Shown here: piece after piece, positions 1 to 64,000 of the stretch | How positions within the stretch are numbered: position 1 is the stretch's first letter | Layout: each line of letters starts with the position of its first letter | Assembly (NCBI GenBank): GCA_026993805.1 | Contig: JALWSA010000021.1 | Coordinates: 1-64,000, forward strand | From: Thermotogaceae bacterium | GTDB taxonomy: Bacteria > Thermotogota > Thermotogae > Thermotogales > Thermotogaceae | Direction: 5' to 3' | Length of the DNA: 64,000 bases | Notes under the pieces: generated by a model | The model's input: the letters and a program-made list of their open reading frames with translations, nothing else | Databases searched by the model: none | What the model was told of the DNA's origin: nothing | Position numbers and translations under genes: made by a program

Positions 1-58
1 GGGCACAAGGCCCACCGGTTTTCGAGACCGGCCCCTTAGCCAGTTCGGGCACGCCTCC
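1..58 (-). tRNA. tRNA-Ser (anticodon CGA), 3' part cut by the window edge
   Basis: Read on the minus strand, the acceptor 5' strand GGAGGCG (52-58) is followed by a D-arm, an anticodon stem CCGGT/ACCGG with loop CTCGAAA (anticodon CGA, serine) and the start of the long variable arm expected of a class II tRNA. The T-arm and 3' end lie beyond position 1. The acceptor strand is identical to that of the other serine tRNA at 2338-2427. Confidence 0.9.
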
Positions 59-74
59 TCTCAAGCCGTGTGGT

Positions 75-103
75 ATTATAAATACTCGATAGGGAAAAAA
101 CAA
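75..103 (-). promoter_or_regulatory. Promoter of tRNA-Ser(CGA)
   Basis: On the minus strand a TTGTTT box (98-103) is followed after exactly 17 bases by a perfect TATAAT (75-80), about 17 bases before the mature tRNA 5' end at 58. The -35 box matches consensus in only three of six positions. Spacing and position support a sigma-A type promoter that would transcribe the tRNA separately from the genes upstream. Confidence 0.65.
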
Positions 104-108
104 GGCTT

Positions 109-432
109 TTATTCCTCGGCACTCTCCTGCCAGATTTCGAAGACTCTTTTTGCCTCTTCATAGTCTTCCACATACTCCAAAAACTCTTCATCTCCTTCTC
201 TCACTATCCTAAAAACATGTACTTCATCCTTCTCATCGACTATCTTTTCCATAGCTTCATCTAAAACAACCTCGTTACAGAGCAGGTATTCGTTTCCTTC
301 GAAGCTAATCCTTCCAAGTTCTTTATAGAATCTTTCCGTTCCATCGTCATCCATAATGGAAAACACTTCTATTTCGACCATCTCGTGCTCGTGGTTATCT
401 TCTTCTGGAAATCTTATATGAAAATCAATCAC
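109..432 (-). CDS. DUF1292 family small acidic protein
   Basis: A 107-residue, strongly acidic protein with no signal peptide or membrane segment. The order of short beta strands (FSIMDDDG, YLLCNEVV, VHVFRIV) and the helical acidic tail fit the DUF1292 family (B. subtilis YrzB-like), whose function is unknown. It starts with GTG at 432, overlapping the hemW stop by eight bases (GTGATTGA), so it is the last gene of the cluster and probably translationally coupled to hemW. The family assignment is by pattern and not certain. Confidence 0.75.
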   Translation of the reverse strand: MIDFHIRFPEEDNHEHEMVEIEVFSIMDDDGTERFYKELGRISFEGNEYLLCNEVVLDEAMEKIVDEKDEVHVFRIVREGDEEFLEYVEDYEEAKRVFEIWQESAEE

Positions 433-1585
433 GGCAATCCCACCCCACTACGAATTCAAAACTCTCAAAGAGATCTTTTAAGCCCTTTTCGCTCAACTTC
501 AGATTGCCTCCTTTCAATTCGAACAGATCGGTATTCAACGCATCTTCAAGAAAGGCATCGAAAATCCCTCCGAATTCCCTTTTAAGGCCCTCTACATCGA
601 CTCCTTCCAAGAGTCGCAAACCCATGAAAAGCACCTCCTTCATTTCCTTGCAGTCATCGTTCTCGCTTTCGTAGCTCAGTTTCGTCGGATCTTTAATATA
701 TTCCTTTATATCCAATGTTTTGACATATCTATACCTTCCCACGTGCCCCCCGGCGGAAACACCAAATCCAAGATAGTTCAAACTCTTCCAATACGCCAGA
801 TTGTGGATCGACTCTTTTCCAGGCTTTGCAAAATTCGATATCTCGTATCTGACATACCCCATTTTTAGAAGCTCACTGGCCATGAAATCAAACATCTGCG
901 CGATTTTCTCAGGTTTTGGAAGCTTTATCAAGCCCGAATCAACAAGCCTTGTAAGTGGAGCACTTTCGTGAAATTCAAGGGTGTAAACCGAAACGTGATC
1001 GGGGTTAAAACGGATCACGAACTCAAGGTTTTTCTCCACCGTACGCATCGTCATACCTGGAAGTCCAACTATGAAATCAAAATTGAGATTGTCGAACTCT
1101 TCCCTGAGAATCCCTGCCGCCTTCTCAGAATCTGATAGATTGTGCGATCTTCCCGAAAGCTTCAAAACTTCATCTTCACAAGCCTGAATCCCAAGACTCA
1201 CCCTGTTTATGCCTATGTCCCTGTATCTTCTAACTTTGTTTCTGGTAATATTCTCCGGATTCGCTTCTATAGTGACCTCGTTTATCAAAACCGAATTAGC
1301 TTCTTCCACTATCCATTCGAAGACTCTTTCTATATAATCTTCATCTACCAGAGAGGGCGTGCCGCCTCCGAAATATATCGTTCTGACTCTCATCGAAGGC
1401 AGGAATGCGTCGGTCTTTATGTCCTTTTCCAAAGCCAGAAAGTATGGGGAGATCAATTTCCGATCGGTGGAAGATATAAAGTCGCAGTAAAGACACCTTC
1501 TCTTGCAGAAAGGTATGTGTACATATACGAAGATGTCATTCTCATCAATGGACGGAAAGTAGAATTCTATCGCCCCCCACCACAA
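425..1585 (-). CDS. hemW: HemW-like radical SAM protein (heme chaperone, HemN family)
   Basis: The radical SAM cysteine cluster reads C-x3-C-x2-C in CKRRCLYCDF (about residues 27-36), followed by the SAM-binding GGGTPS. The motif HNLAYW fits the HNxxYW heme-binding signature of HemW. The extra cysteine of true coproporphyrinogen dehydrogenase HemN (CxC) is missing, so HemW, which inserts or chaperones heme, is the better name than HemN. No other haem gene is in the window. The start is unclear: the TTG at 1585 has no Shine-Dalgarno sequence and lies 41 bases inside the upstream gene, and no better in-frame ATG, GTG or TTG lies ahead of the conserved HIPFC region. Confidence 0.88.
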   Translation of the reverse strand: MWWGAIEFYFPSIDENDIFVYVHIPFCKRRCLYCDFISSTDRKLISPYFLALEKDIKTDAFLPSMRVRTIYFGGGTPSLVDEDYIERVFEWIVEEANSVLINEVTIEANPENITRNKVRRYRDIGINRVSLGIQACEDEVLKLSGRSHNLSDSEKAAGILREEFDNLNFDFIVGLPGMTMRTVEKNLEFVIRFNPDHVSVYTLEFHESAPLTRLVDSGLIKLPKPEKIAQMFDFMASELLKMGYVRYEISNFAKPGKESIHNLAYWKSLNYLGFGVSAGGHVGRYRYVKTLDIKEYIKDPTKLSYESENDDCKEMKEVLFMGLRLLEGVDVEGLKREFGGIFDAFLEDALNTDLFELKGGNLKLSEKGLKDLFESFEFVVGWDCRD

Positions 1586-2291
1586 TAGAGGCTGAATGGT
1601 CTTTCAAAGGGAGCCTGAAGTAAACACCCGGCCTCAATCCACTGCTTCCTAAAACGAGTGACATTCCAAGGTAACCTAAATCGGTTTTTAAAGAATACGT
1701 AAAACCTATAGAAGGAAGGTTTCGGTCCCATCCGAATCCCGAAACCACGGACACGTCACCTTTGGAGCTTCCCACTCCAACGACCATATCGTCCCACAAC
1801 CTGAAATAACCCAAATAGATGTTTTTATAACCGATCAAACCGAACGAATACCCTTTTCCGTTGAGCGTGGTAGAAAAAGCCAAAAGCTGAATTCCCAACA
1901 TCCTGAACTCCGAGATGCTATCTGAAAAATAAAAGGGGTCTTTGGAAACCACAAAAAGACTGTAGCTTTCCGATTTTATAGGAAAAAGGGATTTGACTTC
2001 GTAGGAAGCTATAACCGAGAACTGCCTCCAAAAAAGAAGATGAAAAGAAAGGTACTCATCTTTCACCTTCATCCTTATCTTTATCTTCTTACCGAACAAA
2101 CCTGGCCTTTCAACCACTGTGACAACACTCTTAGACGTGGAATAATTCAGTCCCAAAGAAAAATCGTTGCCTGAGAAGGACAAAGAGAGCGGACCTATAT
2201 TCTCCAGATAGAGACCACCTTCTTCCCCCAGAAAAACCACTCCCATGACGGATATAGAAAGAGAAATCAGAAGAATCACAAAGTTTCTCAT
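1545..2291 (-). CDS. Exported beta-strand-rich protein, possibly outer-membrane beta-barrel
   Basis: A 248-residue protein of unrecognised family. Residues 1-17 (MRNFVILLISLSISVMG) form a signal peptide. The rest alternates short amphipathic beta strands ending in aromatic residues with turns rich in G, S, N and D, as in small outer-membrane barrels; this is inference. The start is the ATG at 2291, six bases after GAGGTG. Longer reading frames run back into the tRNA gene and are not coding. It precedes hemW with a 41-base overlap. No enzyme motif is visible. Confidence 0.65.
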   Translation of the reverse strand: MRNFVILLISLSISVMGVVFLGEEGGLYLENIGPLSLSFSGNDFSLGLNYSTSKSVVTVVERPGLFGKKIKIRMKVKDEYLSFHLLFWRQFSVIASYEVKSLFPIKSESYSLFVVSKDPFYFSDSISEFRMLGIQLLAFSTTLNGKGYSFGLIGYKNIYLGYFRLWDDMVVGVGSSKGDVSVVSGFGWDRNLPSIGFTYSLKTDLGYLGMSLVLGSSGLRPGVYFRLPLKDHSASIVVGGDRILLSVH

Positions 2292-2337
2292 TAACATCAC
2301 CTCTTCCTTAAAAAACGAATCCCCCCGTATGGGGGGC

Positions 2338-2427
2338 TGGCGGAGGCGGTGGGACTCGAACCCACACGGGGCCTCAAGCCCCATCGGCTTTCAAGGCCGA
2401 CGCCTTAGCCAATTAGGCTACGCCTCC
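2338..2427 (-). tRNA. tRNA-Ser (anticodon TGA)
   Basis: The minus strand reads GGAGGCG acceptor (2421-2427), D-arm, anticodon stem TCGGC/GCCGA with loop CTTGAAA (anticodon TGA), a long GC-rich variable arm, a T-arm with GGTTCGAGTCC and the closing CGCCTCC plus discriminator G and an encoded CCA (2338-2340). All arms pair. A TAAAAT box about 15 bases upstream is a possible -10, without a clear -35. The coding cluster at 109-2291 follows on the same strand. Confidence 0.95.
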
Positions 2428-2472
2428 CCGCCGGGATATTTTACCACTCGAAAGGAGTCCATGAAGAAGGTT

Positions 2473-2496
2473 AAAGGGGGCTCGACGCCCCCTTTT
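2473..2496 (-). terminator. Rho-independent terminator after hydA
   Basis: A nine-base-pair hairpin (AAAGGGGGC at 2473-2481 pairing with GCCCCCTTT at 2487-2495, five-base loop) lies directly after the hydA stop. The U-run on the minus strand is short (TTT), while the A-tract on its other side could also serve the opposite strand. It separates the hydrogenase operon from tRNA-Ser. Confidence 0.75.
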
Positions 2497-2500
2497 CAAC

Positions 2501-4258
2501 TTATGAAACCCTCTCTTTTTCATAATACTTCCACAAGTTAAGATACTCCTTTGATCTGTCTCTGTAATGGGTGTGAAGGAGCTTTTCGCTGAGCTCTCCC
2601 AAGGGCTTTTTGAGAAACTCCTTGTACAACTGTTTTATGGCCGGATTTTCATGCGACTTCCTTAGCTCCATCATCTCGTCTATTTCGTATATGGCCTCGG
2701 CCCTCTTTCTTATAACATCTGGATCGAGACTCTTTGGCTGTCCGCCACCTCCGATACAACCTCCGGGACAAGCCATCACTTCCACGAAGTGATAGAAAAC
2801 CTCTCCTCTTTCCATCTTTTTGAGGAGCATTTCGGTGTTCTTCAAACCGTGAACCACTGCGATCTTTACTTCTTTATCTCCGATCTTTATCGTTGCATCT
2901 CTAACACCATCAAGACCTCTAACTTCATCGAATTCGACTTTCGGGAGAGTCTCGCCCGTTATAACCTCATAAGCCGTTCTAAGTGCCGCTTCCATGACAC
3001 CACCAGTCACTCCGAATATGGCTGCAGCACCCGTTGAGACTCCCAGAGGATGATCGTAATCCTCCTCGGGAAGACTCATAAACGGTATTCCTTTCAGCCG
3101 TATGAGTTTGCCAAGCTCTCTCGTCGTCAGAACATAGTCAACCGGCTGCCAACCGTCTATTATGAGCTGATCCCTCAATATCTCGTCTTTCTTAGCGGTA
3201 CACGGCATTATGGAGACTACCACGATGTCTTCGGGCTTTTTACCTATCTTATCGGCGAAATATGTCTTTGCTATGGCTCCAAGCATCATATGCGGCGATC
3301 TTGCACTGGAAAGATGTTTGGTCACCCATGGAAAGACTTTCTCAGCGTAATTAACCCAAGCGGGGCAACAGGAGGTGAACATCGGGAACGGCCCGCCTTT
3401 GTTAACCCTCTCCACGAACTCGTTCCCTTCTTCGACTATTGTAAGGTCGGCTCCGAAGTTTGTGTCAAAGACATAATCAAATCCAAGCCTTCTCAGAGCA
3501 GCGACCATCTTTCCCGTAGAGATTGTTCCGGGCTCTGCACCGAATTCCTCCGCTATCGCAACCCTCGTTGCGGGTGCCGTTTGAACTATAACTACCTTGT
3601 CTCCATCCTCGAGAAGTTCAAGCACTTTTCTCCAATCCGGCTTTTCCGTTATAGCCCCAACTGGACACACGAAAGAGCATTGACCGCATCCAACGCACAC
3701 TGTGTTGTAAACGGGAGCGTCAAACGCTGTGGCGGGATACTCGTAATGTCCTCTTTTTATCATCGCATAGACCGATAGATCCTGTATCTCTTCACATGCC
3801 TTGACACACCTGAAACACTTCACACACTTTTCAAGATCCCTTCTTATCGCAGGAGAGGACTCATCCAGTATATCGACTGCGTTGCCGTAGTAATCTATAG
3901 TTCTTTCCACACCGAATCTCTGCAAAAGGTCTTGGAGTTCGCACCGCCCGTTTACTTCACATGTCTGGCAATCATCCGGATGTATCATTCTGAGAAGTTC
4001 CAGGTTGTGGCGTACTGCCGCTTTTACCCTCTCAGAATGAGTCCAGAGCTTCATTCCATCCCTTATATAAGTGGTACAAGCTGTCTGCAAAAGTCTCTGT
4101 CCTTCTATTTCGACCAAGCACATCCTGCAGCTGCCGTTCTGAGTTATGCGTGGATGGTAACACAGGGTGGGTATATAAATTCCGACCTTTCTCGCGGTAT
4201 CCAAAACAGTCATCGGTTTATCGAATTCGTATTCTCTTCCATTTATCGTCACTCTCAT
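2501..4258 (-). CDS. hydA: [FeFe]-hydrogenase catalytic (alpha) subunit HydA
   Basis: Produces or oxidises H2 at an H-cluster in the cytoplasm. Domains in order: N-terminal [2Fe-2S] ferredoxin (C33, C44, C47, C61), a His-ligated cluster (HPDDCQTCEVNGRC), a two-[4Fe-4S] domain (CVKCFRCVKAC, CVGCGQCSFVCP), then the H-cluster motifs L1 (TSCCPAW), L2 (MPCTAKK) and L3 (EVMACPGGCIGGGGQP), all intact. The small-subunit-like tail closes the protein at 585 residues. The C-terminal [2Fe-2S] domain described in the bifurcating T. maritima HydA (about 645 residues) is absent. The start overlaps the hydB stop by four bases. A paralogous or non-bifurcating type is possible. Confidence 0.95.
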   Translation of the reverse strand: MRVTINGREYEFDKPMTVLDTARKVGIYIPTLCYHPRITQNGSCRMCLVEIEGQRLLQTACTTYIRDGMKLWTHSERVKAAVRHNLELLRMIHPDDCQTCEVNGRCELQDLLQRFGVERTIDYYGNAVDILDESSPAIRRDLEKCVKCFRCVKACEEIQDLSVYAMIKRGHYEYPATAFDAPVYNTVCVGCGQCSFVCPVGAITEKPDWRKVLELLEDGDKVVIVQTAPATRVAIAEEFGAEPGTISTGKMVAALRRLGFDYVFDTNFGADLTIVEEGNEFVERVNKGGPFPMFTSCCPAWVNYAEKVFPWVTKHLSSARSPHMMLGAIAKTYFADKIGKKPEDIVVVSIMPCTAKKDEILRDQLIIDGWQPVDYVLTTRELGKLIRLKGIPFMSLPEEDYDHPLGVSTGAAAIFGVTGGVMEAALRTAYEVITGETLPKVEFDEVRGLDGVRDATIKIGDKEVKIAVVHGLKNTEMLLKKMERGEVFYHFVEVMACPGGCIGGGGQPKSLDPDVIRKRAEAIYEIDEMMELRKSHENPAIKQLYKEFLKKPLGELSEKLLHTHYRDRSKEYLNLWKYYEKERVS

Positions 4259-5772
4259 GCTACCTCACCCCTCTCCAGCATCCTAATGAGGCTTATCATC
4301 GGATTGTGAACGCTCTGGCCAAGACCGCAGAGTGAGGAATCTTTCATTATGAGCACTATTCTCTCTATCTCCTGAAGGGCGTCGTAATCTATTTTCCCCT
4401 CTTCCACCATCTTCGATACGATCTTTTTCATAAGGAACATTCCTTCCCTGCACGGCGTACACTTTCCGCATGATTCGTGCTCGAAGAACTCTATTACATT
4501 GAGCGCGATATCAAGGAAGGTACTCTTGTCATCAATGAGTACAATCGCTCCGGATCCAAGAGATACACCTTCTTTCACCGCATCGAAATCCAATTTCACG
4601 TCTATCTTTTCCTTTGATACAAACGTTCCCGCTTTTCCACCCGTCTGGACCATCGCAAGCTCTCCTTCACCGTAGACACCCTCACCATATGCGTAAACTA
4701 TCTCCCTGAGCGTCACTCCTAAGGGAAGTTCAACCACTACCCTTTTATTGGCTTTTCCACATATGCTGAAAAGCTTCGTACCGGGAGAGCTTTCTGTTCC
4801 GTATTTTTTATACTGCTCAGCTCCGTTGAGAATTATCCATGGAACCTTGACCAGCGTCTCGACATTGTTCACAACTGTCGGCTTTCCAAACAGTCCCTTT
4901 TGGGTCGGATAAGGTGGTTTGAATCTCGATCTGGCCGCTCTTCCCTCTATCGATTCAAGGAGAGCTGTCTCTTCACCGGCGATGTAAGAACCTCCACCAA
5001 ATCTCAAGACGAGTTCAAAATCAAAGCCGCTGCCAAGAATATCCTCACCCAAGAATCCTTTATCATAAGCCTCACTTATAGCCTTTTTAAGGTTCTCAGC
5101 GACATCGCTGTACTCACCTCTGATGTATATGTATCCTTTGCTCGCTCCAACAGCGTACGCGGATATGATCATTCCCTCTATTAGAGCATGCGGATCTTCT
5201 TCTATGATAACCCTGTCTTTGAAAGTCCCCGGCTCTCCTTCGTCTGCATTACAGACAACGAATTTTTCTGAGGATTTTTCTTTAAGAGCGGATTCCCATT
5301 TCAAGCCCGTGGGAAATCCTGCACCTCCTCTTCCCCTCAGACCAGAGTTTTTCACTTCCTCGACGACCTTTTCTGGCTTCATCTTCAGGGCTTTTTTCAA
5401 AGCTTCGTACCCACCGAGAGAAATGTATCCATCTATATCCCTGTACTTCCCGAAATTCCTTTTGACTATCGGCACCTCTTGGGTTATCCGAGCCTCTTCT
5501 GGGGGAAGTACCTTTTTAACAACGAGGTCTTCCACCTTTTTTCTGAGTATCACGCCCTGGACAAAGAGTCTTGCTGCTTCTTTCTTATCTTTAACTCTGT
5601 ATTTCTCTCCCCCGACGTCGACCAAAATTCCACCAACGCAGCTTCCAAGATTTGCGTCTCTCTCAACATCGACCTGAACGTGATGCACTCCAGAGAGGTA
5701 CCCAAAATAGTTGGCTATCTCGAGAGAACCTTCTAAAACGCTTTTGGGGTCAGCGGCAACTTTGATCTTCAT
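4255..5772 (-). CDS. hydB: Hydrogenase beta subunit HydB (NuoF-like, FMN/NADH binding), short form
   Basis: A 505-residue NuoF-family diaphorase subunit that would bind FMN and NAD(H) and pass electrons to HydA. Visible motifs are the nucleotide/FMN loop GLRGRGGAGFPTG, NADEGEPGTFKDR, GEETALLESIEG and the [4Fe-4S] site CGKCTPC plus a distal SLCGLG near residue 482. The N-terminal thioredoxin-like region has one cysteine (NLGSCVGG), so its usual [2Fe-2S] site is lost. The protein ends right after the NuoF core, lacking the C-terminal two-[4Fe-4S] domain of bifurcating HydB (about 626 residues in T. maritima). It overlaps hydC and hydA by four bases each. Confidence 0.93.
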   Translation of the reverse strand: MKIKVAADPKSVLEGSLEIANYFGYLSGVHHVQVDVERDANLGSCVGGILVDVGGEKYRVKDKKEAARLFVQGVILRKKVEDLVVKKVLPPEEARITQEVPIVKRNFGKYRDIDGYISLGGYEALKKALKMKPEKVVEEVKNSGLRGRGGAGFPTGLKWESALKEKSSEKFVVCNADEGEPGTFKDRVIIEEDPHALIEGMIISAYAVGASKGYIYIRGEYSDVAENLKKAISEAYDKGFLGEDILGSGFDFELVLRFGGGSYIAGEETALLESIEGRAARSRFKPPYPTQKGLFGKPTVVNNVETLVKVPWIILNGAEQYKKYGTESSPGTKLFSICGKANKRVVVELPLGVTLREIVYAYGEGVYGEGELAMVQTGGKAGTFVSKEKIDVKLDFDAVKEGVSLGSGAIVLIDDKSTFLDIALNVIEFFEHESCGKCTPCREGMFLMKKIVSKMVEEGKIDYDALQEIERIVLIMKDSSLCGLGQSVHNPMISLIRMLERGEVA

Positions 5773-6251
5773 TCTATTACCCCCTTTCTGTAAGCTTCGA
5801 GTATTGCCACAACCTTTTCGGGAGTTAGATTCCTATAAAGCGTCCCGTCTATCATCATATTGGGCGATGTGTCACACCTTCCGAGACAACCCACCTCTTC
5901 CAACTTGAACATTCCATCAGGAGTAACCTGCCCGAAGTCTATGCCGAGTTCTTTTCTCAAAGTTTCTATAATCTCTCTTCCTCCCGCGACATGACAGGGG
6001 AGGGAAGCACAAACACTTATCACGTGTTTTGCTTCCTTCTTCAACGTATAAAGCGAGTAAAAAGTGGCTATTTCATAGAGCCTCGATGGTGGGACTTCAA
6101 GAAGATGTGCTGCAAGTTCCAAGGCTTCTGGCGGTGCATATCCGTCAAATTCTTCGTGAAGATAGCGAACAACTTCCATGACGTAATCTTTCTCTTCCAG
6201 CACTTTCTCTCTCGCTTTTTCTAAGGCACTTCTCACCTTCTCCTCGACCAT
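5769..6251 (-). CDS. hydC: Hydrogenase gamma subunit HydC (NuoE-like, [2Fe-2S])
   Basis: A 160-residue thioredoxin-like [2Fe-2S] protein of the NuoE family, first gene of the hydrogenase operon. Cluster ligands are CASLPC and, further on, CLGRCDTSP. The ATG at 6251 follows GGAGGTGG with a four-base gap and gives the family length. A GTG eleven codons upstream lies before the Shine-Dalgarno sequence and is rejected. It overlaps hydB by four bases, so the three subunits should be made together. Confidence 0.94.
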   Translation of the reverse strand: MVEEKVRSALEKAREKVLEEKDYVMEVVRYLHEEFDGYAPPEALELAAHLLEVPPSRLYEIATFYSLYTLKKEAKHVISVCASLPCHVAGGREIIETLRKELGIDFGQVTPDGMFKLEEVGCLGRCDTSPNMMIDGTLYRNLTPEKVVAILEAYRKGVIE

Positions 6252-6299
6252 TCCTCCACCTCCTTCTTTTATTAAAAAATTCACATTATTTCGGGAAAA

Positions 6300-6328
6300 A
6301 TAAAACTTTCACAAATCGCGATTGCCAA
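6300..6328 (-). promoter_or_regulatory. hydC: Candidate promoter of the hydCBA operon
   Basis: On the minus strand TTGGCA (6323-6328) and TTTTAT (6300-6305) are 17 bases apart, matching consensus in five and four of six positions. The spacer contains TTGTGAAA (6307-6314), a half-site resembling Rex or CRP-type operators. There is no terminator between the ABC transporter and hydC, so read-through is also possible. Confidence 0.5.
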
Positions 6329-6367
6329 TACCACCTCCTCTTTAACTTTCATGCATATAAAAGAGCG

Positions 6368-7033
6368 TCAGAAATTCTCCAGAGCAATTTGGATCAACTT
6401 CTTTTCCGCCTCGCTGCTATCTGAAACCTCTAATACTGTGAGGATCCTGGCGGGTCTCTTGGAAAGGACCACAACTTTGCTGGCCATAATCGAAGCCTCT
6501 TTCGGATCGTGTGTAACACCAAGAAGGGACGCTTTGCATCTTCGCTTTATTCTCAGGATATCTTTCATCAATCTGTGTTTTATATGAATATCCAAAGAAC
6601 TGAACGGTTCGTCCAAAATCAAAAGGTCCGGTCTTGAAAGTATCGCTCTCGCAAGGTTCACCCTCTGTTTCATACCTCCACTGAGCTGACGCGGGAAAGA
6701 GTCCTCAAAACCCTGAAGCCCCGCGATCTCTATAACTTCCTTAACCCTTCTCTCATCCTCGTACACAAACAAGAGATTTTCCTTCACAGTGAGCCAAGGA
6801 ATAAGACGCGGATCCTGGAAGACAAAACCCACTTTTCTGAAATTTCTCTCGACCTTTCCTTCGAAATCTTCAATTAGTCCGGCTACTATCTTCAGAAACG
6901 TCGTTTTTCCACATCCGGATGGTCCGAAAAGAAACAGGCTCTCTCCCCTTTTTAGCTCCAGATTCAGCCCATCTATTACCAAAAGATCTCCGTAGCTCTT
7001 TTTCAAACCTTCAACCTTCAAGACAGCTTCCAT
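6368..7033 (-). CDS. ABC transporter ATPase, nitrate/sulfonate/taurine type (SsuB/TauB-like)
   Basis: A 221-residue ATP-binding subunit with Walker A GPSGCGKTT, Q-loop FVFQDPRLIPW, signature LSGGMKQR and Walker B LLILDEPFSSLD. The sequence after the Q-loop (RLIPWLTVKEN) is typical of the SsuB/TauB/ThiZ group. It is the last gene of a three-gene operon with a matching permease and binding protein. The substrate (sulfonate, nitrate, a thiamine precursor or another small compound) cannot be told. The start at 7033 overlaps the permease by 16 bases. Confidence 0.88.
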   Translation of the reverse strand: MEAVLKVEGLKKSYGDLLVIDGLNLELKRGESLFLFGPSGCGKTTFLKIVAGLIEDFEGKVERNFRKVGFVFQDPRLIPWLTVKENLLFVYEDERRVKEVIEIAGLQGFEDSFPRQLSGGMKQRVNLARAILSRPDLLILDEPFSSLDIHIKHRLMKDILRIKRRCKASLLGVTHDPKEASIMASKVVVLSKRPARILTVLEVSDSSEAEKKLIQIALENF

Positions 7034-7755
7034 CTTCTCAGAACCCTTTCAAAGAATCCCTCTCCAGTTCTCTCGAAAGAAACGGCAAGAACGACACCTA
7101 TAAGAGTTAAAGCAAAAATCCTTGGAGTATCAACATAGCTTCTGGCCCAAGCTATCATAACGCCTATTCCCTGATCTCCGCATAGAAATTCTGTCACGAG
7201 AATCGTTTTCCACACATTTCCCAGCGTTATGCGAAGCGAAGCCAGCATAAAGGGAAGAAGCGATCCCAAATATATATACTTGAAAATCTTCTTCCTTTCC
7301 ACGCCATAAACCCTCGCCATCTCGAGGAGCTGTGTATCCACATTCAAAACGCCAGAATAGGTGTTTATTATCACCACGGGAAGGAGCGAAAGGGTGGTAA
7401 GCAGAACGGGCCCTTTCCATCCTATACCCCAGAGGAATATGGCGAAGGCAAGCCACGACACAACGGGGACCGATTGGAGCAACGTCACAAAAGGCTTCAA
7501 AACATCCGATAAACTTCTCTTCAGACCCATGAGCATACCTATACTTGTACCTATGGTAATCACGAGCAAGGTAGAAAAAAGACCTTTCAAGATAGTAGAA
7601 GCAAGCGCTCCGTAGAACTCCCTGCTCGTGATAATTTTATTCAAAGACCCCAGGACTGCCATCGGCGATGGCAATATGATCTCAGAATTCACTATCAAAG
7701 ACAGAATCCACCAAACTGCTATACCTACAACAATTCCAAAAAGATACCTTTTCAC
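7018..7755 (-). CDS. ABC transporter permease, SsuC/TauC type
   Basis: A 245-residue membrane protein with about six hydrophobic segments and a BPD_transp_1 EAA-type loop (MARVYGVERKKIFKYIYLGSLLP). It would form the channel for the neighbouring ATPase and binding protein. GTG at 7755 overlaps the stop of the binding-protein gene (GTGA), the usual sign of translational coupling. Confidence 0.88.
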   Translation of the reverse strand: MKRYLFGIVVGIAVWWILSLIVNSEIILPSPMAVLGSLNKIITSREFYGALASTILKGLFSTLLVITIGTSIGMLMGLKRSLSDVLKPFVTLLQSVPVVSWLAFAIFLWGIGWKGPVLLTTLSLLPVVIINTYSGVLNVDTQLLEMARVYGVERKKIFKYIYLGSLLPFMLASLRITLGNVWKTILVTEFLCGDQGIGVMIAWARSYVDTPRIFALTLIGVVLAVSFERTGEGFFERVLRRWKLS

Positions 7756-8669
7756 CAGTAAAAGCCCTCATCAGGAAGCTTTGGAAGTCCTTTTGGATAT
7801 CTATTGTGAAGCACTTCCAAAAACTTCTTCACATCTTCCTTGCATCTCTTGATTGGAACGTAGTAAAAGACCATTCTTTCCATGGACTTGAGCAGTATTT
7901 TTGCTGGTATCTTGGTAACCTTCGACGTAATCTCAGCCGCATCTCCAGGGTACCTTTTCATGAGCTCCGTCGAGAAACCGAGCGAAGCTTCGACATATTC
8001 TGCCAACACCTTGGCATGGGAAACTTCCTTCAAAAACTTCTTCGTCGTGAAAAGCCCTGCTATCGGTATCCTTTCATCAAGCCCCGTAAGCTCTTTCCAT
8101 TTTTTCTGAAAGTCCAACACTACATGAGCTTTCGTTGAAGCAATTACCATGGTAACAAAGGGCTCGGGAAGTGCCGCAAAATCCACCTTTCCAGCTTTGA
8201 AAAGTGCCACAATTTCGTTTGGCTGTGCATATGCGATCTTAACGTCCACATCTGGTTTTAACCCTTCTTTCTCCAAGTAATATCTGAGAAGAACATCTAC
8301 AACTGTTCCCTTGGAATGAGAAGAGTACACCGTCTTGCCTCTCAGGTCTCTCAGACTCTTTATATCTTCTCTCGCGATCAGGTAAAACACCTTCCATTCG
8401 TGTACCCCCAGAAGAACGAGGTCAAATCCCTTGTTGTATAGATTCGCTCCAAGGGTTATAGGAAGAACATAAAAGTCTGCCTCTCCCGCTTTTATAGCCG
8501 CAACCGCCTGCTCTGGAGTTCTCCAAAACGATACCTGTATATCCTTTCCGGTATACCCATCTAATATGAAAGCTATGGGAAGTATGGTCGGCCCGAATGG
8601 ATTGAGAAGCGTTATAGTGAAAGCCGTCACCATAATAGTGAAGTAAATAACCATTACAAACTTTCTCAC
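7752..8669 (-). CDS. ABC transporter substrate-binding protein (NMT1/SsuA-like)
   Basis: A 305-residue exported binding protein. The N-terminus (MRKFVMVIYFTIMVTAF after a GTG start) is a signal sequence without a lipobox cysteine. The body has the NMT1/SsuA pattern: VSFWRTPEQAVAAIKAGEADF, DLRGKTVYSS and KAGKVDFAALPEP. The start is set at GTG 8669, six bases after GGAGGTG; the ATG at 8678 is fused to the Shine-Dalgarno sequence. The position of the conserved AAL.EPF motif supports a small anionic or heterocyclic ligand, but no specific ligand can be assigned. No TPP riboswitch lies upstream. Confidence 0.82.
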   Translation of the reverse strand: MRKFVMVIYFTIMVTAFTITLLNPFGPTILPIAFILDGYTGKDIQVSFWRTPEQAVAAIKAGEADFYVLPITLGANLYNKGFDLVLLGVHEWKVFYLIAREDIKSLRDLRGKTVYSSHSKGTVVDVLLRYYLEKEGLKPDVDVKIAYAQPNEIVALFKAGKVDFAALPEPFVTMVIASTKAHVVLDFQKKWKELTGLDERIPIAGLFTTKKFLKEVSHAKVLAEYVEASLGFSTELMKRYPGDAAEITSKVTKIPAKILLKSMERMVFYYVPIKRCKEDVKKFLEVLHNRYPKGLPKLPDEGFYW

Positions 8670-8767
8670 AGGCATCACCTCCGGGAAAACCTCTTCTCAC
8701 CCTTTATAATATTCCCCATACTCTTAAGGAAGTTGTAGCATAAGTTACTTAAAAGTTATATTCTTCA

Positions 8768-9370
8768 CTATAAGGTTTCATCCGAGACGGAGAAAACCTC
8801 TGTCAAAACTTTCAAGATGGCTTTATCGTAATCTGCCGTTCTTCTGAAAACTTTCAGCGCAAGCCCCTTTCTTTCCTTCAAAGGAACGTCCCCTTTTTCG
8901 CGCATGTAATACAAAACCATGTCGTAGTCATCCGGGTCACAAACAACGATCACGTTCCTGTAATTTTTAGCTGCGGCTCGAAGAAGAGCCACTCCACCTA
9001 TATCTATCTGTTCAATAAGTTCCTTCTCATCTTTCGTCCTCTTGGCAGTCTCTTCAAAGGGATACAGGTTTACAACGACCATATCTATCGGTTTTATTCC
9101 ATAGAGTTGGAGTTGATTCATATGAGAAACCTGACCTTTGTCCGCTAAAATCCCTCCGAATACTTTTGGATGAAGTGTTTTAACTCTCCCATCCAGTATT
9201 TCGGGAAAACCCGTTACTTCCGAGATAGGAATCACATCTATGCCGTTTTCACGCAAAACCTCCGCAGTCCCCCCGGTGCTCACGATTTCAAAAGACAAAT
9301 CGTTTAACGATTTTGCAAACTCCACTACGCCTCTTTTGTTCGAGACGCTTATTAGCGCTCTGCGAACCAT
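8768..9370 (-). CDS. purH: Stand-alone IMP cyclohydrolase (N-terminal domain of PurH)
   Basis: A 200-residue MGS-fold protein that would close FAICAR to IMP, the last step of purine synthesis. It contains STGGTAEVL, RVKTLHPK, VVNLYPF, IDIGG and RAAAKN, which hold the lysine, tyrosine, aspartate and lysine recognised as important in PurH cyclohydrolase. It stops at the domain boundary, with no AICAR transformylase domain in this or any other frame downstream. The usual bifunctional enzyme is about 450-520 residues. ATG 9370 follows AAGGGGGT. A second gene for formyl transfer is expected elsewhere. Confidence 0.88.
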   Translation of the reverse strand: MVRRALISVSNKRGVVEFAKSLNDLSFEIVSTGGTAEVLRENGIDVIPISEVTGFPEILDGRVKTLHPKVFGGILADKGQVSHMNQLQLYGIKPIDMVVVNLYPFEETAKRTKDEKELIEQIDIGGVALLRAAAKNYRNVIVVCDPDDYDMVLYYMREKGDVPLKERKGLALKVFRRTADYDKAILKVLTEVFSVSDETL

Positions 9371-9468
9371 TGAAACGACCCCCTTGATATGATAATTCCA
9401 CAAACCTTGGAAGGATTTTACCAGCACATTCATTTCTTTTCATAGTCCTACCGCTCACTCTTTTGGAC

Positions 9469-9508
9469 TTGACTCATACCGCACTGGTGTAATAGTATAA
9501 TAATACAC
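9469..9508 (+). promoter_or_regulatory. Promoter and YtrA-type operator of the GntR-ABC operon
   Basis: TTGACT (9469-9474) lies 18 bases before TAGTAT (9493-9498); a perfect TATAAT at 9496-9501 is 21 bases away. An imperfect inverted repeat spans 9487-9508 with arms GTGTA and TACAC. It covers the -10 region, so binding there would block transcription. YtrA-subfamily GntR proteins generally bind GTGTA/TACAC-type palindromes, and the first gene encodes such a protein, so self-repression is likely. Confidence 0.65.
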
Positions 9509-9517
9509 GGTGATAGT

Positions 9518-9901
9518 ATGTGGTTTGCCATAGATTTCAACTCACATGTGCCAGTTTATAAGCAAATAAAAGAGAACCTTAAAGCCCTCATAGCCGCTGG
9601 AAAAATAAAGGAGGGCGAGTTCGTTCCATCGATAAGACGGCTCGCACAGGATCTGGAAGTAAATTTGAACACGGTGGCAAGAGCTTACAGAGAGCTCGTC
9701 GAGGAAGGAGTGCTGAAAGTCGTAAGGGGAATGGGATATGTCGTCGTAGGAGTGAACGAAGAAGGGATGACTCGTGAAAATTTGGCAAAACTTCGAGAAC
9801 TCCTATTAAAGTTAAAACAGCTCAATGTTGAAAGGAGAGTAATAGAAAAAATCTGTGAGGAGGTTTTCGAAGATGGAGCTGCTGAGAGTGAAAAACCTTA
9901 A
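9518..9901 (+). CDS. GntR-family transcriptional regulator, YtrA subfamily
   Basis: A 127-residue regulator. Residues about 10-75 form the winged helix (YKQIKENLKALIAAGKIKEG, PSIRRLAQDLEVNLNTVARAYRELVEEG), and the short C-terminal part is helical, as in YtrA-type proteins that lack a large ligand domain. It heads an operon with an ABC-2 exporter, the normal context for YtrA, which responds to cell-envelope stress or antibiotics in Firmicutes. The ligand here is unknown. ATG at 9518 follows GGTGAT. Confidence 0.9.
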   Translation: MWFAIDFNSHVPVYKQIKENLKALIAAGKIKEGEFVPSIRRLAQDLEVNLNTVARAYRELVEEGVLKVVRGMGYVVVGVNEEGMTRENLAKLRELLLKLKQLNVERRVIEKICEEVFEDGAAESEKP

Positions 9902-10661
9902 AAAGAGTTACGGGGAACTCGTTGCAGTGGACGGAATAAGTTTCACCGTGGAACAGGGAGAGGTGTTCGCACTACTGGGACCGAACGGCGCAGGAAAGAC
10001 CTCAACGATAAAGTGCATCCTGGGACTCAGAAAAAAGGACTCTGGAGAAATCGTACTCAACAGCTCTGTAGCTTACCTCCCGGAAAAAAAGGAGCTTTAC
10101 AGAAGCTATACCGTCGAAAGAATGATAAAAACCGCCAAAAGCTACGGTAAGAATTTTGACGAGAAAAAAGCGTATTCTCTGGTGGAAGAGTTCAAGCTCA
10201 ATCCTTCTGAAAAAGTAGCAAATCTTTCACATGGAATGGCTACGCTCTTGTACCTCGCGATAACACTCGCTGAAGATGTGACGCTATACGTTATGGACGA
10301 ACCGACCTGGGGTTTGGACCCCTTGATGAGAAACAAAGTCCTTTCCATAATGAGAAAGTTGTCTTTGGACGGAAAAGCTGTGCTATACACAAGTCACATT
10401 CTATCTGAGGTCGAAAAAGTAGCGGATAGGGTGGCGATAATGAGAAAGGGAAAGATCGTGGAAATGGGTCCTCTGGACGATATAAAGGAAAAGTATATTC
10501 TTGTCAGCGTGCCAAAAGGAGAGAGTGTGGAAGGCGGGTACTTTTACAAGGAAACAACAGAAGAGGAGATATACCTCGTGGAGAAAGCGACGAATATCGA
10601 GGGACAACCTGCCAGCTTTGATGCCATATTCGAAGCCCTCGTCAAGGGGGAGAGAAAATGA
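9873..10661 (+). CDS. ABC-2 type exporter ATPase
   Basis: A 262-residue ATP-binding protein with Walker A GPNGAGKTST, a signature region NLSHGMATLLYLA (the usual SGG is replaced by SHG) and Walker B LYVMDEPTWGLDP. It belongs to the CcmA/YtrB-like exporter group. ATG 9873 follows GAGGAGGT and lies inside the end of the regulator gene (29-base overlap). It pairs with the permease immediately downstream. The exported substrate is unknown. Confidence 0.9.
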   Translation: MELLRVKNLKKSYGELVAVDGISFTVEQGEVFALLGPNGAGKTSTIKCILGLRKKDSGEIVLNSSVAYLPEKKELYRSYTVERMIKTAKSYGKNFDEKKAYSLVEEFKLNPSEKVANLSHGMATLLYLAITLAEDVTLYVMDEPTWGLDPLMRNKVLSIMRKLSLDGKAVLYTSHILSEVEKVADRVAIMRKGKIVEMGPLDDIKEKYILVSVPKGESVEGGYFYKETTEEEIYLVEKATNIEGQPASFDAIFEALVKGERK

Positions 10662-11398
10662 GGAAAGAACTCTACGATATGAGAGTTAGAACGTTGTGGA
10701 TGTTTTTCATTCTGCTTGCGATATTCCTTTCAATTGCACCATTTCACAAGATGATCTACAACTTCCTTGAAAAAGAATCTTTCGCTGTCCAGAAATACGT
10801 GGGTAAAAACTTCATAGCGAACTTAAAGGACTGGAAATTCTTCATCTATACCCAGTGGTTTGGAAAGAATTTCGGGCAGCTCATCCCCATAATAGGCCTT
10901 ATATTGGGATTTCCTCTATTTTCCAGAGAATTCGAAAACTCCACGATAGAATTTCTCCTTGTTCGACGAACCCGAAGGGATGTTTTCTCCTCCAAGTTTT
11001 TGGCAGCAACCACGATGTTAGTGGCCATTGTGGTATTTTTCAGTTTTTTGCCATGGATTTACTCTGCTATCTTCGGGAAAACCTTGGATTTAAAAGTATG
11101 CTTGGCTTTCATGGTACACGACCTTACAGCTGCCTTCTTTTGGATGAGCGTTTCTCTACTGTTTTCGGTGGTGTTCACTGAACAAGTGAAAGCTCTTTTA
11201 AGCGTGCTTGGCGTACTCGGCGTCACAACAGCCCTTGGCTTTATAAAACCGATCCGGTTCTTGAACACATACAGATACATACTAAGCGCCGATCTCATGA
11301 GATCTTCAATCGACGCCATGTATACGATTTCACTCTTAATAATCTCTTTCACGACCATATTTATCTCTTGGAAGGTATTTGAAGGAAAAGACATTTGA
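10658..11398 (+). CDS. ABC-2 type exporter permease
   Basis: A 246-residue protein with six predicted membrane helices, the first at residues about 12-29, and a cytoplasmic loop containing FSREFENSTIEFLLVRRTRR, typical of ABC-2 permeases (FSREFE...T). Its start overlaps the ATPase stop by four bases (ATGA). The two genes should form a homodimeric exporter controlled by the upstream regulator. Confidence 0.85.
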   Translation: MRKELYDMRVRTLWMFFILLAIFLSIAPFHKMIYNFLEKESFAVQKYVGKNFIANLKDWKFFIYTQWFGKNFGQLIPIIGLILGFPLFSREFENSTIEFLLVRRTRRDVFSSKFLAATTMLVAIVVFFSFLPWIYSAIFGKTLDLKVCLAFMVHDLTAAFFWMSVSLLFSVVFTEQVKALLSVLGVLGVTTALGFIKPIRFLNTYRYILSADLMRSSIDAMYTISLLIISFTTIFISWKVFEGKDI

Positions 11399-11415
11399 TT
11401 CAGGAGGTGTTTAAT

Positions 11416-12708
11416 ATGAAAAGGCTCAAAATTTTTATCGTCATCGTTTTCCTTCTTCTCTCGACTCTCGCACTTAGCGATAAAGCAGACAAAGCATACT
11501 TCTTTTTCCAAAATTTTGTAAAAAACGAATACGATAAATGCTACTCAGATTTCGATGAAACCATGAAAAAAGCCCTGCCATTGAATAAGTTGGAGCAGAT
11601 AGGAAAGCAGATAGAGAACCTTTACGGCCCTTTTGAAAAGCTCGATAGGATGTATTTCTATCAAAAAGGCGATTACACGATATTCGTCTTTATAACCAAA
11701 TTCAAAAAGGCGATGCTTGACATCATAATCAGTATGGATAAAGATGAGAAAATCGCGGGTTTCTGGATACGCCCATCCTCTTACGACACAAGATACGCCA
11801 CACCTCATTATGTGAAAAAATCGAAATTCATAGAAAAAGATGTGAAGATCGGAAAATACGGCCTCCCAGGAAAGATATGCATTCCGAAGGGTGAGGGGAA
11901 ATTCCCCGCAGTCGTCATGCTCTCCGGTTCGGGACCAAATGACATGGACGAAACGATAGGACCTAACAAACCTTTCAAGGATCTCGCATGGGGACTTGCA
12001 ACAGAAGGGTTCGTGACTCTGAGATACGACAAAAGATATCGACATGTAAAACCAAAAGACTTCACTCCTTACGAAGAAGTCATTGAAGACGCCCTTGCCG
12101 CTATAGATTACCTTGCAAAACAGCCGTATGTCTCGAGTATATTCATACTGGGCCACAGTCTTGGAGCCTACCTCGCGCCGAGTGTGGCGCTGGCGAGTTC
12201 TCACAAAATAACTGGCCTGGTGCTCTTAGCTCCCCCTGCAAGACCTTTAGAGGATGTCCTATATGATCAATTGGAGTTTTTGAAGCAATACGAGGATATA
12301 GACGAAGAGCTCATCAAAAAAGTTGAGCTTTTGAAAGAGAGCAAACTCCCCGATGAGGATTTCGTTTTGGGAGCACCCGCAAAGTACTATTACGCGTTGA
12401 GAAAGTACGACATAATAAGGAGTCTAAAAGAATGTGCAAAAAAGGGAATAAAGTTCTTCGCGGCATTCGCCAACGACGATTACCAGGTAAGCGTCAAAGA
12501 CCGAGAAATATTCTTCAACATATTCTGGCAGCCTGAGTACTACAAGCATGGGAGTGTCGTGACTCTCTTCCCAGATTCAAACCACCTGTTCATCCCTTCG
12601 GGTGGTGTTATTGGACCCCAGCAGTACTTCTTAGAAGGCCATGTGGGGGAAGACGTGATTTCCAACATAGTAGAGTGGATGAGAAGGATTTTGAAAAATA
12701 GCAAATGA
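11416..12708 (+). CDS. Exported alpha/beta hydrolase with N-terminal DUF3887-like domain
   Basis: A 430-residue protein. Residues 1-20 are a signal peptide. A DUF3887-like domain of about 110 residues (YFFFQNFVKNEYDKCYSDF) precedes an alpha/beta hydrolase with GHSLG nucleophile elbow, an acid in ANDDYQV and the histidine in DSNHLF. It likely cleaves an ester or peptide-like bond outside the cytoplasm; the substrate is unknown. ATG 11416 follows AGGAGGTG by six bases. Its place in an ABC exporter operon suggests a role in dealing with the same compound or envelope stress. Confidence 0.82.
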   Translation: MKRLKIFIVIVFLLLSTLALSDKADKAYFFFQNFVKNEYDKCYSDFDETMKKALPLNKLEQIGKQIENLYGPFEKLDRMYFYQKGDYTIFVFITKFKKAMLDIIISMDKDEKIAGFWIRPSSYDTRYATPHYVKKSKFIEKDVKIGKYGLPGKICIPKGEGKFPAVVMLSGSGPNDMDETIGPNKPFKDLAWGLATEGFVTLRYDKRYRHVKPKDFTPYEEVIEDALAAIDYLAKQPYVSSIFILGHSLGAYLAPSVALASSHKITGLVLLAPPARPLEDVLYDQLEFLKQYEDIDEELIKKVELLKESKLPDEDFVLGAPAKYYYALRKYDIIRSLKECAKKGIKFFAAFANDDYQVSVKDREIFFNIFWQPEYYKHGSVVTLFPDSNHLFIPSGGVIGPQQYFLEGHVGEDVISNIVEWMRRILKNSK

Positions 12709-12722
12709 GGAGGGGGGATAGC

Positions 12723-13043
12723 ATGATAGTCGTCACAACGGACAGTGTTCCCGGATATGAGGTAGAAGAGGTATTGGGGTTCGTCGTTGGAAACGTGGTG
12801 AGATCGAAACACCTTGGAAAGGACATAGCAGCGGCCTTCAAAACCCTGGCAGGCGGAGAGATAAGAAGCTATACTGAAATGCTCACAGAAGCGCGAAATA
12901 TCGCGATTCAAAGGATGATCGACGAAGCGGAAAAGTTAGGAGCTGATGCCGTGTTGGCCGTGAGGCTCGGAAGCTCCTCGGTGATGAGCGGGGCGGCTGA
13001 AATAGTGGCATATGGCACTGCCGTTAAGCTCAAAAAGATCTGA
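12723..13043 (+). CDS. YbjQ/UPF0145 family protein
   Basis: A 106-residue cytoplasmic protein of the YbjQ family (DUF74), a pentamer-forming fold of unknown function. The pattern TTDSVPGYEVEEVLGFVVG at the start and GADAVLAVRLGSS near the end is characteristic. ATG 12723 follows AGGAGGGGG; an ATG 18 bases earlier lies in front of this Shine-Dalgarno sequence and is not the start. It is the last gene of the GntR operon and its end overlaps the convergent transporter gene by 14 bases. Confidence 0.88.
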   Translation: MIVVTTDSVPGYEVEEVLGFVVGNVVRSKHLGKDIAAAFKTLAGGEIRSYTEMLTEARNIAIQRMIDEAEKLGADAVLAVRLGSSSVMSGAAEIVAYGTAVKLKKI

Positions 13044-14133
13044 CAAGATCCAGCAAATTTAACAGAAGGAGAATGGCGAACAAAACCCCAGAAGAGTAGA
13101 CAGCAAAACTCAGCAGCGCCCCCTTCTTTCTGCAGCACCCGGCGTACATCATGGCGGGGAGTATTCCGGCATAGATTGCTCCTCCAAAGCTCCCTCCTAT
13201 CCATAGAGCTTTTACGAAGCTCTTCATTCCGGCTATATATATCAATAACGGCGGCAATACCGCTATGAGCCAGGAAAATATTCTGCTGGTTTTGAAAAGA
13301 CCTTCTATGTTCCTCATTTGGGCAAAACTCACGCCAATATAGCTCGTACCTATCGCAGTCAAAGGAAGCACAACACCGATGAACCTCCCAAAGCTTCCCC
13401 GCCTTTCCAAAACCGTGGTGACGATTTCGGGAGTCTTTGCCCCAAAAGCACCCACAAAGCTGAGGACGAATATCGAATAAAAAATCATCGGAAAGATGAA
13501 ACCAAGTTTGACAGAAGTAAAGGCCTTCCTTTCATCTCCCACACCCCTGAGTATCTCCGGAACCAGCATGTGACTGACAAAGGCAAAAGCTATGACACCG
13601 GCAGCTCCCCAGAGACCCTCAAAGTTCTGCACATTCATGTTCGCCACTTTGAACTCAGGAAAAACGAAAGCCGCACCTATGGCAAGGGCTGCAACGAGAA
13701 CAAAATTCATCCAGAGCTCAACTTCACCTGAAAGCTTCAAACCCAAAAGCACTATCAAACTGAAAATCGCCCAGAAAACGTAGGAAGAGACTTGCCTGTC
13801 AAAACCGAATAGAGAATTTATGAGCTCCCCAGAGCTCGATATGTAAGCCACCATCGCACCGTATATGAGAACGGACAAAGACAAAAGCATAACGACCGCT
13901 CCAACCTTTCCCAAACACCATCCCGCTATCTCGGACAGCGAACCGCCCCTGAGCTCAGACAATCTCAAAACCGCTATAGCTGTTGCCAGAGTCAGAAAAC
14001 CCACGCCAACGATCATACCTATGCCAAGAAATCCAAGCTTCCTGAGAGCATAAGGAAGGCCCAAAACACCTGCTCCTATCTGGGTTCCTATCAAAAGCGC
14101 TGTTGCCTCTATAGTACTCAGCCTTTTCTTCAA
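13030..14133 (-). CDS. Amino acid permease, HAAAP/SLC38-like family
   Basis: A 367-residue membrane protein with about eleven hydrophobic helices. The first helix contains IGTQIGAGVLGLPYAL, the unwound helix of APC-fold amino acid transporters, as in tryptophan/tyrosine permeases. It probably imports an aromatic or related amino acid. The start is placed at TTG 14133, whose TTGA overlaps the stop of the preceding gene, five bases after AGGAGAGG. Downstream of an ornithine-cyclodeaminase-family gene, it may carry the same amino acid. Confidence 0.82.
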   Translation of the reverse strand: MKKRLSTIEATALLIGTQIGAGVLGLPYALRKLGFLGIGMIVGVGFLTLATAIAVLRLSELRGGSLSEIAGWCLGKVGAVVMLLSLSVLIYGAMVAYISSSGELINSLFGFDRQVSSYVFWAIFSLIVLLGLKLSGEVELWMNFVLVAALAIGAAFVFPEFKVANMNVQNFEGLWGAAGVIAFAFVSHMLVPEILRGVGDERKAFTSVKLGFIFPMIFYSIFVLSFVGAFGAKTPEIVTTVLERRGSFGRFIGVVLPLTAIGTSYIGVSFAQMRNIEGLFKTSRIFSWLIAVLPPLLIYIAGMKSFVKALWIGGSFGGAIYAGILPAMMYAGCCRKKGALLSFAVYSSGVLFAILLLLNLLDLVRSF

Positions 14134-15083
14134 TTCGACCTCTCCTCCCATTTTCTGTAAATCTCATAGGCTGTCATGAGATCGAATATGGCAAGCCCCA
14201 CACTCTTGAAAACCCTTATTGTGTCCCTCTTCATCTCAAACTTTTCGCCCAAAATTACTCTTCCGAGCTCTATTACATCTTCTCTTCTTATAATTCCCTT
14301 TTTCAGAGGCTTTATAACATCTCCTGCCTCATTCACGCATCCTTCTGCGGTATCTACAAATACTCTTCCCGCTCTTTCAATCGCGGCTTCGTCTATCTCC
14401 TGCATCTTCGGCGTGAAGGATCCCATGCTGCATACATAGGCTCCCTCCTTCAGCAGCTTCCCGTGAATGACCGGCTTTTCGGAAGTAGTTACCGCAACGA
14501 TGATGTCGCATTCTTCCATCACTTCGCGTGGGTCTTTCACCACACAGGCAGAAACACCCTCGAAATTCTCCTCTACCCATTCTCTAAGATTCTCTGCTTT
14601 TTCGACAAAAACATCACTAAGGTAAAGCTTTTCTATATTCCTAACGGTCAAAAGCCCCTCTATCTGATACGGGGCTTGATTGCCACATCCTATTACCATT
14701 GCTGTCCTGCTCTCTTTCCTGGAAAGTATATCCGTGGCGGCAGCCTGAACGGCCCCTGTCCTGATCTTTGTCAAAAAAGTACCGTCCATGGCGCAAACCA
14801 CTTCTCCTGTGTCACCACTTATTAGGAACATAGTGGCCGGAACAGTGGGCTTTCCCAGTTTTGCATTATCGGGAAAGACCGAAACTACTTTCAAGCCGGT
14901 CATGTCCACATCTTTCGCGTAAGCCGGCATTAAAAGTGTTACACCTTTTGGCATCTCTATGCGCGTTCTGAGCGGCGCAAAACACCTTCCAGAGGTGTAA
15001 ATCGCCATTGCTCTCTTGATAATCTCAACAGCATCCTTCATTGTCAGGAGACTCTTCATGGCATTTTCATCGATATAAACCAC
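14130..15083 (-). CDS. Ornithine cyclodeaminase / mu-crystallin family dehydrogenase
   Basis: A 317-residue NAD(P)-dependent enzyme. The nucleotide-binding turn GCGNQAPYQIEGLL sits near residue 130, and KSVGLAIFDLMTAYEIY near the end is the family signature. Members act as ornithine cyclodeaminase, alanine dehydrogenase, ketimine reductase or lysine/arginine metabolic enzymes, and sequence alone does not separate these. GTG 15083 follows GAGGTG by five bases. It is followed directly by an amino acid permease, supporting a role in degrading or making an amino acid. Confidence 0.85.
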   Translation of the reverse strand: MVYIDENAMKSLLTMKDAVEIIKRAMAIYTSGRCFAPLRTRIEMPKGVTLLMPAYAKDVDMTGLKVVSVFPDNAKLGKPTVPATMFLISGDTGEVVCAMDGTFLTKIRTGAVQAAATDILSRKESRTAMVIGCGNQAPYQIEGLLTVRNIEKLYLSDVFVEKAENLREWVEENFEGVSACVVKDPREVMEECDIIVAVTTSEKPVIHGKLLKEGAYVCSMGSFTPKMQEIDEAAIERAGRVFVDTAEGCVNEAGDVIKPLKKGIIRREDVIELGRVILGEKFEMKRDTIRVFKSVGLAIFDLMTAYEIYRKWEERSN

Positions 15084-15087
15084 GCTT

Positions 15088-15723
15088 TCACCTCTCTTGT
15101 ATCAAAAGAACCCTGTAAGCCCTTTTGTGAAGCCACTCCGCCAACTTCTCATCCCTGGTTATGTAAACCTTTTCCCACCCCGCGTACTGATCCTTCGTCT
15201 TTACCAGAACAGCGAGTGGATCGTGCTTCAACACGAACATAGCATCTTCCTCACCCACCTTTATAAGCAGCTTCTCCCCCATGAAATCGTCATTCTTCTT
15301 CACATAATCCTTAAAAGATTCCTTCGGAAGCTTGTAAACATACTTCAAAACCTTCAGAAAAAGATCTGCCGGTAAATACCCGGGAACATACGTTATCGCC
15401 GTAGGGGTCCCAGAAGAGGTTTGAAAGAACCACATCGTGGGAGTGGCTCTGACTTTGAACTCTGCAAAAAGCTCCGGATTTTCATCCGCAAACACTACAA
15501 CCGTTATGTAGTTTATGCTCAGAAACTGCCCAACCTTCTCGTCCTTCAAAGTGGTCTCGTTGAGAAGCTGACAATATCCACAAGTCTTCATTTCAAATAT
15601 CATCACGATCTTTTTCTTCTCCAAAGAAGATAACCTCACGGCCACATCAAAATCCTTTATATAATCAATTCCAAATCCGAGAAACGCTACTGAAATGATC
15701 AAAAATATCACCAATTTTCTCAA
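15088..15723 (-). CDS. Exported thioredoxin-like protein (CxxC, SoxW/DsbE-like)
   Basis: A 211-residue protein with a signal peptide (residues 1-18) and a thioredoxin fold bearing CGYC in FEMKTCGYCQLL and the cis-proline loop RATPTMWFF. The last 80 residues form an extension without known motifs. It would act outside the membrane as a disulfide reductase fed by the CcdA encoded just upstream. The TTG at 15723 lies five bases after GAGGTGAT. Four bases separate it from the next gene. Confidence 0.85.
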   Translation of the reverse strand: MRKLVIFLIISVAFLGFGIDYIKDFDVAVRLSSLEKKKIVMIFEMKTCGYCQLLNETTLKDEKVGQFLSINYITVVVFADENPELFAEFKVRATPTMWFFQTSSGTPTAITYVPGYLPADLFLKVLKYVYKLPKESFKDYVKKNDDFMGEKLLIKVGEEDAMFVLKHDPLAVLVKTKDQYAGWEKVYITRDEKLAEWLHKRAYRVLLIQER

Positions 15724-15734
15724 AGTGCATCACC

Positions 15735-16382
15735 TCACGGAGAGAAATTTAAACACCCAGTCAGAATGAAAATCCCCATGACCACCATAGACAGTCCTCC
15801 AACGAATCTGAAAACTCTCTTCCAGATCTCGGAAGAGAGCCATCTATCTAAAGTCCCCCCAACGGTAAGAAATGGAATGAGTATTCCAAGAGAATACACG
15901 AATAAAAGGAATGCTCCCCGAAGCTTTTGGGAGGTTTGAGCGGCTATCGACAAAATACTCGCAAGAACAGGTGTTGAACAGGGAATCCAAACGAGTCCGA
16001 TCGCTATCCCAAGAATCACCGAAGGGAGTTTTTCACCTTTTTCGAGAACGAACCTTAAAAACCTTCCTCCCTTTGCAACTGTCACGTTGAGCATGTAAAT
16101 CAATCCAAAGAAAATGACGAGCACGCCAGTGACGACCTTCATTATGAGTCCAGGAATGAACGTTCCTATCTCCGATGAGAAGACACCCATAACTGTAAAA
16201 GTCAAGACAAATCCCATTGAGAAAAGAAAAACGTTGAAGAATCCCTTCCTTGCAGAAACGAGTGAGAACAAAAAGGGAAGGAGAACCAACATGCAAGGTG
16301 TGAAAAATGCAAGCAAGCCGTAAAAGAGAGCCATCCAGAAACCTACATCTACTACAACGAGTGGTTTAACGTCAAGAGACAC
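15735..16382 (-). CDS. ccdA: CcdA-family thiol-disulfide transporter
   Basis: A 215-residue protein with six membrane helices. The two conserved cysteine-proline motifs are present: TPCMLVLLP in helix 1 and IPCSTPVLAS in helix 4. It moves reducing power from cytoplasmic thioredoxin to an exported acceptor, here almost certainly the CGYC protein encoded next. No cytochrome c synthesis genes are nearby, so general envelope thiol reduction is more likely than cytochrome maturation. GTG start at 16382. Confidence 0.92.
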   Translation of the reverse strand: MSLDVKPLVVVDVGFWMALFYGLLAFFTPCMLVLLPFLFSLVSARKGFFNVFLFSMGFVLTFTVMGVFSSEIGTFIPGLIMKVVTGVLVIFFGLIYMLNVTVAKGGRFLRFVLEKGEKLPSVILGIAIGLVWIPCSTPVLASILSIAAQTSQKLRGAFLLFVYSLGILIPFLTVGGTLDRWLSSEIWKRVFRFVGGLSMVVMGIFILTGCLNFSP

Positions 16383-16392
16383 TTCCCAACCC

Positions 16393-16644
16393 TCACTTTC
16401 TCTTCAGGAAGGCCCTTATTTTTCCATCCAAGCTCCAATGGGAACACCTATCGTTATAACTCACATCTTTTCTCTTCTCTTCACAAAAAGCCCTATCTGG
16501 AACGGTAATCCTCAAAACTTCACCTGAACAGAATTTCTCAATATTTCCCAACTTTTTCTCACAGGAGTAATGCTTGCACGAAAAGCACCTCTTGGAAGTT
16601 ATGGGAATATCCCCATCTATCACCAAAAACCTTCCCACCGCCAT
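16393..16644 (-). CDS. Cysteine-rich small protein, unknown function
   Basis: An 83-residue protein, not recognised. It has six cysteines, C20-x2-C23-x4-C28-x10-C39-x14-C54-x12-C67, and no signal peptide or membrane segment, so a cytoplasmic metal or Fe-S site is more likely than structural disulfides. It is the first gene of the operon with ccdA and the exported thioredoxin (ten-base gap). ATG 16644 follows AAGAGGTGG. A redox-sensing or electron-transfer role is inference from context only. Confidence 0.7.
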   Translation of the reverse strand: MAVGRFLVIDGDIPITSKRCFSCKHYSCEKKLGNIEKFCSGEVLRITVPDRAFCEEKRKDVSYNDRCSHWSLDGKIRAFLKRK

Positions 16645-16664
16645 GGGAAAACCACCTCTTGAGC

Positions 16665-16693
16665 ATGATAGAGATTTTTTTCACAAGTATCAA
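16665..16693 (-). promoter_or_regulatory. Promoter of the Cys-rich/ccdA/thioredoxin operon
   Basis: On the minus strand TTGATA (16688-16693) and TATCAT (16665-16670) are separated by exactly 17 bases, each matching five of six consensus positions. The spacer contains TTGTGAAA (16679-16686). It lies about 20 bases before the Cys-rich gene and after the terminator of the S1-domain gene. Confidence 0.7.
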
Positions 16694-16768
16694 AAGTACA
16701 AAAAAGCAATGAAGGATTACACCTTTTTCTCTCTTTTTGATTTAAAAGCTCAATTCATAAAAAACGGG

Positions 16769-16802
16769 AAAAAACCGAAGGCGGAAGTTACCACCTTCCG
16801 CC
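16769..16802 (-). terminator. Terminator overlapping the end of the S1-domain gene
   Basis: On the minus strand GGCGGAAG (16795-16802) pairs with CTTCCGCC (16780-16787) around a seven-base loop that contains the TAA stop codon, followed by a run of six T after TTCGG. The left arm of the stem therefore encodes the last amino acids (GGR) of the protein. Confidence 0.85.
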
Positions 16803-17162
16803 CTTTTTCTCCATTCTCTTTCTATATTCCGCAAACTTCGCTTCGCTGTCCCTCAAAAACCTTTTGAGCTTCTTCTCAAACTCTGCTTTTTTCTTCTCTT
16901 CTTCGGAAAGATCCTGGACATCGATCTTTTCCAAGTTGCTGCCTTTTAGTGTTAGCTCCCATTTACCGTCCTTCGTCTTTCCAATTATCTTGCCTTCGAC
17001 TTCCTGCCCTTCCTTCAAATACTCATCCACACTCTTTACATAATCCTTCGAAATCTTAGAAATGTGGACAAATCCCTTTTCTCCTCCTTCGATTTCAACT
17101 ATTGCTCCGTATTTCAGCGTCTTCACGACTCGACCTTTCACGGTGTCACCGACTTTCACCAT
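16788..17162 (-). CDS. S1 RNA-binding domain protein
   Basis: A 124-residue protein with a single S1/OB domain in residues about 1-72 (VGDTVKGRVVKTLKYGAIVEI, GFVHISKIS, VEGKIIGKTKDGKWELTLK), followed by a charged helical tail. It resembles general stress protein 13 / YabR-type S1 proteins thought to bind RNA or ribosomes. ATG 17162 follows GGGAGGTT. It lies in an operon with ribosomal protein L31, fitting a translation role. Confidence 0.88.
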   Translation of the reverse strand: MVKVGDTVKGRVVKTLKYGAIVEIEGGEKGFVHISKISKDYVKSVDEYLKEGQEVEGKIIGKTKDGKWELTLKGSNLEKIDVQDLSEEEKKKAEFEKKLKRFLRDSEAKFAEYRKRMEKKGGRW

Positions 17163-17177
17163 GCCAACCTCCCAACT

Positions 17178-17402
17178 TCAAGATTTCAGATAATCCTCCC
17201 CATATTTTTTCTTGAACTTCTCTATCCTTCCTTCGGTGTCGACTATGACAGCTCCGGCTCCTTTACCCTGGTAGAACGGGTGACAGTTGGAGCATACTTC
17301 TATCTTTATATTTTCCCGAGTCGTCCAGAACGTATGCTCCGCGCCACAAGATGCGCACTTAACCGTGACCAATTTCATCTCTGGATGTATACCCTTTCTC
17401 AA
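17178..17402 (-). CDS. rpmE: 50S ribosomal protein L31, zinc-binding form
   Basis: A 74-residue protein. GIHPEM at the start, two CxxC pairs (CASC and CSNC) for zinc and HPFYQGKG in the middle identify type A L31. TTG 17402 lies five bases after GGAGGGAT. It is the first gene of an operon with the S1-domain protein. Confidence 0.96.
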
Positions 17403-17441
17403 AGCTCATCCCTCCTATTACCTTTTTTCTCAACGCGTACG

Positions 17442-17470
17442 AGTTTACATTTCACGCGAGGTTATGTCAA
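17442..17470 (-). promoter_or_regulatory. rpmE: Promoter of rpmE
   Basis: A perfect TTGACA (17465-17470) is followed after 17 bases by TAAACT (17442-17447) on the minus strand, about 40 bases before the rpmE start. No terminator separates it from the MCP gene upstream. Confidence 0.7.
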
Positions 17471-17483
17471 GCAAAGACGGATT

Positions 17484-19127
17484 TCACTCGAGCTTATAGG
17501 AAGCAACGATCTCTCTCAAACCATCGACCTTTTCGTCTACCACTTTAACCGCCTGTGTAATCTCCTTCATTGCCGCAGTAACGCTCTGTATTGAAGCGTT
17601 TATCTCCTCTAAAGATGCCGTTATATCGGAAACGGTGTTGGCGTTCATAGTCATAGCCTGAGCTATTTCGTCTATGGAACCCACCTGCTCTTCCACCGAA
17701 ACAGATATCTCCTTCAGCATGTTAACGATCTGATCTACTCCCTCGATTATCTCCTGAAGTTTAGCAGATGCCACATCCGCCAATTCGGAACCTTTCTGGA
17801 CCTGCTCGGTTATCCTTTCGGAAACCTCTGCGGCGCTCTTTGAAACGGCTCCTATTTCCTCCACCACGGTCTTAATCCTTTCAGCAGCCACCCTACTCTC
17901 TTCGGCCAATTTTCTTATCTCATCGGCAACAACTGCAAAACCCTTCCCAGCTTCACCCGCACGTGCGGCTTCGATAGCAGCGTTAAGAGCCAGCAAATTC
18001 GTCTGATCCGCTATGCTGGATATAGTCTCAACGAAATCCGTTATATCTCTGGCGCCTTTCTCGAAACTCTCCACCACTCTCTGTATCTCCTGAGAGACCA
18101 CCGTTATCTGCTTCATCTGCTCTATAACATCCTCTATTACCTTTCCTCCCTCTTTCGCCCTGTTGCTCATTTCGTCCGCTCTTTCTCTGGCCCTCTCGGC
18201 GTTATCCGCTATCGTCTTTGAGGAAGCTGAAAGCTCTTCTGTACCGGCTGTGGTTTGTTCTATGGAAGCTGAGATGTCTTCTGTTCTATGGGCGATGGAA
18301 TCGACATTCTGAGAGATCATATCCATGTTACCAGATACATCCTCAACGGCTTCGCTAATATTCTTCATCTGAGAGGTTATGTCCTCGGCATTCTCTCTCA
18401 GTTTGAACATGCTATCTCTCAAATGGTCCATGGCATCTTTGAACACGTTTATAAGGCGAACTATCTCGCCTTTTCCGCTCTCCCTTTCAAAGGTAACACT
18501 GAGGTCATCGCGGGCCATCCTTTCCGAAACTTCCATGAGCTTTCCTATTCTCGAGAAAATAGCTCTTATTGTGAAATAAGCAACAGCAAGGAGAATCACC
18601 AATATAGCAAGCGGAATCCATATGGAAAGGATCTTTCCTCTTCTTTCAAAATCATGAAGCTCTGCTTTCGTCTTCTCGACACGCTTTTCTATTTCGTCTT
18701 TCATGGTTACCAACTTTCCAACATATGCTTGTACGAGAGAATCCACCCTTTCGACTTCGCTAACATCAACCTCGGGAGAAGAGATTATATTCAAGATATC
18801 CTTCTTGAACTCCTCCACATCCTTCTCGCTCATATCAACATCCGTTCTTTCCACGACAACTTTAAGATAACTTTCCATCTCTTCAAGGGATTTCTTTATT
18901 TTCTCAGCTTCGTTCTGTCCCAGTTTGTGCTTCAACAAAAGATAGCGGATTTCATTTATCTTAGCTTCGAATTTGTTCACATATTCAAGGAGTTTCATAT
19001 CTTTTTCCATAATCGTATCGAATCTCTTTGTCAAAACTTCTGTTGAATTAACGAGAAAAAGCGTGACTATCCACATGGTTATCACAGGCACCAAAGCCAA
19101 AGTCAGAAGCTTCGCTTTCATGCTCAT
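17484..19127 (-). CDS. Methyl-accepting chemotaxis protein (first of two)
   Basis: A 547-residue chemoreceptor. A membrane helix at about 5-26, an extracytoplasmic helical sensor of about 135 residues, a second helix at about 168-190, then HAMP and a long coiled-coil signalling domain. The hairpin tip contains [20 protein letters not shown] and [15 protein letters not shown], the CheA/CheW contact. The all-helical sensor resembles a four-helix-bundle domain; the ligand is unknown. ATG 19127 lies three bases after the upstream stop. Confidence 0.95.
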
Positions 19128-19130
19128 GGC

Positions 19131-19652
19131 TCATCCCCCCTCCTTCAAGATTCTTACAGCCTCTTCTACGCTTTCGGCGATGTGAACAGGAACGAGTCTT
19201 CTGTTATCTAAATATTTTCCGTCTATTAAAACGCTGGCGAATCTATCCGTCCAACCCCCAGTTCCCTTCATGAATATAAGCTTTTTCCTCTGTGCATATG
19301 CACCCAAAATCTCTATAGCCGTGCCTATTTCCCCACCGATGGATATCACAGCTTCGGCAGAATGAAGCATTATAAAAGATCTCATCTGAAAATCAAGACC
19401 CGTGTATATAGGAACATCCGTGTACATATTCGCCTGCACACTGGAAGCTGTGAATGGGAGTACTCCAACAACGGTACCACCGGCTTCCTTAACAGCTTTT
19501 GAAACGAGCTCCATGATCCCATCTCTTCCACCTGTTAAAACGAGGTACCCTTCCTCTGCGAGTCTCCTACCAAGCTCCTCACAAAGCCCCTTCAGTTCTT
19601 TCACTGGACTTTTGGTCACATCACCCGAATAACCTATGACTGCTACTCTCAC
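19131..19652 (-). CDS. LOG/TIGR00725 family Rossmann protein
   Basis: A 173-residue protein of the SLOG superfamily with AVIGYSG at the start, LTGGRDGIMELVSKA and ISIGGEIGTAIE. The family includes cytokinin-riboside monophosphate phosphoribohydrolase (LOG) and proteins of unknown role; the catalytic PGGxGTxxE of true LOG is modified to IGGEIGTAIE, so enzyme activity is uncertain. GTG 19652 overlaps the lptB stop (GTGA). Confidence 0.8.
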   Translation of the reverse strand: MRVAVIGYSGDVTKSPVKELKGLCEELGRRLAEEGYLVLTGGRDGIMELVSKAVKEAGGTVVGVLPFTASSVQANMYTDVPIYTGLDFQMRSFIMLHSAEAVISIGGEIGTAIEILGAYAQRKKLIFMKGTGGWTDRFASVLIDGKYLDNRRLVPVHIAESVEEAVRILKEGG

Positions 19653-20350
19653 TCTCCCAAATACACCTCCTTCACCAAAGAGGAAGAAAGTGCCATATCC
19701 GGTGGACCTTGGGATATTATCTCCCCCTTGTGCATAACATAAAGACGGTCAACGACCTCCACGAGCTCATCGACGTTGTGATCCGTTATTATTATCCCCA
19801 TTCCGCGCCTCTTCAACTCTCTAACCATCGCTTGTATGTCTTTCACAGTTTTCGGATCTATGCCCACAAATGGCTCATCGAGCAGTAGAAAAGACGGCTT
19901 CAGAGTCATCATCCTTGCAAGTTCAAGCCTCCGCTTTTCTCCACCAGAAAGATCATCTGCGAGCTGATCTCTCAGCTCCCAAAGACCGAACTCTTCCAAA
20001 AGCTGCTTCGTTTTTCCTTCCACATCCCTTTCACCCATGAATTTCAAAACCAGTTCTATATTCTCTCTGACCTTCAAACCCGCGAACACCGATGTTTCCT
20101 GCTGAAGATAAGTTATCCCCATCCTTGCTCTTCTGTGTATGGGAATCGAGGTGATATCTACACCATCAAGATATATCTTTCCCTTTGTGGGAACGACTAT
20201 TCCCAAAACCATGTTGAATGTAGTGGTCTTCCCAGCCCCGTTGGGGCCAAGAAGACCAACCACTTCTCCTCTTTTAACCTCTATATTCACATTTTTTACA
20301 ACCCATTTCCTTCCAAACCTTTTGTAAAGTCCTACCGCCCGGATCATCAC
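19649..20350 (-). CDS. lptB: LptB-like ABC ATPase of envelope lipid export
   Basis: A 233-residue ATPase with GPNGAGKTTTFNMVLG, the signature LSGGEKRRLELARM and LLLDEPFVGIDP, plus the LptB-type GITYLQQE. In diderms it powers LPS or related lipid transport to the outer membrane. Adjacency to a Skp-like chaperone supports a role in building the outer sheath (toga). The partner permeases LptFG are not in the window. Start codons at 20350 and 20347 overlap the upstream stop and either could be used. Confidence 0.85.
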   Translation of the reverse strand: MMIRAVGLYKRFGRKWVVKNVNIEVKRGEVVGLLGPNGAGKTTTFNMVLGIVVPTKGKIYLDGVDITSIPIHRRARMGITYLQQETSVFAGLKVRENIELVLKFMGERDVEGKTKQLLEEFGLWELRDQLADDLSGGEKRRLELARMMTLKPSFLLLDEPFVGIDPKTVKDIQAMVRELKRRGMGIIITDHNVDELVEVVDRLYVMHKGEIISQGPPDMALSSSLVKEVYLGE

Positions 20351-20832
20351 TCAGAGGAGTTGAGATAATCTATGAAATCATCTGTGACGTCTAATCTTTC
20401 ACTGGCGTAAACAGCGCCGTTGTTCGTCACCAAAAGGTCGAAACCCTTCTCTTTCGCATACTCCTTCGCCTTTTGGACTACCTTGTTCAGTATCTCCTGC
20501 GCTTTTGGCTGGTAATCTTGACGCAGCAGCTGTTCAAAGAGCTGCTTTTTCTGTAGAAGTTCCCTCTTCTTCTGATCTATTTCCTCTTTTGAGGCTCCCT
20601 GTTCTTCAAGTTTCTTTATATCCTCTTCCATCTTCTTGAGCTTGTTCTGATAGAATTCAAAATCCGCCTTGTAATCCGCGTTGAGCTTCTTCATCTCCTT
20701 GAATTCCTGAGCAGCCCTGGCAAGGTCAACATACGCCACTTTCAGAGAAGCCTGACTCTTCTCAGAAGCCGCCATTAGTACAAAGAAAGCAACTACAGCT
20801 AACCCCAACAAAATCCACTGCCACCTTTTCAC
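20347..20832 (-). CDS. Skp/OmpH-like periplasmic chaperone
   Basis: A 161-residue protein with an N-terminal hydrophobic signal or anchor (residues 4-22), then VAYVDLARAAQEF, the start motif of the Skp family, a long charged coiled coil (about 45-105) and a C-terminal strand region DLLVTNNGAVYAS. It would escort unfolded outer-membrane proteins. GTG 20832 lies six bases after AGGAGGTG. First gene of an operon with lptB. Confidence 0.88.
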   Translation of the reverse strand: MKRWQWILLGLAVVAFFVLMAASEKSQASLKVAYVDLARAAQEFKEMKKLNADYKADFEFYQNKLKKMEEDIKKLEEQGASKEEIDQKKRELLQKKQLFEQLLRQDYQPKAQEILNKVVQKAKEYAKEKGFDLLVTNNGAVYASERLDVTDDFIDYLNSSE

Positions 20833-20916
20833 CTAATCCACCTCCTAAGCTATCCGTTGATGCACCTGAATATTCTATCACTCTTCTTCAAAACGATCTC
20901 CTGAATATGTATTTTG

Positions 20917-20925
20917 TGAGATAAT
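20917..20925 (+). promoter_or_regulatory. pyrH: Extended -10 promoter of pyrH
   Basis: TGAGATAAT reads as an extended -10 (TG, one base, GATAAT at 20920-20925), 17 bases upstream of the pyrH ATG. No good -35 hexamer is seen. Confidence 0.4.
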
Positions 20926-20942
20926 AAAGCAAGGGTGATTCG

Positions 20943-21632
20943 ATGAGATTGCTGCTCAAACTCAGCGGTGAAGCACTCAGCGGCGAAGGAAAGAAAGGCT
21001 ACGATCCGACTTTGGTTCAGCACATCGTATCTGAGATAAGATCCCTTTTGGAGGAAGGTCACGAGATAGGTGTGGTCGTAGGGGCCGGAAATCTCATAAG
21101 AGGAAAAGAGCTACACGGGATGAGTCCCGTGGTGGCAGATCAAATAGGAATGCTTGGAACCTTGATGAATGCGATATACCTAAAAGAAACCCTTCAGAGC
21201 CATGGGATTGGGGCGATCGCTATCTCGGCTATATCCAATCTTCCTTCTTTCGAACGCCTGACATACGAAGGAATAGATGCGGCACTCCGGAACAAAAAGG
21301 TCGTTGTGTTCGGCGGTGGAACGTCTAATCCGCTTTTCACAACGGACACGGCAGCAGCATTGAGAGCCGCAGAAATGGGAGCGAAGCTCATTCTGAAAGC
21401 CACAAAGGTGGATGGCGTTTACGATAAAGATCCAAAAAAGTTTCCGGACGCCAAGAAATTCGACAGGCTTTCATTCGATGAAGCGATAAAATTAGGACTA
21501 AAAGTTATGGACCTTGAAGCCTTCATGATGTGTAAAAAGATGGGGATAGACATCGTCGTCTTCGACTTTTTCAAACCTGGGAACTGCAAAAAAGCCGTAT
21601 TTGGAAAAACGGGAACGCTCGTTACGTCCTAA
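20943..21632 (+). CDS. pyrH: UMP kinase
   Basis: A 229-residue amino acid kinase-family enzyme phosphorylating UMP to UDP. It begins with LLKLSGEALSG, followed by GVVVGAGNLIRG, the UMP-site region ADQIGMLGTLMNAIYL, FGGGTSNPLFTTDTAAALRA and KATKVDGVYDKDP. These motifs are all typical of bacterial PyrH. ATG 20943 follows GGTGAT. It is transcribed alone here, without tsf, frr or rpsB. Confidence 0.96.
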   Translation: MRLLLKLSGEALSGEGKKGYDPTLVQHIVSEIRSLLEEGHEIGVVVGAGNLIRGKELHGMSPVVADQIGMLGTLMNAIYLKETLQSHGIGAIAISAISNLPSFERLTYEGIDAALRNKKVVVFGGGTSNPLFTTDTAAALRAAEMGAKLILKATKVDGVYDKDPKKFPDAKKFDRLSFDEAIKLGLKVMDLEAFMMCKKMGIDIVVFDFFKPGNCKKAVFGKTGTLVTS

Positions 21633-21636
21633 CCCT

Positions 21637-22278
21637 TCACTTGGGGATGTATAGATTAAAGGCCCTTCGTATAGAAGGATAATACGTTTTGGTAAGCTTC
21701 ACAACCTTGACTGGCCGGGCTCTGGGTGTCCCGACTCCGTATATTATCAAATATACCCTATCGGTTTTCCCCACTACAAGGGAAGAATCCGGGGGAATAT
21801 CTACGATATACTCCAGTGAAACATTCGGAGCTTTGAAGTAATAGAACTTGTAAGGTGAGACTCCGGGAAACATTTCTGTAGCAAACAGCTTCTTCTTGCC
21901 GTAATCTATCTCGAACCACACCTTTTCAGTTCCCGCCACGAGCACCCTAAAATATCCTGCTCTCGGATCATCCGTGACATCACTCAGCATTTTTTCAAAA
22001 GCCTTCAGGTCACTCAAAACATTTTTGACATAAGTCATATCGGTTATGTATCTATCCAAAGGAGAATTCGGACCTATGAGCTCCTCAACGGCAGAAATCC
22101 TGCTCCCCAAGGACTTTTTAACACTTTCTACATGATTTCTGAGGGAATCTATCTCTGACCTGAAACTAACGAGCATAACGAAAGAAACCACAGAAATGGC
22201 AGCTGCAAAAAATACGACTGTTATTATCAGAGCGATGAACCTGGAAGAAGAACTCCAAGACCTCCTCACAGCTATCAA
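21637..22278 (-). CDS. Single-pass membrane protein with short coiled coil, unknown function
   Basis: A 213-residue protein, not recognised. One hydrophobic helix at about 17-38 (IALIITVVFFAAAISVVSFVML) is followed by a coiled coil of about 35 residues and a C-terminal beta-rich domain (VWFEIDYGKKKLFATEMFPG, DSSLVVGKTDRVYLI). Orientation suggests an extracytoplasmic C-domain. Its start overlaps the stop of the sigma-factor gene (ATGA at 22275-22278), so it could be a membrane partner or anti-sigma-like factor, but there is no sequence proof. Confidence 0.7.
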   Translation of the reverse strand: MIAVRRSWSSSSRFIALIITVVFFAAAISVVSFVMLVSFRSEIDSLRNHVESVKKSLGSRISAVEELIGPNSPLDRYITDMTYVKNVLSDLKAFEKMLSDVTDDPRAGYFRVLVAGTEKVWFEIDYGKKKLFATEMFPGVSPYKFYYFKAPNVSLEYIVDIPPDSSLVVGKTDRVYLIIYGVGTPRARPVKVVKLTKTYYPSIRRAFNLYIPK

Positions 22279-22907
22279 CCCCTGATCTGATTTAAAACTA
22301 CTTCTTCCAAGGATTTGACCTTATTTCTCAGGAGTTTTTTCACCTTCTGTATTGTGTTATCCACCTTCTTTTGGTTGATATCCAAATTCTCTGAGATGTC
22401 CGCGTACGAATACCCGTTTCTCCACATGTAAAATATCTCCTTCTCCAGCTCGTTCAGCTCTTTCATGACGGCCTCCATTATATACCAGACCAGAGCATCC
22501 TTGCTTACATCCTTCGCACCATCCTCGAAAGAATAACCTATCTCTTCGTCTTCATCCGTGGAAACCAGAGCGTCCATGCTCATGGCATCGGAAAGAACCT
22601 GATTCTTCTTCCTGTTAAGATACGTTAGAAAAGACTTGATTTCGGAATCGATACTCCTCCATGCGAAGGTCGAAAACTTGCTCTTTCCGGGCTTGTAATA
22701 AAAAACCGCTTTAAGAAGACCGACGAGCCCGTTCTGGATTATATCGGAACTTTCAGCCCACGGGGCGAAATAATTAGAGGATATCTTAACGACCATGGGG
22801 TAATATCTCTCCACTATGATATCTAAGGCTTCTTTCAGCCCTGCTTGAGCCATCTCGACCAAAACCTCTATCCTCTTTCCCCTGAGCCTATGTTTGATTA
22901 TCCCCAT
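22275..22907 (-). CDS. Alternative sigma-70 family RNA polymerase sigma factor
   Basis: A 210-residue sigma factor with region 2 (VKISSNYFAPWAESSDIIQNGLVGLLKAV, FSTFAWRSIDSEIKSFL) and region 4 (ELEKEIFYMWRNGYSYADISENLDI). The extended region 2 is closer to the SigH/Sig30 group than to ECF factors. The regulon is unknown. The ATG at 22907 lacks a convincing Shine-Dalgarno sequence, so an internal start around the MAQAG region is possible. It is coupled to the downstream membrane protein. Confidence 0.85.
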   Translation of the reverse strand: MGIIKHRLRGKRIEVLVEMAQAGLKEALDIIVERYYPMVVKISSNYFAPWAESSDIIQNGLVGLLKAVFYYKPGKSKFSTFAWRSIDSEIKSFLTYLNRKKNQVLSDAMSMDALVSTDEDEEIGYSFEDGAKDVSKDALVWYIMEAVMKELNELEKEIFYMWRNGYSYADISENLDINQKKVDNTIQKVKKLLRNKVKSLEEVVLNQIRG

Positions 22908-22990
22908 CGACTTTAGAGTATATCATTACCAAAAACCTCCCTTTCCTATCCCCTTATCTGGTATTCCAAGGTAATGCATCTTTTATAAAC

Positions 22991-23016
22991 AAAAAACGGC
23001 GCGGAAATTCCACGCC
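22991..23016 (-). terminator. Terminator after the copper ATPase gene
   Basis: On the minus strand GGCGTGGA pairs with TCCGCGCC (one T-G wobble) around a three-base loop at 22998-23016, followed by G and six T. It lies 43 bases after the ATPase stop. Confidence 0.82.
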
Positions 23017-23058
23017 AGCAAAATATCTGTTTTTAAGCAAAAAACACATTCTTGCTTC

Positions 23059-25125
23059 TTACCTTAACTTCAACAGCTTGGCATTTACCGCAACAACAAC
23101 CGTACTCAACGACATGAGAATGGCGCCTACAGCTGGAGATATCAAAATTCCATATTTAAAGAGCACACCGGCAGCTAACGGAATGGCAAAGACATTGTAT
23201 CCAGTGGCCCATAAAAGATTCTGTATCATCTTTTTATAAGTCAACCTACTCAATTTAAAAAGGGTTATAACATCTCTTGGATTGCTATTCACCAAAATCA
23301 CATCCGCTGTTTCGGCCGCTATATCAGTACCAGAACCTATGGCAACACCAACATCGGCTGCTGCAAGAGCAGGCGCATCATTTATTCCATCTCCAACCAT
23401 TGCAACGAAATTTCCATCCCTTCGTAATTCCATTATTTTGCTCTGCTTCTCATGAGGCAGCACTTCCGCAAAGTATCCGTCCAATTTAAGAGTTTTTGCA
23501 ACCGCCTCAGCCACTCTTTTCCCATCACCTGTGAGCATATAACATTTTATTCCCATGGATTTTAGCTCTTTAACAGCGGAAAAGGCTTCATCCCTAATCT
23601 TGTCTCCCAGAAAGATCCATCCCACCAATTTTCTATTAACCAAAACACCAATTACTGTATGAACGCCGTTTACATCATAATCATTAGCAATCCCATACCC
23701 TCTTTCGCCTATGGCTCTCACACTGAGTAACTCTACCTCTTTTCCATCTACATTTCCTCTTATACCTTCTCCTTTCAAAATCTCTATCTTCTCAGCTTTC
23801 AAAAGTTTTATTCCGAGCTCCTTCGCTTTTTCCAGCACTCCTTTTGCAATTGGATGCTCGGAATTTTGTTCAAGCGAGGCCACCAACTGTAATAGCTCTT
23901 TTTCATCGTAATGCTCATCAATAACCTTTATGCGAGTCACTTCAAAAACACCTTTTGTGAGCGTTCCTGTTTTATCGAAAACCACTATATTTGCTTTCCT
24001 CGCATTTTCAAAAGCAACCTTATTTCGAACCAAAAGCCCCCGCTTTGCCGCAATGGCCGTGGAAACAGCACTAACCAATGGTATTGCCAGACCAAGTGCA
24101 TGGGGACACGTTATTACCATAACCGTAACCATACGTTCTATGGCAAAAGCAACATCCTTCAATGCAAATAGCCAGACAGAAAAGGTTATACCTCCAGACA
24201 AAAGCGCGATAACCGTTAACCACCGAGCAGCTACATCAGCGAGTCTTTCCGTTTTCGATTTACTCTCTTGAGCGTTTTTAACCAGCTCTATAACTTTCGC
24301 CAAATATGACTCTTCACCTTTACCAGTCACTTCAACCTCCAAAACGCTGTCTATATTCATTGAACCGCCTATCACCACATCTCCCTGTTGCTTTTTTACT
24401 GGTCGTGATTCGCCTGTTAACATTGACTCGTCCACATGGCTTGTACCTTTTCTTACAATCCCGTCCACTGGTATCTTTTCACCTGCCTTAACTAGAACAA
24501 CGTCTCCTTTCTTCAATTCTGAAATTAATACGTCTCTCACTTTCCCATCATCTTCTACCAAATGCGCGCTCTTTGGCATCAATTCAACAAGCTTTTCCAA
24601 AGCCCGAGAAGCTCCCAAAACAGATTTCATCTCTATCCAATGTCCCAAAAGCATTACGTCAATCAAAGTTGCCAGTTCCCAAAAGAAATACCTCCCCTTT
24701 AATCCAAATACAACAGCAGAACTATAGATGTAAGCAACGGAGATTGCCATGCTTATAAGTGTCATCATGCCAGGTTTTTTGTTTTTTATCTCTTCACCAA
24801 ATCCTTTTAAAAATGGATAGCCTCCCCAGAAAAAGACAAAACTGGAAAGCAGGAACAAAAGATATTTATCACCGGGGAAAGCTACCTGAATGTTTAAGAA
24901 ACCTTGGACCATAGGCGATAAAACGAGAATAGGCACGGTTAAAGTCGTTGACCAAACGAATCTTTTCTTAAAATCTTCCAACATTTTCCCGTGATGATCG
25001 TGATGAGAATGCTCACTTTTATGAGCACCGCCATGAACCTCTCCTTTACGATCATGCTTCTCATGCATGTCATGATGAACATGCAATACTTGTTCTTTTT
25101 TGCTCACTTTTCTCACCTCACTCAT
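23059..25125 (-). CDS. copB: Copper-exporting P1B-type ATPase, CopB (CPH) type
   Basis: A 688-residue heavy-metal pump. The N-terminus lacks the CxxC metal-binding domain and is instead a histidine-rich tail (residues about 15-47, with [10 protein letters not shown] and [10 protein letters not shown]). The membrane metal motif is CPH ([12 protein letters not shown], near residue 342), the class associated with Cu2+/Ag+ export. [17 protein letters not shown] and [11 protein letters not shown] complete the pump. The gene reads as somewhat AT-richer than neighbours and stands alone between its own terminator and a divergent gene, hinting at acquisition. RBS AGGAGA precedes ATG 25125. Confidence 0.94.
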
Positions 25126-25345
25126 ACTATTTTTTCTCCTATGTGCTCCAAACTTACCGCAATCGTTAGTGAATATTATTACTTATCTCTTGAGAAAGGC
25201 ATGTGAGAAATGTTACATGCACACAGCGATAAACGCATTCAAAATAGGCGCGGCTAATTGCTACTCATCGATTCTTGCTGGTGTAAAATATCGAAAATTT
25301 CTTTGGAATTCACCCGAATATCACATCACCAAGGGGGCGGATATC

Positions 25346-26563
25346 GTGGTTTTGAAAAACGCTTTTGTGGAAGGGGAAAAAAGAGATATATACCTGAAGG
25401 GAGAAGGGGAGATTGACTGCTCCGGACTTTACGCCTATCCGTGTTTTGTGGACACCCACATGCATATCCTTGCACTCGGCACAAAGCTTTTAACCCACGA
25501 CCTTGAAAAAGAAGACTTGAAAGAGCTTCTTCAGAAGGAAAAAGAGCTTTTATTTGCGCGCGGCTGGACGCAGATGCCCTCTCTCGAACTGATAAATTCC
25601 GTAAGCTACCCCGTTGTTCTGATAAGACATTGCGGGCACCTGGCAGTGATAAACGACGCAGCGAAAGAGAAACTGGGATTCAAAGATAACGTGATCAAAG
25701 AAGAAGACATAACCAAACTCTACACTTTCTTCGACAAACAGTTCTACAAAAGGGCTTTGAAGGTGGCAGAAAGAGAGCTTTTCAAACTCGGCGTGACGTA
25801 TGTTCACTCCGATGATCTCGCTGGCAAAACATATGAGGATCTCGTTGACATACTGAAAGACGCCAAGGTAAGAATTTACGAAAAACTGGCCGTGAAAAGC
25901 CTCGGAGAGCCAAGACCTGAAATGTTCGGACAACTGACAGATAGGGTTTACATAGGAGCGCTCAAGCTCTACCTCGACGGCTCGCTTGGCGCCAGAACGG
26001 CATACATGGAAAAACCCTACCTCGATACGGGAGAAAGAGGAGAGCTTCTACACACGAAAGAAGAGCTCATAAAGTACCTTGAATTCGGCAAAAAACATGG
26101 GGTTGAAGTGTGCATACACGTTATCGGAGATGGTGCTTTTAACTTCCTCGCGCCCATACTCAAAGACTATCCGGGAAATAGGATAATACACGCTCAGTTC
26201 GCATCAGAGGAAAACCTGAAGCTTTTAAAGCATACTTCCTTCTCGGTGCAGCCTCATTTTTATTACGAAGATCAGGAACTTTTCAAATACATTCAAACGG
26301 ATGCCATGTTCTATCCATTCAAGTACATGCATGAGCACGGATATAAGGTGTGGTTTTCATCCGATGCCCCGGTCTCCCCACACGATCCAAGGTATGTCAT
26401 AGAGAGTGCTCTCAAGATGGGGGTCACAAAAGAAGAGGCTTTAAAACTTTACACGGTGGGTTCGAAAGACTGGTGCCTTTACGAAAAAGATGATCCCCTT
26501 GAAAACCTGCCCGTTCTCATAGCCATGGACGGAGGAGAGGTTATTGAAACAGCGAATTTATAA
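25346..26563 (+). CDS. Amidohydrolase family protein (YtcJ-like)
   Basis: A 405-residue metal-dependent hydrolase. DTHMHI gives the first metal-binding HxH; further metal or substrate residues are in HVIGDGAF, HAQFAS and the aspartate of SSDAPVSPHDP. SLGARTAYMEKPY is typical of the amidohydrolase_3 (YtcJ) group. The substrate is unknown. GTG 25346 follows AAGGGGG by eight bases and gives the usual family start (VVLKNAFV); the longer open frame back into the copper-pump gene is not coding. The region 25126-25345 shows no gene. Confidence 0.82.
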   Translation: MVLKNAFVEGEKRDIYLKGEGEIDCSGLYAYPCFVDTHMHILALGTKLLTHDLEKEDLKELLQKEKELLFARGWTQMPSLELINSVSYPVVLIRHCGHLAVINDAAKEKLGFKDNVIKEEDITKLYTFFDKQFYKRALKVAERELFKLGVTYVHSDDLAGKTYEDLVDILKDAKVRIYEKLAVKSLGEPRPEMFGQLTDRVYIGALKLYLDGSLGARTAYMEKPYLDTGERGELLHTKEELIKYLEFGKKHGVEVCIHVIGDGAFNFLAPILKDYPGNRIIHAQFASEENLKLLKHTSFSVQPHFYYEDQELFKYIQTDAMFYPFKYMHEHGYKVWFSSDAPVSPHDPRYVIESALKMGVTKEEALKLYTVGSKDWCLYEKDDPLENLPVLIAMDGGEVIETANL

Positions 26564-26586
26564 AAAAGCCGCCCTGTGCGGGCGGC
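26562..26586 (-). terminator. Terminator after gcvPB
   Basis: GCCGCCC (26568-26574) and GGGCGGC (26580-26586) form a seven-base-pair stem with a five-base loop. On the minus strand it is followed by six T, so it ends the gcv operon. For the plus-strand amidohydrolase gene, whose stop is only four bases before the stem, the U-run is missing. Confidence 0.88.
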
Positions 26587-26589
26587 CAT

Positions 26590-28038
26590 TCAATTTTCTG
26601 GGGTCCATCTCACAATGGGCTTTCTCGAAGCAGTCGCCTCGTCCAACCTTCTAACGGGAGTATTCCTTGGTGCTCCTTTGAGAAGCTCTGGATTTTCCCT
26701 CGCCTCTTTAACTATCTCTTTCATCGCATCAGCGAAAGCATCGAGCGTCTCCTTCGATTCGGTTTCGGTCGGCTCTATCATGAGAGCTTCTGGGACTATG
26801 AGCGGGAAGTAAACGGTTGGAGCGTGGAATCCGTAGTCGAGAAGCCTCTTTGCTACATCCAGTGTCTTTATTCCCGTCTCTTTTAGAAGCTTCGACCCAT
26901 CGGCTACGAACTCGTGCATGCAGGGTCTTTTTCCGTCAGGATCGTACGCAACAGGATAGACCCCGCGGAGCAAGGCTTTCAGGTAATTCGCGTTGAGAAC
27001 CGCAAGTTCGCTGGCCTTTGTAAGACCATCCTTTCCCATGGTGAGTATGTAAGTGTAAGCCTTGACCAGAACCCCGAAATTTCCGTAGAAAGCCCTCATC
27101 ATACCTATGGTCTTTGGAACATCGTAGTCAAGATAGTACCTCTCCCCATCCTTTCTCACAACTGGAACGGGTAAAAAGTCTTTGAGATGCTCTTTAACGC
27201 CTATTGGCCCGGAGCCCGGTCCTCCCATTCCATGCGGGGTTGAGAAGGTTTTATGAAGGTTCAGGTGCACCACATCGAATCCCATGTCACCGGGCCTTGC
27301 CTTTCCCATTACAGCGTTCAAGTTCGCTCCATCGTAATAAAGGAGTGCTCCTGCCTCGTGGGCCATCTCCGCTATCTTCAGTATGTCCCTTTCAAAGTAC
27401 CCCAGAGTGTTGGGGTTGGTAAGCATTATCGCAGCCACCGTTTCGTCAAGGTGTTTTTCGAGTTCCTTCAGATCCACAAGGCCTTCTTCACTGGATTTGA
27501 GCTCCAATACCTTGTAACCGGCCATTGCCGCAGATGCCGGGTTAGTTCCGTGCGCAGAATCCGGAACTATGACCTTATCCCTCTTCGTATCTCCTCTATC
27601 CAGATGGTAAGCCCTTATTATGAGCATTCCTGTTAACTCTCCGTGAGCACCTGCGGAAGGAACCAGTGTCATGTCGTCCGTTCCGGTTATCTCCATCAAA
27701 AGCTCTTTGAGCTCATACATCAGTCTTAGCGCGCCCTGTATCGTCTCTTCTGGTTGATATGGATGAAGGTATCTGAAAAGTGCCGCCATGTCTTCGTTGA
27801 GTTTTGGATTGTACTTCATAGTACAGGATCCAAGCGGATAGAATCCCTTGTCCACTGAGTGATTCTTGGCTTCGAGCTCGGTGTAGTGCCTGACGAGGTC
27901 AAGCTCTGAAACTTCTGGAAGATTCGCCTTCTCCTTTCTCAAAAGATAATCTTCTATTCCCAAACTCTGATCCGGTATTCCCTGATCTGGGAGTGTGTAA
28001 GCTCTCCTTCCGGAAGAAGACTTTTCGAATATCGTCAT
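26590..28038 (-). CDS. gcvPB: Glycine dehydrogenase (decarboxylating) subunit 2
   Basis: A 482-residue PLP enzyme half that decarboxylates glycine and passes the aminomethyl group to GcvH. The PLP lysine is in [27 protein letters not shown] and [12 protein letters not shown] are also diagnostic. It works as a heterotetramer with GcvPA, whose stop overlaps its start by four bases. Confidence 0.97.
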
Positions 28039-29372
28039 GCTATCGCCTCCAAAAGTGCCTCGATGTCTTCTTTTGTTGTGAGTTCTGTTGTCGCGGCCAG
28101 GGCTTTTCCTTTCATCTCGGGCATCAATCTTTCAAGCGGGAGCGGCCCGAGTATGCCCTTTTCAGCCATATCATGCCACTTCTTCTCGTAATCCTGTCCC
28201 GCGTTGAAGACGAACTCGAAGAGGAACGGCCCGCTGAACGTAAGGTCAAAGCCCTTCCCCTTCAGGGCAGCCGCCAGATAATGTGCCGCGTTTGCTGAAC
28301 GCTTTGCAACTTCGACTATTCCCTCTTTTCCAAGGGCACTCATGTATATGGCAGCCATTACCGCAGAGTGCGCGTGGTTTGAACAGATGTTGCTCGTCGC
28401 TTTGCTTCTCCTTATGTGCTGCTCCCTGGTCTGGAGTATCATGACGTAACCCGTCTTTCCATCCACATCCTTCGTCTCACCAATGAGTCTTCCGGGCATG
28501 GTCCTTATATGTTTCATCCTCGTCGAGAAGAAGCCAAAGCCTGGTCCGCCGAGTGCAGGGAAGTTTCCAAGAGCCTGTCCTTCTCCCACGACTATATCGG
28601 CTCCAAAGCTTCCCGGTGGCTCGAGCAGGGCAAGTGCTATCGGATCTGCTGCCACAACGAAAGGAACCTTCTCCGGAATCGCCTCCCTTGCCGCCTTCAG
28701 ATCTTCCACCACACCGAAGAAATTCGGCTGCTGGATAGCTACTCCGCCGACATCTTCCGAGATCATCTTCTTCAAAGCCTCATAATCCGTTCTTCCCGTC
28801 TTTTCATCGAAATCCACAAACTCCACATCTATCCCCTGAGGCTTTACATAGGTCTCAACGGTCCTTATGTACTCAGGGTGCACTGCCTTCGAAAGAATTA
28901 CCTTTGGCTTTTTGGAAATCCTGACCGCCATTAGCATTGCTTCCGCAAGTGCGGAAGCGCCATCGTACATCGAAGCATTCGTGACTTCCATTCCTGTTAG
29001 CTCGCATATCATCGTCTGGTATTCGAAAAGCGCCTGCAGCGTTCCCTGCGATACTTCTGCCTGATACGGGGTGTAAGCAGTGACGAATCCCGGCTTTGAA
29101 GCAAGGTGCTGAACCACCGAAGGTATGAACCTGTAATAGATCCCCGCACCGAGGAAAACCCTCATCTCATCGAGGGTTTTGTTTTCTCGAGCGAGCCCCA
29201 TCAGGATCTTCTTTACTGTAAACTCATCCCTTGACTCCGGAATCTTGAGCTCTTCCGGGGATATAGTCTTGGGAACATCGACGAAAAGATCTTCTATGGA
29301 GCTCACTCCTATGGTTTCAAGCATCTCTTTTATGTCTTGCTCTGTATGTGGAAGATAAGGGTACCTTTTCAC
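28035..29372 (-). CDS. gcvPA: Glycine dehydrogenase (decarboxylating) subunit 1
   Basis: A 445-residue N-terminal half of the P protein, with [34 protein letters not shown] and [12 protein letters not shown]. The split P protein is the form found in Thermotogae and many Gram-positives. It starts at 29372, six bases after gcvH. Together with GcvPB it needs GcvT and a lipoamide dehydrogenase, neither of which is in the window. Confidence 0.97.
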
Positions 29373-29378
29373 CTCTTA

Positions 29379-29753
29379 TCACCCTTCCTGCTCGACGAAC
29401 TTCTTGTACTCTTCCTCTGTCATGAGGTCATCTAACTCAGAAGGATCGGAAAGTTCTACTTCCACGAGCCACCCTTCACCTTCTGCATCTTGGTTAACGA
29501 GCTCTGGAGTATCAGAAAGCTTCTCGTTAACGGCCACCACCTTTCCAGAAACGGGAGCGTAGATGTCTTCAGCCGCCTTGACGGATTCTATCGACATGAA
29601 CTCCTCGCCTTTCTTGATCTCCTTACCAACCTCTGGAAGATCGACATAGACGATATCTCCAAGTTCTTCTTGAGCGTGATTGGATATGCCTATTCTCGCT
29701 TTGCTTCCCTCAAGAACTTCAACCCACTCATGGGTCTTGCTGTATTTCTTCAC
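29379..29753 (-). CDS. gcvH: Glycine cleavage system H protein
   Basis: A 124-residue lipoyl carrier. The lipoylated lysine is in the motif SIESVKAAEDIYAPVSG. The start is set at GTG 29753 (KKYSKTHEW), four bases after GGAGGTGAT; the upstream ATG precedes that Shine-Dalgarno sequence. First gene of the gcvH-gcvPA-gcvPB operon. gcvT is not upstream as it often is. Confidence 0.95.
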   Translation of the reverse strand: MKKYSKTHEWVEVLEGSKARIGISNHAQEELGDIVYVDLPEVGKEIKKGEEFMSIESVKAAEDIYAPVSGKVVAVNEKLSDTPELVNQDAEGEGWLVEVELSDPSELDDLMTEEEYKKFVEQEG

Positions 29754-29778
29754 ACCGATCACCTCCATGGAAATTTGT

Positions 29779-29822
29779 TTGTGACCTTTTCACAATTATA
29801 GGTCTTCCGCCCCTCGTGACAA
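29779..29822 (-). promoter_or_regulatory. gcvH: gcv operon promoter with overlapping palindromic operator
   Basis: On the minus strand TTGTCA (29817-29822) is 16 bases from a perfect TATAAT (29795-29800). Immediately downstream, at the expected transcription start, lies a 6-5-6 palindrome, TTGTGACCTTTTCACAA on the plus strand (29779-29795). Its place predicts repression. The five-base spacer differs by one from usual Rex and CRP-family sites, so the regulator is undetermined. No glycine riboswitch is present. Confidence 0.75.
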
Positions 29823-29886
29823 AAATTAACCAAACCTTGTGCTATTTTATATCCCTGATTCGACTTTTTGGAAAAGTATCAAAGCT

Positions 29887-30597
29887 TTATGCAAAAAAGC
29901 CGACAATCCAGTCCAATAGGGGGATTATGGCTATGGAGGGCAAAAAGTTACCTACCTTTATCTCCTTTATTTCGAGGAGCCGAATTCCTATAGCGAAGAC
30001 GAGTATACCGCCGAGAGCCGTCATATCGGACAGGTACATCGGTTCTGAGAGAAAGTAAAGCCATTTCGAGAATGATACAAGCAGCCCCTGAAAGAATAGG
30101 ATCCACACGGCTGAGAACATAACGCCTAATCCATAAAGGGATGCGAGGATGGATGAAGATATAAAATCCATGAGAGACTTAACCAAAATCAAACTCGGAT
30201 CGTTTCTGAGGCCTATGTTGAGACACCCGACTATGGTCATAGGACCTATGGTGAAAAGGAGAGAAGCACTGACAAATCCAGTTGCGAAGTCTCCCTCACC
30301 ACCAACTTTCCCCGCCAATTTCTCAAGTGAGTCTTCTATCCTCGAAATCTCACCTATGATTCCACCTATCAAAAGGGAGAGAAGTATTAAAAGAAAATCA
30401 GGCTTGCCAGGGGCTTTCACAGAAGGGTCGATCATGGGTCGGATTATCATCGCTATTCCTATCGAAAGGCTTATCAAACCCACAGACGTGAACATGGCCT
30501 TTTTTACCCTATCCGGAATTCCCTTCCCAGCGAAAATGCCGATGATGCTTCCCGCAACAACCGCCAGCGTATTAACGATGGTCGCGTAATGAAACAT
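29887..30597 (-). CDS. DUF554 family membrane protein (YqgA-like)
   Basis: A 236-residue protein with about six or seven hydrophobic segments. The opening TIVNTLAVVAGSIIGIFAGK and GPMTIVGCLNIGL fit the DUF554 (YqgA) family of putative transport proteins with no known substrate. It lies directly after recG (two-base gap) and before the gcv promoter, and no terminator is seen between. Confidence 0.86.
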   Translation of the reverse strand: MFHYATIVNTLAVVAGSIIGIFAGKGIPDRVKKAMFTSVGLISLSIGIAMIIRPMIDPSVKAPGKPDFLLILLSLLIGGIIGEISRIEDSLEKLAGKVGGEGDFATGFVSASLLFTIGPMTIVGCLNIGLRNDPSLILVKSLMDFISSSILASLYGLGVMFSAVWILFFQGLLVSFSKWLYFLSEPMYLSDMTALGGILVFAIGIRLLEIKEIKVGNFLPSIAIIPLLDWIVGFFA

Positions 30598-30599
30598 GA

Positions 30600-32930
30600 T
30601 CAGCTCACCTCCAGAAGACGTATCCTGTCCCCGTACATTTCGTGAACTTTTCTGTAGAGCATATCATATTTGGTCATCTCGGGATCCTCTCTAACGATCT
30701 CGAAGGCGTCTATCCGAGCCTTTCTCAAAATCTCAACATCGCGAACCACATCAGCAAACCTGAATTCGGGAAGTCCATGCTGCTTCGTTCCCAAAAACTC
30801 CCCAGGTCCCCTTAGCTTCAAATCGTACTCCGCTATCTTGAAGCCGTCATTGGTACTCTCAAAGAACTTGAGCTTTTCGTAGCTTTCCATGTCTATATCG
30901 CCGTAGACGAGAAAACAGTAAGCCTGATGACGGCTCCTCCCGACCCTGCCGCGTAGCTGATGCAGCTGTGCAAGGCCGAATCTTTCGGGATTTTCTATCA
31001 CCATAACTGTGGCATCCGGTACATCTATACCGACTTCCACAACGGTTGTGGAAACCAGAATATCCGCTTCGTGCGATGCAAACTCTTCCATAACCCTCTC
31101 TTTCTCACTATCCGGCATCCTCCCATGAAGGAGCGAGACGCGTAGATCTGGAAACACCTCTTTCGAAAGATATTCGTACATCTCCGTTGCGGCTTTGAGC
31201 ACTATTCTGTCGGATTCCTCTATCAAGGGATAGACTATGAAGGCTTGATGGCCTCTCTCAACTTCCTCCCTGACGAATTCAAAAACTTCCCTTATCTTTG
31301 AGACTGGTACCATCATCGTCTTGACCGGCTTCCTCCCAGGCGGCATCTCGTCTATTATGGAGACGTCAAGATCGCCGTAAAGTGTCATCGAGAGAGTTCT
31401 CGGGATGGGCGTTGCGGTCATAACGAGCGTATCGACCATCTTCCCCTTGTTCATGAGTGCTTCTCTCTGCTTAACGCCAAACCTGTGCTGTTCATCTATT
31501 ATCACCAATCCGAGGTTCAAAAAGCGCACATCTTCCTGTATTAGAGCGTGAGTTCCCACTACAAGATCCACCATGCCATTTTTTATCGCGCTCTTTATCT
31601 TTTTCTTCTGAGACTGGGGGGTAGAACCCGTGAGCAAGGCAATCCTAATGCCGAGCTTTTCGAGCTCTTTCATTCTGGCGTAATGCTGGAGCGCGAGTAT
31701 TAGAGTTGGTGCCATCATGGCTCCTTGATAGCCAGCTTCGAAGTTATCAACGAGAGCAAGTTGTGCTACCACCGTCTTTCCACAACCGACATCTCCTTGA
31801 AGAAGCCTGTTCATCGGCTTTTCTGACGCCATATCCTTTCTTATCTCACTGTGAGCCCTTTTCTGAGCGTCTGTTAGCTCGAAAGATAGAAAGCTCAAAA
31901 ATTTCTCCGCGAGCTCTCCTTTTATCTTTTTGGGAATTCCTCCCACCTTTTGCTGGCGCTGCCTCGTCATGGCAAGTGCCAATTGGAAGTAAAAGAGTTC
32001 CTCGTACGAGAGCCTCTCTCTGGATTTCCTCAAATGGTATATCGTCTTTGGAAAATGCATACCATAGAGCGCTCTTTTCCTGTCGAGGAGCTTCCTCTTA
32101 TCTACCAAAAATTTTGGAAAATCATCTTGGAATGTGCACACAACCGATATGTTCTCCCTGAAGATTTTCCTCATTATCTTCTGAGATATACCACTCGTAA
32201 GCCTGTATATGGGAAGTATCTCCCTTCTGAAATCTCCTTCTGATGCACTTATCTCTGGATTCGATATCTCGTAATTTCCGTAAAGACCCTCTTTAACCGT
32301 CCCTGTCACAAAAACTTCTTTACCCCTCAGAAGCTTGATTTGATCGTAAACATACTCCTGATTGAACCACTTCAAAGCTATCGAGCTGAGACCGTCCGAG
32401 AGAGTCGCGGATACTATCACCATACCCCTGACCTTTCTCTTATCAACGGATGTTATCTTCCCCCTTGTCGTTACCTTCTCGTTTCTCTTGAGCTCATTTA
32501 TCGGCACTACTTTTCTTCTATCCTCATAATCTCGCGGCAGATAGAACGCGAGATCCACCATTCTCTCTATTCCCAACTTTTTAAGAATCTTTGCCCTCGA
32601 CGGTCCCACACCTTTGGCGTACTTTATATCCGAATCCGGATTCTTGGGTTTTTCACAGTCTGGAGCACCTATGAAAAACCAGTTCCTGTACTTCTCTATC
32701 ATTCCAAGGGCGCCAGAGATCCTCTTCTTCCTTCTGACCTCGGGCAAAGTAGGGATAGGACGCACATAGTCTATGAGGAGAGCTAACTTCTCTTTCGCCT
32801 TTTCATCTTGAAGGAGAGGATCGTCTATGGAGGATGCCATGTTTAGAGCACCCACGAGAAGATTCAAATCTCCCTTTAGTAGTGCCTTTTCAAGAATTTC
32901 AAGCAATTCCTCAACCAATATCTTCATCAC
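30600..32930 (-). CDS. recG: ATP-dependent DNA helicase RecG
   Basis: A 776-residue helicase that reverses stalled forks and migrates Holliday junctions. An N-terminal helical extension of about 100 residues precedes the wedge/OB domain ([23 protein letters not shown]), then Walker A GDVGCGKT near residue 380, DEQH box [23 protein letters not shown], and the C-terminal [15 protein letters not shown]. Length matches the Thermotoga RecG (about 780). The start overlaps the stop of the upstream hydrolase by four bases. Confidence 0.97.
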
Positions 32931-33844
32931 TTCACCTCTTGGAAGAAGCGATCCGTCTTATTAGTTATGAAACTTCTCCAGAGGAGAAAAGACGTTATGT
33001 GACCAGCGGGAAGGTAATATCTCCTCTTCGCTTCAGATCCAAGGAAATGGTAGAGCTCGTCCGACGATCTTCTCGGAATGAATATATCGAAAAGGGCTGT
33101 GAACATAACCGTGGGTGCTTTCACAAACTTCGCGAATACCAACGGATCGTACTCATAGCAAGGCATAGGAGCACTGTCCAAGGTTATGTGTGGACTTTCG
33201 AGTTCTTCTATGTACCTATAAAAATTATTCCTTGAGTGATAGAACATACATTTTTCCCTGTCGCATTCCTGATTGTTTTCATACTGTACACGAAGCATCT
33301 TCGTGGCAATACTCTCCCAGGTTATATAAAGAAAATTGCCTCCCGTCACAGAAAGCGACACTCCCGAAAGATCGTTCCTGAAAGCCGCGACCATCGTGGC
33401 GATCATTCCGCCGAAGGAGTACCCCATGAGATACAGTGGATAGCCCCAGTTGTCTGCAAGCCAGTCAAGAGAAGAGAGAGCATCGACAACGGCGTGCTCG
33501 AACCTCGATCTCAGAATCTCGTTGCTCGTGGTGTCAAGAAACATCTCACCGCTTCTCTTCCCATGTGGAGTTCTGTCAAAGTGATACGGGAGAATCATCA
33601 GTGCAGATGAATATCCGAGCTCCGCTATCTTCTTCGGAAAGTATCTTAAATACTTCAGGTTGTACCTTCCGAGACCGTGTATGAAGAGCAGGCTTCCTTT
33701 TCCACCGGAAGATGGATAAATGTAAAGGTGAACGAGAGAAGCTTCCCTGTATTCACAGGGATAGGGGCTCTTGAGCAAAACCTTGTCCTCATTTTTAGAA
33801 ACTACCTCGTATCCTCCCTTGTAATGGGAAGCGAATGTCCTCAT
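32927..33844 (-). CDS. Alpha/beta hydrolase, unknown substrate
   Basis: A 305-residue cytoplasmic hydrolase: oxyanion-hole region FIHGLGRYN, nucleophile elbow GYSFGG, acid probably in [11 protein letters not shown] and histidine in PAGHITS. No signal peptide. It sits between pheS (five-base gap) and recG (four-base overlap), so it is in a housekeeping operon, but no link in function is visible. The substrate is unknown. Confidence 0.82.
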
Positions 33845-33849
33845 AGCCC

Positions 33850-34824
33850 TCAGTAATTCCTGAGAAATCTCAGATCGTTCCTAACCAGCTCTCTTATGTC
33901 CTTAATGCCGTACTTTATCATCGCGATCCTATCCATTCCCATTCCAAACGCGAAGCCCGACCACTCTTCCGGATCATAACCAACGCTCTTGAATACCTCC
34001 GGATCCACCATCCCCGCTCCCAATATCTCGAGCCAGCCGTAGCCCTCAAGGTAGACATCTACTTCAAAAGAAGGCTCCGTGAACGGGAAGAAACTCGGTT
34101 TGAGCCTTACTCTCGCTCCTTCACCGAATATCCTTCTTGCAAACTCCTCCAAAGTGAACTTCAGATGCGTGACGCTCACATTCCTGTCCACATAAAGTCC
34201 TTCACACTGGTGAAAAACCGGGAGGTGTGTGGCATCGTAATCTCTTCTGTAAACCTTTCCTGGAGAGATTATCGCAAGTGGCGGTTTTTTAGCCAGCATG
34301 GTTCTTATCTGAACAGGAGATGTGTGCGTTCTCAAAAGGAGCTTATCGCTGAAATAGAAAGAATCGTGCTCGTCCCTTGCAGGATGCCACTCTGGAGTGT
34401 TGAGAGCATCGAAATTGTGCCAAGTGTCCTCAATCTCAGGACCTTCCACAACTTCGTATCCCATCGATACGAATATCTCCTCTATCTCTCTCCAGACTTT
34501 CATAACCGGATGATTGTGCCCGACCTTTCTCCTGGCGCCTGGAAGAGTTATATCAACCCATAGCCTTTCATACAGCTTCCTTTTCTCTTCTTCCTCGAGC
34601 TGCTCCCTTCTCTCACTCAAAAGCTTTTCCACAAAGCTCTTTAGGTCATTAACGCTTTTCCCGTACTCCTTCCTCTCCTGCGGCGGTATTTCTTTTATCT
34701 TCTTCATGAGCTGCGAAACTATTCCCTTCTTCCCAAGGTACTTGACCCTTAGGTCGTTCAAGCTCTTCATATCCTTCGCACTATTTATCTCATTCTCAGC
34801 TTCCCTTCTGATGTCTTCGAACAC
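33850..34824 (-). CDS. pheS: Phenylalanine-tRNA ligase alpha subunit
   Basis: A 324-residue class II synthetase subunit. N-terminal coiled coil (about 1-85), then [14 protein letters not shown], the motif-2 region [22 protein letters not shown] and motif 3 [16 protein letters not shown] 34824 lies six bases after GGGGGTG; the earlier TTG precedes this site. The beta subunit gene pheT, often next, is not adjacent: the next gene is an unrelated hydrolase. Confidence 0.95.
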
Positions 34825-34908
34825 AACGAGCACCCCCTGAGTCAAACTATTGGGTAAAATATAGAAACGGAAGCTTTTCTGGATTCTACCACAGAAGGAG
34901 GATCAAAA

Positions 34909-36075
34909 TTGCGAAAAAGCATTTTCCTATACAGCTTGGTATTGGCGTTTGTAGTCTCATCCATCGTCTCTCTCGTTTATGTGGCCCTGAGAAATGAAAT
35001 GGCCCACTACTTTGAATCGGTCATGAGAGAGATACTCCGTGATTCACTGAAAAATATTAAAGAATCCATTCTGAATCAGCTCTCAAGAGATGAAATCAAG
35101 CAGCTCGTGGAAAACGGAGACTTCACCAAAATAGCCGATATGATCTCCCGCAGGGCCTCCGTTCATGGTGTGAAAATAGACGGGTACGCCACACCCGCAA
35201 ATCTCCCCGCATGTAAAACCGATGGGGATTTAGAAGGTTGTAAAGATTACATAGTCATGAACATAGACTACCATGGAAAGAAGATACAGGTTTATATAAA
35301 CATGCAAAAGTTGCTTAGCAAGGTTCAAAATCCGAGGTATGGAATATATTCGGGTGGCAACACGGAGATAGTAAAAGACTACAACATACACGTCGTGGAA
35401 AGGCGGGCAAGCCCCAAAGCACTTATAACTCTCGGAGTAATATTCGTACTCTCCACTTATTCTTTCTACAGATTGCTCGAGAAGTTCACGGCTCATGCGC
35501 AGAGTGAGAGTGCTTTGATCCCCATGGTGAAAATGATGGAAAAAAGAGATCCTTACACTGCTGGTCACTCCAAGAGAGTCGCAAGGCTCTCGAGGGATTT
35601 TGCGAAATACCTTGGACTTAAAGGGGAGAAGATAAAGATCATCTATAAAGCCGGTCTACTCCACGATATAGGCAAAATAGGTATACCGGAGAAAATCCTC
35701 CTGAAACCAGGCAAACTCCTCCCCGATGAATTCGAAATAGTTAAAAAACACCCGCTCCTCTCAGAAGAAATCTTAAAAGGCATACCGGGATACGAAAGGA
35801 TAGCCCGAATAGTGAGATACCATCACGAAAGATGTGATGGGAGCGGTTATCCAGACGGCTTGGTGTGCGATGAGATACCACTCGAATCCAAGATAATAGC
35901 CATTGTGGACGTCTACGACGCCCTCACGAGCGAAAGGGCATATCGAAAAAGCTGGAGCCCCGAACAGGCTCTGAAATACATAAAACAAAACGCGGGGAAA
36001 CTCTTCGATGAAAGATTAGCGGATAAATTCGTCGAAATGATGGAAAAACGAGTGCAAAAGAGAAAAGTCGCGTAA
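34909..36075 (+). CDS. Membrane-bound HD-GYP c-di-GMP phosphodiesterase
   Basis: A 388-residue signalling protein. Membrane helix at about 7-28, an extracytoplasmic sensor of about 135 residues, a second helix at about 168-185, then an HD-GYP domain: HSKRVARLSRDFA, LLHDIGKIGIPE (near 250), HHERCDGSGYPDGL (near 308) and DVYDALTSERAYR. All metal and GYP residues are present, so degradation of c-di-GMP is likely. The sensor contains CKTDGDLEGC, a possible disulfide loop. TTG 34909 lies seven bases after AGGAGG. Monocistronic, divergent from pheS. Confidence 0.93.
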   Translation: MRKSIFLYSLVLAFVVSSIVSLVYVALRNEMAHYFESVMREILRDSLKNIKESILNQLSRDEIKQLVENGDFTKIADMISRRASVHGVKIDGYATPANLPACKTDGDLEGCKDYIVMNIDYHGKKIQVYINMQKLLSKVQNPRYGIYSGGNTEIVKDYNIHVVERRASPKALITLGVIFVLSTYSFYRLLEKFTAHAQSESALIPMVKMMEKRDPYTAGHSKRVARLSRDFAKYLGLKGEKIKIIYKAGLLHDIGKIGIPEKILLKPGKLLPDEFEIVKKHPLLSEEILKGIPGYERIARIVRYHHERCDGSGYPDGLVCDEIPLESKIIAIVDVYDALTSERAYRKSWSPEQALKYIKQNAGKLFDERLADKFVEMMEKRVQKRKVA

Positions 36076-36079
36076 AATC

Positions 36080-36757
36080 TCAGATTCTAAGGACATCCCC
36101 CCTGTACGCGTATTTTATGAAAGCCTCATAGCTCCAAGGACAGCACTCCTTGAAATATTCGGCTATCGCTATGGCATACTGCCTTATCTCCCATTGAGCA
36201 TGGGAATCGGCTCTAAGGGAGAGAAAATTCATGAGGCTTCTCATGTTCACAGTCCAGTAAAACTCCGTGTAAAGAGAAAGAGGAAGAACGATCCTGGCAA
36301 GTTCCCTTGCAACACCCATGTTCAGAAGCTCCTGATATGCTTCATAGGCTTTTTCGTAAACTTCCGCTATTATCTTCTTGGCCTTCTCATCGTCCACGCT
36401 GCCGTCGTTCTCAACGCTCATCTGTTTGTCCTTCGGATGAGGAATTCTCATCCTCTCTGGCATGTAGAATTCGTAAGACATCTTCGAATACCTACCGCTT
36501 TTTTCGTTGTAAGAAGCTATCCTGTGTCTGAACCACTGGCGAGCCACGAATATCGGGCACTTTACATGGAATGTGAAGACGACATGCTCAAAAGGGGTCT
36601 CATGTCTGTGAGCCATTAGATAATCTATGAGCTTCCTATCCCTTTCGAGTCCCTTGCTACCGCTTCCAGTTGAAACCCTCGCGGACCTAACAACCGTTAG
36701 ATCGTCTCCCATTACGGACACCAGCTCGACGAATCCCCTATCCAAAACCTTCCTCAC
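36080..36757 (-). CDS. thyX: FAD-dependent thymidylate synthase ThyX
   Basis: A 225-residue flavoenzyme making dTMP from dUMP. The ThyX signature [14 protein letters not shown] is intact, as are the ARVSTGSG region and the C-terminal [18 protein letters not shown] 36757 follows GAGGGGG. It follows an EncFtn-like gene with a 13-base gap, and converges on the HD-GYP gene. Confidence 0.97.
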
Positions 36758-36770
36758 AACCCACTCCCCC

Positions 36771-37073
36771 TCATTTCACCTTCTTAATCATCTCCTCAAC
36801 CTCTTTGAAACCCTCTTCGTATTTCTCCCAATCCTCCGGACTCAGCTCCTTGAGAAGTCTCAAGAACTCGCCAGCGTGGACGAGCTCTTCCTCAGCTATG
36901 TCCATCAAAACTGCCTTCGCAAGCTTGTCATCCGTCGCCTCTGCAATCTGGGTGTACATCTGGACCGCTTCGTACTCCGCTGCAACGAAATACCTTATAG
37001 CCCTTATGAGTTCCTCCTTCGTTATCTTCTCACCCACACCCAGCGTTGAATAAGCATTCTCAAAAGATGGCAT
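36771..37073 (-). CDS. Small ferritin-like protein resembling encapsulated ferritin (EncFtn)
   Basis: A 100-residue, mainly helical protein. Iron-ligand-like residues are E33 (in [10 protein letters not shown]), E63 and H66 ([10 protein letters not shown]). Their spacing matches the E32, E62, H65 ferroxidase site of EncFtn, in which two short chains build one ferritin-like iron site. No C-terminal encapsulin targeting tag of the GSLxIGSL type is seen, and no encapsulin gene is in the window. ATG 37073 follows AAGGAGGTGA. A -10 TATAAT (37095-37100) lies right after the upstream terminator. Co-transcribed with thyX. Confidence 0.78.
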
Positions 37074-37104
37074 ACCACTCACCTCCTTAGGTTCATTATA
37101 TAGT

Positions 37105-37130
37105 AAAAAAGGGTCCCATAAGGGACCCTT
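37105..37130 (-). terminator. Terminator after rpmG
   Basis: AAGGGTCCC (37109-37117) and GGGACCCTT (37122-37130) form a nine-base-pair stem with a four-base loop; on the minus strand six T follow. It ends the tRNA-Thr/tRNA-Tyr/rpmG transcript. Confidence 0.9.
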
Positions 37131-37148
37131 GGTTACCCGAAGACTCTT

Positions 37149-37298
37149 TTACACCTTAACCTCTACATGGAGCGTGTGCTTCTTGCAATGCGGACAGTAT
37201 TTTTTGAGCTGAAGCTTGGCTCTCTTTTCTTTCTTCTTGGTGGTGTAATAGTTTATCCTGCCGCACTCGTTGCACTTAAGTCCTATTTTCACTCTCAT
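37149..37298 (-). CDS. rpmG: 50S ribosomal protein L33, zinc-binding form
   Basis: A 49-residue protein with two cysteine pairs (CNEC and CPHC) and the L33 pattern [11 protein letters not shown] 37298 lies behind GGGAGGACATGAC. The longer open frame upstream runs through the tRNA-Tyr gene and is not coding. In many bacteria rpmG is followed by secE and nusG; here a terminator follows and those genes are not in the window. Confidence 0.95.
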
Positions 37299-37323
37299 GT
37301 CATGTCCTCCCCTCGAAAGATTC

Positions 37324-37410
37324 TGGTGGTGGGGGGAGGATTTGAACCTCCGAAGGCATTCTGCCAGCGGATTTACAGTCCGCCCCCTTTGGCCACTCGG
37401 GCACCCCACC
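37324..37410 (-). tRNA. tRNA-Tyr (anticodon GTA)
   Basis: Minus-strand sequence with acceptor GGTGGGG (37404-37410) pairing with CCCCACC, anticodon loop CTGTAAA (GTA, tyrosine), a class II long variable arm and T-loop GTTCAAATC. The 3' CCA is encoded (37324-37326). Confidence 0.95.
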
Positions 37411-37420
37411 ACCTAACTTC

Positions 37421-37496
37421 TGGAGCCAGCGGTGGGACTCGAACCCACAACCTGCTGATTACAAATCAGCCGCTCTGCCAATTGAGCTACGCTGGC
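37421..37496 (-). tRNA. tRNA-Thr (anticodon TGT)
   Basis: Minus-strand cloverleaf with acceptor GCCAGCG (37490-37496), D-arm AGCTCAATTGGCAGAGC, anticodon stem GCTGA/TCAGC with loop TTTGTAA (TGT, threonine), T-arm with GGTTCGAGTCC and encoded CCA (37421-37423). It is followed by tRNA-Tyr after a short spacer. Confidence 0.96.
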
Positions 37497-37508
37497 ACCG
37501 TGATGAGT

Positions 37509-37537
37509 ATTATATTTACAAGAGCTCGTCAAGGCAA
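37509..37537 (-). promoter_or_regulatory. Promoter of tRNA-Thr/tRNA-Tyr/rpmG
   Basis: On the minus strand TTGCCT (37532-37537) and a perfect TATAAT (37509-37514) are 17 bases apart; the -10 is 12 bases before the mature tRNA-Thr 5' end. One transcript ending at 37105 would carry both tRNAs and L33. Confidence 0.7.
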
Positions 37538-37599
37538 GAGTGGAAATGTGGGTTTAATTTTCATGCGGGTGATGTTAATATTCGGCGGGGGTGATGTAG

Positions 37600-38541
37600 T
37601 TGCCTTTTACGAGAAACGAACTCAAAATATTCAGTGGAAGTGCGAACCTGCCTCTCGCTGAAAAGATATCCCAGTATATGGGCCTGGAATTGGGAAGAAT
37701 CGAACTCGGGAGGTTCGCAGACGGCGAGATAAACATAAGGATAGACGAGACCGTCAGGGGACACGATGTCTACATCATCCAGCCCACATCACCACCCGTG
37801 AACGAGCACCTAATGGAGCTCCTTATAATGATCGATGCCTTCAAGAGGGCATCTGCGAGAATGGTGGCCGTTGTAATGCCATATTACGGATATGCGAGGC
37901 AGGATAGAAAAGCAAGAGGGAGAGACCCGATAAGCGCAAAATTAGTGGCTAATCTCCTTACAGTCGCAGGAGCGGATAGAGTTATAACGATAGACCTTCA
38001 CGCGGAGCAGATACAGGGCTTCTTCGACATACCCGTGGATAACCTATGGAGCTTCCCTGTCTTCGCCGATAGGATAAAGAAGTTAGAATACAGGGATATA
38101 GTCGTGGTGTCGCCAGACGTCGGAGGTGTGAAGAGAGCGAGAAAATTCGCGGAAAAGATAGGAGCTCCACTGGCAATATTGGACAAGCGAAGGCCGAAGG
38201 ACAACGTTGCCGAGGTTCTTCACGTCATAGGAGAAGTCGAAGGAATGACTGCCATCCTCTTTGACGACATAATAGACACGGGAAGATCTCTCGTGGAAGG
38301 CGCAAAAGTTCTCTTGGAAAAAGGTGCAAAGAGGGTCATCGCCTGTGCCACACATGCAGTGCTCTCTCAGGATGCGAAGGAAAGGATAATGAACTCTCCT
38401 ATAGAAAAGGTTCTGGTAACAGACACGATTTATCAAGAAGAGCTGCCCGAAAAGTTCGAAGTTTTGAGCGTGGCTTCTCTTTTAGGTGAAACGATAATGA
38501 GGATAAGGAAAAACCTCTCTGTGAGCGTTCTCTTCAGATGA
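37600..38541 (+). CDS. prs: Ribose-phosphate pyrophosphokinase
   Basis: A 313-residue enzyme making PRPP from ribose 5-phosphate and ATP. FSGSANLPLAEKISQYMG opens the protein; PYYGYARQDRKARGR and DLHAEQIQGFF are in the catalytic regions; DDIIDTGRSLVEGA is the PRPP-binding loop. TTG 37600 lies four bases after GGGGGTGAT. It overlaps the next gene by four bases. Confidence 0.97.
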   Translation: MPFTRNELKIFSGSANLPLAEKISQYMGLELGRIELGRFADGEINIRIDETVRGHDVYIIQPTSPPVNEHLMELLIMIDAFKRASARMVAVVMPYYGYARQDRKARGRDPISAKLVANLLTVAGADRVITIDLHAEQIQGFFDIPVDNLWSFPVFADRIKKLEYRDIVVVSPDVGGVKRARKFAEKIGAPLAILDKRRPKDNVAEVLHVIGEVEGMTAILFDDIIDTGRSLVEGAKVLLEKGAKRVIACATHAVLSQDAKERIMNSPIEKVLVTDTIYQEELPEKFEVLSVASLLGETIMRIRKNLSVSVLFR

Positions 38542-39443
38542 GCTGGGAAGTTGTAGTAACTGAGGAGAATTATTACAGGCGTTTGGATAAATTCCTGAGA
38601 AAGAACCTTCCTGAGGTTCCGCTTTCGGCTGTATATAAGTTCATAAGAAAAGGCAAGGTATATGTGAATGGAAAGAGAGTGAAAAACAATTCCCTGGAAC
38701 TCGAGGTTGGAGACAGGGTGTCCATAAGGTTTGTCGATATAGACAAATTCAGAAGAAGAAAGGAAAACGAATTGGTTCCTCAAGAAATCCCCCTCGATAT
38801 CGTTTACGAAGACCCAAACATGATAGTCCTCAACAAGACAGCTGGAATAGCCCTTCATCCTGGAAAGAACATCCACGTCACTACTCTAATAGAAGGGCTT
38901 CTTTATTACGGAAATGAAAAGGGTTTCCAGCCGCATCTCGTTCACAGGTTGGATCTCAACACATCCGGTGCTCTTATCGTGGCAAAGAACAAGGAAGCGG
39001 CGAGGATTCTAACTGATGCCTTTAAAAGAAGACTCATAGGAAAAGAATACATAGCACTGGTGAGAGGGAAAACGGAGACAAAAGGTGTCGTCGACACGCC
39101 GCTCGACGATCAGCCCGCTGTCACGGAATACGAGCTAATTTCTTTCAAAGATGATCTCTCTTTGATACGCGTTAGGATAAAAACGGGGAGAAAACACCAA
39201 ATACGAAGACACATGTCTATAATTGGTCACCACGTGGTGGGTGACAATAAATACGGTGATAAGGCTTTCAACAGAGAGATAAAAAGAAAGACAGGACTCA
39301 AAAGGCAATTCCTTCACTGTCTCAAACTCTCCATTCCCGAGGGAATTTTCGGAAAAAAGATGGTTTTCACCGCACCCCTTCCAAGCGATCTCACGGCAGT
39401 TCTCAAAAAGCTGAGATTTGAAATTTCTCATCTAAAGCTTTAA
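38538..39443 (+). CDS. RluD-family RNA pseudouridine synthase
   Basis: A 301-residue enzyme: an S4 RNA-binding domain (about 12-65, RLDKFLRKNLPEVPLSAVYKFI) and the RluA-type catalytic domain with HRLDLNTSGALIVAK (catalytic aspartate), YIALVRG and TGRKHQIRRHMSIIGHHVVGD. It converts specific uridines, probably in 23S rRNA, to pseudouridine. Exact target not determined. Confidence 0.92.
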   Translation: MSWEVVVTEENYYRRLDKFLRKNLPEVPLSAVYKFIRKGKVYVNGKRVKNNSLELEVGDRVSIRFVDIDKFRRRKENELVPQEIPLDIVYEDPNMIVLNKTAGIALHPGKNIHVTTLIEGLLYYGNEKGFQPHLVHRLDLNTSGALIVAKNKEAARILTDAFKRRLIGKEYIALVRGKTETKGVVDTPLDDQPAVTEYELISFKDDLSLIRVRIKTGRKHQIRRHMSIIGHHVVGDNKYGDKAFNREIKRKTGLKRQFLHCLKLSIPEGIFGKKMVFTAPLPSDLTAVLKKLRFEISHLKL

Positions 39444-39522
39444 TCCATGCCCCTCTTCTTAGATCACATGACTTTGTTGTACACTACGCATGAGGAACCG
39501 AAAAAACAGGGAGGTGAAGACT

Positions 39523-39735
39523 TTGAAGAGACTGAGGTATTTCACGGTGGACGGACTCAAGACTGAGAAGGACGCGGAAAAGGTGAGAGAGGTACTGGAA
39601 GGGGTAGAAGGTGTCTTGAGACTCGATGTGGACCTCGACGCGGAGGCTATAGAAGTAGAGTACGAAGATGAGAAGGTTACCAAGGAAATGATGGCTAAGA
39701 TTCTCCAGTCTCACGGCTACTTCATGAGAATATGA
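39523..39735 (+). CDS. Small HMA-fold-like protein without metal cysteines
   Basis: A 70-residue protein. The pattern YFTVDGLKTEKDAEKVREVLEG, then VLRLDVDLDAEAIEVEYEDEKVT and a final helix, is that of the beta-alpha-beta-beta-alpha-beta heavy-metal-associated fold, but the metal-binding MxCxxC is replaced by VDGLKTE, so metal binding is unlikely. TTG 39523 lies five bases after GGGAGGTGA. Its stop overlaps the mutL start by four bases. No function known. Confidence 0.75.
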   Translation: MKRLRYFTVDGLKTEKDAEKVREVLEGVEGVLRLDVDLDAEAIEVEYEDEKVTKEMMAKILQSHGYFMRI

Positions 39736-41411
39736 TAAGACGCCTTCCAGAGGAAGTCGTGAGGAAGATAGCCGCCGGTGAGGTGGTAACCGGCGCTTTT
39801 TCCGTTGTTAAAGAATTGGTCGAAAATTCTCTGGATGCAGGTGCAAAGAAAGTGGAGGTGGAGATAAAGGGTGGCGGGAAGAGCTTCATAAGGGTCTGTG
39901 ACAATGGTCACGGGATGGACGAGGAAGAAGCTCTTCTTGCCATCCAGCCTCACACCACAAGCAAGATTGAAAAGGTGGAAGATCTTTACAGGGTCAGTAC
40001 ATATGGATTTCGGGGTGAGGCGCTCTCGAGTATAGTGAAGGTCTCCAGAGTCGAGATACTCACCAAAAAAAAGGCCGGTGTCGGGGTAAAGCTCGAAGTA
40101 GAAGGCGGAAAGATCAAGAAAGTGGAAAGCGATGAGACCATTCCCGAAGGAACGTGTGTCACGGTGAGGGACCTCTTTTTCAACATCCCCGCGAGGAGGA
40201 AGTTCCTGAAATCCGCTTCCATAGAGGCAAGAATGGTCATCGAACTCATGCAGAAGTTCATCCTCTCACGGACGGATGTTCACTTCATTCTCATAAGAGA
40301 TGGAAGTGTTGTTTATAACGCCCCGCCTTCCGATTTGAGGGCAAGAGCCGCACTCGTTATGACCGATGTGAAAGTAAGGGATTTCCTCGAGGTGGATTTC
40401 GAGAAGGACTTTGTCAAAATCAGCGGCCTTGTCTCGCCACCGGGAGTTTGGAGGAAAACGAGAACAGGGCAGTTTTTCTTCGTGAACGGGAGGTATGTTC
40501 TCTCCGGAGAGCTCTTTGGAGCCTTTGAAGTCGCCTATGGTGAGGCACTTGAAAAGGGATATCACCCCTTGTGTGTTTTGAAAATAGAACTTCCTCCTGA
40601 CAAAGTAGATGTGAACATCCACCCTCAAAAGTTAGAGGTTAAATTCTCTCATCCAGAGATAGTGAGAAGCTCTCTTATATCAGCTGTGGGAAAGGCGATA
40701 AAGGAGAGAATAGAGAGAAAACTGCCCGAAAGAGGACAGACAGGCGTCTATCCGCGACCGACTGAAAGAGTGGAAACGGTAAGAGAAAGCATTGTGGAAC
40801 TGGAGAAAAGCTATGCAACGAAGATATCACCCAAAGAAATCGAAGGACTTCCAAGATATTTGATGATTCTCAGGGACAGATATATTCTGGCGGAGGACGA
40901 TGAAGGAATACTTCTAATAGACTATCACGCGAGCCACGAAAGAATTCTATATGAGAAAATAAAACGCGAATACGAAGAAAAGGAGCTTGACAGCACTTTC
41001 TTGCTCCTTCCAGTCTTCGTGAACCTCGATGAGGTGCAAAAGAGGGTTTTGAACGAGAACACACAGGTTCTCAGAAAACTGGGATTCAGGTGTGAAATGG
41101 TGGAAGAAGGTGTGAAAATCATAGCAATTCCGTCCGTACTCCCTATACAGCATGTTCCAGCTGTGATCTCAGAAGTCATAGAAGAGCTGAGAACATCGAC
41201 CTTCAAAGGGCTTCCCGATGTCATTCAAAAAATCCTGGCGGATATAGCTTGCAAGAGTGCGGTTAGAACTGGAGACAGAATAACCGAAGAAGATGCAATC
41301 GAGATAATCAGACAGATTTATGAAGAAAAACTCATTTCATGTCCCCACGGCAGGCCACTCGTCTTCAGATTGTCTTACACCGAGCTTGACAAATACTTTG
41401 GAAGATCGTAA
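39732..41411 (+). CDS. mutL: DNA mismatch repair protein MutL (endonuclease type)
   Basis: A 559-residue protein with the GHKL ATPase motifs ELVENSLDAGA, DNGHGMD and TYGFRGEALSSI. The C-domain has an endonuclease motif variant DYHASHERILYE (near residue 396; usual DQHA), with ACKSAVRTGD and CPHGRP (near 536) completing the metal site. MutL therefore should nick DNA itself, as in bacteria without MutH. mutS is not in the window. Confidence 0.96.
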   Translation: MIRRLPEEVVRKIAAGEVVTGAFSVVKELVENSLDAGAKKVEVEIKGGGKSFIRVCDNGHGMDEEEALLAIQPHTTSKIEKVEDLYRVSTYGFRGEALSSIVKVSRVEILTKKKAGVGVKLEVEGGKIKKVESDETIPEGTCVTVRDLFFNIPARRKFLKSASIEARMVIELMQKFILSRTDVHFILIRDGSVVYNAPPSDLRARAALVMTDVKVRDFLEVDFEKDFVKISGLVSPPGVWRKTRTGQFFFVNGRYVLSGELFGAFEVAYGEALEKGYHPLCVLKIELPPDKVDVNIHPQKLEVKFSHPEIVRSSLISAVGKAIKERIERKLPERGQTGVYPRPTERVETVRESIVELEKSYATKISPKEIEGLPRYLMILRDRYILAEDDEGILLIDYHASHERILYEKIKREYEEKELDSTFLLLPVFVNLDEVQKRVLNENTQVLRKLGFRCEMVEEGVKIIAIPSVLPIQHVPAVISEVIEELRTSTFKGLPDVIQKILADIACKSAVRTGDRITEEDAIEIIRQIYEEKLISCPHGRPLVFRLSYTELDKYFGRS

Positions 41412-41423
41412 ATTCTCCAAGAT

Positions 41424-42533
41424 ATGAGGCCACATCTAAGGTATATAGCGATAAATTCAGTGGGCGGGTACCTCTTTTACTTCTTCATATTCGCACCCCT
41501 GTATGCCTCTCAAAATGGAATATCCCTGGAGGCAGCTGGTTGGATTTTCAGTTTGGTTTATGGAGTGCAAACCATTCTAAGCTATACGATCGGGAGAATC
41601 TTCGAAAAGTTCTCACCAAATTGGGGTGTGGTAATAGGAAGGCTTATATACGGAATAGGACCTCTGATACTCTTTTTCAAAATAGATCCTGTCTTGTTTA
41701 TAACGGCAATGATACTCGCCAGTTTCTTTGATGTCTTCTATCCTTCTGTCGTTCTGTTCGAAAGGGCAATATTCCCCCCGGAAAAGAGAGAGAGCATATA
41801 CAGGCTCATCAACTTCGTATCGGAATCGATGAAAATGGCTTTTCTCGTTCCAATGGTCGCTTTGAGACTTCAACCTTCAAAAGGCCTATTTTTCACACAA
41901 TTCCTCGCTGCGACGGCATTTTCGATCCTCTTCCTAATATTCCTTCCAAAAGTCTCCACCGGAAGCATCGTACACAGCGAGGGATTCAAAGTGAACAAGA
42001 AAAATCTTTTGTACATCTATCTCGGTCAGCTGATAATGTTCTTGGCGTTCAACTTGGCGGGGTCCATGATGAAGTCGTATTACCTTCACAATGTACTCCA
42101 CGGAGGATCAAGGGAAATGCTCATATCCGAGATGTTCTACTCGTTTACAATCATAGGATTTCTTCCAATCGCGTTCAAACTCAAGACATCGAAATACTTC
42201 AACCTGGTACTCGGCTCCATCTTCATGTCTCTGTTTTTCTTCACCATGGCCATCCCATCGATGAGCACATTCTACCTCGCACATGTCTTCATAGGAGCGG
42301 GATTTTTCATGTGGCAACCCGCAAGGGATGCCTTGAAATTCCAAAATGCTCCTCCCGAACTGGGAAGGTGGGAAGGCTTCTTCCAAGGCGGAAACATATT
42401 CAGCAGGATAATATTCCCGCCCGTGGCAGCATACATGGCGACGCATCTCTCTTACGCCTCTGTTTTCATAACAGCGGGTTTGCTCGGGGTGCTCTCCACG
42501 TTCTTCGTTCTGAGAGTCAAAGGTGAGGAATGA
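41424..42533 (+). CDS. Major facilitator superfamily transporter
   Basis: A 369-residue membrane protein with about eleven hydrophobic helices. The loop after helix 2 (YTIGRIFEKFSPNWGVVIGR) resembles the MFS motif A. The substrate is unknown. The ATG at 41424 has no clear Shine-Dalgarno sequence and sits 12 bases after the mutL stop; translation may depend on the upstream gene. It converges on corA. Confidence 0.82.
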   Translation: MRPHLRYIAINSVGGYLFYFFIFAPLYASQNGISLEAAGWIFSLVYGVQTILSYTIGRIFEKFSPNWGVVIGRLIYGIGPLILFFKIDPVLFITAMILASFFDVFYPSVVLFERAIFPPEKRESIYRLINFVSESMKMAFLVPMVALRLQPSKGLFFTQFLAATAFSILFLIFLPKVSTGSIVHSEGFKVNKKNLLYIYLGQLIMFLAFNLAGSMMKSYYLHNVLHGGSREMLISEMFYSFTIIGFLPIAFKLKTSKYFNLVLGSIFMSLFFFTMAIPSMSTFYLAHVFIGAGFFMWQPARDALKFQNAPPELGRWEGFFQGGNIFSRIIFPPVAAYMATHLSYASVFITAGLLGVLSTFFVLRVKGEE

Positions 42534-42539
42534 AAAAAA

Positions 42540-43460
42540 TCAGATCCATCTCTTTTTCCTGAACCAGAAGAGTATGAGGAGGATACTCACAGCAGACCAG
42601 ATTATTATGTGAAGGAAAGCATGCGGATCTTTTTGGAGTGGAAGTGCGACATTCATCCCGTAAAAGCTCGAAAGCAACGTAGGAATTTCCAGTATTATCG
42701 TCATCACAGCGAGGATCTTCATAACGATGTTTAGGTTGTTTGAGATTATCGAGGCATAGGCGTCCATCATACCCGCGAGTATGTCGCTGAATATGTTTGC
42801 CGTGTCTATTGCCTGCCTCGTGTCTATTATCGCGTCTTCGAGTATGTCCCTGTCTTCTTCGTATATTGGGATCACATTTCCCTTCAGAAGCCTGTCCATG
42901 ACGAGTTCGTTCGAGCGAAGCGAAGTTACGAAGTAAACCAATCCTTTTTCAAGTCTCATCAGCTCTTCTATTTCTTTGTTTCTCAAGGATCTATGAAGCT
43001 CCTCTTCTATCAGGTCTATGCTTTTTTGTATCTCGCCGAGGTGGGTTAAAAAGAAGCGGGCGTTCATCTGGAGTATTTGAAAGAGCATCCTGCTCCTTTT
43101 CTTTATATCGAACTTCGCCATATTCCCATCTATGAAATTCACCTCTCTCTTTGATACAACGAGCGTGTAATCGGGAGTGAGGACTATTCCCATGGAGGTC
43201 GTTCTGTAAGGGAGTCTGCTGCCTTGAGGAAGCTTCATGGGAATCTTCAAGATAACGAGCACCCTGTCTTCATCCACATCCACCCTTGCTCTTTCGTCCT
43301 CGTCTAACGGGTCTAAAACAAAATCTTCGTCAACGTCTAAAAATTCTACGGCCCATCTTATCTCTTCTTCGGAAGGGTCGATCAGCCTTATAACACAACC
43401 CTTTTCGATATTCGAAGTCTCAACGACATTGCCGTTTCTTTTCACATAGACCTTTTTCAT
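42540..43460 (-). CDS. corA: CorA-family magnesium/cobalt transporter
   Basis: A 306-residue protein: a long cytoplasmic N-domain with helices, then two C-terminal membrane helices with the channel signature YGMN (near residue 268) between them. ATG 43460 follows GGGAGGAAG by six bases, better than the upstream GTG. It lies 26 bases after malF and may be co-transcribed with it, without a functional reason that can be seen. Confidence 0.93.
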   Translation of the reverse strand: MKKVYVKRNGNVVETSNIEKGCVIRLIDPSEEEIRWAVEFLDVDEDFVLDPLDEDERARVDVDEDRVLVILKIPMKLPQGSRLPYRTTSMGIVLTPDYTLVVSKREVNFIDGNMAKFDIKKRSRMLFQILQMNARFFLTHLGEIQKSIDLIEEELHRSLRNKEIEELMRLEKGLVYFVTSLRSNELVMDRLLKGNVIPIYEEDRDILEDAIIDTRQAIDTANIFSDILAGMMDAYASIISNNLNIVMKILAVMTIILEIPTLLSSFYGMNVALPLQKDPHAFLHIIIWSAVSILLILFWFRKKRWI

Positions 43461-43486
43461 GAGAGACTTCCTCCCTTCGATTCCGC

Positions 43487-45169
43487 TCACTCAAACTCCT
43501 CTTCAAAAGAACCAGACAGCTTGAAGTTCACAAAAGATATTCCCGCCACTATGAAGAAGATGATTATCGAAACTGCGGAAGCAAAACCGAAATCCTGGCC
43601 TCTTCCGCCTTCGAAAGCGAGTTTGTACGTGTAGGATATCAGGATGTCCGTGGCTCCAGCCGGAGTAGTCGTCCCGGGAATCGGGGGACCACCGCCGGTC
43701 AGGAGGTATATGTTTACGAAGTTGTTGAAGTTGAAGGCAAAGGATCCTACGAGAAGTGGCGCGACCGTGGTCATTAACAACGGGAAAGTTATTCTCCAGA
43801 ATCTGTTCCACTTTCCGGCACCGTCTATCTGTGCCGCTTCATACAGCTCATCAGGTATAGACTGGAGAGCTCCGAGTGAGACGGTCATCATGTACGGGAA
43901 ACCGAGCCAAGTATTCACAATCAAAACAGCAACCTTAGCCCAGAACGGATCGTTGAACCACTTAACGGGTCCCAGTCCAAACAGTTTTCCGAGTAAAAAG
44001 CGGTTTATGATTCCGTAAGTCTCGTTGAACATGCCGTTTTTCCAGACCAAAACGGAAATGAAAGCTGGAACAGCCCAAGGAATTATCAAGAGCGTCCTAT
44101 AAACCGTTCTTCCTCTCAGGCTTCTGTCGTTGAGAACCAAAGCAAAAGACAGACCTATTACAAAGGTGAAGAGAACGCTCAAAGAAGCCCACGTGAAAGT
44201 CCACCAAAATATCTTCATAAAAGGTCTTGCGACATTCGGATCTTTGAAAATCCTCAAGAAATTCCAAAAACCCACATAAGCTATATACCCAGCAACGAAT
44301 CTCTTTTCCCCATCGATTAAATCGTAGAAAGCCCCATTTTCCTCTATCAAAGGCCTTCCAGTCTTTGTGTTCACAATGACCTCTTCCTTCACCACCTTAC
44401 CGCCGGCAGTCCTTTCGGCAACTTTCAGAGAGTAAAGGCGTTTTATCTTGAAGAATCTCCACTTTCCGTCTGTATGAAGCCTCAAAGCGTATCTCATTCC
44501 ATCTGGAAATACGAATTCAGCACGAAAGAGATACTTCTGAGCTATCGTAGATTTGAACTTCCCTTCGTTCCGGTACGTTGAGCTATCATCTGGATCGTAG
44601 AATTTCTTGTATACCTTTCCGTTCAACGTCATGTATCTTGGCTTTTGAGGATCAGGATAAAACGTTGCTCCTTGCGGAACATAAACTTTTCCCTCTCTGA
44701 GAAGAACCAACCTCCCCATTCTCACGGCGGCTTTCGGAGGATCCGCTATAAAAATCTTTCTCTCTTTTTCAAAGAGAATCACGAAATTATCGTCACCCGA
44801 TGTGAAGACGGAATAAGATACTGAAGGTGTGGATTCCAAAGTGTACGTGTACGTGGGATCGGTCAGAAGCGTAAGGACGGCTTCACGCCTCGTCATCATG
44901 TGACCCGTCCCGTAGTTCGTGAAAGCAGTCTTGATCGTGAAGTATATAGGATACAGGACGAGAATGAACAGCAAAATCAGGACTGGAATGGTGTACCTGT
45001 AAGGATAAGCTTTTGGATTCAATATGAAGAAATCTATCAGAACCATGAGAATCACAAGTGTAACACCCAAACCCGGAAGTGTACCGGTGGCTATGAGATA
45101 AACAGCAGCCCAGAATATGAGTGCACTTATGAGTCCTGCGAAGAGTAGCTTTGCAGTCTTGACCAACAC
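43487..45169 (-). CDS. malF: MalF-type sugar ABC transporter permease, without adjacent malE/malG
   Basis: A 560-residue permease. Three N-terminal membrane helices (about 6-78), an extracytoplasmic insert of about 220 residues, then the BPD_transp_1 core with EAA loop EAAQIDGAGKWNRFWRITFP near residue 441. This matches MalF, which pairs with MalG to import maltose or related glucans; T. maritima MalF is longer still. Neither a binding protein, MalG nor an ATPase lies in the window. GTG 45169 is seven bases after GAGGTG. A different oligosaccharide is possible. Confidence 0.88.
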   Translation of the reverse strand: MLVKTAKLLFAGLISALIFWAAVYLIATGTLPGLGVTLVILMVLIDFFILNPKAYPYRYTIPVLILLFILVLYPIYFTIKTAFTNYGTGHMMTRREAVLTLLTDPTYTYTLESTPSVSYSVFTSGDDNFVILFEKERKIFIADPPKAAVRMGRLVLLREGKVYVPQGATFYPDPQKPRYMTLNGKVYKKFYDPDDSSTYRNEGKFKSTIAQKYLFRAEFVFPDGMRYALRLHTDGKWRFFKIKRLYSLKVAERTAGGKVVKEEVIVNTKTGRPLIEENGAFYDLIDGEKRFVAGYIAYVGFWNFLRIFKDPNVARPFMKIFWWTFTWASLSVLFTFVIGLSFALVLNDRSLRGRTVYRTLLIIPWAVPAFISVLVWKNGMFNETYGIINRFLLGKLFGLGPVKWFNDPFWAKVAVLIVNTWLGFPYMMTVSLGALQSIPDELYEAAQIDGAGKWNRFWRITFPLLMTTVAPLLVGSFAFNFNNFVNIYLLTGGGPPIPGTTTPAGATDILISYTYKLAFEGGRGQDFGFASAVSIIIFFIVAGISFVNFKLSGSFEEEFE

Positions 45170-45313
45170 GGTTCCACACCTCGCAGCATCAATGATACAT
45201 CAACTCTCCTCTTTTAAACAACTGCCACTTACAACCTGACCCATACCACATCCGCCTGTATGAACATCTTGTACAAACTAAAAAACTTTTTGCAATTCTT
45301 ATATATTACAAAG

Positions 45314-45345
45314 TTGTATTAATTGTACGGATTATGTAATATAAT
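45314..45345 (+). promoter_or_regulatory. Candidate promoter of the second MCP gene
   Basis: In a very AT-rich stretch, TTGTAT (45314-45319) lies 17 bases before TAATAT (45337-45342), and a perfect TATAAT occurs at 45340-45345. The block TTGTA recurs three times nearby, including a TTGTACAA palindrome near 45271, so a regulator site is possible. The exact -10 is undecided. Confidence 0.45.
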
Positions 45346-45389
45346 ATGCTACCCAAACCTGTAAATACATGTGGAGGAGGGGTGTGCGC

Positions 45390-46946
45390 ATGAGAAGCGT
45401 TAAAGGAAAACTCTTGTTAGGCTTCGGAGTAGTCATATTACTTTTGATAGTCTACATACTCTTCGTATTCGTTGAAGTCTACCACATATCGAAAACCGTG
45501 AAGCAAACGGCAAAATTCAACCTAATCTTGAACCAGCTCGAATATACGATGGGAAAACTTTCCAAAAATGGATCTGTGGAAACCGTGAGGCTCTGGAACG
45601 AGACGTTGGAAAAGCTGAAAGATCTGGAGGGGGATCTGTCCAAATCCATAAAGCAGCTTGTGGAAAAGCTCAGAGTGGAAGCCAAAAGTCTGATCACAGA
45701 AAGCGACATTGTTAAAAGATCCGAAAAGTTCGAAAATCTATCAAAAGATGTATTAACAGCTCTCGAAAATATGCAAAGCGCTAACCTGAAAAGAGTACAG
45801 ATTCTCACGATTAGCTTTGGAAGCGCTATTGTCGTTATATCCCTCGTATTCGCTTTCCTGATTTCAAGAAGTATTGTGAGACCCGTGAATAAATTGAGTA
45901 CACTGGTGGAGAACATGAGTAAGGGCATTTTGAACGTTGAAATAGAGGAGATAAAGAGCAGAGATGAAGTGGGCAGAATGGCACTGGCTGTAGAGGATAT
46001 GCGAAGGGATATCATGAGGGTTGTAGACTCGATAAACAAGGCTTCACACGATCTCACAGCGGCATCCGAAGAGCTTTCAGCCGCAACTCAGGAAATATCT
46101 GCAACGCTCAGCAACTTGGCGGAAGAGATGAACAGCATGGCAAAGGAGGCAGATTCTAATTCCGCCGCTCTGGAACAGATTTCTGCGAGTATAAAGGAGT
46201 TCTCACAGGCTGCCGAGGAAAACGCAAGAGCCGCTGACAGGATGCTCAGTGAAACCAACTCACTTTTCGAGGCTTTTGAAAAGAAGATATCCGATGTTAG
46301 AAATGCAAAAGAAAAAGCTGGAAAGACCAAAGAGCTTTCAAGTGAAACGAAACACGCTCTCGAGAAACTTCTCGGAGTAGCCGGAGAGATAATGACGATA
46401 GTCGAGACGATAAACACGATATCCGACCAGACAAACCTTCTCGCTCTCAACGCTGCCATAGAAGCTGCAAGAGCCGGGGAAGCCGGGAAAGGCTTTGCCG
46501 TCGTCGCGGACGAGATAAGGAAGCTTGCAGAAGAAGTCAAAGGAGCCACATTCAAGATCTCGGAAATTTTGGAAACACTCAAAAAGCAGGTGGATATAGC
46601 AGCGAGCATGGTGAACGAATCCGCCGACTCCGTTGAAGCGCTGACGCAGGAGCTGGAAATGCTCATAGCCCTTTTCAACGAGACCGAAAATTCTTTGAAG
46701 AACATCCAAACGATGGTGGAAACAGTAGCCGCATCGACACAGCAGCAAAACGCCGGCTTGGAAGAGATGGCGGCGGGAATAAGCAGATTGAGCAGTCTCG
46801 TGGAAAGCGCAAACGAAGTAACTCAGAGCCTCAACGCATCGGTACAGGAACTCAACGCAACCCTCGAAGAAATCAGTGCTTCAGCACAGCATCTTTCAGA
46901 AGCGGCGAGCTTCCTGCAGGCAGAAATCGATCACTTCCAGGTGTGA
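45390..46946 (+). CDS. Methyl-accepting chemotaxis protein (second of two)
   Basis: A 518-residue chemoreceptor: membrane helix at about 8-29, a helical sensor of about 115 residues, second helix near 150-172, HAMP, and signalling domain with [20 protein letters not shown] and [15 protein letters not shown], identical to the first MCP at the tip. The sensor is short and all-helical. ATG 45390 follows GGAGGAGGGG. Monocistronic with its own terminator. Confidence 0.95.
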
Positions 46947-46948
46947 GC

Positions 46949-46975
46949 GGCCGCCCTCTTTGGGCGGCCTTTGTT
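46949..46975 (+). terminator. Terminator after the second MCP gene
   Basis: GGCCGCCC (46949-46956) pairs with GGGCGGCC (46962-46969) around a five-base loop and is followed by TTTGTTT, starting two bases after the stop codon. The convergent PEBP gene ends just beyond, so it may serve both. Confidence 0.88.
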
Positions 46976-47497
46976 TCACCTTCCGTAAAGCCCCACTATC
47001 TCTGTCTGACCCAGTATATGCCCTTTCATAGCCCTTTCCAGATCTTTCTTCTTCACCCTACCAGAGAGATTCAAGACAGTATCGAGTGCATAGATTTTGA
47101 AATGGTAGTGGTGCTTTCCGTGTCCCGGAGGCGGACACGGGCCATCATAACCTGCTTTTCCAAAATCGTTTATGCCCTGAAGCATCGTTGAAGTGCTTCT
47201 CGGAACGGCTTCCGGTATTTCCACGGAGTTTCCTGTAACTTCTATGTTCCACGCAACCCAGTGAACGAAGGTTCCTATGGGTGCGTCAGGATCGTCCATT
47301 ATGATCGCAAGCGATTTGGCATTTTGCGGCACTCCGGAGATCATCAACTTCGGATTCACATTCGCACCATCGCACGTGTACTTTCTCGGGATATCCCCGC
47401 CATCTTTAAAAACGCTCTCGACCTTCATCTTCTCACCCCCACATCCCTGGAGAATGAGTAAAGAGATGACCAAAAGCGTGACAGACAGTGCTTTCAA
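46976..47497 (-). CDS. PEBP family lipoprotein (YbhB/YbcL-like)
   Basis: A 173-residue protein. Signal sequence MKALSVTLLVISLLILQGC ends in a lipobox (LQGC), so it is anchored to a membrane. The PEBP core shows KYTCDGANVNP, IMDDPDAPIGTFVHW and CPPPGHGKHHYHFKIYALD, the phosphatidylethanolamine-binding pocket. Bacterial members have no settled function. The start is TTG 47497, five bases after GGAGGTGA; the GTG nine bases upstream overlaps the Shine-Dalgarno sequence. Confidence 0.9.
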   Translation of the reverse strand: MKALSVTLLVISLLILQGCGGEKMKVESVFKDGGDIPRKYTCDGANVNPKLMISGVPQNAKSLAIIMDDPDAPIGTFVHWVAWNIEVTGNSVEIPEAVPRSTSTMLQGINDFGKAGYDGPCPPPGHGKHHYHFKIYALDTVLNLSGRVKKKDLERAMKGHILGQTEIVGLYGR

Positions 47498-47511
47498 ATT
47501 TCTCACCTCCC

Positions 47512-48189
47512 TTATCGAACGGGAAGGTATTCTCCTTTAAAACCCTTCAAAGAACCGTATGGAATGAAGATCATCGGGCAGCCTTGAGAATAGGGGGTAT
47601 ATTCGTACTTCTGAAAGAAGATGACGAGACCTTCGTCCGTCATGAAAAATTCCTGATCATCACCGATTCCCTCGAAATCTTTTAAGGTCTTCACCCTTTC
47701 GAAGTAGTCCTTGATCCACCTGTTTATCTGGGATTTGTAATCGATAGAGAGCTTGAAAAGATCTGAGAGCTTCAAAAGCCTGCAGGTTTTGATATCGAAA
47801 TTTATAGCCTTTAGCACGCCGTTGCCGTGAGCACCTCCAAGGAACGCATAATCTTCGAGCGTGAGACTAACAATCCTTTCGTCAATTCTCCTCATCTGAA
47901 AGCTGAGATAGTATCTGGTCCTGCTTGCAAAGCCTTCTTTTATGTTATCTACCAGTTCCTTCTCCCAACTTCTGTACATACCTTCTGCGAGTTTTTCTAT
48001 ATGGGAATTCAAATCACAGAAATCCTTCTCTCCATATATGAACTGAGGGATTTGCATCATCACATAAGGTGATGTGTAAACTTCCACCCTGTAATCGTAT
48101 CTCTTAACTTCGCCCAGATCCGGATCGAGAGTAAGCGCAGTGAGCAAAACCGTTGGAATAAGAACCAGGAATGCCACCGCAATTTTCAT
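47512..48189 (-). CDS. Exported DUF4163/DUF3298 domain protein
   Basis: A 225-residue protein with an N-terminal signal sequence (1-20). The middle has the DUF4163-like strand and helix pattern, and the end has the DUF3298 pattern EFFMTDEGLVIFFQKYEY and PMIFIPYG, as in RsiV- and PdaC-type extracytoplasmic domains that bind cell-wall-related ligands such as lysozyme. Two cysteines (FCDLN and TCRLL) may pair. Function unknown. It follows fliI by 12 bases. Confidence 0.8.
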   Translation of the reverse strand: MKIAVAFLVLIPTVLLTALTLDPDLGEVKRYDYRVEVYTSPYVMMQIPQFIYGEKDFCDLNSHIEKLAEGMYRSWEKELVDNIKEGFASRTRYYLSFQMRRIDERIVSLTLEDYAFLGGAHGNGVLKAINFDIKTCRLLKLSDLFKLSIDYKSQINRWIKDYFERVKTLKDFEGIGDDQEFFMTDEGLVIFFQKYEYTPYSQGCPMIFIPYGSLKGFKGEYLPVR

Positions 48190-48201
48190 AAAATCACATC
48201 C

Positions 48202-49524
48202 TCAGAAAATGACTTTTGAAGCCATCTTTATGAGCCTTTCTACCGTTTCTTCATATGGGGCTTTTTCGAACATTCCCTGTTTCAGGAAAGCGGTGATCTC
48301 GTCCATCATGTCGATGGCAAGGTCTATCTTGGGATTTGTTCCTTTCTTGTAAGCGCCGACATCTATGAGATCCTTCGCACTCTTGTAAGTGGCAAGGAGA
48401 TCTTTCAGCTTTGCTGCAGCTTCGAGGTGATCTTCACTGACCACCTCTGGCATCAACCTGCTTATGCTCATTAGGACATCGACTGCGGGGTAATGATTGG
48501 CTTCCGCGAGTTCTCTTGAGAGCATCACATGCCCGTCTACGATCGATCTTACGGTGTCTGAGATGGGCTCGTTGAAATCATCTGCTTCCACTAAAACCGT
48601 GTATATCGCCGTTATGCTTCCCTTGTCGGAATTCCCCGCTCTTTCCAGAATTTTTGGAAGACCTGCGAACACGCTCGGAGGGTATCCCCTCGTCGTCGGG
48701 GGCTCACCTATCGAAAGGCCGACTTCCCTCTGGGCCATAGCCCATCTCGTGAGGGAGTCAACCATGAGCATCACATCGTATCCCAGATCTCTGAAGTACT
48801 CTGCGATCGCCGTTGCGGTCATCAGTGATTTTACCCTCACGAGAGCAGGCTGGTCCGATGTGGAAACCACAACGACGGATCTTGAAAGTCCTTCTTCACC
48901 GAGATCCCTCTCTATGAACTCCCTTACTTCCCTTCCCCTTTCACCTATGAGGGCAATCACATTTATATCCGCGTAGGTGTTTCGCGCTATCATTCCCATG
49001 AGGATGCTCTTTCCAACGCCGCTTCCGGAGAATATCCCCATTCTCTGGCCCTTTCCAAGAGTTATGAAAGCGTCTATAGATCTTATTCCCGTCGGTATGG
49101 GTTCTTTTATCCTGCGCCTTTTGAGGGGATGCGGCGATTCGTTCACAATGGGATATCTGTCCTCGGGAATGAAGGGCTTCCCATCTATCGGCCTTCCGAG
49201 CCCATCTAAGATCCTTCCTTTTAGCGATTCACCAACGCCAACATCTACGATTCTCCCCGTGGGGACGACCTCGCATCCGGGTCTAAGACCCGTGGCATCC
49301 TCTAACGGCATTAAAAGCGTCTCTTCATCTCTGAATCCCACGACTTCTGCCAGTATTCTTCTTCCGTCTTTGGTGAATATCTTGCATAGCTCTCCGAGGG
49401 AAGCATCAGGACCCCTGGATTCTATGGTAAGGCCAATGACTTTGCTCACTTTACCGCAATATTTCTCCAAATTCTCTCTCTCAAGTCTCCTCCTCAGAGT
49501 CTCAAAAACCTCTGCTCTTCTCAC
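48202..49524 (-). CDS. fliI: Flagellar export ATPase FliI
   Basis: A 440-residue ATPase of the flagellar type III secretion system. Walker A GSGVGKSIL near residue 171, GERGREVREFIERD, and the family stretch LTRWAMAQREVGLSIGEPPT followed by TRGYPPSVF. No other flagellar gene is in the window. GTG 49524 overlaps the stop of the inositol monophosphatase gene (GTGA), so it is translated with housekeeping genes. Confidence 0.96.
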   Translation of the reverse strand: MRRAEVFETLRRRLERENLEKYCGKVSKVIGLTIESRGPDASLGELCKIFTKDGRRILAEVVGFRDEETLLMPLEDATGLRPGCEVVPTGRIVDVGVGESLKGRILDGLGRPIDGKPFIPEDRYPIVNESPHPLKRRRIKEPIPTGIRSIDAFITLGKGQRMGIFSGSGVGKSILMGMIARNTYADINVIALIGERGREVREFIERDLGEEGLSRSVVVVSTSDQPALVRVKSLMTATAIAEYFRDLGYDVMLMVDSLTRWAMAQREVGLSIGEPPTTRGYPPSVFAGLPKILERAGNSDKGSITAIYTVLVEADDFNEPISDTVRSIVDGHVMLSRELAEANHYPAVDVLMSISRLMPEVVSEDHLEAAAKLKDLLATYKSAKDLIDVGAYKKGTNPKIDLAIDMMDEITAFLKQGMFEKAPYEETVERLIKMASKVIF

Positions 49525-50291
49525 GTTTCCACTTCCCTTAGAATGGAAAGGAGCTCTCTGTGGAAGCTCTCAGGTCCAGCTACGACTTCCCCCTTTTTGA
49601 GATCCATGCCGTCAGTGCTGAAGGAGGTCACAACGGCTCCGGCCTCTGTGGCTATGAGGTATCCAGCAGCTATGTCCCATGGAGAGAGGCCTATCTCGAA
49701 ATAACCGCTGATCCTTCCGGCAGCGAGGTATGAGAGCTCAGCAGCGCAACTCCCCAGAATGCGTATCTCCTGCACCCTTTCATTCACCTTCTCTATTGCC
49801 CTGTACGTCCATCTGATGCCATCTCTATCGTAAGGCCAGCCAGTCACGATCAGAGCCTTTTCGAACTCGTCTTCGCCCGCTTTGAGTCTTTCTCCATTAA
49901 GGTAAGATCCCTTTCCAAGCTCTGCGTAGAACATCTCACCGGTCTCTGGAAGGTACACAACGCCTGAAATGACTTTACCGTCTCTGAGGTAAGCTATGGA
50001 TACGCTGTAAAAAGGAAGGCCGTGGACATAATTGAGAGAACCATCGAGGGGATCTACGAGAAAGACTTCTCCACTATCTATCTCTTCCCCGCTATAGCTC
50101 TCCTCCCCCACAACACGAACATTCGGGAAACTTTTGGAGAGCTTGGAAGTGATGAGCTTCTGGGATTCGTAATCTGCTTCACTGACCACATCCGAGGATA
50201 TGGTCTTGCTCTCCACTCTCTCGAATTTCCCTCTGTATTCCAAAAGAAGCTTCCCAGCTTCTTTTGCAACCTCTTTTAAAACTTCTATCAT
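49521..50291 (-). CDS. suhB: Inositol monophosphatase family protein
   Basis: A 256-residue Mg-dependent, lithium-sensitive-type phosphatase. Metal ligands lie in [19 protein letters not shown] and [12 protein letters not shown]. In Thermotoga a homologue acts on inositol 1-phosphate and may serve di-myo-inositol phosphate (heat osmolyte) synthesis; the true substrate here is inferred. The start overlaps the infB stop by four bases. Confidence 0.93.
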
Positions 50292-52384
50292 TTTTCTTCA
50301 CCTTGTGTCTCCGAAACGAAGGTGAGCTTCCTCGGAACTTTCTTTATGATGTAGAACTCGAGCTCGTCTCCCTCTTTTATATCATCGAATCCCTCGAACT
50401 TAATGCCACATTCCTGAGGTGCATCCACCCTCGATACATCCTCTTTGTAATGCTTCAACGATTCTATCTTTCCCTCGAATACCATTTGACCGTTTCTGAA
50501 TATCCTGACGAATCCCGACTTGTCCACATATCCATCCACAATCTGAACACCGGCAACTTTTCCGACCTTTGATATCTTGAAAACTTTCTTTATCTCGCCT
50601 CTTCCACTGTATTCCTCGACTTCCTCAGGCTCGAGCATACCTTCGAGGGCTTTCTTCAAATCATCAATGAGCTTGTATATAACTGAGTAAAGCTTCATTT
50701 GGACTCCTTCGAGTTCCGCCTGATTCCTCGCCTTCGCGTCGGCTTTCACTCTAAAGCCCAGAACCACGGCATCCGTGGCAGCAGCGAGCATTATATCGGA
50801 CGCGTTCACGGTTCCAACACCAGCGTGGACTATATCTATGTCTATCTCCTCACTCCTGAGCTTTTCTATAGCATTTCTGAGTGCAGCCACAGAACCCTGA
50901 GTATCGGCTTTTATAACGAGGTTGAGAACCTTCTTTTCCTTCTCTTCCATCGCCTTGAACAGATCTTCAAGCCTAATATGACGTCTTCTGGCTTTTCTCT
51001 TGGCATCTAACTTCTCTTTTTGCTTTTTCGCTATTCTTTCGGCGGTTTCCCTGTTTTCAACGACATAAAGAACGGAGTGAGCATCTGGGACTTCTTCAAA
51101 TCCCAGGACCATCACGGGTTTTGAAGGCCCGGCTTCTTTTACCCTCTTTCCTTTGTCGTCTATCAAAGCCCTGACCCTTCCGAAGGTGTGGCCCGCCACT
51201 ACATAGTCACCCACGCGCAAAACACCGTCTTTTACTATGGCGTTCGCAACGGGTCCAAGGTTCTTATCGAGCTTCGATTCTATTATCACCGCTCTTGCCG
51301 GAGGTTTTGGATAACACTTTATCTCTTGCATTTCCGCTACCAGAAGGATCATTTCAAGAAGATCATCTATGCCTATTCCTTGCTTTGCGGAAATGGGAAC
51401 CGTTATCGTGTCGCCTCCCCAGTCTTCTGGGACCATGTTTAGCTTGTTAACGAGATCCTGTTTCGTTCTCTCGACATTCGCGTTTGGCTTGTCTATCTTG
51501 TTTATCGCCACTATAACCGGGACCCCAGCTGCTTTTGCGTGATCGTAAGCTTCGATGGTCTGGGGCATCACACCGTCATCCGCCGCCACTACCAGAACGA
51601 CGATATCCGTCACTTGAGCCCCCCTTGCTCTCATCTCCGTGAAGACTTCGTGTCCGGGTGTGTCTATGAAGGTAATCTTCTTTCCGTTTACTTCGACCTG
51701 ATATGCACCTATTGATTGTGTTATTCCACCTTCTTCTTTCTCAGCAACGCGCGTCTTCCTTATTCTGTCAAGCAACGTCGTCTTTCCGTGGTCGACATGA
51801 CCCATGACCGTGACTATAGGAGGACGGGAAACGAGCTCGTCCTTCTTCTCTTCGTAGAGCTTTTTAAAATGCTGTTCGAGTTTTTCGAGTTCATCTTCCT
51901 CCTCCTGCGGGGCCTCCTGAGTGGCTTTGAAAGTTATTTCAACACCATAAAGCTCTCCTATTATCTTCAGCATGGAATCCTCGAGTTTCTGGCCAGGTTT
52001 GAGAGGAATACCCTTCTTAACGAACATATCCTGTATAACCTGAGTCTGAGTCTTCCCGAGCTTCTGGGCGAAAACATCCAATTTCAGCTCGTCTTCGCTC
52101 TCGATCTCCACAACATTTTTCTTCTCTTCTGCCGCTCTCTTCTTTTTCTGGCCTTCCTCTACCTCTTCCTTCTCTTCCCTCTTCTTTTCTTTTTGCGGGA
52201 CTTTCTTAGCCTTCTCTGACTCTTCCTCAGCCTCATACAATTCCAAAAGGAGACTCACCGTCTCCTCATCTATATAGCTCATATGACTTTTCATTGGTAT
52301 GCCAAGATCTTCGAGCTCCTGTAGAAGCTCTCTTGTAGTCATCCCGAGCTTTCTCGCAAGTTGGTATACCCTTATCTTGCCCAC
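50288..52384 (-). CDS. infB: Translation initiation factor IF-2
   Basis: A 698-residue GTPase that places initiator tRNA on the ribosome. An N-terminal IF2_N domain ([20 protein letters not shown]) and a charged linker precede the G domain: [12 protein letters not shown] (near residue 195), [14 protein letters not shown]. Domains II-IV follow, ending near residue 690. GTG 52384 lies six bases after AGAGGTGAT. nusA is not upstream; an unknown protein is. Confidence 0.97.
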
Positions 52385-52402
52385 TATCGAATCACCTCTT
52401 TT

Positions 52403-52999
52403 TCATATCACTTTCTCAAGCGCATCTATAACTGCCAAAGCACACGCCCTATTGTAATCCTCCACCCTCGGAGATATTCCTATTACTTCCCACTCGCTTT
52501 TCCCATCGCTGCATGTAAGATGCGCCAGAACATATTCTTTGTTGAAAACTCTTGCAACCTGTATGTCGTCCACGGAAATCGCCAAATCCTTTTCTCCCAC
52601 GGCGTTAACGATGGCCCTTCCAATGACCAAAGGCACCTGGGGCGAAGTGTTCACTCCTTCAGCTTCGCCCTCTATCTCCTCACCTTCAATCTGAAGCACG
52701 ACTCTAAACCTGATCTTGAAAGCCTCTTCATCCTCTTCGATGTCAACGAGTGCGATTCTTCTCCTGCTCCTATGAGGAACACTGGAGAGTTGGGCAACAG
52801 ATACGACCTTTCTGTCTATCCTGTATCCTGTGAGAGCGAGAACTGCCGTTTCTATATCCCTCACGATCTGCTTGGGATTCTTTCCGTCAGCAGCTATAAC
52901 GTGTATTTCCTTTACGTCTTCCCCATCCCCCACGACTTTCACAGCCTTTACTCCTTCAATACGCGAAATAATACCTTCAAGCTCTTTAAGAGCCGGCAT
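52403..52999 (-). CDS. Conserved-looking protein of unknown function upstream of infB
   Basis: A 198-residue cytoplasmic protein, not recognised. Two similar alpha/beta halves are visible: residues about 1-65 read like an ACT or KH-type small domain (ISRIEGVKAVKVVGDGEDVKEI, AADGKNPKQIVRDIETAVL), and the C-terminal half (VNTSPQVPLVIGRAIVNAVGE, EYNRACALAVIDAL-like end) is strand-rich. ATG 52999 follows GAGGGGG. Eighteen bases before infB, so probably in the infB-suhB-fliI operon. Confidence 0.72.
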   Translation of the reverse strand: MPALKELEGIISRIEGVKAVKVVGDGEDVKEIHVIAADGKNPKQIVRDIETAVLALTGYRIDRKVVSVAQLSSVPHRSRRRIALVDIEEDEEAFKIRFRVVLQIEGEEIEGEAEGVNTSPQVPLVIGRAIVNAVGEKDLAISVDDIQVARVFNKEYVLAHLTCSDGKSEWEVIGISPRVEDYNRACALAVIDALEKVI

Positions 53000-53103
53000 A
53001 ATCTCGCCCCCTCTATGGGTATAGTAGCACAAAAATGAACGGATTGGCTCAATGAGGAGTCAAAAGCCTATGAAATGCCACAAAACCAACGGAGGTGATA
53101 ACC

Positions 53104-53982
53104 TTGAGACATCTCATAACGTTTTTAACCGTCGTAGTGCTCCTGATGGTATTGTCGGGGTGTTTTTTACTCAAAGGAGAAGAACCTGAGAAAACAAAGG
53201 TGGATGTCTATCTAACTGATGCCTGGGTAAGCGGCATAGATAAAATTCTGGTAAAAATAGATGGCGTCGCATACCATTGGGAAACTGCCGATGAGGCATC
53301 GACGGTAGAGCTTCCCGTTGCCACCGAAGTGGATCTGCTTTCCCTCGCGGGCACAGAAACGAAATTCTTCCAAATGCCAGAAATTCCTGTGGACGCTACT
53401 CTCGTTTGGATTGGATTGGATATCGAAGGGGCAACGGTTGTCGTAAATGGTGTACCTCAATCGGTTGAATTGAACTTCACTGGAAGAGCCACTCAAGCTT
53501 TAAACAACAAAACATACCTAAAGATAATGATAAACGTCCAGATCTCGGACGGCGATGAGCTCCTCCTCGACTTCGACGCGCTCCAGTCATTGAGAAGCAC
53601 CGGCACCGGCTACATAATGATACCGGTTATAGGCCACGTGCACAGGAATAGGTTCAGAACGACAGCAGCTCACACCATATATGGAAATCTGGTGTGGGAA
53701 GGTAGCTCAGATCCCGCATCAAAAGTGATCGCAATTCTCCTTGACACCGACGAATCTACCATCTTAAGAGCGACTATATCAGACAAAGATGGAAAATTCA
53801 GAATGTGTGGCATAAAAGATGGGGATTACAAATTGGCTTTCTACACTGATTTGATAGAAGACCTAATAGACTCAAATGGGAATCTGGTCGAAACGACCAT
53901 AGAAGCATCAGCTGCTGCAACCACACTGACCATAGAAGGAGAAGATAAAGAACTCCGCGACTTTCTAATACCCCAGCCGTGA
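53104..53982 (+). CDS. DUF4382-like lipoprotein
   Basis: A 292-residue protein. Signal peptide MRHLITFLTVVVLLMVLSGC ends with a lipobox cysteine. The next 150 residues follow the DUF4382 pattern (VDVYLTDAWVSGIDKILVKI, LDFDALQSLRSTGTGYIMIP, IGHV). The C-terminal 90 residues form a carboxypeptidase-regulatory-like beta sandwich (IYGNLVWEGSSDPASKVIAIL, SDKDGKFRMCGIKDGDYKLAF). Probably a surface protein of unknown role. TTG 53104 lies four bases after GGAGGTGAT. Monocistronic. Confidence 0.8.
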   Translation: MRHLITFLTVVVLLMVLSGCFLLKGEEPEKTKVDVYLTDAWVSGIDKILVKIDGVAYHWETADEASTVELPVATEVDLLSLAGTETKFFQMPEIPVDATLVWIGLDIEGATVVVNGVPQSVELNFTGRATQALNNKTYLKIMINVQISDGDELLLDFDALQSLRSTGTGYIMIPVIGHVHRNRFRTTAAHTIYGNLVWEGSSDPASKVIAILLDTDESTILRATISDKDGKFRMCGIKDGDYKLAFYTDLIEDLIDSNGNLVETTIEASAAATTLTIEGEDKELRDFLIPQP

Positions 53983-54008
53983 TCTTGCCAAGATATTTGA
54001 TATCAACA

Positions 54009-54033
54009 ACGGCCCCTCAATGGGGCCGTTTTT
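54009..54033 (+). terminator. Terminator after the DUF4382 lipoprotein gene
   Basis: ACGGCCCC (54009-54016) pairs with GGGGCCGT (54022-54029) around a five-base loop, followed by TTTTT. A TATAAT at 54046-54051, without a clear -35, may be the -10 of the next gene. Confidence 0.9.
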
Positions 54034-54078
54034 CGATTCGAAGAGTATAATAGGATTCCCGAGAGGGGGTAAGAGGCC

Positions 54079-54840
54079 TTGATCCTGGTCGATACACACG
54101 CACACCTTCACTTTGGAAGGTTTTCATCCGATGTGGATGATGTTGTTGAAAGGTTCAAAAGAGAAGGTGGAAAATACCTGATAAACATAGGAATAAACGT
54201 TGAAGATTCTGAAAAAGCTCTCAAAACCGCCAGAAAGTACGGTTTTAAGGCCGCCGTGGGGGTCCATCCACATGACTCAAAATCCGTTCCGAAGAATTAC
54301 ATTGAGCGCCTTGAAGAATTAGCGAAAGACAAGAACGTTGTCGCTATTGGCGAGATAGGTCTCGACTACTACAGAAATCTCTCACCAAAAGAAGTTCAGA
54401 AAAAAGTATTCATCGAGCAGATAGAGCTTGCTGAAGCCTTGAAAAAGCCTCTGATAATACACGTAAGACAGGCTTACGAGGATGTGTACGAGATACTTTC
54501 GAGCGTTGATCTTCCGGATCCACCTGGAGTCATACACGCTTTTTCGGCAGATCTTGATTGGGCTTTGAAGTTCATAAAGCTTGGCTTCATGCTCGGAATA
54601 GGTGGAACGGTCACATATCCCAAGAACGAGAAGCTGAGGAACGTGGTCAAAGGTGTAGGAATTGATTCCATCTTGACGGAAACCGACTGTCCCTACCTTC
54701 CACCCCAACCTTTCAGAGGCAGGAGGAATGAACCCTTATACGTCAAATACGTTTTGGAGAAAATCTCGGATCTTCTAAATATCTCGGTAGAAGAAGCTGG
54801 AAAGAAAATTCTGAACAACGCGATGGAGGTGTTCGGATGA
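54079..54840 (+). CDS. tatD: TatD-family metal-dependent deoxyribonuclease
   Basis: A 253-residue TIM-barrel hydrolase with DTHAHLHF (HxH), GEIGLDYYRN, HVRQAYEDV, HAFSADL and TETDCPYL, all metal-binding motifs of the family. It would act as a 3'-5' nuclease or D-aminoacyl-tRNA deacylase-like hydrolase. TTG 54079 follows GAGGGGG. It overlaps the next gene by four bases. Confidence 0.93.
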   Translation: MILVDTHAHLHFGRFSSDVDDVVERFKREGGKYLINIGINVEDSEKALKTARKYGFKAAVGVHPHDSKSVPKNYIERLEELAKDKNVVAIGEIGLDYYRNLSPKEVQKKVFIEQIELAEALKKPLIIHVRQAYEDVYEILSSVDLPDPPGVIHAFSADLDWALKFIKLGFMLGIGGTVTYPKNEKLRNVVKGVGIDSILTETDCPYLPPQPFRGRRNEPLYVKYVLEKISDLLNISVEEAGKKILNNAMEVFG

Positions 54841-55544
54841 AGGTTTATGCTCACAGGGGATATTCTGCCAGATATCCTGAAAACACCTTGATAGCGTTTG
54901 AAAAGGCGTGGGAAGCTGGGGCTTACGGGATAGAACTCGATGTGAGAGCTACGAAGGATGGCCAGCTCGTCATATTCCACGACGACGACTTGAAGAGGCT
55001 TTTTGATGTGGAAAAACGGGTTGAAGAGATGGAATTCTGTGAACTCCGCGAACTGGAAATAGAAGGCCATAAAATACCCACTCTCGACGAGGTGCTGAAA
55101 ACCGTACCCGAGAACGGCCATTTGATCGTTGAAATAAAAGACGAAAAAACAGCAAGAGACGCTGTATGCAGGGTGATATCTCGCAAGCTTCAGGATAGAA
55201 CCATATTCTCCTCCTTCAACACCAACCTGATAATAGAACTCATAAAAGAATTTCCCGAACTCGATTTCGCTTTTTTGCTTGGTGAAGAGCACAAAGATGC
55301 CGACTTTCAAAATCTGATAGAACTCATTCTTCTCCACAAACCCCACTCAGTTCACGTTCCTAAAGAGGCTTACGATTTCTTCAAAGAGAAAGCCCTTGAA
55401 TTCTTCGATTTTCTACGAAGCAACTCCATTGAGATCTTTCTGTGGAACATAAACGATCTGGAGAGTTTCAGACCATTCGAGGGTCACGTGGACGCCGTAA
55501 TAACGGACGAGGTGGAACTTTTTCTGAAAAAGTTTAAAGACTGA
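54837..55544 (+). CDS. Glycerophosphodiester phosphodiesterase
   Basis: A 235-residue GDPD TIM barrel: AHRGYSARYPENTLIAF (catalytic HR and EN), GIELDVRATKDGQLVIFHDDDLKR and LIVEIKDE. It cleaves glycerophosphodiesters to glycerol 3-phosphate and an alcohol. No signal peptide, so cytoplasmic. Its end overlaps the convergent methyltransferase gene by 11 bases. Confidence 0.94.
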   Translation: MKVYAHRGYSARYPENTLIAFEKAWEAGAYGIELDVRATKDGQLVIFHDDDLKRLFDVEKRVEEMEFCELRELEIEGHKIPTLDEVLKTVPENGHLIVEIKDEKTARDAVCRVISRKLQDRTIFSSFNTNLIIELIKEFPELDFAFLLGEEHKDADFQNLIELILLHKPHSVHVPKEAYDFFKEKALEFFDFLRSNSIEIFLWNINDLESFRPFEGHVDAVITDEVELFLKKFKD

Positions 55545-56865
55545 GAACCGCCACAGTTTCGACATGGAAAGTCTGGGGGAACATATCAAAGGGCTTGACC
55601 CTTTCTATTGTGTATCCGGCTCCCTTCAGTGCTTTTAAATCGCGGGCAAGGGTTGGAGGGTTGCACGAGACATAGACTATTCTCCTCGGGTGGAGGCTTA
55701 CCAGTTTCATCAAAGCCTGCCTGTCCATTCCACCCCTCGGTGGATCGAGCACAACGGCGTCAAATTTTTCTTCATTTTCCTTCAGAAAATCTTCAACCTC
55801 CATGTTTACAAACTTCGTGTTCTTTCTCTGATTTATGTTGGCGTTGGCAAGGGATGCTTTGTAAGAAATCCTGCTCGATTCGACTCCAACTACCTTTTTA
55901 GCGGACAGGGCTATTCTCATGCTAAAAAAACCTATCCCGCTGTAAAGGTCCAGAACTCTTTCTTTTCCCGTGAGCTGGAGCGAAGAGTATACAAAATCGA
56001 GAAGCTTTTTAGAAACGTAATAGTTGCTTTGAAAAAAGGCCGTAGGCGGGATCTGGTAGGTCTCCCAGTCATACTCCTCGGTTATGACACCTTCTCCATA
56101 AAGTGTTCTGTAAGGGCCGCGCAGAACTACACTGTCTTTCGAGTTCATCACGTGTACTATTGAAGTCACCCACCCAAACTTTGATGCGAGTTTTTTCGCG
56201 AGAGCCTTTCCCTGCGGCAAACTTTCTGTTTTGGTGACGAAGATGACCATCACTTGGTCCGTTGAAAAAGCATGCCTTATAACGACATGCTTGAGCATTC
56301 CTTTCTTTCTGCGAAAATCGTACACCCAGACGTCGAAGGCTTCGAGAAGTTTGGGAAGAAAACCGATTATTCTGTTTGCCTTGTCTGAGGCGAGTTTGCA
56401 TCCCTTAACTGGAACAACATCATGGGAGTATCGCTTTTTAAATCCAAGCTCTACCTTTCCCTTGTGCATCACAGCGGTGAGCTCTACTTTGGATCTATAC
56501 TGAAGATCCTGATCGCTTCTTTCCACGTCTTCCACTTCCACGTCGATAGAAGCCCTTTTCAGAGAATCCATAACCATTTCCTTTTTTAACCTAAGCTGCT
56601 CTTCATAGTCCATATCCATAAAATGGCATCCGCCGCAGACACCAAAGTATCTGCAAGGAGGTGCTTTCCTTTTAGGATGCGCTTTGATGATTTCAACGGC
56701 TTTTGCAAAGGCAAAATCTTTCTTATCCCTCGTTACCTTAACCAAGACCTTTTCTCCTGGATAAGCACCTTCCACCAGAAGAACTTTGCCGCTTTCCATT
56801 CTCGCCAAACCGTACCCGCCACTGACTATCTTCTCTATCTCGACGATCTTTCTATCTTCTCCCAT
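55534..56865 (-). CDS. 23S rRNA (uracil-5)-methyltransferase, RlmD/RumA family
   Basis: A 443-residue enzyme: TRAM domain (about 1-55), [4Fe-4S] cysteines [10 protein letters not shown] with a fourth in VKGCKL, the SAM motif [12 protein letters not shown], and the catalytic cysteine in [13 protein letters not shown]. It methylates uracil C5 in rRNA or tRNA; the target is not determinable. ATG 56865 follows GAGGGGG. It overlaps the dxr end by 31 bases. Confidence 0.92.
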
Positions 56866-57917
56866 GCCATCCCCCTCGCAGTCTCGTCTATTTCAACGAG
56901 ATCCTGAACATCTCTTACGCTTGAACCATCAAACCTCTTCACGACTCCCTCAACCACCCTGAATATCTCAAGATAACCGATCCTACCGTCCAGGAAAGCC
57001 TGGACAGCAACTTCGTCTGAGGCGTTAAAAGCCGTCCTCTTCGCGTAGGAATCGTATATCTCATCCACGAGGAAAAAGAGGGGGTATTTTTCTCTGTCAG
57101 GCCTTTCAAAACTCAGGGTTTCAAGATCCGGAAACTCAAGATACTCGTAGAGTCTCTCCGGGTATGTCATCGCAAGGGCTATGGGTATTCTCATATCGGG
57201 TTTTGAGACATGGACTTTCACAGTGCCGTCTTTCAGAAAGACCATCCCGTGAACGAGACCCTGTCTGTGGATGTACACATCGATCTGAGCCCTTCTAAGA
57301 TCGAAGAGCTCCATCGCTTCCAAAACTTCGAAAGCCTTGTTCACCATCGTTGCAGAATCGACCGTTATCCTCGATCCCATACTCCAGACGGGGTGCTTCA
57401 GCACATCTTCAGGTTTCGCCTTTTCAAGATCTTCCAGCTTCCAATCCCGCAGAGCGCCACCAGATGCCGTTATGGCTATCTTCACAATGCCTTCTTCCAT
57501 GAGCTGGAAGACTGCGCTGTGCTCACTATCGACGGGAATTATCTCCACTCCTTCTTCCTTTGCCTTCTCTTTTAAAAACCTTCCTCCACAGACCATCGAT
57601 TCTTTATTCGCCAGAGCAAGCCTTTTGGTGTAAGAGACTGCCATCATCGAGAGGAGAAATCCGGAAAAACCCGGAACGGCCAGAACTACTATATCGGGGC
57701 GTGTACTCTCAAGAAACTTTTCAACAGCCTGAAGCCCTTCAACCGTGCTGACAAACGCGGCACCAGGAAACTCTTTTGCTATTTTTTCTGCAAGCTCTTC
57801 GTTTTTGTGATAGGTAAAACCGACGAGCTTGAAGCCCTTCAGTTTTTTAAGTACATCCAGAGTCTGCGTTCCTATGGATCCTGTGGCTCCCAGTATCACG
57901 ACGGTTTTTTCTTCCAT
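56835..57917 (-). CDS. dxr: 1-deoxy-D-xylulose-5-phosphate reductoisomerase
   Basis: A 360-residue enzyme of the MEP isoprenoid pathway. NADPH-binding [12 protein letters not shown] at the start, ALANKESMV, metal ligands in [11 protein letters not shown] and ASGGALRDW, and [14 protein letters not shown] 57917 gives the family start; the longer frame into the upstream gene is not supported. It is in a run of overlapping genes with the thiamine-pyrophosphokinase-like gene upstream (22 bases). Confidence 0.96.
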
Positions 57918-58513
57918 CTTATCGCGACTACCCCCCCGTCCCATGTCTGGATGAAAACTCGCTCCTTGAGCGCAACATTGCTCACCCCATATGGCTTTTC
58001 GGGTGGCATTTCCCATCTGTCTATCTCGTACTTAAAACCCTTCAGGGTAACGAGGGCAGAACCTCCGAGTGGAAGTATAGACCACTTTTCCCTGGGTTTT
58101 GCTTCAAGCTCCGCCTTCCCTTCGACATAAACAACCTCGAGCCCATCTTCCAGAAGAACCACCTTCAAGGAGCCGTATTTCTTGAGAAGGAGCAAAAGCG
58201 CATATTCCATGTCAACCCTTTCACCGCGCCAGCAAAGAACAAAGGCCCTTTTTCCACCGCGCCTGAAGCATTCATCCAGCGCGAGCTCCGCATCTATTTC
58301 ATATTTATCCTCCGGAAAGACCAGTTTCTCAACATCGACATCCTCACTGAGTGAATCCATATCACCTATGACTATATCCGGTTTCATACCAAGATTTAGA
58401 ATGTGCTTTGTGCCACCGTCCACGCCTATGATGAGCGCGTTCTCCCTTGACTCGAGCGCCTCCAAAAGGAGCTCCCGTTTGCAGGTTCCGTTGAGTGCCA
58501 GCACACAGTCCAA
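57896..58513 (-). CDS. Thiamine pyrophosphokinase-like protein
   Basis: A 205-residue protein with the TPK motifs [21 protein letters not shown] and a modified [12 protein letters not shown] in place of D-x-D-x-TD-x-E. The C-terminal beta domain is present. It may make thiamine diphosphate from thiamine, but the altered substrate loop leaves room for a different alcohol. Thiamine diphosphate is also needed by Dxs, so the position ahead of dxr is notable. TTG 58513 lies five bases after GGAGGAT. Confidence 0.82.
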
Positions 58514-58527
58514 TCCTCATCCTCCTC

Positions 58528-59430
58528 TCAAAAGCCAAATCTGTAGAATATTCCTATCCTCTTTCTCTTAAAGCTTATACCTAAACCGTTCAGGTAGATA
58601 GTGGCTTCAGGACCAAGCGGCGTCGAAAGAACCTCTAAATTGTAATCATCGAGCCAGGTTGAAGAACCCATTTCCCAGCCTCTCTCGCTCCACCCAACGA
58701 TGAAAGCGAGGTCGTGGAAAAGCCTCAAGTAACTTCTCAAAAACCAGGATTTAAACCCCTCGCTATCTATAAGATAGCCACCTTCCAGATCCAAACTTCC
58801 CAAGACAGAAAGCGCACCCCCTAACCTCACCTCCAAGAGATCTCCAAAAAAGTAATCCGCGGATACGAAAGCGTATACCCTATCCCAGAAAAACTCCACT
58901 TTTCCAGTTCTTCTATATTCATCGTAGAACCTCATGACTATCTTCGCGTAATTTCGAGCAGACCTCGATGGGGGACTGATTCTTATTTTGCCCTCGCCGT
59001 CGTGATAGGCCCACAGCATCTTCTCCGTATTGGGAAACTTCTTATAAAGGTATCTAACATATCTGCATATCGCCATCGAAGAAAGAACGGGGTTATACGG
59101 ATTTCTCAAACCGAGCCACTTTGCCGTTTTTCTCACGATCTGGGAAACACCCAATGCTCCCGTTTTCGATTTTGCATGCACTTTGAAACCGGATTCCGCC
59201 CTTATCATCGCTTTCAACAGATTGACATCGCACCCAGTGAAAAAAATGAGAGAATCAACAGGAAAAAGTGGCACCTCAAAAACGGCCACAGCTTTGAAAC
59301 CCATAATGGATCCACCGGTTATGTATAGGTAATAATCCTTAGAATCGTGCATCCAAACTATCTCCGAAAGGGGATCGGCCAATGCGAAAACTATTGATGA
59401 TAAAATCAAGAAGGTGAGGATTTTCCTCAT
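58528..59430 (-). CDS. Exported lytic transglycosylase (SLT domain) with C-terminal strand-rich region
   Basis: A 300-residue protein. Signal peptide 1-18. The SLT core has the catalytic glutamate in MIRAESGFKVHAKSKTGALG, VSQI and NPVLSSMAICRYVRYLYKKF with AYHDGEGKI, so it should cleave peptidoglycan glycan strands. Residues about 190-300 alternate beta strands and end in a terminal phenylalanine (IGIFYRFGF), like an outer-membrane strand signature; this part is inference. ATG 59430 follows GAGGAGGTG. An extended -10 TGTTATAAT lies at 59456-59464. Confidence 0.82.
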   Translation of the reverse strand: MRKILTFLILSSIVFALADPLSEIVWMHDSKDYYLYITGGSIMGFKAVAVFEVPLFPVDSLIFFTGCDVNLLKAMIRAESGFKVHAKSKTGALGVSQIVRKTAKWLGLRNPYNPVLSSMAICRYVRYLYKKFPNTEKMLWAYHDGEGKIRISPPSRSARNYAKIVMRFYDEYRRTGKVEFFWDRVYAFVSADYFFGDLLEVRLGGALSVLGSLDLEGGYLIDSEGFKSWFLRSYLRLFHDLAFIVGWSERGWEMGSSTWLDDYNLEVLSTPLGPEATIYLNGLGISFKRKRIGIFYRFGF

Positions 59431-59455
59431 CGAGACACCTCCTCTCACCGCTGAG

Positions 59456-59464
59456 ATTATAACA
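59456..59464 (-). promoter_or_regulatory. Extended -10 promoter of the lytic transglycosylase gene
   Basis: TGTTATAAT on the minus strand (TG, one base, TATAAT), 26 bases before the ATG at 59430. No -35 is seen. The region 59431-59483 otherwise shows only the Shine-Dalgarno sequence. Confidence 0.5.
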
Positions 59465-59483
59465 GCCACAGGAGGCGGAGAGT

Positions 59484-59642
59484 TTGTATTCAGCTGAAGT
59501 AACGGAAACACCAAAAATGGAGATTTACATGAAAACGACAAGGATCTGTGATCGCTCGGACAAGATTTTTGAGGATTCGAAAGGACCGGAGGAGGAAAGA
59601 TGGTGGAGAACGGTGAAAGGATTCAAAGGTTGGAACGTTTGA
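59484..59642 (+). CDS. Possible 52-residue protein ahead of tsaE
   Basis: A short open frame starting with TTG 59484, eight bases after AGGAGG, and ending at TGA 59640-59642 inside the tsaE start region (43-base overlap, other frame). The product is charged (SAEVTETPKMEIYMKTTRIC, then GPEEERWWRTVKGFKGW), with one cysteine and no signal peptide. It is too short to name. Support is the strong Shine-Dalgarno sequence and otherwise empty space; it could be chance, or a leader coupled to tsaE. Confidence 0.4.
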   Translation: MYSAEVTETPKMEIYMKTTRICDRSDKIFEDSKGPEEERWWRTVKGFKGWNV

Positions 59643-60097
59643 ACGAAGAAGAACTAAAAAAGCTCGCCGCCGTTCTATCAAGTACTATGAAGAACGGTTT
59701 GGTGCTTCTAATGGGAAATCTTGGGGCTGGCAAAACTACCTTCGTAAAAGGAATGGCAAGGGGTTTGGGGATAAAGGAGGAAATGGTAACAAGCCCTACT
59801 TTTGTGATCATGAACGTATACGAAGGGATATCCACTCTCTATCACGTCGATCTGTACAGAATAGGAGATCCCGAAGAGCTCTTTTACATTGGCCTCGAGG
59901 AGGTTATGGAAGACGAAGGGATCGTAGCCGTGGAATGGGCGGATCTGTTTCCAGAAATGTGGGAGGATATTCCCCGAATAGAGGTTAAAATATGGGTTCG
60001 GTCAAACTCGGAGAGGGACCTGGAGATCAAAGAGATCGGTGAGGAGGGGATCTTGAGTGAAACAATCTCAAGGTGGAAAGAAGAGAAGACTCGATAA
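59600..60097 (+). CDS. tsaE: tRNA t6A37 modification ATPase TsaE
   Basis: A 165-residue ATPase with Walker A GNLGAGKTTFVKG near residue 39, TSPTFVIMNVYEG, LYHVDLYR and VEWAD. It supports TsaBD in making threonylcarbamoyladenosine on tRNAs. TsaB and TsaD are not in the window. GGAGGAGGAAAG precedes the ATG at 59600 (GTG at 59603 possible). It overlaps lon by 41 bases. Confidence 0.94.
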   Translation: MVENGERIQRLERLNEEELKKLAAVLSSTMKNGLVLLMGNLGAGKTTFVKGMARGLGIKEEMVTSPTFVIMNVYEGISTLYHVDLYRIGDPEELFYIGLEEVMEDEGIVAVEWADLFPEMWEDIPRIEVKIWVRSNSERDLEIKEIGEEGILSETISRWKEEKTR

Positions 60098-62414
60098 ATA
60101 CATAAACGAAGAGAGAAAACCGGAAATACCCACCACTCTAACTGCCATACCACTTAGAAGCAACGCCATAATATTTCCGAGTACAGTTGTTCCATTCTTT
60201 GTGGGAAGGGAAAAATCATTAGCCGCTCTGGAAAAAGCCATGGAAACCAGAGGGGCTTACTTGTTCGTAACATCTCAGAAAGACCCCTCCATTGAGGATC
60301 CAAAGGTCGAGGATCTTTACGAAGTCGGAACTGTGGTCAGGGTCATGCAAATAGCGAAGCTTCCCGATGAGACCTACAAGGTACTGGTAGAGGGGCTAAC
60401 GAGAGCCAGGATAAAAGGCGTAGTCGAATCGGAAAGATACTTCGAATTCGAATTGGAAATCTTGAAAGTGAAATACAGAAAAACGAAAAAGCTGGAAGCA
60501 CTGATGAGAAGGGTTAAAGAAACGGCTCAATCGTACTTTTCTCTGACAAAAAAGCTTCCACAAGAAGCTCTCATGGCTTTGGAAGATTTATCGGATCCCA
60601 ACAGATTTGCCGATTTTGTCGCATCGATGATACCCGCAAAGCTCCAATTCAAACAAGAACTCCTCGAAACCCTTCATCCTTCAAGAAGACTTGAAAAAAT
60701 TCTCCGATTTTTGGTTCAAGAACTGGAGATAGTCAAAATAGAAGAAGAACTCGATAAAAAAGTTCGAGAAAAGATCGAAAAATCCCAGAAAGAATACTTT
60801 CTCAGGGAAAAGCTCAGGGCGATCCAAGAAGAACTCGAAGGTGAAGAGGATGTCGAGATAAAGGAACTGAAGGAAAAAATCGAGAAGGGGGATTATCCAG
60901 ATTATGTGAAAGAAAAAGCCAAAAGAGAAGTGGAAAGGCTCGAAAAGATGTCACCTTATTCGGCAGAAGCGACCGTCGTGAGGACGTATCTCGATTGGCT
61001 CCTATCCCTTCCCTGGAACGTGAAAACCCAAGATGAGATGGACATCAAAAAAGCGAGAAAGGTTTTGGAAAACAACCATTACGGGCTCGAAAAGGTCAAG
61101 GAAAGGATTCTGGAATTTCTGGCCGTGAGAAAGTTAGCAAAGAATTTGAGAGCACCCATACTATGTCTCGTCGGACCTCCAGGCGTAGGCAAAACCTCTC
61201 TTGGCAGATCATTGGCTGAGGCTATGAACAGAAAATTCGTGAGAATGTCCCTCGGAGGCCTTAGAGACGAGGCTGAAATAAAGGGACATAGGAGAACTTA
61301 CGTAGGCGCTATGCCAGGAAGAATAATCCAAATGATTAGAAGGGCTGGAACGAAAAATCCAGTCCTGCTGCTGGACGAAGTCGACAAGATGGGTATATCT
61401 TTTCAGGGAGACCCGGCCGCCGCGCTGCTCGAGGTACTCGATCCCGAACAGAACAAAGAATTCATCGACCATTATTTAGAGATTCCCTTCGACCTATCGG
61501 ACGTGGTCTTCGTGGTAACGGCAAACGTTCTTTACACGATACCACCGGCGCTTCGCGATAGAATGGAAATCATAGAGATACCCGGATACACTGAAAGGGA
61601 AAAATACATAATAGCCAAAAATTACGTACTTCCCAAACTCTTCAAAGAGTATGGTTTGAACGGAAAGGTTAAGATAAGTCCAGCAGCTATAAAGAGGGTA
61701 ATAAAGGAATACACGAGAGAAGCAGGGGTGAGGAACCTCTCAAGGTCATTGGAAAAAATCGTTAGAAAAGCGGCACTGAAGATCGTGGAAGGAAAGAAAC
61801 AGCTCAGCGTTAAAGCATCAGAACTCGAAAAGTACCTTGAAACACCTCCGTTCAGAGAAGAGGAAAAAGTTGAAAAGCCGATGGTAGGAGTGGCAACGGG
61901 AATGGCCTGGACCCCTTATGGCGGAACGATCATTCTGGTTGAAAGCGCCACTCTGCCGGGAAAGGGAGAACTCGTACTCACGGGGCAGATGGGGGATGTG
62001 ATGAAGGAATCCGCAAGGATAGCCTTGAGCCTTTCGAGGAAGATCTGCGGAAATACCTACAAAGAAGTCTTTCAAGAAAACGACATACACGTCCACGTAC
62101 CAGAAGGTGCTGTTCCAAAGGATGGCCCATCCGCCGGGGTAACCATGGTAACTTCCATAGTCTCTGCCGTTACGAGGAAAAGAGTGAGGAACGACGTGGC
62201 TATGACGGGGGAGATTACACTGAGGGGCAGGATACTGCCGGTCGGGGGTATAAAAGAAAAGGTTATGGCAGCGGCGAGAACTGGTATCGAAACTGTGATA
62301 CTGCCAAAAGCAAACGAGAGAGATTTAAAAGAGGTACCGAAAGAGGTTTTAGAAAAGATCAAGGTAAAATTCGTATCAGAAATAGAAGAGCTCCTGGAGG
62401 AGGTGCTTCTGTGA
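60057..62414 (+). CDS. lon: ATP-dependent protease Lon
   Basis: A 785-residue AAA+ serine protease. N-terminal LON substrate domain (LRSNAIIFPSTVVPFFVGRE), coiled coil, Walker A GPPGVGKTS near 371, Walker B LLLDEVDK near 438, and protease domain with the serine in KDGPSAGVTM near 690 and the lysine in GGIKEKVMAA. Length normal for LonA. GTG 60057 lies seven bases after GAGGAGGGG. It overlaps the next gene by four bases. Confidence 0.97.
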   Translation: MKQSQGGKKRRLDKYINEERKPEIPTTLTAIPLRSNAIIFPSTVVPFFVGREKSLAALEKAMETRGAYLFVTSQKDPSIEDPKVEDLYEVGTVVRVMQIAKLPDETYKVLVEGLTRARIKGVVESERYFEFELEILKVKYRKTKKLEALMRRVKETAQSYFSLTKKLPQEALMALEDLSDPNRFADFVASMIPAKLQFKQELLETLHPSRRLEKILRFLVQELEIVKIEEELDKKVREKIEKSQKEYFLREKLRAIQEELEGEEDVEIKELKEKIEKGDYPDYVKEKAKREVERLEKMSPYSAEATVVRTYLDWLLSLPWNVKTQDEMDIKKARKVLENNHYGLEKVKERILEFLAVRKLAKNLRAPILCLVGPPGVGKTSLGRSLAEAMNRKFVRMSLGGLRDEAEIKGHRRTYVGAMPGRIIQMIRRAGTKNPVLLLDEVDKMGISFQGDPAAALLEVLDPEQNKEFIDHYLEIPFDLSDVVFVVTANVLYTIPPALRDRMEIIEIPGYTEREKYIIAKNYVLPKLFKEYGLNGKVKISPAAIKRVIKEYTREAGVRNLSRSLEKIVRKAALKIVEGKKQLSVKASELEKYLETPPFREEEKVEKPMVGVATGMAWTPYGGTIILVESATLPGKGELVLTGQMGDVMKESARIALSLSRKICGNTYKEVFQENDIHVHVPEGAVPKDGPSAGVTMVTSIVSAVTRKRVRNDVAMTGEITLRGRILPVGGIKEKVMAAARTGIETVILPKANERDLKEVPKEVLEKIKVKFVSEIEELLEEVLL

Positions 62415-62980
62415 ACAAACAACATATATTTTCTTTGGTTATTATGACGATATTCGCCACTCTGTTTCTCATATCTTTTGTCGAATACAGGGCTACGAAG
62501 AGCAGGCTCATTCTATTGGAAAAAGAAGTTTCTGCGTTCAAAGCTTTGATCCGGGGTGATTTGGAGGATTTCAACAACGCTATGAAAAGCTTGGGAAAGG
62601 AAAAAGATGCGGAATTCTATACAGAAAAATTTCTAAACATTCTGCTGGAGAGGGGAAGAATGGAAATGGAAAATCACAATTTAGCGAAAGCTTATGAATT
62701 CTTCTCAAACGTATATCAAATCTCGGATAAGCCATTGTTAAAACTCAAAGCGGCGTATCTGTGCGGAAAAGTTTTAAACGAAATGAAAGACCATAAAAGA
62801 GCCCATGAATTTCTCGAGATATTTTTGAAGGAAAAAAACTCTATTTTCTACAAAGATGCTCTGATAGAACTCGCCATCGCATCAAAGGGGATCGGTGACT
62901 CCACTACATTGAAAAAAATTGAAAGCATCCTTGAAAACGATCCCGTTTATTCCAAAAAGCTCCGAGAGGTGGAAAGATGA
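62411..62980 (+). CDS. Membrane-anchored TPR-like protein, unknown function
   Basis: A 189-residue protein. One membrane helix at about 7-24 (LVIMTIFATLFLISFVEY), a short coiled coil, then helix pairs of TPR type (LAKAYEFFSNVYQISDKPLLKLKAAYLCGKVL, HKRAHEFLEIFLKEKNS). Probably a scaffold facing either side of the membrane. GTG 62411 overlaps the lon stop (GTGA) and its stop overlaps plsC, so it is part of a tight lon operon. Confidence 0.78.
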   Translation: MNKQHIFSLVIMTIFATLFLISFVEYRATKSRLILLEKEVSAFKALIRGDLEDFNNAMKSLGKEKDAEFYTEKFLNILLERGRMEMENHNLAKAYEFFSNVYQISDKPLLKLKAAYLCGKVLNEMKDHKRAHEFLEIFLKEKNSIFYKDALIELAIASKGIGDSTTLKKIESILENDPVYSKKLREVER

Positions 62981-63735
62981 GAAAGATTTTCAGACTCTTC
63001 ACGACCATTTATTTTTTGATAATCTCCTCTCTTTATCTTGCTGTTTACGGTGCTTTCGTTCTCTTCTGGGGATTTATACTGAAAATCTTCAAAGATGAAG
63101 AGACATCCAGAAAATACGTTTTGAACGAGGTGAGAAAGTTCGGAATAAGAGCGTTCAGTTGGCTCTTTTCAAAAGTGGTCGTGGACGGGCAGGAAAACAT
63201 CCCAGATGAAGGCCCTTTCATCGTCGTATCGAATCATCAGAGCCTGATGGACATTCCCCTCATATTGGGATACGTAGCAAGGGGCGGGTTTATAGCTAAG
63301 AAAGAGTTATCGTGGGTTCCTGGTGTCTCCTGGTTTGTAAGATACATGGGAGGGGTTTTCATAGAGAGGGGAAATATAAAACAAACAGCTTCGGTGATCA
63401 AAACGGTTCTGCGAAATCTGAGAAACGGAATCAATTACATAGTATTTCCCGAAGGTACAAGAACTGAAGACGGAAGCGTTAGAGATTTCAAAAGAGGGAG
63501 TTTGGCTCTCGCCCTTAAAACAGGAGTGAAAATTCTCCCTGTGGGAATATGGGGAACCATGTTTCTCGTTCCAAAGAAGAGCCTTCTCTTCAACCCAGGT
63601 AAGGTTTATCTAAAGATACTCCCGCCAGTGGACCCAAGAGATTTCAAAAACGAGGAAGAGCTCATAAAGTATGTGAGAAACGAAATAATAGCCGCAGTCG
63701 AAGAACTAAGAGAAAAGGATAAACTAAACAGATAG
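62977..63735 (+). CDS. plsC: 1-acyl-sn-glycerol-3-phosphate acyltransferase
   Basis: A 252-residue membrane-associated enzyme with the HX4D motif NHQSLMD near residue 87, GGVFIERGN and FPEGTRTEDG. An N-terminal hydrophobic helix pair anchors it. It forms phosphatidic acid from lysophosphatidic acid. ATG 62977 overlaps the previous stop (ATGA). Confidence 0.93.
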   Translation: MRKIFRLFTTIYFLIISSLYLAVYGAFVLFWGFILKIFKDEETSRKYVLNEVRKFGIRAFSWLFSKVVVDGQENIPDEGPFIVVSNHQSLMDIPLILGYVARGGFIAKKELSWVPGVSWFVRYMGGVFIERGNIKQTASVIKTVLRNLRNGINYIVFPEGTRTEDGSVRDFKRGSLALALKTGVKILPVGIWGTMFLVPKKSLLFNPGKVYLKILPPVDPRDFKNEEELIKYVRNEIIAAVEELREKDKLNR

Positions 63736-63811
63736 CCCGCAAAACAGCACTTCATTTTTCTTTGATTTTATATCCAAACCCTGTAAAATTTCACAAGAAC
63801 GCCCCACCGTT

Positions 63812-63839
63812 TTGTCGTGAAAGACCTGTGTACTAAAAT
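63812..63839 (+). promoter_or_regulatory. Promoter of the last, partial gene
   Basis: TTGTCG (63812-63817) and TAAAAT (63834-63839) are 16 bases apart, ending 46 bases before the GTG at 63886. An imperfect palindrome CTGTAAAATTTCACAA (63781-63796) sits just upstream. Confidence 0.55.
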
Positions 63840-63885
63840 AGCACGAGAAGTTAATTGCGCAATGCTAAAAACTGGGGGGATTCAA

Positions 63886-64000
63886 GTGCGGAAAATTCTT
63901 TTCATATCCTTGATTCTCGTCTCGGTTTTGATCTTCTCCTTAGATGTGAGCTATTACATATCAACAAGTGATTTTTCTGAACTAAGCGATTCTCTCGATA
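63886..64000 (+). CDS. Exported protein, N-terminal fragment cut by the window end
   Basis: GTG 63886 lies six bases after GGGGGG. The visible 38 codons encode a signal peptide (RKILFISLILVSVLIFSL) followed by DVSYYISTSDFSELSDSL. The remainder lies beyond 64000, so no family can be given. It has its own promoter, after the lon-plsC operon. Confidence 0.7.
   Translation, partial: MRKILFISLILVSVLIFSLDVSYYISTSDFSELSDSLD

Follow-up and report, generated by a model that had tools for sequence, protein, structure and literature searches.

The window (the whole 64,000-nucleotide stretch of DNA that was analysed) carries a malF gene whose product, judging from its sequence, is the full-length MalF permease of an importer with maltose as its predicted substrate. 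The positions of malF, its surroundings and the genes elsewhere in the same genome that are discussed below are collected in Table 1. The open reading frame begins with GTG and encodes 560 residues without an internal stop. Its product scores 405.7 bits against the NCBIfam MalF equivalog PRK10999, above the curated cutoff of 392, and the second-best NCBIfam match was UgpA with 90 bits. The Pfam domains BPD_transp_1 and TM_PBP2_N were found, covering the N-terminal MalF domain and the ABC permease core, and the EAA coupling loop, ELYEAAQIDGAGKWNRFWRITFPLL, can be aligned to the E. coli loop.

The closest PDB matches were MalF chains, both by sequence and by fold. For the latter, an AlphaFold model was built from 25 MalF sequences (24 of the 80 related loci were used), with a mean pLDDT of 76.4, a pTM of 0.59 and values below 50 in parts of residues 485-523. 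The top Foldseek match of the model was to E. coli MalF chains (E 2.4e-29, TM-score 0.56 by query length, overall rmsd 8.4), with approximately 33% identity over the entire Foldseek alignment. Between TM3 and TM4 the model predicts a large, beta-rich P2 domain with block pLDDT values of 80 to 94.

Table 1. Positions of malF, its neighbours and the importer genes discussed in the text. Coordinates without a prefix are those of the window; C-numbers are other contigs of the same genome.
Feature	Position	Strand	Remarks
malF, maltose importer permease subunit	43487..45169	-	ORF, profile, alignment and model evidence
MalF layout	P2 at MalF residues ~85-300		N-terminal TM helices, periplasmic P2 domain, ABC permease core with EAA loop ELYEAAQIDGAGKWNRFWRITFPLL
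malF/MCP divergent intergenic region	45170..45368	.	199 bp
MCP (methyl-accepting chemotaxis protein) gene	45369-46946	+	divergent neighbour upstream of malF
corA-family Mg2+/Co2+ transporter gene	42540-43490	-	downstream of malF
malG	C38:3787-6129		sole MalG ortholog of the genome at the cutoffs used (L159)
malE	C2:7189-8352		sole MalE ortholog of the genome at the cutoffs used
orphan UgpC/MalK-class ATPase gene	C3:9672-10769		UgpC subfamily, 509 bits (cutoff 432)
E2, binding protein	C24:4910-6190	+	loci of E2, F2 and G2: L305, L291, L292
F2, permease	C32:13759-15042	+	likely E2 partner; alone
G2, permease, 750 aa	C37:8910-11162	-	likely E2 partner; alone; L292

The original prediction had described malF as flanked by corA downstream and a divergent MCP gene upstream, with no malE, malG or ATPase gene adjoining it, and the open reading frames and tblastn searches confirmed this arrangement. 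No match to a malE or malG remnant was reported at either malF junction (tblastn, E<=1). The gene is surrounded by just short two-copy repeats and imperfect inverted pairs, no jump in composition across the stretch was seen at malF, and of the three tRNAs that Rfam detected in the window at gathering scores none lies close to it. A promoter-like site, TTTACA-16-TATATT (45365-45338, minus strand), is present in the malF/MCP intergenic region, where such sites are no commoner than in shuffled sequence. The likelier start of corA is the ATG at 43460, which is preceded by a GGGAGG box and lies just 26 bp past the malF stop, so that malF and corA are probably carried on one transcript.

The P2 insert had also been suspected to be shorter than that of Thermotoga MalF. 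Measured from FTNYG to GFWNF, it spans 217 residues here and 234 to 235 residues in all ten full-length rows of the Thermotoga-type genus g4, so the suspicion was correct. The remaining three full-length MalF rows of the clade to which this genome belongs (see below) have inserts of 215 to 217 residues. The short insert is therefore best read as an inherited trait of the clade and not as decay.

Partner genes in the same genome

The genome (1.69 Mb in 69 contigs, 99.14% complete) contains, at the cutoffs used, one ortholog each of MalF, MalG and MalE, on three different contigs (C21, C38 and C2) and with unrelated genes on either side of each. A phosphodiesterase (PDE) gene lies directly behind malG and a divergent GGDEF gene before it, and malE stands between a UDG gene and a peptide deformylase gene. 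A broken operon with the partners elsewhere, one of two explanations offered originally, agrees with these single orthologs on other contigs, and the break is common to three genera. The other explanation, in which the permease shares subunits of a different system, is unneeded for MalE and MalG and is likely for the ATPase only. A genome-wide search for a locus with malG and malE and without malF found the two genes each alone, not paired. Likewise, a complete malEFG locus elsewhere together with decay of the present copy, which had been raised as the contrary outcome, was not observed: each gene occurs once at these cutoffs and all three are conserved.

MalE passes the cutoff of the MalE equivalog (304 bits, cutoff 291), and among solved structures it lies closest to chains with the names MalE2 and MalE1, from T. 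maritima. MalG falls slightly short of its equivalog cutoff (253.5 bits, cutoff 261), plausibly because of a long insert. The protein has 781 residues and can be aligned to E. coli MalG over residues 3-54 and over its final 220, an alignment that takes in the EAA loop and the C-terminal tail. The approximately 500 residues in between, unmatched in E. coli MalG, constitute a long hydrophilic insert for which no match among PDB sequences was found at E 0.001.

No ATPase gene is located beside malE, malF or malG in this genome. Two ATPases of the UgpC class are encoded, one on contig C61 beside the genes of another importer, and the other an orphan on contig C3, which has no PF00528 or PF01547 matches. 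Just upstream of the orphan (L296:4667-6032) is a small gene of 85 aa that was judged by eye to be antitoxin-like. In the available part of Noll et al. (2008, PMC2246101), both mal operons of T. maritima (TM1204-1202 and TM1839-1836) are given without an ATPase gene, so that its absence beside malF is not peculiar to this genome.

Scattering in one clade and candidate remnants of the operon

The linkage of the three genes was surveyed in 103 Thermotogota genomes, with E-value cutoffs of 1e-60 (MalF, MalE) and 1e-45 (MalG). In 82 genomes malE, malF and malG are found together, although in some of these the linked set may be a paralog with a shorter G subunit. All three genes are apart in six genomes: the present one (genus g1), two of genus g2 and three of genus g5, all from the same family. 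Another nine have malF and malG together and malE apart, seven of them making up genus g32 and the other two (G020 and G075) being fragmented assemblies. The rest comprise one genome with malE and malF together and malG on another contig, one with the set split over two contigs, and four with genes missing (MalG in one, MalF and MalG in one, all three in two).

Quick trees were computed from the fetched stretches, not from all 103 genomes (36, 35 and 34 rows). Where malF is split, as in G012 and in the mal2 operon of G004, one piece of it was used. The six scattered genomes form a single clade in each tree, with SH-aLRT values of 99 for MalF, 97 for MalE and 100 for MalG. Genera g1 and g2 are sisters in the MalF (84) and MalG (93) trees and not resolved as such in the MalE tree, and the position of the clade among the other groups differs among the three. 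Since the six genomes are monophyletic for all three proteins, one ancestral operon appears to have come apart, and the scattering is most simply explained by a single event or series of events in their common ancestor.

In genus g32 (family f10; G052-G058, L285-L288), malE is unlinked from malFG in all seven genomes. This is a partly broken operon that is conserved within the genus and that, unlike the clade studied here, keeps malF and malG together. The two g32 members in the trees lie far from this clade, which points to a separate event, apparently an independent partial break. The assignment of genus g4 as Thermotoga-type is our inference from its two mal operons and the split malF2 of G004. 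In that genome (L069, G004:C1:1806000-1821000) the mal2 malF falls into two open pieces, in agreement with the malF2 frameshift that the available part of PMC2246101 notes for T. maritima.

Several neighbouring genes may date from before the split. A PDE gene (PF01663; 34 to 38% identical) is found behind malG in five of the six f3 stretches and in the single f8 and single f9 stretch; the Thermotoga-type, f2, f10 and f11 stretches examined lack it. It abuts malG in G000 (the present genome), G011 and G013, both g2 genomes have an APS-kinase-like gene between the two, and in G012 the contig stops at malG. The other five clade genomes, whose contigs extend far enough, all have a PhoH-like gene next. 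The adjacency of malG and PDE may be what is left of an operon of malEFG and the phosphodiesterase gene. A second block, UDG-troR-galE, follows malE on the same strand in all three genomes of g1 and g2, and lies beside malG in divergent orientation in all three g5 genomes. On the simplest reading, malF left first, with malE and malG remaining neighbours for a time, and these two were later parted differently in the two branches, with at least one inversion required.

The surroundings of malF itself vary with the lineage. Four contexts were seen: MCP and corA in g1, RNase HI and an abhydrolase in G002, glycerol-3-phosphate dehydrogenase in G001, and EamA-DUF1848-histidine kinase in g5; the neighbours are thus unlike even between the two g2 genomes. 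The neighbours searched for by contig position were the abhydrolase and RNase HI genes of G002, the dehydrogenase gene of G001 and the EamA and DUF1848 genes of g5, and none of them adjoins malF in another genus. MCP matches of less than 60% coverage outside the window are hidden in the neighbourhood comparison.

Synteny around corA in relatives had been proposed as a check on the malF locus. The malF-corA pairing holds in the window and is absent from all five clade relatives, where corA lies elsewhere than malF; CorA was considered as a functional partner of MalF and is an unlikely one. In g5 a corA ortholog is located approximately 1.5 to 2.7 kb from G2, a permease gene of a second importer described below (L314:3279-8006 in G013; L316:3513-9374 in G011), and its occurrence there as well as behind malF in the window is probably a coincidence. 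Gene order decays fast in general in these genomes: of the mutL, MFS, corA, PEBP and IMPase genes of the window, just mutL and MFS persist as neighbours in G013.

All six clade genomes have an open malF, the copies of G001 and G012 being cut by contig ends. Over nine comparisons pN ranged from 0.06 to 0.37 and pS from 0.74 to 0.84. For the pair of the present genome and G002, the fraction of nonsynonymous sites that differ was 0.12 for malE, 0.19 for malF and 0.34 for malG, with synonymous sites saturated (0.75 to 0.82) and MalG just 51% identical. In all six clade rows MalF and MalG retain intact EAA loops, and MalG its tail. Relative to MalE, the tree lengths of MalF (ratio 2.17, versus 1.51 to 1.85 in three operon clades) and of MalG (4.62, the highest, versus 3.32 to 4.20) are somewhat high and not runaway. 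Pairwise tree distances of MalE, MalF and MalG correlate at 0.89 to 0.95 over 34 shared rows, a range that partly reflects shared species history. Nothing here suggests decay of the mal genes in the clade.

A second scattered importer and regulation

The genome has 12 SBP_bac_1 genes, and for ten of them a permease match lies within 1 kb. The two without one are malE and another binding protein gene, E2, whose likely permease partners, F2 and G2, also stand alone. The three genes are neighbours in the Thermotoga-type genome G005 (L306). F2 and G2 are adjacent in all four outgroup stretches (L307-L310), with E2 elsewhere in those genomes, and they are apart in G000, G001 (where F2 is cut by the contig start), G002, G011 and G013. 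This comparison covers five of the six clade genomes, the F2 ortholog of G012 not being established. At E 1e-50 a joined E2/F2/G2 query matched every one of the 103 genomes, though not in each case with all of its three parts.

A common operator before malE, malF, malG, E2, F2, G2 and the orphan ATPase gene was sought among 6- to 8-mers, against a background of 212 upstream regions of the same genome that included the tested genes, and nothing convincing was found; the best word had an uncorrected p of 9e-4 among all words scored. TTGTAC/GTACAA boxes occur before malE and malF and were rejected as a shared operator, being missing before malG. The available part of a sugar-regulon reconstruction (PMC3750489) gives no regulator for the T. 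maritima mal genes. The two observations together fit constitutive expression and do not prove it.

Proposed importer assembly from unlinked genes

The reading we favour, with a probability of roughly 0.83, is that the clade has an ordinary MalE-MalF-MalG maltose/maltodextrin importer, made from unlinked genes and using a shared ATPase, whose operon was split in the clade ancestor and whose genes were kept. The three genes would have been separated in the ancestor of this genome and its two sister genera and retained as separate genes. Their products would be translated from separate mRNAs and come together in the membrane, where the orphan ATPase of contig C3 would drive MalFG, probably while serving other sugar importers as well. 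Weak or absent operon-specific regulation may have made the split tolerable.

The system resembles the mal1 and mal2 systems of Thermotogales, as presented in the available part of PMC2246101, in its orthologous MalE, its MalF with a large periplasmic loop, its MalG with a long hydrophilic region and the lack of a linked ATPase gene. It differs from those contiguous trios in its three unlinked genes, the PDE gene behind malG and a P2 insert that is 17 to 18 residues shorter. With the E. coli MalFGK2-MalE complex (PDB 2r6g, 4jbw) it shares the MalF fold with P2, the EAA loops and the C-terminal tail of MalG; unlike in E. coli, MalG has 781 aa (296 in the E. coli chain) and no dedicated malK adjoins the genes.

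A solitary gene in surroundings that change with the lineage, with a P2 domain that falls approximately 17 residues short of that of the Thermotoga-type genus, could also be a leftover heading for loss from a transporter that is already defunct. We consider this very unlikely, given that malF is open throughout the clade (apart from the two contig-end truncations) with its motifs intact, and that amino-acid change is limited despite saturated silent sites. The shorter P2 is moreover found in all four full-length clade rows and is modelled at block pLDDT values of 80 to 94. The scattering of E2, F2 and G2 in the same clade, and an ATPase that may be shared, make mixed complexes conceivable, in which a re-purposed MalF pairs with the permease of another importer, such as G2 or another UgpE-like subunit, instead of MalG. 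Each of the six genomes has kept its own dedicated MalG and MalE, and these proteins form the same clade, which speaks against such an exchange, as do the correlated distances of the three proteins, even if shared species history accounts for part of that correlation; we regard it as improbable.

Draft assemblies can separate genes that are neighbours in the cell, and five of the six clade genomes consist of 69 to 390 contigs. That the scatter arose in assembly or binning is nevertheless highly improbable. The mal genes of the present genome sit inside contigs with unrelated genes on both sides, ten other importer loci of the same assembly stay together, and the pattern recurs in six assemblies. 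In G013, which has approximately 20 contigs, malG and malE are 381 kb apart on one contig.

The preferred reading, an ordinary importer encoded by dispersed genes, bears on what operons contribute. malEFG is a textbook operon, and a three-way split that is kept under selection would be a natural experiment on the benefits of an operon for a hetero-multimeric membrane complex, namely stoichiometry, co-translational assembly and regulation. With a second importer scattered in the same clade and ten others left together in this genome, the question becomes a comparative one. No report of a scattered mal operon in Thermotogota was found by title or abstract in open-licence PubMed Central. The analysis adds that the dissolution of the mal operon is inherited and conserved within a single clade, where a second importer shows a parallel dispersal. 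For annotation, such genes should not be called orphans.

The two scattered importers have two features in common: both are widespread in the phylum, and each includes a G subunit whose hydrophilic insert runs to several hundred residues, a correlation of two cases. MalG has 781 aa and G2 750 aa, versus 266 to 292 aa in seven of the G subunits of importers left together and 424 aa in one. Speculatively, this class of importer might be independent of co-translation from one mRNA, perhaps with the large MalG insert serving in trans as a scaffold for docking or assembly. Under constitutive expression, such operons would be free to dissolve, and importers that move by gene transfer would have to stay clustered. 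We consider this idea unlikely. As to the surroundings of G2, a gene named by eye as mnmA-like lies beside it in G000, G001, G011 and G013.
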